This document shows positions 1 through 28,979 of a stretch of DNA of 28,979 bases, one piece after another. Origin of the DNA: a virus. The notes under the pieces are model-generated. The model was not told the origin of the DNA. It worked only from the letters and a program-made list of their open reading frames with translations, and ran no database searches. The stretch covers positions 1-28,979 of the IMG/VR virus record IMGVR_UViG_3300025138_000241; one strand, given 5' to 3'. Position 1 is the first letter of the stretch. The number at the start of each line of letters is the position of its first letter. Both the position numbers and the translations under genes were made by a program.

Positions 1-93
1 TGGCTTAAAGTTGCCATTCTGATCATCATAACATAACGTTGAACCCGCTTTTGTTGCGAAATTACCGTTACCAAATTTTAATGTTTGTGCCAT
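1..93 (-). CDS. LamG-style tail/receptor-binding protein, N-terminal fragment (cut by window edge)
   Basis: An open frame starts at ATG 93 and runs off the left edge after 31 codons, beginning MAQTLKFGNGNFATKAGSTL. This N-terminus resembles the start of phage surface proteins seen in marine and flavobacterial phages, in which an FGNG...ATK segment precedes a TR-x-S-ATRV core and a concanavalin-like domain; this resemblance is from memory. It starts 19 bases after the stop of the 556-aa LamG protein, so it belongs to the same receptor-binding cassette. It may be the missing front of the fragment at the right edge (28870-28979). Function, probably host adhesion, is inferred. Confidence 0.6.
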   Translation of the reverse strand, partial: MAQTLKFGNGNFATKAGSTLCYDDQNGNFKP

Positions 94-112
94 TTTTTAA
101 TTTTTTATTTTT

Positions 113-1783
113 TTATTCAACTGTATATCCAAAATTAATTCCCAAATCTGAAAAACTCATCCAAGATACTAAACATTCAAGTTCCAAATCGGTCAATGCT
201 TCTTTAAAAACTGCAACGGATTTGGTGTTTCCGTAGAAATCTGCATTTCCACTTCCATCATCAAAATTAACATTAGTTAAAGTTCCACTTGAAAATGTTG
301 TGCCACTTGTATCTGTTGCTAATTCAATTCCATTTACCCAAATAGCAAAATCATTTACTTTGTATTTAATTGCTATTTTATTAAATTCAGTTAAATCTGA
401 AATTGTTATGTATTCATTAAATTGTAAACTGCCATTAGATAAAAATACTCTTATTTGATTTGATGTAGATGTATATTCTAAAACCAATACTTGTGAATTT
501 GAACCATTGTTTAAAGTAACTTTTCTACCAGATCCATCATTAGCCAACGCCGATATTTCCGCATATAAAACCCCTTCAGTTGAATTTATCAAATTACTTG
601 ATCCCGCGTTGTTTGCGACATCTGCCAAACGAGTTGTAGCGCTTCCGCTATTGGATCTGATATAACTTGTTGGATATGAAGCAACTTCAAATTGTGCGCC
701 CCAAATGTAAAATCCAGAACTTCCATCTCCTTGATAATTTGTAGTATTATCTTTAACCATACTTATATAAAACCTTACACCAGAGCCACTTTGCGAAACA
801 GTATAAGTCAAAGTGCATCTAAACCAATCATTACCAAAACTTTGAATTGAAAAAGTAGGAGTTACTCCTGAACCTACTGATGTTGAAGTTCCATTTGTTA
901 AATTAAAATTAACTTTAGGATTTTCTCCTCCTCCAGATGCAAAAGATTGAATCTGTAAATCTCTTTCGCTTTTTTTAGCAAATAAAGATAATGATACTAC
1001 ATTATTTACTGAAGAAGTTGTATAAACTGGCTGAACAAGTAAAAAGTGTGAGCCATTAGCAGTATCTTCAATTAACTTACTAGCATTTAATGTACCATCT
1101 GGAGATATTGTTGAATTACTTGTAATTGATGCTCTTGTTTTTGCCCAATATGAATTACTAAACGCTTCAGAATAAGATACTGAATTAGTCCTCTGCGGTT
1201 CAAATTTCCAACTCCCAACCCCTCCAGTATAATCAATTCTTGGAATGTTGCTTGCAACAGTTTGAATTAATCCGTTTGAACCGACGCGAGTTGCTGATGA
1301 ATTTCTTGTAAAATCGAAATCGGCGTTTAATGCTTCTTTTACAGATACGTTGTCTATTGAACCAGTAAAATTATTACTTGAGCCAAAAATTATATTATTA
1401 TTACCTCCAGTTCTATCTACATAAGCCGTGTATGTTCCCAAAGCATTTGCAGATACATTAATAACGCCTACGCTTTGGTTTAACCCACTATAAACATTGA
1501 GAGTTCCACTTGTATAATTTGTAACAGAAAAAGCAACTTGAACACTACCAGATTGAGTGCCTATGTCTTGAAATAAAGAAACTGCTGTTGCGTTTACAAA
1601 ATTAGCAGCGCCTAAAGATATGGTTGTTCCCGTTCCTTTAGTCCAATCACTATCAGTTGCAAAATCGCCATTAGTTACAAGTTCAGGCCCGTAAGTTTCC
1701 ACCGGTTTAACGCTTAATATTTTACCGGTATCATAAGCCGTTGGCGTTGTAATTATTGATGCTTTTTGTAATAAATTACTCAT
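113..1783 (-). CDS. LamG/concanavalin-like tail protein with inserted carbohydrate-binding module (556 aa)
   Basis: Large surface protein, probably a tail-associated or receptor-binding component that touches host polysaccharide. Residues about 1-28 and 155-190 match the N-terminal region of the 467-aa protein at 27079-28482 (GK-x-x-SV-x-PV, then FTR...ATRV...G-I-TV...N-PR-DYT-GG). Between them, residues about 30-150 form a separate module starting with ELVTNGDF and ending with DNVSVKEA, the usual pattern of a CBM_4_9-type jelly roll. The C-terminal part (about 380-556) is rich in beta strands, with FAIWVNG and FKEALTDLELECL motifs typical of LamG-like domains. There is no signal peptide. Family assignment is from pattern recognition; the ligand is unknown. 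Confidence 0.75.
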   Translation of the reverse strand: MSNLLQKASIITTPTAYDTGKILSVKPVETYGPELVTNGDFATDSDWTKGTGTTISLGAANFVNATAVSLFQDIGTQSGSVQVAFSVTNYTSGTLNVYSGLNQSVGVINVSANALGTYTAYVDRTGGNNNIIFGSSNNFTGSIDNVSVKEALNADFDFTRNSSATRVGSNGLIQTVASNIPRIDYTGGVGSWKFEPQRTNSVSYSEAFSNSYWAKTRASITSNSTISPDGTLNASKLIEDTANGSHFLLVQPVYTTSSVNNVVSLSLFAKKSERDLQIQSFASGGGENPKVNFNLTNGTSTSVGSGVTPTFSIQSFGNDWFRCTLTYTVSQSGSGVRFYISMVKDNTTNYQGDGSSGFYIWGAQFEVASYPTSYIRSNSGSATTRLADVANNAGSSNLINSTEGVLYAEISALANDGSGRKVTLNNGSNSQVLVLEYTSTSNQIRVFLSNGSLQFNEYITISDLTEFNKIAIKYKVNDFAIWVNGIELATDTSGTTFSSGTLTNVNFDDGSGNADFYGNTKSVAVFKEALTDLELECLVSWMSFSDLGINFGYTVE

Positions 1784-1795
1784 TTTGTTTTCCCT

Positions 1796-1945
1796 TTAAA
1801 TTGAACATCTTTCAAACTCATCTAATATTTGAGTTGTTCCGCTTGCATTTTCAAAATATGCTGCGCGCGATTGTAACGCACTTAATAATGTGCTAACTTC
1901 ACCAATGGCCTGATTGACCTGAATTTTTAAACCTAATCCAATCAT
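1796..1945 (-). CDS. Small protein of unknown function (49 aa)
   Basis: A 49-residue frame starting MIGLGLKIQVNQAIGEVSTL fills the gap between the 90-aa protein and the LamG protein, with 6 bases to the upstream stop and 12 bases to the next start. Tight packing and same-strand placement support it as a real gene. The sequence looks mainly helical, without a clear membrane segment (positions 1-20 are only moderately hydrophobic). I do not recognise the family. Its place in the receptor-binding cassette suggests a minor virion or chaperone-like role, which is only inference. Confidence 0.55.
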   Translation of the reverse strand: MIGLGLKIQVNQAIGEVSTLLSALQSRAAYFENASGTTQILDEFERCSI

Positions 1946-1951
1946 TTGCTA

Positions 1952-2224
1952 TTATCTTAAATAACAAACAACTTTCCCACTTGCAACGGCAACATCATCG
2001 AAATTCCCGTAAATAACAACCCCGGCAGCTAATGCCAAAGATGTGATTGAAGTATCACCGCCAATGGTGTCAACATCACAAGAAATTGTTGATGATTCGA
2101 TTGCTTGAATCGCGCAAAAGTTTTCACCCGCTACCGATGTAGCTGAAGCCGCTATGATTCGCAACCCTTTATCACCAAAGGATAATTTCTGAAATTCGCT
2201 TGTTTGATATAAATTTGAAGCCAT
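1952..2224 (-). CDS. Small probable virion protein (90 aa)
   Basis: A 90-aa protein with a beta-rich, Ala/Ser/Thr/Gly-rich composition (SLALAAGVVIYGNFDDVAVA), no charged clusters and no membrane anchor. Such proteins are usual in Bacteroidota phages next to tail-surface genes, where they are thought to be spike or decoration components; I cannot name a family. Its start is preceded by an AT-rich leader with a TATTTTTG element on the minus strand at 2255-2262, so it may begin its own transcript together with the 49-aa and 556-aa genes downstream. Structural role is inferred from context. Confidence 0.6.
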   Translation of the reverse strand: MASNLYQTSEFQKLSFGDKGLRIIAASATSVAGENFCAIQAIESSTISCDVDTIGGDTSITSLALAAGVVIYGNFDDVAVASGKVVCYLR

Positions 2225-2286
2225 AAAAATAATTTTAAAATTTTATAATATTCACAAAAATACAAAAATTAAAATTGTTTCGCTTT

Positions 2287-2427
2287 TTAATTTTTTCCTT
2301 GGCCCCTATATTTTTTTTTATAGTTCTTTGATTTCTTTGAATGCGAAGTTTTGCATTTAGAATGAACGCCTTTGCGCTTCTTTTTTACCTTTTCAATTTT
2401 AATATCTCTGATTTGATTTTTTGCCAT
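2287..2427 (-). CDS. Tiny, strongly basic protein (46 aa)
   Basis: Start chosen at ATG 2427, because it follows the holin stop (2429-2431) by one base; a longer frame from 2493 would run through the holin gene. The protein is 46 aa with about twenty Lys/Arg, one Cys and the segment KKKRKGVHSKCKTS. Composition and size suggest nucleic-acid binding or a virion-packaged polycation. I recall very similar short Lys-rich proteins in other Bacteroidota phages, always unannotated. No enzymatic motif is visible. Its place directly after the lysis genes says little about its role. Confidence 0.65.
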   Translation of the reverse strand: MAKNQIRDIKIEKVKKKRKGVHSKCKTSHSKKSKNYKKKYRGQGKN

Positions 2428-2428
2428 T

Positions 2429-2821
2429 TTATTTTTTGATTGTGATATTCTTTGAAATCTTTTCAGCACTTCGGCCCACAACATAGCCGCCAATTCCTAA
2501 CTGTAACAAGTTCCAAAATTCATCTTCCAACTCTGGTATTCTAAAATCAAATAAAGGCGCTAAAAACTTAACGTAAATCACTATAAACCCAAACGCAAGC
2601 ATTAGAATCGGCCTCCAAGAACGTTGCAACCAATTACCTTTTGCCTCTGTGACTATAATTTCAGTTTGCATTTTTTGCAATTCAAGTTCCTTTTCTTTTA
2701 AAACTTGTATGATTTTATTTTTTGCCTCAATGCGTTCCTCATCGTTAGTAAAAAGATTGTCAATTATATCGCCAATTTCTTTAATAACATTACCACCTAA
2801 AAATTCTAAGATTTTTTTCAT
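2429..2821 (-). CDS. Holin, 3TM family (PF11351-like)
   Basis: 130 aa. Residues 1-58 form a charged amphipathic helical region. The segment EAKGNWLQRSWRP (59-71) followed by a hydrophobic helix (about 71-91), and the C-terminal GIGGYVVGRSAEKI (109-122), match the pattern of the 3TM holin family first named from gene transfer agents. Such holins form inner-membrane lesions that release the endolysin at lysis. The ATG at 2821 overlaps the amidase stop (2818) by four bases, indicating translational coupling. The assignment is good from motifs plus context; the number of true membrane passes is less certain, with only two strong hydrophobic segments visible. Confidence 0.82.
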   Translation of the reverse strand: MKKILEFLGGNVIKEIGDIIDNLFTNDEERIEAKNKIIQVLKEKELELQKMQTEIIVTEAKGNWLQRSWRPILMLAFGFIVIYVKFLAPLFDFRIPELEDEFWNLLQLGIGGYVVGRSAEKISKNITIKK

Positions 2822-3246
2822 AAATGTTTGTATTCTTCAAAAGCATCAAAACAAGGACAACTTTTCGCTGCAAATTCTCGATGTCCGTGAATAGTTACAT
2901 CATCCCCGTAAATAGATTTTAATGTTGTAAGTAAATTTAAAAGGGAAATTTTTTGTTCTTTGGTTCTAGTGTCTTTTGCAATCCACTTTCCGTTCTTTCC
3001 TCTTTCAGATTCTACGCCTCCGATATAGCAAATCCCAATTGAATTTTTATTCAACCCCTTTGTGTGAGCCCCAGACCTTTCAATTGGCCTTCCAACCTCT
3101 GTAAGTCCATCTAAAGATATAATATAATGATAACCAATATCAGACCAACCCCTTTTTAAGTGCCATTTTCTTATAGTATCAACTGAAATATTTTTGCCTT
3201 CTTGTGTGGCCGAACAATGAACTATTATTTTATTTATTTTTCGCAT
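2818..3246 (-). CDS. Endolysin: N-acetylmuramoyl-L-alanine amidase, type 2
   Basis: 142 aa, close to the length of T7 lysozyme-type amidases. It cleaves the bond between muramic acid and L-alanine in peptidoglycan. Visible motifs are IIVHCSAT (H10, zinc ligand), GYHYII (39-44, catalytic Tyr region), IHGHREF (H120/H122, zinc ligand) and K128-S-C130-P-C-F (catalytic Lys and zinc-ligand Cys). There is no signal peptide, so release depends on a holin; the 3TM holin overlaps its 3' end and a small membrane protein overlaps its 5' end by 17 bases. The domain fills the whole protein, with no separate cell-wall binding module. Confidence 0.92.
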   Translation of the reverse strand: MRKINKIIVHCSATQEGKNISVDTIRKWHLKRGWSDIGYHYIISLDGLTEVGRPIERSGAHTKGLNKNSIGICYIGGVESERGKNGKWIAKDTRTKEQKISLLNLLTTLKSIYGDDVTIHGHREFAAKSCPCFDAFEEYKHL

Positions 3247-3403
3247 CTATATTCTTTTTTTTATAACCTTCATAAATTTTTTGGAAGGTGTAAATTATTG
3301 AAGCTAATAAAAGTATAATTTTTAAACTGTTTTCAACGTGTGTGAAACTAATCATTAATGAAATTGAATTAAATATACCGAGTTTTATATCGTTTGGTGT
3401 CAT
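3230..3403 (-). CDS. Small membrane protein, candidate holin or antiholin (57 aa)
   Basis: 57 aa starting MTPNDIKLGIFNSISLMISF. Two hydrophobic stretches are visible (about 8-20 and 27-41), followed by a basic tail (KIYEGYKKKN). This layout, next to an amidase and overlapping its start by 17 bases, is typical of small holins or antiholins. The region has no other gene on either strand, so the frame is credible. Whether this protein or the 130-aa 3TM protein triggers lysis cannot be told from sequence; both may act together. I do not recognise a named family. Confidence 0.6.
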   Translation of the reverse strand: MTPNDIKLGIFNSISLMISFTHVENSLKIILLLASIIYTFQKIYEGYKKKNIDAKNK

Positions 3404-3424
3404 AATCTTATTTTTAAAAGTAAT

Positions 3425-3862
3425 TTAAACTTGTTGTATTTTATTTGATATTTCTATGATTGCGCGAAAATAGGTGTGATCTTTCAAATCATCTTGTAGA
3501 TATTTTACGCCCTCGTTTACTGTTGTATATATTTTAAAACCTTCGGCGCTTAAATCAATATATCCATTTGACCGGGTTCGAACCAATTCCAAACACTTTG
3601 ACACCATTAAATTCACATCTAATTCACCGCCATCATCGGAATAAAATCTTGTTATGCATTCGATTCGTGTAATTGTTTCAGTAATAAATGAAGTTTGATT
3701 TTGATCAACTTCATCGCTTGATAAACTGTAAACACGAATTGCGGGATATGTTGAATTAGTTGGAATCCTATTGAAAACCGGGACAACCGCGCCGTTAATC
3801 GTCACCGCATTGGTTAATTTAGCAATGATTCCGCGCCTTATATAATGAATTGCTTCTAACAT
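3425..3862 (-). CDS. Tail terminator/completion protein (DUF3168-like)
   Basis: 145 aa. The pattern LEAIHYIRRGIIAKL, then a PVFNRIPTNSTYPAIRVYSL stretch, resembles tail-terminator proteins that cap the tail tube and join it to the head, where a short helix is followed by a P-x-x-x-x-P-a-I motif and beta strands. Position supports this: it is the fourth gene of the connector, closure, gp10-like, terminator order used by HK97- and SPP1-like phages. It starts 6 bases after the gp10-like gene. The family call is by weak sequence resemblance and strong gene order. Confidence 0.6.
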   Translation of the reverse strand: MLEAIHYIRRGIIAKLTNAVTINGAVVPVFNRIPTNSTYPAIRVYSLSSDEVDQNQTSFITETITRIECITRFYSDDGGELDVNLMVSKCLELVRTRSNGYIDLSAEGFKIYTTVNEGVKYLQDDLKDHTYFRAIIEISNKIQQV

Positions 3863-3868
3863 ATCTTT

Positions 3869-4300
3869 TTAATTTATTGCGTTGTTTAATTCGCCTTTTA
3901 ATCTATTTAATAAAGTTTTAAAACCTATTCGCGCCGAACTAAAAAAGAACGGCCGCGCCGGCAAATTAACTTCTTTTATTCCTTTGCCTTTAAATTGGGC
4001 CGCATAACTTGCGGGAATACCTAATTGCAACATATCATCCAAATCAACCATTCCACCGGTTCCAAATTCAACATAAGGCGCATAATGAGCGCCGGCAATT
4101 ACTTCAACCGTTTTACCTTTGCGTTCGGATTTTATTGACTGTTTTAACGTTCCTTTGTCAACCGGCGCGTTTTGTTTTGCTAATCTTGCGATATCCATTG
4201 CAGCCCGGCCCAATTCATTTGACAATGTTTTTTTGTCAAACGCTCGTAAATTGTTTAACTTCTTTTTTAATTGTGCTAAATCTGAACTGTTAATTTTCAT
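3869..4300 (-). CDS. HK97 gp10-like tail-completion protein
   Basis: 143 aa. Features of the HK97-gp10 family are clear: an N-terminal helical half (1-45), then LAKQNAPVDKGTLKQSI (about 40-56), HYAPYVEFGTG (67-77), and the C-terminal ARPFFFSS motif before a final helix. These proteins act at the head-tail junction during tail completion. It lies between the head-closure gene (4 bases upstream) and the tail-terminator candidate (6 bases downstream), as expected for this module. High confidence from motif set and gene order. Confidence 0.88.
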   Translation of the reverse strand: MKINSSDLAQLKKKLNNLRAFDKKTLSNELGRAAMDIARLAKQNAPVDKGTLKQSIKSERKGKTVEVIAGAHYAPYVEFGTGGMVDLDDMLQLGIPASYAAQFKGKGIKEVNLPARPFFFSSARIGFKTLLNRLKGELNNAIN

Positions 4301-4304
4301 TATT

Positions 4305-4631
4305 TTAATTCGATTTTGTTGCGGTTAATTTAGTGTGAAAATCCAAATCCAATTCAAATTTTTCGTTTATTCTATAATTTTGCGAACCGCCTTCAATTGT
4401 AAATATATCGCCAATGACAATCAAATCCGCCGTTTTCTTACGCATTAATATTTCAACTTCGATTTCGTGATCACGTTTGCCGAACTTCTCGTTTATTTCA
4501 CCGTTAATTTGCTTTAAATCGCACCAAACAGATGCAACCGTTGACAATGTAGACGTAAACCCTCCAAAACCATCAGGTGATTTAACTAAACGTTTAATTG
4601 TAATCTTTGAATTTAGTTTTCCGGCTTGCAT
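4305..4631 (-). CDS. Phage head closure protein (SPP1 gp16-like)
   Basis: 108 aa. The start MQAGKLNSKITIKRLVKSPD-G-FGG, the VWCDLKQINGE segment and the C-terminal YRINEK...LDLDFHTKLTA strand pattern match the head closure (head-tail stopper) family, which plugs the portal-connector channel after packaging. The start at 4631 overlaps the last base of the upstream connector gene's stop codon, which suggests coupled translation. Length is normal for the family (about 100-115 aa). Confidence 0.88.
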   Translation of the reverse strand: MQAGKLNSKITIKRLVKSPDGFGGFTSTLSTVASVWCDLKQINGEINEKFGKRDHEIEVEILMRKKTADLIVIGDIFTIEGGSQNYRINEKFELDLDFHTKLTATKSN

Positions 4632-5149
4632 TACAGAAACATTGTTTTATATGATGTTAAAATTACCTTTGTATTTGTTGGAATTTCTGAAACCTCCTTT
4701 GAACTTCCGGATTCAAAATCCGCGCGGTTATCATAATACGTTGATATTAATTGCAACATTGCTTGTTTAATAAGTGAATCATTTAAACCGGTTGTTATAT
4801 ATGTAACCTTTACACGTTCAGCACCTCCGCCATCTAATTCAATGGTTTCATTGTCTAATCCTAATACTTCAAACGCGGTTGTATTAGTTCCGCTAACGTT
4901 AACCGTTGAAATAATTTCAACCGGGCCAAATGGCAAATCAAAAACGCCGTTTGTTGTTGGTAAATAATACGTTCGGTTTTTTCCAACGATATCGCGGGAA
5001 ATATAGTTTTCGCACCATATACGCGCTTGCGTTATCATAGCCGAAATAATATTGTCATCAGATGCCGTATCAATACGAACGTAATCTTTAACTTCTTGAG
5101 CGGTTAAAATTTCATTTCCAGTTGTTGAATTAATCTTTATCTGTCGCAT
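4631..5149 (-). CDS. Head-tail connector protein (gp6/gp15-like adaptor)
   Basis: 172 aa. The N-terminal helical region EILTAQEVKDYVRIDTASDD (about 13-32) followed by MITQARIWCENYI is the hallmark of phage connector adaptors (Phage_connect_1 type, as in HK97 gp6 and SPP1 gp15). These form a ring under the portal on which closure and tail proteins assemble. The middle part (about 62-130) is beta-rich and the end is helical (SLIKQAMLQLISTYYDNR). The start overlaps the previous small gene by 20 bases. Position directly before head closure supports the call. Confidence 0.88.
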   Translation of the reverse strand: MRQIKINSTTGNEILTAQEVKDYVRIDTASDDNIISAMITQARIWCENYISRDIVGKNRTYYLPTTNGVFDLPFGPVEIISTVNVSGTNTTAFEVLGLDNETIELDGGGAERVKVTYITTGLNDSLIKQAMLQLISTYYDNRADFESGSSKEVSEIPTNTKVILTSYKTMFL

Positions 5150-5342
5150 TGTCTTTATTTTCTAAATATTCAACTTTTAATTCTTTGGTTTCAATTTCGA
5201 TTTTGCTTTTCTTCTTTGTTACTTTAGTTGCAAACCCTTTTTGAATCCATACTTTGGCAACATCATCAGAAAGTTCGATTTTATCGCCTTCATTATAACG
5301 TTTGCCGTTTCTTAAAATTGATTCTTTGATTTTTAAATTCAT
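5130..5342 (-). CDS. Small head-region protein of unknown function (70 aa)
   Basis: Start placed at ATG 5342 (MNLKIKESILRNGKRYNEGD). A longer frame from 5381 would begin inside a terminator hairpin and adds a hydrophobic leader (WRFFFIFTKIY) that looks like intergenic sequence. The first half (about 1-40), with ILRNGKRYNEGDKIELSDDVAKVWIQKGFA, resembles short domains found in proteins near phage connectors, where a strand-turn-strand is followed by a helix. The tail is rich in Lys and Glu. A 17-base motif shared with other structural genes lies 5 bases upstream of the start. Role unknown; a small head or connector accessory is likely. Confidence 0.65.
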   Translation of the reverse strand: MNLKIKESILRNGKRYNEGDKIELSDDVAKVWIQKGFATKVTKKKSKIEIETKELKVEYLENKDNATDKD

Positions 5343-5347
5343 AATAT

Positions 5348-5364
5348 AAATTTTTGTAAAGATA
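5348..5364 (-). promoter_or_regulatory. Recurrent late-gene leader motif, copy 1 (TATCTTTACAAAAATTT)
   Basis: Read on the minus strand, this 17-base element ends 5 bases before ATG 5342. Three near-identical copies lie upstream of the prohead protease, portal and tail tube genes. Its first half resembles the Bacteroidota -7 box TAnnTTTG with G replaced by A. It could be a phage late promoter or an A/T-rich translation-start element. No -33 TTTG is visible at the right distance. Confidence 0.4.
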
Positions 5365-5400
5365 AAAAAAAAGCGCCACAATTAAATCGCGACGCTTTTT
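5364..5400 (-). terminator. Rho-independent terminator, probably bidirectional
   Basis: Arms AAAAAGCG (5368-5375) and CGCTTTTT (5393-5400) flank a 17-base loop, with runs of T on the exit side of both strands. It lies between the stop of the 120-aa nuclease-like gene (5424) and the start of the 70-aa gene (5342), so it likely separates the non-structural cassette from the connector operon. Confidence 0.65.
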
Positions 5401-5423
5401 AAACAAAACAAATATGAAAAACA

Positions 5424-5786
5424 CTATAACAATGCAAAGTTATTAAAATTTTTTGAATATTTACCGCCCTTGTTTATAACAATTGATTTGATGACACCAT
5501 CATTTTCAAAAATATAAAAACCTTTATGAGAATTTACCCATATAGCGAAGTAATCAACATCACTTAATGAATATGATTGTTTGTTTGTGTTACGCAAATA
5601 ACAACGAACATTGTCAGCGTCTTTTGTAACCGATTTAATTTGGATCTTTTTAAGGCCGTTAATTGTTTCAATGATACAATCATAAGGCGATGAATCTAAT
5701 AATGGAAAAGAAACGTGCATTTCGCGTTCCATTGCCATCGTTGCAAACTTATATTCAGCTAAACAACCGATTAAATTGTTATCCAT
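5424..5786 (-). CDS. PD-(D/E)XK endonuclease-like protein (120 aa)
   Basis: 120 aa. The pattern GCLAEYKFATMAME (E11), SPYDCIIE (D36) and KKIQIKSV (Q49-x-K51) is that of small PD-(D/E)XK proteins related to the PDDEXK_5 group and to Holliday-junction-resolvase-like folds. The third acidic position holds Gln rather than Asp/Glu, as in many members of this family. It probably cuts or binds DNA, but substrate and role are unknown. It lies at the end of the non-structural cassette, between two terminators (5799-5829 upstream and 5364-5400 downstream), so it may be its own transcription unit. Confidence 0.75.
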   Translation of the reverse strand: MDNNLIGCLAEYKFATMAMEREMHVSFPLLDSSPYDCIIETINGLKKIQIKSVTKDADNVRCYLRNTNKQSYSLSDVDYFAIWVNSHKGFYIFENDGVIKSIVINKGGKYSKNFNNFALL

Positions 5787-5798
5787 TTCGTAAAACTA

Positions 5799-5829
5799 CA
5801 AAAAAAACCGGTTGAATTAACAAACCGGC
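5799..5829 (-). terminator. Rho-independent terminator
   Basis: On the minus strand a CCGGTT/AACCGG stem (5823-5828 with 5808-5813, 9-base loop) is followed by an eight-T run down to about 5799. It sits between the 48-aa membrane protein (stop 5856) and the 120-aa nuclease-like gene (start 5786). Confidence 0.65.
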
Positions 5830-5855
5830 TTTTCAAACAAAACAAAATAAAACTA

Positions 5856-6002
5856 TTATTGGGTATTATCTTTAGTAGTTGCAACGCTTATAGCTATGAT
5901 TAACAGAAATAAGGCGCAATAAATATCGTTGAACTTCATAATTTGCCTTATTGCAAAAAAGAAAAATATTATTGGTAATATAATTTTGATTCTTTGTTCC
6001 AT
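5856..6002 (-). CDS. Small membrane protein (48 aa)
   Basis: 48 aa starting MEQRIKIILPIIFFFFAI. Two hydrophobic segments are visible (about 6-18 and 28-41), separated by a short polar loop (RQIMKFND), and the protein ends in a polar tail. It starts one base after the stop of the 40-aa Cys-rich gene, so the two are likely co-translated. No family recognised. It might alter the host envelope, for instance in superinfection exclusion, but there is no direct evidence. Confidence 0.55.
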   Translation of the reverse strand: MEQRIKIILPIIFFFFAIRQIMKFNDIYCALFLLIIAISVATTKDNTQ

Positions 6003-6003
6003 T

Positions 6004-6126
6004 TTACATCATATCAGCTTGAAAACATATATTAGAACACGGCCCCGGTTTTTCTGTTTCACAACCGCAAACGCCGCATTCAAATTTAGGTTCATTATCT
6101 TCAGATAAATAATCGTAATAAAACAT
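6004..6126 (-). CDS. Micro-protein with a Cys-rich, zinc-ribbon-like motif (40 aa)
   Basis: 40 aa starting MFYYDYLSEDNEPKFECGVC. Five cysteines (C17, C20, C22, C30, C34) form a C-x2-C ... C-x3-C arrangement that could bind one zinc ion. The frame sits snugly between the DUF3310 gene (stop 6129) and the 48-aa membrane protein (start 6002). Gene packing plus the non-random Cys pattern make it credible despite its size. Function unknown; small zinc proteins of phages often bind host enzymes or nucleic acid, but that is general knowledge and not shown here. Confidence 0.55.
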   Translation of the reverse strand: MFYYDYLSEDNEPKFECGVCGCETEKPGPCSNICFQADMM

Positions 6127-6128
6127 AT

Positions 6129-6344
6129 TTAAAATTTTAGTTTAACATTTCTTTTAACATATTTCAACTCGCGTTGTAAATAATCAATTGCCTTTTCCAA
6201 ATCTTCAACTTCGTTTTCCTTTTTTCCGGCGCGACAAACGTATTTTAAAACGTTACCGCGGTTGAAGTTGAGTTTAAAGTCCTCTATGACGTCAATTAAG
6301 TCGTATATTTTACCGTTTTGGTAGTGTTTAGGTATATTAGCCAT
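6129..6344 (-). CDS. DUF3310 family protein (71 aa)
   Basis: 71 aa and almost wholly the DUF3310 domain: HYQ (7-9), a YDLIDVIEDFKLNFNRGNVL stretch (14-33), KYVCRAGKK (34-42), and EVEDLEKAIDYLQRELK (46-62). The family is very common in phages of many hosts and is often called a nucleotide kinase-like or SaV-like protein, but its biochemical role is not established. Here it is part of the cassette of small genes between the major capsid and connector genes, just upstream of the Cys-rich micro-gene. Confidence 0.88.
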   Translation of the reverse strand: MANIPKHYQNGKIYDLIDVIEDFKLNFNRGNVLKYVCRAGKKENEVEDLEKAIDYLQRELKYVKRNVKLKF

Positions 6345-6374
6345 AATTAAATTTTTAAAGCGCTTAGAACGCCG

Positions 6375-6563
6375 TTAAATTGATATCCCAATTAAAAACC
6401 CTATCATAAGTAATAAACCTGACAAAGTAAATGCGATAATAAGATCAGCATTTGAATCTTTTCTTTCCCTGAATTCCTCAATTTCTTTCGGTGTGTAAAC
6501 TTCAATTCGTTTACCTTTTTGCTTAATGTGTAATCCCGTTGGTGTTTTTTTTGCGTCTTTCAT
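6375..6563 (-). CDS. Single-pass membrane protein (62 aa)
   Basis: 62 aa: a basic and charged N-terminal part (about 1-38, with VYTPKEIEEFRERKDSNAD) followed by one strong C-terminal hydrophobic helix (about 40-62, LIIAFTLSGLLLMIGFLIGI). It looks like a tail-anchored inner-membrane protein with its N-terminal domain in the cytoplasm. It lies in the non-structural cassette after a GC-rich intercistronic hairpin. I do not recognise the family. Confidence 0.6.
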   Translation of the reverse strand: MKDAKKTPTGLHIKQKGKRIEVYTPKEIEEFRERKDSNADLIIAFTLSGLLLMIGFLIGISI

Positions 6564-6577
6564 AGTATTAAAGTTAT

Positions 6578-6595
6578 GGGCCGCCGAAACGGCCC
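6578..6595. other. GC-rich intercistronic hairpin
   Basis: A perfect 6-bp GGGCCG/CGGCCC stem with a 6-base loop lies between the stop at 6605 and the start at 6563. On the minus strand it is not followed by a T run, so it is unlikely to terminate that strand; it could stabilise the upstream mRNA end or slow the polymerase. A closely similar stem lies at 19445-19462. Confidence 0.45.
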
Positions 6596-6604
6596 GGGTT
6601 GTTT

Positions 6605-6868
6605 TTATAATTTAATTCTGTATTCTTTAGGATATTTTTTTATACAAGATGCACCTAAATAGAATAAACCTTGTGAATATAACCCTTCGTTTTCAATTTC
6701 TTCATCTGTTACGCTTGCAAGAATAACTTCAGGCCCTTCGATAGTGTTAACCGCCCAACTTTTACTTTTTAATTGCTTACCGCAACAGTCGCAACTATTT
6801 TCATCATATCCATATTTTTCAATGTTTGAATCAAATTTTTCAGAAATTAAAAATTCTAATGTTTTCAT
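6605..6868 (-). CDS. Small protein with CxxC zinc-binding-like motif (87 aa)
   Basis: Start chosen at ATG 6868 (MKTLEFLISEKFDSNIEKYG). An upstream ATG at 6901 would overlap a TATATTTG promoter-like box. The protein contains SCDCCGKQL (about residues 25-33) and a late GASCIKKYP (about 73-81), suggesting a zinc site made by three or four cysteines. The middle part (TIEGPEVILASVTDEEIENE) is acidic. No family recognised. It is the first gene of the cassette that follows the capsid gene terminator, so it likely leads its own transcript. Confidence 0.65.
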   Translation of the reverse strand: MKTLEFLISEKFDSNIEKYGYDENSCDCCGKQLKSKSWAVNTIEGPEVILASVTDEEIENEGLYSQGLFYLGASCIKKYPKEYRIKL

Positions 6869-6898
6869 AATAATTAAATTTATTTGTTTTGTTTGATA

Positions 6899-6906
6899 CA
6901 AATATA
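6899..6906 (-). promoter_or_regulatory. Promoter-like -7 box TATATTTG
   Basis: The minus strand reads TATATTTG, matching the Bacteroidota -7 consensus TAnnTTTG, 30 bases upstream of ATG 6868 and downstream of the capsid terminator. No -33 TTTG is found 17-23 bases further up, so this is half a promoter by sequence. It would drive the small-gene cassette. Confidence 0.4.
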
Positions 6907-6992
6907 TAACTAATATTGAGAAATGAAAGAATTTTTTTAGTTTTTTTTAAAGTTTTTTTGATTCTTATCTGTTGGAAGCCCTAAAAATTAAG

Positions 6993-7023
6993 CATAAAAA
7001 AAAGGGCCAAACGGCCCTTTTAG
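6993..7023. terminator. Bidirectional terminator after the major capsid gene
   Basis: A-rich run, then AAAAGGGCC (7000-7008), a 4-base loop AAAC, and GGCCCTTTT (7013-7021). The stem is 9 bp and has T runs on both exit sides. It begins 18 bases after the capsid stop (7041) and cleanly ends the portal-to-capsid operon. Confidence 0.85.
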
Positions 7024-7040
7024 TTTAATTATGCAAATAA

Positions 7041-8213
7041 TTACGGAGTTTCTAAAGCGGCTTGAGCCGTTGCGAATTGTCCTTTTACAAATGCATTTGG
7101 TAAATAGTTTGTTAACGCTATTCTTTCAGATACTCTTACAGTAACAAAACCATCTCTCACGTTAGTTCCATCTTCTCTGAAAAATTCAATATTAACGCCC
7201 TCACGAACCCAAAGTTGTGTTCCAATGCCAAAGTTTCCAATTAAGAAATCACCGGCAGCAATTGCGCTATTCAATACAACTTTAACGCCCATAAATACTG
7301 GCTGTAAACCACCATATGCAGCATCTTTAATATAGTTGTTAGTTGTATCTTTTAACAATAAGATTTTGTGAAAATCTGTTGGGTTTAAAAGAATTGTATC
7401 CGCATTATAGTTTAATAAAGATAATTGATTTAAAGCAGCAACAATTACGTCAAATTGATTAGCGGAATCAACCGTATCAGCATAACTCCCTGCAGCAAAT
7501 GCCGGTGCTGAATTTACAATTCCACCTAAATCATTTCCAGTTAAAATATTAACATCTTCAACATCAAGTAATTTTTCAGGCGCACGCGCTGAAAGATAAG
7601 ATGTAAGTTGTGGCGTATCTGCTAACATTTCTTCAGAAATACGGAAATAAGTTCCGATTTTTTTAACGTTTGCATTAACCGCAGTCATATCAAAATCGGA
7701 TTGTGTTAATGTAACACCTTCAGCCGTTACAGCCGCACCATTTGAATATCCTGATTCCTTAACATAACGTACAACATCACTTTGTGTTGAACCTAATGAA
7801 AGTAATTGACGGATGTGAACCGGTCTTGTTGGATCGAATTTATATCCCGCTACTCTGTCAGCCGGTATTACTTCGCCAGTAAAATCAGCGCCAACAGTCA
7901 TATCAGCTTTGATTTCAAATCTTGCACTTCTTGAATTTCCTTTTGTAAGTCCTTCAATTGCACCGTTTTCGATTGCTTCAGATAATGCACCTTTAAAAGT
8001 CATTTTCTTGCTAGCGTTGAATTGCTTCTTGTTAGCTACTTCAAACGCATCAAAACGTTCGTTTAATTTGTTGCTAATTTCAGCAACTTCACTTTTTACA
8101 ATTTCAGATGCTTTCACTTCAATAGTGTTTGCAACGTCATTGTTTGATTTTTCGATTTTTGAATCGATTGAATTAGATATCTGATCTAATTGGTTTTTTA
8201 AATTTTCTTCCAT
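7041..8213 (-). CDS. Major capsid protein, HK97 fold
   Basis: 390 aa. Residues 1-65 form a charged, coiled-coil-like scaffold (delta) region, expected to be cut away by the prohead protease during maturation. The rest fits the HK97-type major capsid family: FTGEVIPADRVAGYKFDPTR, the TYFRISEEMLADTPQL helix (spine/E-loop side), ILLNPTDFHKILLLKDT (P-domain), and a C-terminal FREDGTNVRDGFVTVRVSERIA stretch typical of the A-domain and C-terminal strands. It starts 2 bases after the protease stop, as usual for a protease-capsid pair, and is followed by a strong terminator. It assembles into the icosahedral shell. Confidence 0.95.
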   Translation of the reverse strand: MEENLKNQLDQISNSIDSKIEKSNNDVANTIEVKASEIVKSEVAEISNKLNERFDAFEVANKKQFNASKKMTFKGALSEAIENGAIEGLTKGNSRSARFEIKADMTVGADFTGEVIPADRVAGYKFDPTRPVHIRQLLSLGSTQSDVVRYVKESGYSNGAAVTAEGVTLTQSDFDMTAVNANVKKIGTYFRISEEMLADTPQLTSYLSARAPEKLLDVEDVNILTGNDLGGIVNSAPAFAAGSYADTVDSANQFDVIVAALNQLSLLNYNADTILLNPTDFHKILLLKDTTNNYIKDAAYGGLQPVFMGVKVVLNSAIAAGDFLIGNFGIGTQLWVREGVNIEFFREDGTNVRDGFVTVRVSERIALTNYLPNAFVKGQFATAQAALETP

Positions 8214-8215
8214 TT

Positions 8216-8905
8216 TTAAGATTTTAAGGAATTTAATAAATATTTTAACACTTCTGAATCACTATGTTTTACCTCAACATTCGGCAAAGTGGTTTCAACA
8301 ACCGGCTTTGTGAACTCCATAAATAATGATTTTAATTTTAAAACTTCGGCCTCAATAGCAAATCCCATATCATCGGAGATTTTGCCGTTTCGAAGTAATT
8401 TTGATAAATTGTCGTAACGCTTGGAAATCTTTTCCAAATCAACGTTTCCTTTAACGTCTAATATTTTGGCTTGGTCATTCGCTGCATAAGTAACGGCGCT
8501 AATTTCGTAAAGTTTAACTTCACTAATTTCACGGTAATCACTTTTATTTTGTTTTTGGATTGGCAATATACCAACTGAATTTTCTGTTATTACGCCGCCC
8601 TTCATAAGTTGAACAACATCAGTTCCCAATTGTGTTTTTGGAATCTCTGCAACGAAAACAAGCCCTTTATCATCTTCATAAAGTTCAAGCATTTTTCCGA
8701 TTGGTTGATTCATATCGTGTTGATATAGATATTTAACACGTTCACCGTTTTCGGCTATTGTCTTTTTATAGGCGCCTTTAGTAATGATATCATCGTCAGA
8801 ATCTTTGTTTCCAAAATATGATCCATAACCTTTGATAATTCCGGCCTTTTCATCGGCATCAATTAATTCACCAACTGGCGCCGCTTTGTAAAGAATTGTA
8901 TTCAT
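8216..8905 (-). CDS. Prohead maturation protease, HK97 family
   Basis: 229 aa. The serine protease of the herpesvirus-like HK97 fold shows YQHDMNQPIGK (H63), ITENSVGI (S110) and LYEISAVTYAAN (E134), the probable catalytic triad, plus an N-terminal GIIKGYGSYFGNKDSDDDI strand typical of the family. It cleaves the scaffold domain of the capsid protein inside the prohead. The C-terminal part (about 150-229) is helical and Lys-rich, as in full-length members. Its start carries the recurrent 17-base leader motif 5 bases upstream. It pairs with the capsid gene downstream. Confidence 0.94.
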   Translation of the reverse strand: MNTILYKAAPVGELIDADEKAGIIKGYGSYFGNKDSDDDIITKGAYKKTIAENGERVKYLYQHDMNQPIGKMLELYEDDKGLVFVAEIPKTQLGTDVVQLMKGGVITENSVGILPIQKQNKSDYREISEVKLYEISAVTYAANDQAKILDVKGNVDLEKISKRYDNLSKLLRNGKISDDMGFAIEAEVLKLKSLFMEFTKPVVETTLPNVEVKHSDSEVLKYLLNSLKS

Positions 8906-8910
8906 AAGAA

Positions 8911-8927
8911 AAATTTTTGTAAATATA
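8911..8927 (-). promoter_or_regulatory. Recurrent late-gene leader motif, copy 2 (TATATTTACAAAAATTT)
   Basis: On the minus strand this element ends 5 bases before ATG 8905 of the prohead protease. It has one mismatch to the copy at 5348-5364. It could be the promoter of the protease-capsid pair, which would give a very short leader, or a translation enhancer. Confidence 0.4.
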
Positions 8928-8944
8928 CGGATTTTTAAATTTTG

Positions 8945-9784
8945 TTAAAATAAATTAGAGCCACCCGCAGCAAGCCCAAAACCTATATCACTAATTTCAC
9001 CAACTGTTTGCGCTACTTCTTTCGGAAATGGCGCTACACTACAACGGCAATTAATAACCTCAGCACTTGGCCCGCTTGGATCACCCGGATACATTAAAAA
9101 CGAACCGCCAACCATAAACGCGTCATTGTATGGAATTGGTTCAGAGCCACCCGCTTCGGCGTGTGTGTCGCGCGTTCTATCATCAAACGACGCAATCCAT
9201 TCTTTCATCATTTGGGCGCCCGGAAATATTGTTGTCGCTGATTGCATTGTTGCGAAGTTAGCCGCGGCCGTTGCTTCAGTACGAACTAAACGCGCCGCTT
9301 GATATCTTGCATAATTATCAAATTGATTGTTTAATATACGGGCCTTTTCAGTATTGCCTAACGTCATAAATTCCGGATCGGACATAAAACGTTGCGTTAT
9401 TTTAATTAGCGTTTCCTTAGCCGTTCCCGATACCAATGTAACGCGTTGCGCTGCAACGGCTGAACCAAATGAAGCAAATGAATTTATCCATTGGTCTACA
9501 AATTGGCCCGCTTCAACGCTCTTTGTGATGTATTTGTCGAAATTCTTGGCGTACCATTTAGCAAATTGCAAACCAATATCAGTATATAAATCGCGGTAGG
9601 TTTTTGATAAATCGCTTTCAGAAAATAATAATTGAAAATTTGTTTGGCCTTCAGAAACAAACGATTCAACGCCTTTTTTATATTCCGTTTTATAGTACCG
9701 TTTAACCTTTGATAATTGACGGCGTTCGGCTTTGTCAAGTTCATTTTCAAAATCCCTTTGCCAATTGTCGCGATTTATTTTCAA
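8945..9784 (-). CDS. Minor head protein, phage Mu gpF-like (head morphogenesis)
   Basis: 279 aa. The N-terminal 120 residues are helical and charged. The second half carries the Mu F-like domain: ARLVRTEATAAANFATMQSA (about 160-180), KEWIASFDDRTRDTHAEAGG (about 190-210), and VINCRCSVAPFP near the end. In SPP1 (gp7) and Mu such proteins bind the portal and a few copies are packed in the procapsid, influencing DNA ejection. It starts 4 bases after the portal stop, the normal neighbour. High confidence. Confidence 0.92.
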   Translation of the reverse strand: MKINRDNWQRDFENELDKAERRQLSKVKRYYKTEYKKGVESFVSEGQTNFQLLFSESDLSKTYRDLYTDIGLQFAKWYAKNFDKYITKSVEAGQFVDQWINSFASFGSAVAAQRVTLVSGTAKETLIKITQRFMSDPEFMTLGNTEKARILNNQFDNYARYQAARLVRTEATAAANFATMQSATTIFPGAQMMKEWIASFDDRTRDTHAEAGGSEPIPYNDAFMVGGSFLMYPGDPSGPSAEVINCRCSVAPFPKEVAQTVGEISDIGFGLAAGGSNLF

Positions 9785-9788
9785 ACTT

Positions 9789-11345
9789 TTATTTTTTTGC
9801 TTTGATGTATTCCGAATTAGAATTGAATGGCATATAATAACCGCCTATTTGGTGCGAACCATTTCCGCCCATTTCAATCGCTCGAAGTTCTGCATCGTTT
9901 TTTGTGCTGAATAAATCTTTTAATTGAAGTTTATTTTCTTTAACCACCGTTTTAATTTCCGCTTTACTTAAAAACTTATTGACGTCAATGTCAATCGGTT
10001 CAATTGGCGCATCCATTTGCTCGGGATTAACCGGAATTAAATTTGCCGGAACAAAATAATCGTTTAGCGCTTCATCATCTTCATCAACTCCGTAATTCAT
10101 AACGGCACGTTTTTCGTTTGGCGTTATCCACCACGCTTTGGATAGCTGATCAACAACTTTGTCGGCCTCCTCTTGAAGTTCTGGAATAACCGTGAAATCA
10201 AATTCAATACAAAGTTTATTGCCATACATTGGGGCCAACCAACGGTTTAATTCTTCTTTAATTTTTATTAATTCAGGAATCACCGCGTTTTGATATAACG
10301 CTTTTTTAGCTTCCTTCATATTGTTGTAAGAACTCGAATCGGTATTGTTTAATAATTGAACCGGTACGTTGTAGATATTACACAAATCCTTTACAGATGC
10401 GTTATATTGTTCAATCAATGATAAATCGGAAGCATTTAATCCAAAGTTAACCCAACTTAATTTTTTAGGTGTGATAATAACATCACCCGCATTAGATGAA
10501 CCTTGGAATTGTTTTCTGAACTTATCTTTTAACTGTTGCGCCTGAACCTCATTCAAATCACCTTCTTCAGACATCAATAACCCTCTGGCCGTTTGGTTTT
10601 GTAGATACTTAACACCCGTTTGGATTGCTTCATTGTTAGTTGTAAGCGAACGCAAACCCGCTTGTAATGGCGATTGACCGTATAAATGCGAACCAGTTCC
10701 ATCATATAAGGGATTAAAATCTTTAATATGGCAAATATCTTTTGCCGGGATTTCGAATTGTCCGTTGTATTGAACTTTATATTTTTGAACGGGTTCCATT
10801 ATACCACCGGAAATGATTTCCATTATTTGAGATGGCATTGCGTAAAGTTCTGTATATTTTCCAACTCTTGGGCCGGTTTCTGGCCCAACTCCGTAGATGT
10901 AACGGTTGCCGGTTAATTTTCCGAATGATATTAATTCAGTAATAAATGCATTGTAGGATTGGGCCGCATTTGGCCGCTCTAAAATCTGATGTAATTCCGT
11001 ATCACTTAATTCAACTAATGAACGCTTTTGTAATAACGCCGCTTTCTGTATTGTTGTGCTATCAATTGAGCCGCTAGTCATTGATTTATAACGCTTGTAA
11101 TCGTTTTCGTTTTGTATCTCATAGATTTGAAACGGAATCGTTGTTGCGGCCTTTGTAATCAAGTTAATCAACGAATAAATCGTTGCGTTTTTTCGATAAC
11201 CTTCTTGAATATATGAATCATCGTTTTCAGGATTCCAAACAATGGATTGGCCCAACCAATTATAAATCGCTTTGTTATAATTAATATTTGTGTTTTGTGA
11301 ACTTTTATTGACAATTGATTTGAAACGATCTAAAAATGAAGCCAT
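9789..11345 (-). CDS. Portal protein, HK97 family
   Basis: 518 aa, slightly longer than the usual 400-470. Typical portal features are YSLINLITKAATTIPFQIYE near the N-terminus (about 54-73), ELISFGKLTGNRYIYGVGPE (about 135-155), AGLRSLTTNNEAIQTGVKYL (about 228-247), the stem/tunnel region with IYNVPVQLLNNTDSSSYNNM (about 318-340), and WWITPNEKRAVMNYG in the C-terminal part. The portal forms the dodecameric DNA gate at one capsid vertex and docks the terminase. The extra C-terminal tail (about 445-518) ends in a GGNGSHQIGGYYMPFNSNSE segment, of unknown role. Its place between terminase and Mu F-like genes is canonical. Confidence 0.94.
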   Translation of the reverse strand: MASFLDRFKSIVNKSSQNTNINYNKAIYNWLGQSIVWNPENDDSYIQEGYRKNATIYSLINLITKAATTIPFQIYEIQNENDYKRYKSMTSGSIDSTTIQKAALLQKRSLVELSDTELHQILERPNAAQSYNAFITELISFGKLTGNRYIYGVGPETGPRVGKYTELYAMPSQIMEIISGGIMEPVQKYKVQYNGQFEIPAKDICHIKDFNPLYDGTGSHLYGQSPLQAGLRSLTTNNEAIQTGVKYLQNQTARGLLMSEEGDLNEVQAQQLKDKFRKQFQGSSNAGDVIITPKKLSWVNFGLNASDLSLIEQYNASVKDLCNIYNVPVQLLNNTDSSSYNNMKEAKKALYQNAVIPELIKIKEELNRWLAPMYGNKLCIEFDFTVIPELQEEADKVVDQLSKAWWITPNEKRAVMNYGVDEDDEALNDYFVPANLIPVNPEQMDAPIEPIDIDVNKFLSKAEIKTVVKENKLQLKDLFSTKNDAELRAIEMGGNGSHQIGGYYMPFNSNSEYIKAKK

Positions 11346-11362
11346 AAATGAATTAAATAAGA

Positions 11363-11379
11363 AAATTTTCGTAAAAATA
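11363..11379 (-). promoter_or_regulatory. Recurrent late-gene leader motif, copy 3 (TATTTTTACGAAAATTT)
   Basis: On the minus strand this element lies 17 bases upstream of ATG 11345 of the portal gene. It differs from copy 2 at two of 17 positions. Same interpretation as the other copies. Confidence 0.35.
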
Positions 11380-11396
11380 CAAAATTAAAATTTGTT

Positions 11397-12752
11397 TTAT
11401 ACAATAAAGAAATTGTTGATTAAATTACGTTCAATTGAATATGATGTTACATCAATATGTTCATCGTGTTTGGCGTTTGGAAATGTACTAACTTGATGAA
11501 TAAAAGCATCATTCCAATTATCTTCAATCAGGTAAACGCGGCCCCCTTCAATAAATGGTGATGATGCGCGCGCCCTCTCTATTTTTGAATATCTTACAAA
11601 GTTTGTTTTTAATTCAGATACATTAAAATTTGTTTCACGCCTTAACAATTGAACCAATGATTTTCCCGATGCTTTAGGTTCAACCAATATTTGCGTCACA
11701 TTAACGCCGCAAGATTTAACAAACGTCGTAATAAATGACTTTAATTCAGGCATTTCCAAATATTTATCAATGCTTTTAAATATGTAAAGATTATCACCGC
11801 TTTTCCCGCTTATTTGAATCCCGGTTGGATCGTTCTTTGTGTCTTTAGTGTAGGCGCCATCAATATACATTTCAAACATTATATCGTTTGGCATTTCGGC
11901 GCGTTTGATTGTTTGGAACCATTCCTTTCGCCATTCGCCACCCTCCGGCGGTGACGGTATTTGTAAATATTGGCCGCTAAATGTGTAACGATCGGCTTGA
12001 CGTATTGCCTCCAATTCATCAAATGAATGTTTTTCGGGCCATAATGGAACGTTGTTTTCATCTAATGCCGGGAGTTTTAAATGATGCCAATGTTCACCGC
12101 TTCCGCCATCTAATAAATAACCAGATAAATCTTCTTCGTGTAATCGCTGCATAATCACAATGACTGGAACGGTTCTGTCGTTAACACGAGAACGGATTGT
12201 TGTGTTGTATCGGTTATTAATAAACGAACGCCTAACATCTGAAAGCGCATCATCGGGTTTTAACGGATCATCAATGATTATGGCGCCACCGGTACCGGCC
12301 CCGAATCCCGTAATTGCACCACCTGAAGCCGTTGCATATACGCCGCCGCCTTCTTTGGTGTACCATTTCTTTTGGCTTTGTGAATCCTTCTTTAAGTTAA
12401 TGCCCCAAATACGTTGAAACGCATCGGAATTGATATATTCCTTTGTCATTGAACTATTATCAAGCGCCAATGAATCTGAATAGGATAAATGTATAAACTT
12501 TGATTCGGGCCGCTTTGCTAATGACCACGCAATAAACATTTTAACGGCGATTTCTGTTTTACCATAACGAGGCGGCACATTAATTATAAGGCGCTTTATT
12601 TGCCCGTTATTCACCTTTTGCAGCGTATTTGCTAGCGTTTCGTGAAATTTAGCGGCTTCGAACTTTTTACCGGTATTTTCTTTAAAGATATAGCGCGTAA
12701 AGAATAATAAAGAATTTTCGCACTTTTCTTTTATTATTTGGTTAATACTCAT
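11397..12752 (-). CDS. terL: Terminase large subunit (packaging ATPase and nuclease)
   Basis: 451 aa. The ATPase domain has Walker A PPRYGKT (60-66), Walker B GGAIIIDDP (155-163; D161/D162) and the coupling motif VIVIMQRLHEEDLSG (197-211). The C-terminal RNase H-like nuclease has acidic residues D298 (MYIDGAY), E358 (LVEPKASGKS) and D434 (HDEHIDV). It pumps DNA into the prohead and cuts the concatemer. The start overlaps the small-subunit stop by 11 bases. Length is normal. The nuclease is intact, so packaging is probably complete and independent. Confidence 0.96.
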   Translation of the reverse strand: MSINQIIKEKCENSLLFFTRYIFKENTGKKFEAAKFHETLANTLQKVNNGQIKRLIINVPPRYGKTEIAVKMFIAWSLAKRPESKFIHLSYSDSLALDNSSMTKEYINSDAFQRIWGINLKKDSQSQKKWYTKEGGGVYATASGGAITGFGAGTGGAIIIDDPLKPDDALSDVRRSFINNRYNTTIRSRVNDRTVPVIVIMQRLHEEDLSGYLLDGGSGEHWHHLKLPALDENNVPLWPEKHSFDELEAIRQADRYTFSGQYLQIPSPPEGGEWRKEWFQTIKRAEMPNDIMFEMYIDGAYTKDTKNDPTGIQISGKSGDNLYIFKSIDKYLEMPELKSFITTFVKSCGVNVTQILVEPKASGKSLVQLLRRETNFNVSELKTNFVRYSKIERARASSPFIEGGRVYLIEDNWNDAFIHQVSTFPNAKHDEHIDVTSYSIERNLINNFFIV

Positions 12753-13116
12753 TATTTAGAATATCGTCAATTTTTTGTTTTGCTTCGGGTGATAATTTTG
12801 TTGTTGATACTTCGGCGGTCATTTCTACTTCACGCCTTTCAATATAGCCGCGTTTCTTGCCTTTTGTTTTTAAATAAAATATTGTTGCGGTTGTGTTGCC
12901 TTTTTTAATTTGCTTATGCAATTGCGATTCAGCAAAGTCCAAAGTCATATTTTGCAGTTCATCAACGGCATCACGAAATTTAGTATCTCGGTTATAATGT
13001 CCGTAAAATGTTGAACGGTTGCACCCTACAATTTTACACGCCGTAGTAACAACGCCCAATGATTGTTCGAGCGCTTCCAATAGATTTCCTTTTAATATGT
13101 TGGTTTTTGTTGCCAT
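12742..13116 (-). CDS. terS: Terminase small subunit (HTH DNA-recognition protein)
   Basis: 124 aa. Residues about 10-45 form a helix-turn-helix: ALEQSLGVVTTACKIVGCNR then STFYGHYNRDTKFRDAV, the pattern of phBC6A51-type small terminases. The middle part (ESQLHKQIKKGNTTATIFYL) is the usual oligomerisation helix, followed by TKGKKRGY and an acidic C-terminal tail. It recognises the packaging site and feeds DNA to TerL, whose gene overlaps by 11 bases. A TATCTTTG box (minus strand of 13121-13128) lies only 4 bases before its ATG. Confidence 0.85.
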   Translation of the reverse strand: MATKTNILKGNLLEALEQSLGVVTTACKIVGCNRSTFYGHYNRDTKFRDAVDELQNMTLDFAESQLHKQIKKGNTTATIFYLKTKGKKRGYIERREVEMTAEVSTTKLSPEAKQKIDDILNNEY

Positions 13117-13120
13117 AACG

Positions 13121-13128
13121 CAAAGATA
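13121..13128 (-). promoter_or_regulatory. Promoter-like -7 box TATCTTTG directly before terS
   Basis: The minus strand reads TATCTTTG ending 4 bases before ATG 13116. It lies downstream of the terminator at 13145-13171, as expected for the first promoter of the head operon. A transcript starting about 7 bases past the box would be essentially leaderless. No -33 TTTG is visible in the 17-23 base interval. Confidence 0.35.
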
Positions 13129-13144
13129 AAAAATAAACGCACAT

Positions 13145-13171
13145 AAAAAAACCCCTCATTTCTGAAGGGTT
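13145..13171 (-). terminator. Rho-independent terminator ending the replication module
   Basis: On the minus strand a 9-bp stem (13163-13171 paired with 13050-type arm 13150-13158), with a GAAA tetraloop and one G-T pair, is followed by T-rich sequence. It lies between the ParB-like stop (13228) and the terS start (13116). It divides early from packaging genes. Confidence 0.85.
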
Positions 13172-13227
13172 AAATTAATAATTCGTCAAGGTTATCTTGT
13201 TTGAATTATTCCAACGCGTCCGTTGTT

Positions 13228-13665
13228 TTATTTTCCGCACAACTCGCAGAACTCTTTTGGTTCATCGGTCACTTCTTTAGGTTCATCATCAATAGGTAAA
13301 TCAAACACGGGTAAATCAACACCCCAATCGGTTAATTCTTTAACATCCCATTCATTAGCTAATATATCCCAATCCCATTCACCAAACCCAGAATTATCTT
13401 TTATTATGAATCGACGCTTTTGTTCAGGTGTTAAACCTTTCTGGATGTCAATAGGTATTTCAAACAATCCGGCCGCTTTACACGCTTTTAAACGCATATT
13501 ACCGCCCAATACTGTCATTGTTTCATCAACAACAATAGGCCGAATGTCCATCATCCAACCATCTTCCTTGATTGATCTAACAAGTTTTTTAAATTTAGCA
13601 TCTTTTATTAAACGCGGGTTTGAAGGTGTTTCATTAACCTCTTTAATGCTTACTACTTTGCGCAT
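13228..13665 (-). CDS. ParB-like N-terminal domain protein (145 aa)
   Basis: 145 aa. The ParB/sulfiredoxin-like fold is visible as VVSIKEVNETPSNPR (4-18), LVRSIKEDGWMMDIRPIVVD (28-47), TVLGGNMRLKACKAAG (51-66), then KRRFIIKDNSGFGEWDWDIL (83-102) and a WDVKELTDWGVDLP segment. In many phages this part is fused to a DNA methyltransferase; here the protein stops soon after, with a C-terminal C-x2-C (CELCGK). Its role in this phage (DNA binding, CTP-dependent clamp, or nuclease) is unknown. It is the last early gene, between a promoter candidate inside the upstream gene and the early-module terminator. Confidence 0.85.
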   Translation of the reverse strand: MRKVVSIKEVNETPSNPRLIKDAKFKKLVRSIKEDGWMMDIRPIVVDETMTVLGGNMRLKACKAAGLFEIPIDIQKGLTPEQKRRFIIKDNSGFGEWDWDILANEWDVKELTDWGVDLPVFDLPIDDEPKEVTDEPKEFCELCGK

Positions 13666-13670
13666 TTGGT

Positions 13671-13850
13671 TTATTTAGTGTACCAAACGAAAGATATTGC
13701 AAAGATAATAAAATGAAGTTCCAAACAATGTTCAACTTCATTTTCAACTTCAGATTCCAAAACAACGTGATCCATTGCAGAATCCCAATAATTAACCCCA
13801 ACGCATAAACCGTAAATTGGATAAATAACTGTATTAAAATTTAATCTCAT
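13671..13850 (-). CDS. Small protein of unknown function (59 aa)
   Basis: Start placed at ATG 13850, which overlaps the upstream stop as ATGA (13847-13850); an ATG at 13895 would overlap the upstream gene by 49 bases. The 59-aa product begins MRLNFNTVIYPIYGLCVGVN, has an acidic middle (ESEVENEVEH) and a hydrophobic C-terminal segment (LHFIIFAISFVWY). The last segment may be a buried strand or a short membrane anchor. No family recognised. A promoter-like element for the ParB-like gene lies inside the 3' end. Confidence 0.6.
   Translation of the reverse strand: MRLNFNTVIYPIYGLCVGVNYWDSAMDHVVLESEVENEVEHCLELHFIIFAISFVWYTK
13700..13728 (-). promoter_or_regulatory. Candidate promoter for the ParB-like gene (TTG-N18-TATCTTTG)
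   Basis: The minus strand has TTG at 13728-13726 and TATCTTTG at 13707-13700 with 18 bases between, matching the Bacteroidota vegetative promoter layout. It lies within the 59-aa gene, 34 bases before ATG 13665. It could give extra transcription of the ParB-like gene. Confidence 0.4.
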
Positions 13851-14071
13851 AACGCCCAATATTTTTGGTAAATATACAAATATAATTCCCAACATTTATT
13901 TTGGGCTTCTATATTAGGATAGTAAGAAGGCGATAATGTAATTTTATTATTGTCGTTTATTTCTACTTTTAAACCTCTCTTTGTAGGTTTAACGCCAACC
14001 TTAATGTTGTTTTTTAAACACCATTGTAATGCTTTGTAATGGTTTTCATTTACTTTTATTTTTTTAGTCAT
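13847..14071 (-). CDS. Small protein of unknown function (74 aa)
   Basis: 74 aa, basic in its first half (KKIKVNENHYKALQWCLKNN, then VGVKPTKRGLKVEINDNNKI) and aromatic in its last third (ELYLYIYQKYWAL). No known motif or membrane segment. It is joined to the next gene by an ATGA overlap and lies downstream of the primase-helicase gene, so it probably belongs to the early transcript. Function unknown. Confidence 0.65.
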   Translation of the reverse strand: MTKKIKVNENHYKALQWCLKNNIKVGVKPTKRGLKVEINDNNKITLSPSYYPNIEAQNKCWELYLYIYQKYWAL

Positions 14072-14119
14072 AATTGATAAAATTTGTCAACAATACGGGC
14101 TTGCTATATGCATTAAGTT

Positions 14120-15793
14120 TTAAAATGGTAAACTGTCGGTTATTACTTCAAACTTTTTGGAGGCCAAAGAAATATCTTTATAAATTCCGCCGGCAGTAAA
14201 ATCGGGCGCTATATCAAAATCACCCAATTGGCCGTTTTCTTTTCGTTTAACTTTTTCAACATACATTTTAACAATGTCTGAATTATATTGGGTTTTCTGT
14301 CCTATGCAACGAAACACAATCATTCCGTTATATGCTTTATTAAAGAAATCAGCGCTTCCGGATATATCGTAAAGAGTTGGTTTTTTATAACTGCCATTGT
14401 CCGATTCGATTTTTCTTGGATGGGCCACCAAAAATAAATGTGTGTTTGTTTGCTGACAAAATTGCGTTATTTGCGAAAGCGCTTTTCCGATGTAAGAATG
14501 GTCACGTTGCGCCGAATGGTCAAGCATATTCCACGGGTCAATTACGCAAACGTTAATCCCTTTTTGAAATACCAAATCCCTGAAGGCGTTTAATATACCC
14601 TCCAACGTTAAATTTTCTAAATCAATTTTAACCCAAAAGAAATGATCCTGAATAAAATCTTTGGTTTGGTTTAAGTCATCGTTATTACAATTCTTTTCAT
14701 TTAATTTATTTGCAATTCGTTTAATGTGGCCCTCATAAGGAAATGATTCAGGTGAAAACATAGCGCATCGCATATCATAACGCGTTGCCATATTGCAGCA
14801 TATTTGGTCAACAACGTCAGATTTACCGGCGTTTGGTATTCCGGTCACAACTGTCCATTCACCCGGTGACATTTTAAAGTAATTATCTGAGTTTGGCAAT
14901 CCGATTGAATAGTTCTTGACACCGTTTTCATTATAGTTTAAAACATTATCCCAAATATTATCAATGTTTAGAATGCCTTCCAATGGGAAGTTTTTAGCGC
15001 CTTTTATTATATTACGCAACGTTTCCCCTCCCTTTGACATTAAGACCTCGTTAGCGTCTTTAAAATCGCCAAATTCAACGTATTTGCAACGATATGCGCC
15101 GAACCTTCTGGCTAATTCATTACGGAGTTCGATTCCCGGATTGTCATTGTCGGTGCAAATTATAATCTGTTTTTTATCTTTAAAATATTCAAAACAATTA
15201 TCCAGATATTCTAAACGTTGATTTCCTTTTGATGCACCATTTGGAACGCTACAAACGGAATACAAACCGGATTCGTGTAATGAAAGCGCATCCATTTCAC
15301 CCTCTACAATATAAACCGTTTCCATTTCTTTGACATTGTCAAGGCCGTAAAATACAAGTTCAGCGCCAGAAACCATTTTAAAATTCTTTTCGGAATCTCT
15401 ATATTTTACATTTAACAATTCATTATCACGGTAGTAATTGAAATTAATTGCGCGGCGCTTTTTACCTACTTGCGGAAAAAACTGTAATGATTCGCCGATT
15501 TTCCAATGTACCAAAGTTGGTTCTGTTATCCCTCGTTTATTAAACCATTCAACAACTCGCGATGTCAGATTTACTTTTATTTTTTCGGGTTTAACGTATT
15601 CGGGTTTTTTCTGAAATTTAGTTGTGCCGCTAAATCCGCAGTTGTGACAATTAAATAAACCTTGATCCAAATCAACAGATAAACATTTGTCGCGTTTGTT
15701 TTTACGTGTTGCGCTGCATTCCGGGCATTGTGTTTTAATTTTGCCGATTGATTTATTGCCGACATCAATATTAAAATCGTTAAAAGTTTTCAT
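14120..15793 (-). CDS. Bifunctional primase-helicase (zinc ribbon + Toprim + DnaB-like ATPase)
   Basis: 557 aa, similar in plan to T7 gp4. An N-terminal zinc ribbon (C23-x2-C26 ... C49-x2-C52) reads template for priming. The Toprim domain has VEGEMDAL (E164) and CTDNDNPG (D215, D217). The hexameric helicase domain has Walker A GIPNAGKS (318-325), a Walker B-like VCVIDPWN (D419), and LVAHPRK (455-461). It would make primers and unwind DNA at the phage fork. No phage DNA polymerase is visible in the window, so host polymerase is probably recruited. Starts just downstream of a nuclease-like gene and a TATTTTTA element. Confidence 0.93.
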   Translation of the reverse strand: MKTFNDFNIDVGNKSIGKIKTQCPECSATRKNKRDKCLSVDLDQGLFNCHNCGFSGTTKFQKKPEYVKPEKIKVNLTSRVVEWFNKRGITEPTLVHWKIGESLQFFPQVGKKRRAINFNYYRDNELLNVKYRDSEKNFKMVSGAELVFYGLDNVKEMETVYIVEGEMDALSLHESGLYSVCSVPNGASKGNQRLEYLDNCFEYFKDKKQIIICTDNDNPGIELRNELARRFGAYRCKYVEFGDFKDANEVLMSKGGETLRNIIKGAKNFPLEGILNIDNIWDNVLNYNENGVKNYSIGLPNSDNYFKMSPGEWTVVTGIPNAGKSDVVDQICCNMATRYDMRCAMFSPESFPYEGHIKRIANKLNEKNCNNDDLNQTKDFIQDHFFWVKIDLENLTLEGILNAFRDLVFQKGINVCVIDPWNMLDHSAQRDHSYIGKALSQITQFCQQTNTHLFLVAHPRKIESDNGSYKKPTLYDISGSADFFNKAYNGMIVFRCIGQKTQYNSDIVKMYVEKVKRKENGQLGDFDIAPDFTAGGIYKDISLASKKFEVITDSLPF

Positions 15794-15839
15794 TTGTTAT
15801 AGTTTTGTTTTGGCTAAAGTAAAAATATTTTTTTAATTA

Positions 15840-16355
15840 TTACAAGTTTTTCAGAAATAAAAGTTCATCTTCATTAACTAATTTGTTTTGATCCAAGCAA
15901 TAGGCCATTACTCGGGTTTGTCTTAAATTGGATTCCTGAAATAACATTTCGTTTGTTGCATATCCTTTGAACTGATAGTTTGGATATTTTTCACAAACAA
16001 AAAAAGCAAACAAATCAACATCGCATTTGTTAAACTTGGGAACCATTAGCGGGAATTGTTTTTGTGATGTCTTTACATCAACGGACATTGAAAGCCAATT
16101 GCAATCGTAATCATCTGTTTTTTGACGCTTTGAAGTGTTTTTAATTTCAAAATCTGGAAACGTGTTTTTTTCGCGACAAAATATGTATTCAGCGCCAAAT
16201 CCAAAAACGTTTAAGTTAACGCCACCAAATTCAGCAACACGGCCCGCACCATCCCAACCGGTTTTTTCTTTGTTAGATTGGCGCATTTCAGCCACTAATT
16301 CAACAATCTTTTGTTCGTGAATGTCTAACGTGTATATTTCATTTATTTGCAGCAT
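15840..16355 (-). CDS. PD-(D/E)XK nuclease-like protein (171 aa)
   Basis: 171 aa. Catalytic-type residues are visible as GFGAEYIFCRE (E56), FPDFEI (D68) and MSVDVKTSQ (D93-x-K95), consistent with a PD-(D/E)XK core of about 100 residues. Three cysteines in the second half (C111, C121, C153) show no clear zinc pattern. It is placed between the winged-helix replication gene (start of this gene one base after its stop) and the primase-helicase, so a role in replication or DNA repair is likely. The substrate cannot be told. Confidence 0.72.
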   Translation of the reverse strand: MLQINEIYTLDIHEQKIVELVAEMRQSNKEKTGWDGAGRVAEFGGVNLNVFGFGAEYIFCREKNTFPDFEIKNTSKRQKTDDYDCNWLSMSVDVKTSQKQFPLMVPKFNKCDVDLFAFFVCEKYPNYQFKGYATNEMLFQESNLRQTRVMAYCLDQNKLVNEDELLFLKNL

Positions 16356-16356
16356 A

Positions 16357-17280
16357 TTATTGATTTTTTATTATATAGGTTTTTAGTTCATTAAATTCAT
16401 TGGTTTGCATTAATTGTTTTAAATGAAATTCAAATAGTTCACCGCCTTTTGTTTTGGCGCCTAATTCTTGTTTTCCATCCGCTGCGCTTGTATATATATA
16501 AAACTCATTTAATCCCTTTACTTTTTGAAATCCTATTGGTTTTGTTTTTGATTTTTGCATCAGCATAAAACGATCAATATATTTAATCCCGTTTTTATCT
16601 AAATTTCTAAACTTTAAAATACTTAAAAAATTAGTTTGCCAGAAATCATCGGCCCGCAAGAACTTTGTGATATTGTAAACATCGCGCAAATCATATTTAT
16701 CAATTCTTTGAATTTTGTCAAGACAATCCATCCAACGGTTTTTTTGATTTTGTGTTTTGGGCTTATATTGAATTGGAAATAATTCTACAAAATGCGGGAA
16801 CGCCTTTAAAACGGTTAAATTGTATTGTGGCGTTTTCGATTTCGTGGGTATTTCTTCTTTTAGTATTTCTTTAGTTATATAGTTTATATTAGTATTACTT
16901 TGTTGCGGATTTACCGGGCCCGGTTTAACCGCCGCGGTTTTCACCGTTGCGGTTTTTCCCGTTGCGGTGGGCTTTACCTTCTTAGGTTTGTCATTTAGAT
17001 AATAATTATAACCGGCAAATTTTCCGCCTTTTCTTATTTCTTTACGTACTAAAAACCCCGAATTTATTAGCTCTTTTAAACGTGTATTAATGGCGTCTTT
17101 TCCATCCTTAAAATGGCCGCAAATAAACTGAACGGTCATTTCTGTTTTTGATTCGTGTGAAAAAAGCCAACAATATAATCCGGTTGCGCTTGATGAAATT
17201 CCTTTATGCCTGAATATAGTGTTTGGCACGATTGTAAACCTTTCGAATTTCTTTGGTTTATATATTTTGTTTATGTCCAT
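16357..17280 (-). CDS. Replication initiator/organiser with winged-helix domain (307 aa)
   Basis: 307 aa. The N-terminal domain (about 10-95) is a winged helix like those of phage O/DnaD-type replication proteins: FTIVPNTIFRHKGISSSATG, then CGHFKDGKDAINTRLKELIN and GFLVRKEIRKGGKFAGYNYY. A Pro/Thr/Lys-rich linker (about 97-130) is low complexity and includes repeated T-A-x-K-T-A units. The C-terminal half (about 150-307) is helical, with WQTNFLSILKFRNLDKN, similar to replisome organisers that bind the helicase or its loader. It likely binds the origin and recruits the primase-helicase encoded two genes on. A hairpin leader precedes the gene. Confidence 0.75.
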   Translation of the reverse strand: MDINKIYKPKKFERFTIVPNTIFRHKGISSSATGLYCWLFSHESKTEMTVQFICGHFKDGKDAINTRLKELINSGFLVRKEIRKGGKFAGYNYYLNDKPKKVKPTATGKTATVKTAAVKPGPVNPQQSNTNINYITKEILKEEIPTKSKTPQYNLTVLKAFPHFVELFPIQYKPKTQNQKNRWMDCLDKIQRIDKYDLRDVYNITKFLRADDFWQTNFLSILKFRNLDKNGIKYIDRFMLMQKSKTKPIGFQKVKGLNEFYIYTSAADGKQELGAKTKGGELFEFHLKQLMQTNEFNELKTYIIKNQ

Positions 17281-17283
17281 AGT

Positions 17284-17338
17284 AAAAAAATAACCCTATC
17301 AAATCAGCGGTTGCGGGCGCGTCATCAATAGGGTATTG
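17284..17338 (-). terminator. Hairpin with T run upstream of the replication gene (terminator or attenuator)
   Basis: Arms ACCCTAT (17293-17299) and ATAGGGT (17328-17334) enclose a 28-base GC-rich loop; the minus strand then has a run of seven T ending just before ATG 17280. It can terminate transcription from the upstream 81-aa gene, but it also lies downstream of the TATATTTG box at 17371-17378, so it would sit in the leader of any transcript from there. Confidence 0.5.
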
Positions 17339-17350
17339 AAAAAAGTTAGT

Positions 17351-17361
17351 GTTGCCGCAAC
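17351..17361. promoter_or_regulatory. Operator-like palindrome GTTGCCGCAAC
   Basis: A perfect 5-bp dyad around one central base lies 9 bases downstream of the TATATTTG box. A similar GTTGCAAC dyad lies just downstream of the promoter at 19666-19697, so both could be sites for one regulator, for example the 65-aa HTH protein. Speculative. Confidence 0.3.
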
Positions 17362-17370
17362 TCAACTTTA

Positions 17371-17397
17371 CAAATATAAAAAATAATCTTTTACAAA
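17371..17397 (-). promoter_or_regulatory. Promoter-like element (TTTG-N15-TATATTTG)
   Basis: The minus strand has TATATTTG (17378-17371), a full match to the Bacteroidota -7 box, and TTTG at 17397-17394. The spacing of 15 is two short of the usual 17-23. It lies 90 bases before ATG 17280, with a hairpin between. Confidence 0.35.
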
Positions 17398-17636
17398 ATG
17401 TGATTATATTTCACATTGTCACAAAAAGAACGCAAATCATTAAATATTTTTTTTAGTTCATCAATATCAATTTCTGAATCTTCATATTTAAACCATAGCA
17501 ATTCAATCAATAAATCAAATTCAACCCGCGTTGATGTACCAACATAGTGATATGTTACGGCAATTTTATCCGATTTGGATTGTGTCCACCTAATTTTTTG
17601 ATTTGAATCATCAAAATAAACCCCCTTATATTTCAT
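17391..17636 (-). CDS. Small protein of unknown function (81 aa)
   Basis: 81 aa starting MKYKGVYFDDSNQKIRWTQS. The first half looks like paired beta strands (VYFDDSNQKIRWTQSKSDKI, AVTYHYVGTS), the second half is an acidic helix (FKYEDSEIDIDELKKIFNDL). No motif or membrane segment is recognised. It starts 12 bases after the VRR-NUC stop and is followed by a hairpin, so it ends the recombination operon. Function unknown. Confidence 0.65.
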   Translation of the reverse strand: MKYKGVYFDDSNQKIRWTQSKSDKIAVTYHYVGTSTRVEFDLLIELLWFKYEDSEIDIDELKKIFNDLRSFCDNVKYNHIL

Positions 17637-17648
17637 TTTTTTTAACTT

Positions 17649-18026
17649 TTAAATTTCATTATTAAAGTATTTGTTTATAGTGTTAATACAATCGTCAAAA
17701 TTATTATGCCAATCAACCGCCCAGTTGCAGTTTTCAAGCCATTTAAGCCACTTTATTTGATTTGGTGTAGGTTTGTTATATTTGTACTTTAACTCGAGCG
17801 CTAAACCGCCCTTGTTTTTGTTAGGCGTAAATATCAGTAAATCAGGGATTCCGGGCTTTGCGCCCAGATACTTCATTTTGTATTGTTCGAATGGCGTTCT
17901 TTTACCTTCGTTCATTGGATGAGTGTAAATTGTTCCGGGATATTGCATTTCGATGTAATTCATAACGGCCCTCTGAAGCTGATCTTCACCCTTTAAATAT
18001 TTTTGATATGGATTTATTTTTGCCAT
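17649..18026 (-). CDS. VRR-NUC domain nuclease
   Basis: 125 aa, nearly all VRR-NUC domain. Visible motifs are GEDQLQRAVMNYI (E14), GAKPGIPDLLIF (D62), GLALELKYKYNKPTPNQ (E78-x-K80 and Q90), and the usual final helix WLKWLENCNWAV. The family includes phage and FAN1-type nucleases acting on branched DNA, so resolution of recombination or replication intermediates before packaging is a reasonable role. It starts two bases after the stop of the 46-aa gene, in an operon with a RecE-like nuclease and a DnaA-like protein. Confidence 0.9.
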   Translation of the reverse strand: MAKINPYQKYLKGEDQLQRAVMNYIEMQYPGTIYTHPMNEGKRTPFEQYKMKYLGAKPGIPDLLIFTPNKNKGGLALELKYKYNKPTPNQIKWLKWLENCNWAVDWHNNFDDCINTINKYFNNEI

Positions 18027-18028
18027 TT

Positions 18029-18169
18029 TTATATTTCGTTATCCAAAACGCCAATTATCTTCCTAATTTCAGAGCGTTCAAATTCGCCAATAAATATTTT
18101 ATCATCCGAAATAAGCGTTAATTTATAGTAATCCTTTTTTGTTTTTTTTATTTTAATTTGTAACGCCAT
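18029..18169 (-). CDS. Small basic protein (46 aa)
   Basis: 46 aa beginning MALQIKIKKTKKDYYKLTLI. The gene starts 17 bases inside the 3' end of the DnaA-like gene and ends two bases before the VRR-NUC start; this tight fit supports it. The predicted fold is two or three strands (YKLTLISDDKIFIGEF) followed by a helix (ERSEIRKIIGVLDN). No family recognised. It may help one of its neighbours in DNA binding; this is inference. Confidence 0.55.
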   Translation of the reverse strand: MALQIKIKKTKKDYYKLTLISDDKIFIGEFERSEIRKIIGVLDNEI

Positions 18170-18542
18170 TTTTTAATTTTTTATTTTCGTTTTTTAATAT
18201 ATCGTTTTCAATCAAAAGTGAATTATATTTATAAACCATTGATTCGGCGCTGATAGTATAATCATTTATTTCATTAAAAACAAGTTTTTTTAAATTTTCA
18301 AATCTTTGATTAAATACTTTATCAAATCGAATCCAATCATCAATGTTTTTTAAGCTATGAATTACTGAAGCGTGATCACGGCCAACGGCTTCAGAAATCA
18401 CTTTCATTGAAAACCTCGTTGTGTTACGCGCCAACCAATAGAATGCAGCGCGGGCCATTACAATATCCCTTTGCCTTGAGTTTTCACGAATATCAACGTT
18501 GTAGTAATTATTTACATTTTTTATTAAATCTTCTAAAGTCAT
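18153..18542 (-). CDS. Orphan DnaA domain IV-like DNA-binding protein (129 aa)
   Basis: 129 aa. Residues 1-70 align by eye with the C-terminal DNA-binding domain of DnaA: TLEDLIKNVNNYYNV, then RQRDIVMARAAFYWLARNTT and ISEAVGRDHASVIHSLKNI. The AAA+ ATPase and N-terminal domains are absent. The DnaA signature GRDHTT is GRDHAS here (56-59), so the two Thr that contact the DnaA box in E. coli are Ala and Ser. The C-terminal part (about 108-126, LLIENDILKNENKKLKN) is a short coiled coil. It could bind the phage origin, compete with host DnaA, or regulate genes. Gene order: right after the RecE-like gene (3-base gap). Confidence 0.8.
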   Translation of the reverse strand: MTLEDLIKNVNNYYNVDIRENSRQRDIVMARAAFYWLARNTTRFSMKVISEAVGRDHASVIHSLKNIDDWIRFDKVFNQRFENLKKLVFNEINDYTISAESMVYKYNSLLIENDILKNENKKLKNGVTN

Positions 18543-18545
18543 TTT

Positions 18546-19307
18546 TTATAGTATTAAAGAACCGTCATTATTAAATTCATTCCAAATAAAACCCGATATT
18601 ATTCCGGTTTCAGCATATATTTTCCAGTCATTAAAAGCACGTTGCCAACCTTTGCGCCCTTGTTGAATCATTTCATCGCTTAACGCGTAAACCTCAACAG
18701 AAAACGGCCAATTAGTTTCAACGGCTATAAAGCGAAAGTTTTCAGCCGGAACGCCTAACATATCGGAATAAAAGGCGCATTGTAAATGATAGCCATATTT
18801 ATAAACATCTCGGCGAAATGCAATTGGTGAATTGTCTTGGCACGTTTTAACATCCGAAATAAAATTTTCAACGCGGTTTAAAACGTCGGGCCGAATGCGA
18901 ACATCGATGTCATCGTGTTTTTTGTAATGTGACAATTCAATTTCGCCTTTACAATATTTTTGGGCCAAATCGTGGTTTCTAAAATTATCTAAAATCTTTG
19001 TGATTTTATTATGTTCATCAAAACCCAATAGCAATTTGCCTTCAGATTTTTTTGATTCGATTTCAAACGCTTCTTTTCCGGCCTTTGTGCGGCGGTCAAT
19101 CTTTGGCATAATGTGATAATCCTTGTAATAAAGTTCGGGTTCTAACATAGCGCAATGAACCGCTGAACCTAATGCCATTGCAGATGATTCAAATGGCTTT
19201 TGTTTTAAGAAATGATAAACAGATTTCTTGTGTATTGTTTTAAGGCCTGAAGCGCTTATTCCGGGTGATGAATGATAAACTTCATTCGCATCAAATTGTG
19301 TTTTCAT
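18546..19307 (-). CDS. RecE-like exonuclease, PD-(D/E)XK family
   Basis: 253 aa, about the size of the phage RecE nuclease core. Motifs are GLKTIHKKSVYHFL (21-34), ALGSAVHCAMLEPE (H51), IRPDVL (D141), ISDVKTC (D152-x-K154) and YGYHLQCAFYSDML (Q176), the conserved order of the putative exodeoxyribonuclease 8 PDDEXK-like group. It would degrade one strand from double-strand ends to give substrate for an annealing protein. An ERF-like candidate and a protein with an SSB-style tail lie upstream in the same module, making a coherent recombination set. Confidence 0.9.
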   Translation of the reverse strand: MKTQFDANEVYHSSPGISASGLKTIHKKSVYHFLKQKPFESSAMALGSAVHCAMLEPELYYKDYHIMPKIDRRTKAGKEAFEIESKKSEGKLLLGFDEHNKITKILDNFRNHDLAQKYCKGEIELSHYKKHDDIDVRIRPDVLNRVENFISDVKTCQDNSPIAFRRDVYKYGYHLQCAFYSDMLGVPAENFRFIAVETNWPFSVEVYALSDEMIQQGRKGWQRAFNDWKIYAETGIISGFIWNEFNNDGSLIL

Positions 19308-19311
19308 AGTT

Positions 19312-19428
19312 TTAACAGTCGTTTAAAATGTGATCGGTTTGTTCTTGAATAATACCGTTTAATTTTTCGATTTTGTTTTCCATCGCTTCAATGCGATATT
19401 GCAAAAATTTAAGTGTTTCAACGTTCAT
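19312..19428 (-). CDS. Small coiled-coil protein (38 aa)
   Basis: 38 aa starting MNVETLKFLQYRIEAMENKI. The whole sequence fits a single amphipathic helix with heptad-like hydrophobic spacing, so it could dimerise. It ends 4 bases before the RecE-like start. Short phage coiled-coil proteins at such places are common but their function is usually unknown. Confidence 0.5.
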   Translation of the reverse strand: MNVETLKFLQYRIEAMENKIEKLNGIIQEQTDHILNDC

Positions 19429-19435
19429 AGTGTTT

Positions 19436-19462
19436 AAATTAAAAGGGCCGCGTTAACGGCCC
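19436..19462 (-). terminator. Hairpin, probable weak terminator
   Basis: A perfect 6-bp GGGCCG/CGGCCC stem (19445-19462, loop of 6) is followed on the minus strand by CTTTTAATTT. It lies between the 50-aa gene stop (19476) and the 38-aa gene start (19428). The T run is interrupted, so read-through into the RecE-like gene is likely. Confidence 0.55.
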
Positions 19463-19475
19463 GGTTTGTTATTAA

Positions 19476-19628
19476 TTATTTTGATAATTGCTTTGCTATT
19501 TTAAACGCTTTAATAAATGATAATTCACAAGTCATTAGCGTAATTAATAACTCACCTTCTAAGCTGTTGTCTTTAAATGATGTTTTAGCGATAATGTTTG
19601 CTCTTGTAGTGTTTGATATTGTAGTCAT
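19476..19628 (-). CDS. Small protein of unknown function (50 aa)
   Basis: 50 aa starting MTTISNTTRANIIAKTSFKD. Mostly helical by composition, with a basic C-terminus (FKIAKQLSK) and one Cys. It is the first gene after the best promoter in the window (TTTG-N20-TATCTTTG, 19666-19697), so it is likely to be expressed early and strongly. Such leader-position small genes often encode host-takeover factors, but nothing in this sequence proves it. Family not recognised. Confidence 0.55.
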   Translation of the reverse strand: MTTISNTTRANIIAKTSFKDNSLEGELLITLMTCELSFIKAFKIAKQLSK

Positions 19629-19653
19629 ATTATGTTTATTTTGTGGTTGCTTC

Positions 19654-19661
19654 GTTGCAAC
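19654..19661. promoter_or_regulatory. Operator-like palindrome GTTGCAAC
   Basis: A perfect 8-bp palindrome lies 4 bases past the -7 box of the 19666-19697 promoter, near the expected start of transcription. An extra GTTGC half-site lies at 19646-19650. It resembles the dyad at 17351-17361. Regulator unknown. Confidence 0.3.
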
Positions 19662-19665
19662 ACTT

Positions 19666-19697
19666 CAAAGATATATATTATTTTAGTTATAAACAAA
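19666..19697 (-). promoter_or_regulatory. Bacteroidota-type promoter (TTTG-N20-TATCTTTG)
   Basis: Minus strand: TTTG at 19697-19694, 20 bases, then TATCTTTG at 19673-19666. Both boxes and the spacing match the Bacteroidota housekeeping consensus. It lies 37 bases before ATG 19628 and downstream of a strong terminator. This is the best promoter I see and the main evidence for host phylum from regulation. Confidence 0.65.
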
Positions 19698-19726
19698 TAA
19701 TAAACAATTTATTTTCAAAATAATGT

Positions 19727-19756
19727 AAAAAAAAAGCGATCCCCGAAGGAACCGCC
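19727..19756 (-). terminator. Strong Rho-independent terminator
   Basis: On the minus strand an 8-bp stem (19748-19755 paired with 19736-19743, two G-T pairs) with a TTCG tetraloop is followed by nine T. It ends the small operon of HTH, ERF-like and DUF736-like genes (last stop 19782). Confidence 0.88.
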
Positions 19757-19781
19757 AATTGTTTTGAATGTCAATAATTAA

Positions 19782-20030
19782 TTAAAACGGTAAATCATCA
19801 CCGCCTTCAGCAACCGGGGCCGCTTCTTGTTTAACATAAGGATCACTTAATTTCAATGAAAAGAATTTTCCTTTTGCGCCATCTTTAACCCAAGCCGCAA
19901 TTTGTTGTTCGCTGCCATCTTGCAGTTTGATAGTTCCCGAATACTCCGGTTGGTTGTCTGAAGTTTTGTTTGTGTTCTTAAATAAACTTCCGTTTCCATT
20001 TTGGTGTTCATACTTTTTGTCAATACTCAT
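19782..20030 (-). CDS. DUF736-like small protein with SSB-style DDLPF tail (82 aa)
   Basis: 82 aa. The core (about 10-65) has NGNGSLFKNTNKTSDNQPEY, SGTIKLQDGSEQQIAAWVKD and GKFFSLKLSDPY, the strand pattern of DUF736-type proteins. A flexible Ala/Pro/Gly linker then leads to the C-terminal GGDDLPF. An acidic DD[IL]PF tail is the hallmark by which SSB recruits partner enzymes. I infer that this is a short ssDNA-binding or SSB-mimic protein. It starts 6 bases after the ERF-like gene, which favours a joint role in annealing or recombination. DNA binding is not proven by the sequence. Confidence 0.7.
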   Translation of the reverse strand: MSIDKKYEHQNGNGSLFKNTNKTSDNQPEYSGTIKLQDGSEQQIAAWVKDGAKGKFFSLKLSDPYVKQEAAPVAEGGDDLPF

Positions 20031-20036
20031 TTTTAT

Positions 20037-20534
20037 TTATTTTAAATTAAACTTACTTACTATTTTATCTTTATATTCTTTTTTCATTTTAAAGGTGTTT
20101 AAAACCTTTTCCGCTTGGTCTTTAGTAGCTTTTAACGTTGCATTTAATTGCGCTTCCGTTAACCACTTTTTATCATCCTTAAGGGCCGTTGTTTGATTCT
20201 TAACGGCGTTTTGTACTTCATTAGCTGAAGCAATTGACGTATCAATTCCGATACCTAAATAACCCAATGCGCGGCCCAATGCTGAAGTAAACCCGTTTTC
20301 AACAAATGATGTTTTGTTTATATATGACGAATCGCGATATTCTTGTGAATGTGCCGTTGCAACAAAATGACCTTCGTTATTGCAAATCGTTACTTTAAAA
20401 ATCCCTTCTTTGTCGTCAATTGAAACAATTGTTTCGTTAATTTGCCAACCTTCAAACTCTGGTTGACTTCTAAAATAAATAAGGCGTTCGTTAACTGTAA
20501 TGTAATCTTTGCCTTTGATGTTAATGGTTTTCAT
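20037..20534 (-). CDS. Putative single-strand annealing/recombination protein (ERF-like)
   Basis: 165 aa. The central pattern is INKTSFVENGFTSALGRALG then YLGIGIDTSIASANEVQNAV (about 72-111), with an N-terminal VNERLIYFRSQPEF stretch. It resembles a widespread phage family in which an E-x-x-x-TSAxGRAL motif is followed by IASAxEV; such proteins are usually compared with ERF-type annealing proteins. The C-terminal 50 residues are a Lys-rich helical tail. Neighbours fit: a protein with an SSB-like tail directly after and a RecE-like exonuclease in the next operon. The exact class (ERF, Rad52-like or other) cannot be settled by eye. Confidence 0.6.
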   Translation of the reverse strand: MKTINIKGKDYITVNERLIYFRSQPEFEGWQINETIVSIDDKEGIFKVTICNNEGHFVATAHSQEYRDSSYINKTSFVENGFTSALGRALGYLGIGIDTSIASANEVQNAVKNQTTALKDDKKWLTEAQLNATLKATKDQAEKVLNTFKMKKEYKDKIVSKFNLK

Positions 20535-20544
20535 ATAGTTGTTT

Positions 20545-20742
20545 TTAAATGTTTAAGTTTTCTGTTATTTGGCCCAAATTAAATTTATTCCCTTGCAACA
20601 ATAGCACTTCGCCAATGGTGAAAGTTTTCGGATTTTTTAATCGTGATTTTAATGTTGGCATTGTGCAATTTAGTAAACCGCAAACCTCATAACGCTTTAA
20701 TTTTAAGCGTTTCATTTCGCCCTTGAAGTGTTGTTCAAACAT
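20545..20742 (-). CDS. Small helix-turn-helix protein (65 aa)
   Basis: 65 aa. The segment KLKRYEVCGLLNCTMPTLKS (about 14-33) followed by RLKNPKTFTIGEVLLLQGNK reads as a Cro/CI-like or excisionase-like helix-turn-helix with a short C-terminal helix. It is the first gene after the terminator that ends the tail module, so it may open the early region and act as a regulator; the dyads at 17351 and 19654 are possible targets. It lacks the dimerisation domain of full repressors. A TATTTTTG box lies at 20766-20773, 23 bases before the start. Confidence 0.6.
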   Translation of the reverse strand: MFEQHFKGEMKRLKLKRYEVCGLLNCTMPTLKSRLKNPKTFTIGEVLLLQGNKFNLGQITENLNI

Positions 20743-20765
20743 ATTTTTTAATTGTTTATTTGATG

Positions 20766-20773
20766 CAAAAATA
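20766..20773 (-). promoter_or_regulatory. Promoter-like -7 box TATTTTTG before the HTH gene
   Basis: The minus strand reads TATTTTTG, a match to TAnnTTTG, 23 bases before ATG 20742 and downstream of the tail-module terminator. No -33 TTG appears at 17-23 bases, so support is partial. Confidence 0.35.
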
Positions 20774-20804
20774 AAAAAAAACTTTCAATAAAAAAAGTAT
20801 TACA

Positions 20805-20846
20805 ACAAAAAAAACCGCCGCAAATCAATAAAGATTTAACGACGGC
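20805..20846 (-). terminator. Terminator closing the tail module
   Basis: On the minus strand a long imperfect stem (20833-20845 with 20815-20826, inner AAATC/GATTT and outer CCGTCG/CGGCGG with G-T pairs) is followed by eight T. It starts 28 bases after the 693-aa gene stop (20874). Confidence 0.8.
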
Positions 20847-20873
20847 CTGACAAACAAAACAAAAAAAAACCTT

Positions 20874-22955
20874 TTAACTCGTTATATTAATGACTGTTAC
20901 ATCATCGTCATCATTTGGAACGTGTGCTTTAATTTTATATTCGGCGGCTTTAACGTTATACGTCAATCGGTCAATGATACTTGTTTGCAAATCATATTCA
21001 GTTGCTGACCAATTAAACCAAATTCTATTGCTAAACGCCAACGGTTTTATTGCCGGATTTCTAAATGATCCTTCATATCTTAAAACAAATTCACGGTAAT
21101 CATTGGCAATATTTTGATTTTCAATTTCATATAATGTTTTAAATAAATTACTTGATGCTAAGGCCCCGTAATTGTCGCGAGTTCTTACAAATGCGTCTGT
21201 TCTATTAAAAAACTTAGCGTTAAATCTTCTAAAAGATTTTTTAAACGTGTTAAAATTACCATTTGAAATGACCGTTTTAAGTGAAAATTCCGACGGCGAA
21301 TCTATTTGTGAATTTATTACTTCAAAATTATCAAAATATGTTGTTTCGTAAAATGTAGATGCAGAAGTTGTGTTTTGCATAAAAATTCTTAATTTGACGG
21401 CGCCAACGTTAACCCAAGTAATTCCTTCTTTTGAAAATTCAATGTTTAAATCTTCAAATTGATTAAATTGTGTGTGTGTTATTGAATTGTTTTGAAGTGA
21501 ATTAAAAACCCAATTTTGATTGTCATAATTCCATTCGTGAAAACTTGATGCGTTCCCATTTAATTCAATCCTAATTCTAAACTGAATATTTGCGGGAATT
21601 GTTAAATCGTTATCTGAAATATTATATTTTATAAAATATTTTGAATTTAATTTATAGTTTACAATTTTATTAAAATCACTTAAAAGCACGTCATCAGGCG
21701 AAAAACAATTTGATTGACTTGTTGTTGGCGCTGTTGAACTTAATTTTAAAGATTTATTTCCTTGATACGCTACTTCATTAGTTGCAATTTCAGCATAATT
21801 ATTATAAACTGTAAACCCATTTAAACCGTATTCAAACCCGGCGTTATAACTTGCTGAAGTAAAATTTGATTTAATTGAATTTGATGTAACGCTTGCAATT
21901 GGTTGTATAAATTCCTTTGTTAAATTTTTCTTTAATGGTGTTAAATCTGTTGGAACTTTTAAAAGAAGTGATTCTTTAGTTTCGGACTGAAAAACACCGG
22001 CAGAACTATAATTGTAAACTTTTAAATCTTCATCGTTTTTACTTACTAAAACATCTGTTATTTGCTGCCTAATATTTGTAGGAACAACGCCGTTTGATTG
22101 TAATTGATTATAAATATTATTTTTTACATCTACATCAAAAACGTTGGTTGCCTCTACTATATACCATTTATTATTTGATTGGTAAATTCTCATATTATAT
22201 GTTGACAATAAATCTTCTAATTGAATTTTTGAAGTTCCAATGTCATACCCGTCAACCAATTCATTGAATCCCGGTGAAATTGTGATTGTGTTTGGAAAAT
22301 ATTTATTATTTGTTGGGTTGCCCGGTAATTTAACGCTTGAAATGTCGTTTATAAAACACAAATCCAAATCCAAATCTAAATTTGCTAATATTAATGAAAT
22401 TCTTTCGCCATCAGTAAGATAAACCGGATTTGAAGGGGTGTATAATGTAGTTAAAGGCGATTCAAAATTGTCTAACGTACCCAAACCATCAAACGCATTA
22501 AAAGACACGTTAAACGGCTTTGGTTGTAGTTTTTCAATAAACCTATCAACAACTAAAAAACCACTCCAATAAGCGCCGTATTCAGTACTTATTCCGCTCG
22601 CTAATGTATTAACGCAATTTAATGATTCAACAGTACCACCGTCAGCAATAACCCGATCGGCATAAACTTCGGCGTTACTTTTTAAATAAGAAACAACAAC
22701 TTTATACTCGCGTTCATCAAATTTGTAAAAATCATCATATTGAACGGTGTCCGTTACCATTAAATTTAAAGAACATCTTGAACCAATTATTGGTTTGTAA
22801 AAATCGTCTGACGCTTGCCATTGAATTACAACCGGGTTATTAGTTCCCACCATTGGCAAAACCGCACCGGTATAATTCTTTTTTAATATTTCAACTTTTT
22901 TTCCGTGTTCTAAAACATCAGAAAATTCTAATCTATATTTTACGCCGTATGCCAT
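20874..22955 (-). CDS. Tail-tip/baseplate protein with internal carbohydrate-binding-like module (693 aa)
   Basis: 693 aa, placed directly after the tape measure, where siphoviruses encode distal tail or hub proteins. The N-terminal half shows GVKYRLEFSDVLEHGKKVEI (4-23), a long IGSRCSLNLMVTDTVQYDDF segment (57-76), EREYKVVVSY, and LEDLLSTYNMRIYQSNNKWY (246-265), a pattern I know from Bacteroidota phage tail proteins. Residues about 368-550 look like a jelly-roll carbohydrate-binding module (NAGFEYGLNGF, GNKSLKLSS, YFDNFEV). The last 140 residues are again tail-like. No catalytic motif is visible. It probably contacts the cell surface. Confidence 0.72.
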   Translation of the reverse strand: MAYGVKYRLEFSDVLEHGKKVEILKKNYTGAVLPMVGTNNPVVIQWQASDDFYKPIIGSRCSLNLMVTDTVQYDDFYKFDEREYKVVVSYLKSNAEVYADRVIADGGTVESLNCVNTLASGISTEYGAYWSGFLVVDRFIEKLQPKPFNVSFNAFDGLGTLDNFESPLTTLYTPSNPVYLTDGERISLILANLDLDLDLCFINDISSVKLPGNPTNNKYFPNTITISPGFNELVDGYDIGTSKIQLEDLLSTYNMRIYQSNNKWYIVEATNVFDVDVKNNIYNQLQSNGVVPTNIRQQITDVLVSKNDEDLKVYNYSSAGVFQSETKESLLLKVPTDLTPLKKNLTKEFIQPIASVTSNSIKSNFTSASYNAGFEYGLNGFTVYNNYAEIATNEVAYQGNKSLKLSSTAPTTSQSNCFSPDDVLLSDFNKIVNYKLNSKYFIKYNISDNDLTIPANIQFRIRIELNGNASSFHEWNYDNQNWVFNSLQNNSITHTQFNQFEDLNIEFSKEGITWVNVGAVKLRIFMQNTTSASTFYETTYFDNFEVINSQIDSPSEFSLKTVISNGNFNTFKKSFRRFNAKFFNRTDAFVRTRDNYGALASSNLFKTLYEIENQNIANDYREFVLRYEGSFRNPAIKPLAFSNRIWFNWSATEYDLQTSIIDRLTYNVKAAEYKIKAHVPNDDDDVTVINITS

Positions 22956-22967
22956 TTTTTTATTTTG

Positions 22968-25763
22968 TTACGAAATTCTGTCGCTTGTTTCTGTCGCTCT
23001 TTCAATTGCAATCAATAAATCTTGACCTTCTAATCTAATTTGACCGCCAACGTTTACGTTTGTTGCACCGCCAGAGCCGCCAATCATTCCTTGCAATTTA
23101 TTTAATGGCGCTATCACTTCCGGATTTGAACGCGCGCCCGGATATTCACCCACAAGGCCCATTGTTGGGCCGCTAACAATACCACCGTCAGCAAACTTTG
23201 AAAACGATCCTGAAACCAATGCAGTTGCCCCCGCTATTAATGCCGGTAATACAAACGCCGCAGCCGGCCCAAATGATTTGGCTGATTCGGTTGCGCCACT
23301 TATAGAGTTCGACATTGAAACCCTAAGGTTATGCCCAACAATTTTTAATGCATCTTTTGCCATAGTTCCAACAAATGCGCCCATTGCTGAATCTGCCCCG
23401 CCAAATGCGTTTGTAATTGCGCCACCTAATGCACCAAAAGAACCCGATATTGATTGATTAATTGATTGCATCATTTCTTGTGCCTCTGTCATTGACATCA
23501 TAAAGCCAAGAAAACGCGTCTTTTTTTCTTCATAAACTTCGGCTTCCGCTTCAGCTTGTGCCGTATTAAACGCCGCTTCTTGTTCGGCAGTCATTAAATT
23601 ATTATCAATCGCCAATTGTCGCATTTCTGCAAACTTTGTTTTTATTCTTTCAACTTCTAGGGATTTTTGTTGTTCTTCACTTGCATTAGTAGAATCAGCA
23701 AACTGTTGCCTTAAATCTAAAATTCGGCTTTTTTCTTCACTTTCAATTGTAGCTAATGCCGCTGATTTTGCTTGTGTTAATGCCTTTTCCTTTTCTGAAC
23801 CCTTTTCAACTTTACCAATTAAATCATCGTAATATTTAGTTGATTCAGCTTTTCTTGCTTCATAAGATAATTTGTCGTTTGTAATTAATGCCTTGTTAAT
23901 TTCATCGCTTATGGATTTTAATTTACTTGTTGCATCTGGATCTAAAACCGGTGTAACAACAAAATCAGTTCCTGAAGATTCAGGCCCGCCACCGTCAGCA
24001 CTTGGATCAACCGTTGATGTTGCTGTGGCGCCATTATTTACAACTTCGGCTTCAACTTTTAATTTAGCTATTTTTTTAGTTTTCATAGCGTCATTAAAAT
24101 TATCAACAACTGCACCGCCCAATTCTCTCGCGTTTGCTTTTATACCATCAATCGCGCCTAAAAAATTGGATTTCATTGCAGTTCCTATGCCACTAAAACC
24201 GCTTTTTATTTTAGCCATATCAAGGGTGAAAATTCCCATTAAAATATTTCCAACACCACCTAAAACACCCATTGCGGCTTTTCCAAATGCTTTAAAAACA
24301 GTTATAATTGTTTTTATTTGAAATTTACCAACTGCAACCATATTTTTAAACATCATGATTAAAGTGTTTACCGCTAATTGTATCGGCAAAGAATTGTTAT
24401 ATAATTCAATAAAGTAATTACCAACTTTAATAAGTGCGGTTTTTATTCCGGCCCAATTTTTATAAATTACAAATGCAATCGCAGTCAATCCGGCAATAAT
24501 TAAACCAACCGGCCCCATCATTAAGGTAAACGCCGCACCGATTGCCGGCGCTAATGTTATTAACGTTCCTATAATTGCAATGACCGGCCCTAATGCCGCA
24601 ACAATTCCCGCAAATGCAATAATAATTTTTTGCATTCTTGGTGATAATGCTTGAAATTTTTCAGATAAACCCGTAAAAAATGCGCCAATTTTTTGAACCG
24701 CGGGCGCAACCGCCGTCAATATAACTTGACCAACCGATAACAATGACGATTTCATTGCGTTTAGTCCTTGCGTCATTTTAAACGATGCCGATTGCGATGT
24801 TTTTTCAAATGCTTTATCAGTTGCACCCATTGAATTGGTTAACGCATCAAATACTTTTCTATTATCTTCTAATCCGGCGCCCGTTAAATCTAAAACACCT
24901 TTTAATGCTCTAATATTTGGGAATATTGCCGTTGTATCTTGACCGGTTTGTTTTAAACCGCTTTGAAGCATTTCCAGAGTTGACAAAAGCCCTTGTTCAC
25001 TAAGTGATTTTTGAACGCTTTCGGTTGACATTCCCATTGAAGCCATTGCCGCCTCGGCTTCAGAAGTTGGTTTTTTTAATGATGCTAAAATTGCCGTCAA
25101 TTGTGTCGCACCGGTTGCCGCATCAGTTCCCGTTTTTGACATTGCAGCCATTGCCGCACCAACTTGGTCAAAAGAAACGCCCATATTTGACGCCAAAGGA
25201 ATCACGCCGCCCATTGCACCGGCCAACGCTGACGCTTCAAGTTTACCTTCACGAACCGCAGCGGTTAAAATATCTGTTGCGCCTGAAGCGGATAAATTTT
25301 CCGTTCCATACGCATTCATTGCTGAAGTCGATAAATCTGCAATTGTTTTTGTTTCACCTAATCCAACCGCCGCCGCTTTTAAAGACATATTTAAAACATC
25401 CATAGCAGCCGAACCCCTTAAACCGGCCGAAGTAATAAAGAACAACGCTTCAGCGGCTTCACTTCCGCTTTTACCGGTATCTACTGCCATTTTCTTTGCG
25501 GCTTCACCCATTTCGGCCACTTTATCCGCAGAAACGCCAACAAGCGCTTGTATTGACGTCATTGATTTATCAAAGTCAAAGGCCATTTTAACTGCCGCAG
25601 CACCAACCGCCACCAATGGCAAAGTCAATGAAGTTGTCATTGATTTTCCAACAGATTTCATTTTTGCGCCAAATCCTTGGAGTTTTCCTGATGCTGATGA
25701 AAGGGCGTTTGACAGTTTTGAACTGTCGCCGGTAATATTTACTTTTAAATTTTGATCTGCCAT
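22968..25763 (-). CDS. Tape-measure protein (TP901 family)
   Basis: 931 aa. The N-terminal coil (SSKLSNALSSASGKLQGFGA) leads to the TP901 minor-tail domain (about 55-330): MTSIQALVGVSADKVAEMGE, SAGLRGSAAMDVLNMSLKAA, ASNMGVSFDQVGAAMAAMSK. Hydrophobic segments at about 375-440 may enter the host membrane on ejection. A charged helical stretch (about 610-760) and a C-terminal FADGGIVSGPTMGLVGEYPG motif are typical. The protein sets tail length; with about 0.15 nm per residue the tail would be near 140 nm (rule of thumb). It is preceded by a terminator and TATTTTTG box, so it may have its own promoter. Confidence 0.94.
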   Translation of the reverse strand: MADQNLKVNITGDSSKLSNALSSASGKLQGFGAKMKSVGKSMTTSLTLPLVAVGAAAVKMAFDFDKSMTSIQALVGVSADKVAEMGEAAKKMAVDTGKSGSEAAEALFFITSAGLRGSAAMDVLNMSLKAAAVGLGETKTIADLSTSAMNAYGTENLSASGATDILTAAVREGKLEASALAGAMGGVIPLASNMGVSFDQVGAAMAAMSKTGTDAATGATQLTAILASLKKPTSEAEAAMASMGMSTESVQKSLSEQGLLSTLEMLQSGLKQTGQDTTAIFPNIRALKGVLDLTGAGLEDNRKVFDALTNSMGATDKAFEKTSQSASFKMTQGLNAMKSSLLSVGQVILTAVAPAVQKIGAFFTGLSEKFQALSPRMQKIIIAFAGIVAALGPVIAIIGTLITLAPAIGAAFTLMMGPVGLIIAGLTAIAFVIYKNWAGIKTALIKVGNYFIELYNNSLPIQLAVNTLIMMFKNMVAVGKFQIKTIITVFKAFGKAAMGVLGGVGNILMGIFTLDMAKIKSGFSGIGTAMKSNFLGAIDGIKANARELGGAVVDNFNDAMKTKKIAKLKVEAEVVNNGATATSTVDPSADGGGPESSGTDFVVTPVLDPDATSKLKSISDEINKALITNDKLSYEARKAESTKYYDDLIGKVEKGSEKEKALTQAKSAALATIESEEKSRILDLRQQFADSTNASEEQQKSLEVERIKTKFAEMRQLAIDNNLMTAEQEAAFNTAQAEAEAEVYEEKKTRFLGFMMSMTEAQEMMQSINQSISGSFGALGGAITNAFGGADSAMGAFVGTMAKDALKIVGHNLRVSMSNSISGATESAKSFGPAAAFVLPALIAGATALVSGSFSKFADGGIVSGPTMGLVGEYPGARSNPEVIAPLNKLQGMIGGSGGATNVNVGGQIRLEGQDLLIAIERATETSDRIS

Positions 25764-25783
25764 AATATAGGATGTAATTGAAA

Positions 25784-25791
25784 CAAAAATA
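25784..25791 (-). promoter_or_regulatory. Promoter-like -7 box TATTTTTG before the tape-measure gene
   Basis: The minus strand reads TATTTTTG, 20 bases before ATG 25763 and just past a terminator stem. Where a -33 box should be, the terminator stands; no TTTG is seen there. Confidence 0.3.
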
Positions 25792-25792
25792 C

Positions 25793-25826
25793 AAAAAAAA
25801 AGACGCTTTTAATTTAGCGTCTTTTT
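25793..25826. terminator. Bidirectional terminator before the tape-measure gene
   Basis: Perfect 10-bp stem AAAAAGACGC (25797-25806) / GCGTCTTTTT (25817-25826) with a 10-base loop and T runs on both strands. The stop codon of the upstream frame (25809-25811) lies inside the loop, showing how compact the layout is. Confidence 0.85.
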
Positions 25827-26186
25827 ATTAGTCATTGATTGTGATTTATTTTCAAACGCTTCCATTTCTTGACGCGTTGATTTTGGAATATCTCTTTTTT
25901 GTTTTCTTATTTGATCAATTGGCAACGGAAACATTTGTTCCGGTTTTAACATCTGGGATTTCTTCTGACAATTAACATTGTAAATCATTGTTGAAACATA
26001 TCTTGACTGTTCCCAACTTAAATTAACTTTATTATGATAATATTCCGCCATTAAACCGTTTTCACGCCACGTTTGCCGCCAAAAATCATCGGGCAAAATC
26101 CCAATTTGCCCAATATAATAATCGGTTAAAGTTTCAAAATTTATTGTTTCCTTGACGGCTTCGGCTTTGCTGCGCCTTTTGTTTGA
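25809..26186 (-). CDS. Tail assembly chaperone extension (gpT-like), probably made by -1 frameshift
   Basis: This frame is open from 26186 (just after a TAA at 26187-26189) to the stop at 25809-25811 and has no ATG or GTG. A TTG at 26096 is possible, but coding sense continues upstream of it (AVKETINFETLTDYYIGQIG). The frame is -1 relative to the chaperone gene and overlaps it by about 45 bases, exactly the arrangement of lambda G/T and many siphovirus chaperone pairs. A shift near 26182-26165 would give a fusion of about 236 aa. The extension is helical, with FWRQTWRENGLMAEYYHNKV. It binds the tape measure during tail assembly in known systems. Confidence 0.65.
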   Translation of the reverse strand, partial: SNKRRSKAEAVKETINFETLTDYYIGQIGILPDDFWRQTWRENGLMAEYYHNKVNLSWEQSRYVSTMIYNVNCQKKSQMLKPEQMFPLPIDQIRKQKRDIPKSTRQEMEAFENKSQSMTNKKTLN

Positions 26187-26518
26187 TTATTTAGTGAATT
26201 ACCTAATATTTTGGATTCACTCATTGCCTCAACAATGTCATTGATTTTTTCAGCATCAACATCATCAAGCCACGTTCCAACTGTATAAAGGTTGTATTCA
26301 ATGTCATTTCCGTTTTCTAAGTCGTTTGCTAATGCCGCTGAATAAATCAATGCACGCAATCCATTTAATGAAATACCGGATTCAAAAACGGTTCCAATTT
26401 CTTGAAGTGAAACGCCCATTTGTTCGGTAAATTCCGCCCAAAAGTTCATTGAAAAATGTAGAGTTCTTTTTTTGCCGTCGACGGTTATATCAATATAACC
26501 TCTTTTTTTGTTTGTCAT
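26141..26518 (-). CDS. Tail assembly chaperone (gpG-like)
   Basis: 125 aa starting MTNKKRGYIDITVDGKKRTL. The pattern of an N-terminal strand pair with a charged end, HFSMNFWAEFTEQMGVSLQE and NGLRALIYSAALANDLENGN, fits the gpG-like chaperone group that sits between tail tube and tape measure. The C-terminal end (KGAAKPKPSRKQ) is low complexity and overlaps the frame of the gpT-like extension; slippage there would replace the last residues. A terminator lies upstream (26544-26580), so it may have a separate transcript from the tube gene. Confidence 0.75.
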   Translation of the reverse strand: MTNKKRGYIDITVDGKKRTLHFSMNFWAEFTEQMGVSLQEIGTVFESGISLNGLRALIYSAALANDLENGNDIEYNLYTVGTWLDDVDAEKINDIVEAMSESKILGNSLNNQTKGAAKPKPSRKQ

Positions 26519-26543
26519 TTTAAAAGATTTGATTAATAAAAAT

Positions 26544-26580
26544 AAAAAGCCATCGCCTAAAAATAGACGGCGGCTTTTTT
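26544..26580. terminator. Terminator between tail tube and chaperone genes
   Basis: Stem AAAAAGCC (26544-26551) / GGCTTTTT (26572-26579), extended by an imperfect GC-rich inner stem, with T-rich sequence on both exits. It lies 22 bases after the tube stop (26602). It may be leaky, so that tube protein is made in excess over chaperone. Confidence 0.75.
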
Positions 26581-26601
26581 ATGATAAAAAACTAATGTTG
26601 A

Positions 26602-27009
26602 TTAGTTAGTTGATTTTACTATTGCGCCGGTGATTGTAAGTGAACCGCTATAAGTTACAGCCGCTTCCATTTCCGCTGACATTTCAACGCTTGATAAAAA
26701 CGCTTCTGCCGTGTAAATTGCGTCACCCGCTTCAGACGTTCCAAATACACAAGTTAATTGAGTTCTAGCCAAAAGATAATCAGCCATTTCAATTGCGTTT
26801 GCACTATCATCATAAGCAACCAAACCTTCAAAAGATATTTCGCCGCCTTTTACGCCGCCGATATATTCAGAAAATCCCGCTGAATCTTTTGTTGTCGCTT
26901 CCGGTGTGTCCATTGACAAAGAAAGTGAACAACTTGTTGTGTGACCAATTGTTGCGCCTTCTACTTTTAGCAATAAATTAGTTCCGTTAAATATTCCAGT
27001 TGTAGCCAT
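26602..27009 (-). CDS. Major tail tube protein (TP901-1 type)
   Basis: 135 aa. Typical features are GIFNGTNLLLKVEGATIGHT at the start, SLSLSMDTPEATTKDSAGFS (about 28-47), GEISFEGLVAYDD (56-68), and a C-terminal VTYSGSLTITGAIV strand, the pattern of the TP901-1 major tail family. It polymerises into the tail tube. It is followed by a terminator and then the chaperone pair and tape measure, the canonical order. The recurrent 17-base leader motif lies 24 bases upstream of its start, suggesting strong late expression. Confidence 0.9.
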   Translation of the reverse strand: MATTGIFNGTNLLLKVEGATIGHTTSCSLSLSMDTPEATTKDSAGFSEYIGGVKGGEISFEGLVAYDDSANAIEMADYLLARTQLTCVFGTSEAGDAIYTAEAFLSSVEMSAEMEAAVTYSGSLTITGAIVKSTN

Positions 27010-27033
27010 TATATAAAAATTTTAATGTTATTT

Positions 27034-27050
27034 AATTTTTTGTAAATATA
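27034..27050 (-). promoter_or_regulatory. Recurrent late-gene leader motif, copy 4 (TATATTTACAAAAAATT)
   Basis: Minus-strand element 24 bases upstream of the tail tube ATG, one mismatch from copy 2 (8911-8927). On its upstream side an AT-rich inverted repeat (CGAATT / AATTCG, about 27051-27076) abuts it. Confidence 0.4.
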
Positions 27051-27078
27051 CGAATTATTATTTATTATTAAATTCGAA

Positions 27079-28482
27079 TTATTGGACAATACAAAGTTGT
27101 GATTCAGCCATTTTCAAAAATGAACTATATGACGTCAATTCTTCAATTTCTAAATTCAGTAAACTTGTATTGTAATATTGTACTTGATTTATTTCACCGA
27201 AAAAATTCCAACTATTTTGATTATTTGCATTAAATGCAAAAGATTTTAAATCAATTGGAATCCCTCCGCTTGTATCTGTAAGCACTAAAAAGCCGTTTAC
27301 ATAAAATTTAAAATTGTCAACCTCCCAAGAAATGGCGATTTTATTTCTAACGTTATAATCAACGTTTGTTGTAATTTCAGAAACAACATCTCCGTTAGCC
27401 CTTGAAATAAACAACTTAAATTGTGTGTTATTAGTTTGTTTACTAATAACAACTCTGTTTAAATTTGAATTGTCTGAAATTGATATACTTCCTAGTGTTT
27501 TGTCTTTAAAAGATTTTTGCAAATCGACAAACATTGTTGATCCGTAAGGATAAACGCCGTTGCAAAGAAGTGAATTTAATATATCTGTTGTGCCTTTTAA
27601 ATTCTCAAAATATGTTGATCTTAAACGTAATGAATTTAATAAAACATTGTGTCCGTGACCACCAAATAAAACAGAATTTCCGCCATCTTTGCAAGTTTCT
27701 TTTAATCTTGTTTGTGCTGACGTTGTTGTTTGAATATATGAACTTAAATTTTCATACTCACATTGGGCGCCCCAAATAAATACACTTGAATTTGTAACGC
27801 TATCAGTACTATCGACTGAACCGCTTACACTCCTTGGCGAAAATAATGATGTTAATGTTTCGGCTTCATCAGTTTCAAAAGAAACATCTAAACGATACCA
27901 ATCATTGGTATATTTTTTAAATGAAGCGCTTATAAATGAAAAATTATTTCCCGCTTCTGAAGATGTAAAAGTTTCATTACTAAATTGAAACAAGGTATCA
28001 ATTCTATTGGGATATGTTCCTTGCGCCCTAATTGCAAAGAAATCACCAACATTTTTTTTAACAAATACCGACAAAGTCATTTCAAGCGAATCTTCTTCTT
28101 CTTTTGTAAACGTTTTGTTTACGTATGATGCCGAATTTGAATTTCTTGTTATTGTATCCGCTGACAAATCACCGCTTGGTGATATTGTTGTGTTTGTCGT
28201 TGTTGTTATATTTAGTTTTGTCCAGTTATTGAAATCTTCCGAATACGTTAAATTATTAACCTTCTGATCTTCCAATAATAAAACCGGGCAACCTCCGTTT
28301 GTGTAATCTAAACGCGGCACGTTTGCGTTAACGGTTTCAATAAATCCGCTTTGATTTACGCGCGTTGCTTGGCCGGCCCTTGTGAATGTTGAAAAATCCC
28401 CATCCCCATTGACCGGTAAAACAGAATAAACTTTTCCGGCTTTGTACCCACTTGGAATCATTGCCAAAGTTGGATTCGCCAT
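27079..28482 (-). CDS. LamG/concanavalin-like tail protein (467 aa)
   Basis: 467 aa, paralogous to the 556-aa protein at 113-1783. The shared core is at about 28-64 (FTRAGQATRVNQSGFIETVN then ANVPRLDYTNGG). After it come LTYSEDFNNWTK, TISPSGDLSADTITR and WYRLDVSFE, also matched in the paralogue. The C-terminal part (about 290-467) is a LamG-like jelly roll with FKFYVNGFLVLTDTSGG and IEELTSYSSFL. No inserted carbohydrate-binding module is present here. It is probably exposed on the tail and binds the host surface; the receptor is unknown. It starts 3 bases after the 120-aa gene's stop. Confidence 0.75.
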   Translation of the reverse strand: MANPTLAMIPSGYKAGKVYSVLPVNGDGDFSTFTRAGQATRVNQSGFIETVNANVPRLDYTNGGCPVLLLEDQKVNNLTYSEDFNNWTKLNITTTTNTTISPSGDLSADTITRNSNSASYVNKTFTKEEEDSLEMTLSVFVKKNVGDFFAIRAQGTYPNRIDTLFQFSNETFTSSEAGNNFSFISASFKKYTNDWYRLDVSFETDEAETLTSLFSPRSVSGSVDSTDSVTNSSVFIWGAQCEYENLSSYIQTTTSAQTRLKETCKDGGNSVLFGGHGHNVLLNSLRLRSTYFENLKGTTDILNSLLCNGVYPYGSTMFVDLQKSFKDKTLGSISISDNSNLNRVVISKQTNNTQFKLFISRANGDVVSEITTNVDYNVRNKIAISWEVDNFKFYVNGFLVLTDTSGGIPIDLKSFAFNANNQNSWNFFGEINQVQYYNTSLLNLEIEELTSYSSFLKMAESQLCIVQ

Positions 28483-28485
28483 AAA

Positions 28486-28848
28486 TTACATTTTGTGCGC
28501 TAAATAATCAATTCCAAAGAATGAATGAACGCCATTTGAATCTAATTCAACGCTTGCGGATTTCCATCCGTGAGGATGATCGGCTTTAATTAATTCGCCA
28601 TCTTCATCAGTTGAATCGCTTAAATCCCATAAAACATCCAAGTGATAGTTTTCACTTAATACGGCTTCTTTAGTAACTTCACCATCTTCATCAAATTCAG
28701 GTTGTTCTAAGACGATATGACCTAGTTTAACGATTGAATGTGAATGCGTTGGGTATTCGTTACCATCTTCATCTTCGCTTACGCCTAAGGCCTTTATTTT
28801 GGCTTCGGCAGTTGCTAAATCTTTGAAAAAATACTTTCCTACTTTCAT
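28486..28848 (-). CDS. Conserved phage protein of unknown function (120 aa)
   Basis: 120 aa starting MKVGKYFFKDLATAEAKIKA. It is acidic (SEDEDGNEYPTH, EFDEDGE, DSTDEDGEL), with His-containing motifs (THSHSIVKLGHIVLEQ, ADHPHGWKSA) and a final HSFFGIDYLAHKM. I recall similar proteins beside LamG-type genes in marine phages, but no function is known. It lies between two LamG-type genes, so a virion or assembly role is likely. No membrane segment or signal peptide. Confidence 0.65.
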   Translation of the reverse strand: MKVGKYFFKDLATAEAKIKALGVSEDEDGNEYPTHSHSIVKLGHIVLEQPEFDEDGEVTKEAVLSENYHLDVLWDLSDSTDEDGELIKADHPHGWKSASVELDSNGVHSFFGIDYLAHKM

Positions 28849-28869
28849 TTTATTAATTTATTTAATTAT

Positions 28870-28979
28870 TTATATTGTTGTTAATGCTTGTAATTCTGCG
28901 TTTGATAATCTTGTGTTGTATAGTTTTACATCGTTTACTCTATCGTTAAAAGGAAGATTTTCATTATAATGACTACCTA
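28870..28979 (-). CDS. LamG-style protein, C-terminal fragment (cut by window edge)
   Basis: The minus strand is open from the right edge to a TAA at 28870-28872, giving 35 residues that end NDVKLYNTRLSNAELQALTT-I. The segment (R)VNDVKLYNTRLSNAEL is the typical last strand and turn of a LamG/concanavalin-like domain, comparable to VQYYNTSLLNLEIEEL in the 467-aa protein. If the genome is circular, this may be the end of the gene that begins at 93. The start lies outside the window. Confidence 0.6.
   Translation of the reverse strand, partial: GSHYNENLPFNDRVNDVKLYNTRLSNAELQALTTI

Follow-up and report, generated by a model that had tools for sequence, protein, structure and literature searches.

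An orphan DnaA domain IV protein in the recombination and replication module of a marine-type phage

Introduction

Domain IV of DnaA is its origin-binding domain, and DnaA-domain-IV-like helix-turn-helix (HTH) domains also occur apart from the rest of DnaA. In Caulobacter, GafY is homologous to DnaA domain IV and, in passages of one report, is proposed not to regulate oriC replication; the same passages recount an earlier study in which some loci rose in copy number when the GafY gene was overexpressed, an effect that the authors credit to production of the gene transfer agent (GTA) (PMC9632790). Passages of a second report place a putative GafY element upstream of the GTA promoter and describe direct interaction between GafY and RpoD (PMC11150451). 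In Rhodobacter, the N-terminal part of GafA is DnaA-domain-IV-like, and GafA activates GTA transcription, according to passages of a third (PMC9638019).

Phages carry orphan genes of this kind as well, and their records label them 'DnaA' or 'DNA replication initiation'. Muminvirus gp26, phi19:3 gp13 and HTVC100P gp21 are short, of PF08299 type and close to replication or recombination genes, like the gene analysed here, with PF08299 scores of 55.7 bits for phi19:3, 59.3 for HTVC100P and 30.7, just below the cut-off of 31.5, for Muminvirus. The window, a 28,979-nucleotide stretch of viral DNA, encodes a protein that is 28–30% identical to these three and 37% identical to Parabacteroides DnaA. 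The literature searched held no report on its family, although one may exist elsewhere.

Gene neighbourhood

The gene lies in a minus-strand operon of recombination and replication genes:

20545–20742, minus strand: the operon's first gene, encoding a small HTH-like protein (HTH_Mga at 18.9 bits, below the cut-off of 23)
20037–20534, minus strand: protein of unknown function (phrog_11717 match; no Pfam match above cut-off), possibly a single-strand annealing protein
19782–20030, minus strand: SSB-like protein (phrog_18154, E 1.4e-9)
19312–19428, minus strand: coiled-coil-like ORF of 38 aa, immediately upstream of the exonuclease gene
18546–19307, minus strand: RecE/exonuclease VIII-like protein (DUF3799, phrog_412); the DnaA-like gene begins a few bases after it
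18153–18542, minus strand: orphan DnaA domain IV protein of 129 aa, with an HTH domain at about residues 1–90 and a C-terminal helix at 99–127
17649–18026, minus strand: VRR_NUC nuclease (phrog_824; phrog_5702, Holliday junction resolvase)
16357–17280, minus strand: replication initiator or helicase loader-like gene (HTH_36; DnaD-like and initiation PHROGs)
14120–15793, minus strand: Toprim primase/DnaB-like helicase (phrog_239, E 5e-90)

The order exonuclease, DnaA-like gene, VRR nuclease, small gene, initiator and primase/helicase recurs among the close relatives, which come from IMG/VR plus one MAG contig (equal to L026). The preliminary description had placed the gene in a recombination operon and not beside a helicase loader; the exonuclease and VRR nuclease flanks agree with the first part, whereas the DnaD-like loader or initiator is the third listed gene downstream.

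The slot at 19476–19628 (minus strand), flanked by the SSB-like gene and the 38-aa ORF, holds varying small ORFs, or none, across relatives when compared by eye.

A real gene with the DnaA DNA-binding fold

The DnaA-like ORF is a real gene. It has 26 distinct complete relatives and dN is below dS in 17/17 computed pairs (ratio at most ~0.32, with several dS values above 1 and near saturation), which together argue against a chance ORF; frame 1 of the plus strand over 18153–18542 contains stops and is not open.

As the preliminary description had claimed, the DNA-binding domain of DnaA is kept and the ATPase lost. Bac_DnaA_C (PF08299) matches residues 4–67 of the 129-aa protein (E 3e-14, 53.2 bits against a curated cut-off of 31.5), and the full-length DnaA model TIGR00362 of NCBIfam is matched only at positions 347–435 of its 437, scoring 57.9 bits against a cut-off of 343.9. 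The AAA+ ATPase (domain III) is absent; compared with DnaA, the phage protein is without domains I–III and has an extra C-terminal helix. By sequence it matches the solved DnaA DNA-binding domain 1j1v with an E value of 1.5e-5. Comparison of a predicted structure with DnaA domain IV, which that description had proposed, bears out the fold: an AlphaFold (AF2) model built from an alignment of 13 family proteins has a pLDDT of 87.2 and matches M. tuberculosis DnaA (3pvp) with a Z score of 16.1 over 93 residues and E. coli DnaA (1j1v) with 15.0 over 90 residues, and the best non-DnaA match reaches 6.1.

The C-terminal heptad helix described earlier stands as a predicted helix, but its heptads are not significant. 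In the AF2 model a helix at 99–127 follows the DnaA-like domain, with M102, L109, L116 and L123 spaced seven apart, but its heptad score of 0.57 compares with a mean maximum of 0.50 in column shuffles (p 0.175), and the HALZ leucine zipper model (PF02183) scores 18.9 bits, under its cut-off of 28.1. A coiled-coil tail is not supported. Dimerisation is plausible, and the 38-aa coiled-coil-like ORF (19312–19428) is a possible partner for the helix; by eye, a similar ORF precedes the exonuclease in 12/12 records, with another ORF intervening in G003.

DNA-contacting residues

R399, P423, D433, H434, T435 and H439 are given as base-contacting residues of DnaA in passages of PMC7561715, with R399 and T435 named also in passages of PMC5742627; R442 and K443 are backbone contacts in passages of PMC9638019. 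Residues were counted over the 26 distinct complete family proteins, in E. coli numbering obtained by sequence alignment to 1j1v. In addition we followed R401, R407, Q408, T436 and A440, which we take to be further contact-related positions.

R399, R401, R407 and D433 are invariant (26/26) and H434 is kept in 25/26. Position 435 is A in 20 proteins, S in five and T in one; position 436 is S throughout the family, position 443 is N in place of K443 in 26/26, and P423 occurs in none of the 26. Position 439 is H in 7/26 and Y in 19/26, and Q408 is replaced by A or G.

The window's protein carries the motif GRDHAS, reported in the preliminary description as a change from GRDHTT. The motif does differ from that of E. 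coli, but the four Bacteroidota-type DnaAs compared (L057–L060; two from Parabacteroides and Phocaeicola records, two from faecal scaffolds) already read KDHAT (L057, L058 and L060) or RDHST (L059). Because three of them carry alanine and the fourth serine where E. coli has T435, the change at 435 looks like a lineage feature and not one made in the phage. T436S and Q408A/G are real changes relative to all four. The phage protein also lacks three residues before the basic loop and one before D433 that these DnaAs possess; the phi19:3 and HTVC100P proteins do not have the three-residue deletion.

The full-length Bacteroidota dnaA genes L057 and L058 come from records labelled as plasmids, which may be pieces of chromosomes.

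Proposed role in transcription

The best reading, which we advance tentatively, is that of a motor-less DnaA-fold protein that may regulate transcription from phage or host promoters in the manner of GafY. It is favoured because the orphan DnaA domain IV proteins found with a studied role are transcription activators. The protein, perhaps a dimer, would recognise specific sequences in double-stranded DNA and would act by occupying sites and not by opening DNA; regulation of phage or host promoters would be its most likely output, as with GafY at the Caulobacter gene transfer agent. If so, the family may link the orphan DnaA domains of phages to the regulatory role proposed for GafY.

The precedent is alphaproteobacterial, and the suggested likeness is one of working mode. 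From passages of PMC9632790 and PMC9638019, the common feature is a DnaA-domain-IV-like HTH in a phage-like element, stand-alone in GafY and N-terminal in GafA. The two, likened to the phage protein by description, differ from it in having a GafZ partner or a fused sigma-like part; none of the 20 window proteins scanned with Pfam, from 43 chosen ORFs, matches a sigma domain or DUF6456. The phage protein, by comparison, sits in a recombination and replication module and keeps DnaA contact residues. Two observations speak against a regulator: no promoter was linked to the protein in this analysis, and its contact residues are nearer to those of DnaA than are the ones in GafA, which has E at R399 and S at T435, a pattern that fits occupancy of DnaA boxes at least equally well. 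The rise in copy number recounted for GafY overexpression counts against it too.

Searches for a target site also count against a regulator, since none was found. All 45 listed enriched intergenic 8-mers from five records lack resemblance to a DnaA box and consist of promoter-, terminator- and leader-like words. Repeat families other than an array inside the initiator gene could not be tied to the DnaA-like protein. An inverted repeat, GTTGC-GCAAC, shared by two window promoters was rejected, as other clades, compared by eye, do not keep it at the second of these.

Among the enriched intergenic words of the five records, TTTGTATT occurs in 17 segments where 2.0 would be expected, and ATATTTAC in 10 where 0.9 would be; such words possibly mark promoter classes.

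Possible occupancy of host DnaA boxes

A possible but somewhat doubtful alternative, in line with the block of host initiation suggested in the preliminary description, is that the motor-less domain is directed at the host, occupying DnaA boxes at oriC or at DnaA-regulated promoters and thereby slowing initiation or freeing replication proteins. Most box-recognising contacts are kept and match Bacteroidota-type DnaA, yet the serine at 436 (26/26), the replacement of Q408 by A or G and the tyrosine in place of H439 (19/26) may shift specificity. The phage DNA itself would titrate such a protein little: in 12 records, several of them partial and one of them the window, exact DnaA boxes (TTATNCACA) number 0–3 per record and are no more clustered than randomly placed sites. 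The window has no exact box and 23 sites with at most one mismatch. Such a low count is ordinary, however. The share of permuted motifs at or below the observed box count ranges from 0.127 to 0.592 over the 12 records, so that avoidance is not supported, and an apparent depletion in the window (23 sites against 46.65 expected from dinucleotide shuffles) was dropped, with 14.7% of permuted motifs as rare there.

The DnaA-like protein is fast-evolving, which suits a host-facing protein. Among the nine module genes with data, its gene ranks last in mean pairwise identity, at 50.4% for 10 representatives; the other eight reach 58.0–83.8% over 4–10 representatives, the representative sets varying by gene. 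It is less conserved than the neighbouring exonuclease in 370 of 378 non-independent pairs, with two ties and six pairs in the opposite direction. In L097, the DnaA-like gene (~2568–3068) is 57% identical to that of the window, while the other module genes are 90–95% identical, except the first HTH gene at 66%; relative to L007, nucleotide identity falls at the DnaA-like gene and recovers past it. This looks like a clean allele replacement, which would likewise suit a host-facing protein, and both alleles carry the same residue at 10 of the 13 contact-related positions.

The operon's first HTH gene (20545–20742, minus strand) is 66–70% identical to its counterparts in L097, L012 and L017, where most neighbours exceed 90%.

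More doubtful still is a fuller version, in which the phage-made motor-less DnaA, perhaps derived from a Bacteroidota lineage, would act as a dominant-negative box occupant, silencing oriC or DnaA-controlled promoters of the host, its alleles being exchanged like cassettes, as in L097, in a host–phage arms race that leaves the DNA-gripping residues nearly fixed. If host boxes are indeed occupied, the protein would be a compact tool for studying or stopping Bacteroidota replication.

In a tree, the window family, Muminvirus and HTVC100P stand apart from the DnaAs with branch support of 95/92, and the phi19:3 protein clusters weakly (82/65) with Bacteroidota-type DnaA; three of the 13 inner branches are well supported, and placement of the long branches (Muminvirus, HTVC100P, phi19:3 and the alphaproteobacterial DnaA) is unsure.

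A possible accessory role in replication or recombination

The setting of the gene would fit an accessory factor that binds the phage origin, recombination intermediates or forks and aids the initiator, exonuclease or helicase, a role that we consider unlikely. Wherever both nucleases are present, the DnaA-like gene lies between the exonuclease and the VRR nuclease genes. Among 38 contigs including the window (L017, L031, L094, L033 and, besides these, repeat loci from contigs already in the set were dropped beforehand), 32 hold both flanks and all 32 hold the DnaA-like gene, most having been fetched by that gene itself. A fairer figure is 12/12, from the two-flank contigs reached solely through the leader pattern described below (L063, L066, L072, L079, L084, L085, L086, L089, L092, L095, L097 and L099). 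The orphan genes of Muminvirus, Cellulophaga phi19:3 and Pelagibacter HTVC100P similarly have genes for nucleases, annealing proteins, primases, recombination or DnaC-like proteins no more than about 6 kb away. Against such a role stand the low identity of the DnaA-like gene relative to the other module genes and the change of initiator and repeat type while the DnaA-like protein stays.

The initiator gene and the candidate phage origin

The initiator at 16357–17280 matches a DnaD-like helicase loader PHROG (E 4.6e-13) and a replication-initiation PHROG (E 1.6e-10); its structure model is poor (pLDDT 56). Its gene contains a repeat array:

16902–16968, minus strand: in-gene array of repeats resembling ACCGNNNCGGT, spaced by about 15 bases; candidate iterons of a phage origin

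A stretch that looks AT-rich follows the array. Lambda O reads repeats within its own gene; by its layout the array resembles the lambda O origin and is a candidate phage origin. Phage replication is probably started by the initiator, which would read the repeats inside its own gene. The initiator gene holds two or three copies of CCGN3CGG in 9/12 records, and the remaining three, with another initiator type, have different in-gene repeats. The word alone is not specific to the putative origin, since seven of its 10 copies in the window (0.72 expected) lie outside the initiator gene and three inside; the array is the evidence. In L028–L030 the repeats are retained by eye despite a shifted reading frame over part of the array, which suggests selection on the DNA.

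Comparison of L022 (9262–10143), L026 (9489–10373) and L027 (9340–10239) provides a natural swap. Residues 1–95 of the initiators of L022 and L026 are 15% identical to L027, residues 150–300 are 97–99% identical, and the repeats differ too. Between L022 and L027 the DnaA-like protein shows 87% identity, and 12 of its 13 contact-related positions agree, R442 being the exception. Because the DNA-reading half of the initiator and the repeats are swapped while the DnaA-like protein stays, the latter is probably not the reader of the phage origin, and the comparison argues against the replication labels in phage records. The idea of the preliminary description, that the protein could bind a phage origin whose sequence differs, is therefore very unlikely: it draws on the origin-binding type of domain IV and a weak match to phrog_30669 'replication initiation protein' (E 0.015), and is opposed by the swap, by an initiator with an HTH and in-gene repeats of its own, and by the lack of DnaA-box clusters (12 records) or any other linked repeat family.

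A pseudoknotted leader

A conserved element lies upstream of the initiator gene:

17294–17361, minus strand: conserved pseudoknotted leader

The leader fits a covarying pseudoknot over 17 distinct sequences, with 323/323 cells paired and 14 two-sided changes in four pairs, counts that are inflated by the relatedness of the sequences. None of 500 shuffles reaches the observed number of paired cells, of two-sided cells or the covariation score, one reaches the number of pairs with a two-sided change, and 178 reach the number of further pair types; six slid controls give zero two-sided changes. Folded alone and without the pseudoknot, the window's leader is not unusually stable (z −1.02, 29/200 shuffles at least as good). 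Rfam gives nothing above thresholds for the leader, only weak matches (E 1.3–9.2). The pattern matches 39 stretches, of which 31 carry phage-module genes and eight, lacking them, look like chance. The leader was sought and not seen in L022, L023, L024 and L026. It is not strictly tied to initiator type, since in L072 and L094 it precedes, by eye, an initiator start resembling the L022 type. We regard it as a candidate for a new structured element, acting as RNA or as DNA.

Host and habitat

Matches to Flavobacterium and Cellulophaga phages, together with likeness to Bacteroidota DnaA, make Bacteroidota a likely host group, at the level of a guess. A strict scan of the window with what we take to be the Bacteroidota promoter consensus gave no excess on the coding strand (four matches against six on the opposite strand). 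The phage is of marine type.

The phage contig L033 (NYTN01000016.1), which equals L026, is placed in a MAG with the title Rhodobiaceae; the DnaA of this MAG has the motif GRDHTT. The GC content of the L033 contig is 0.356 against 0.453 for the single dnaA stretch of that MAG, and the contig may have been mis-binned.
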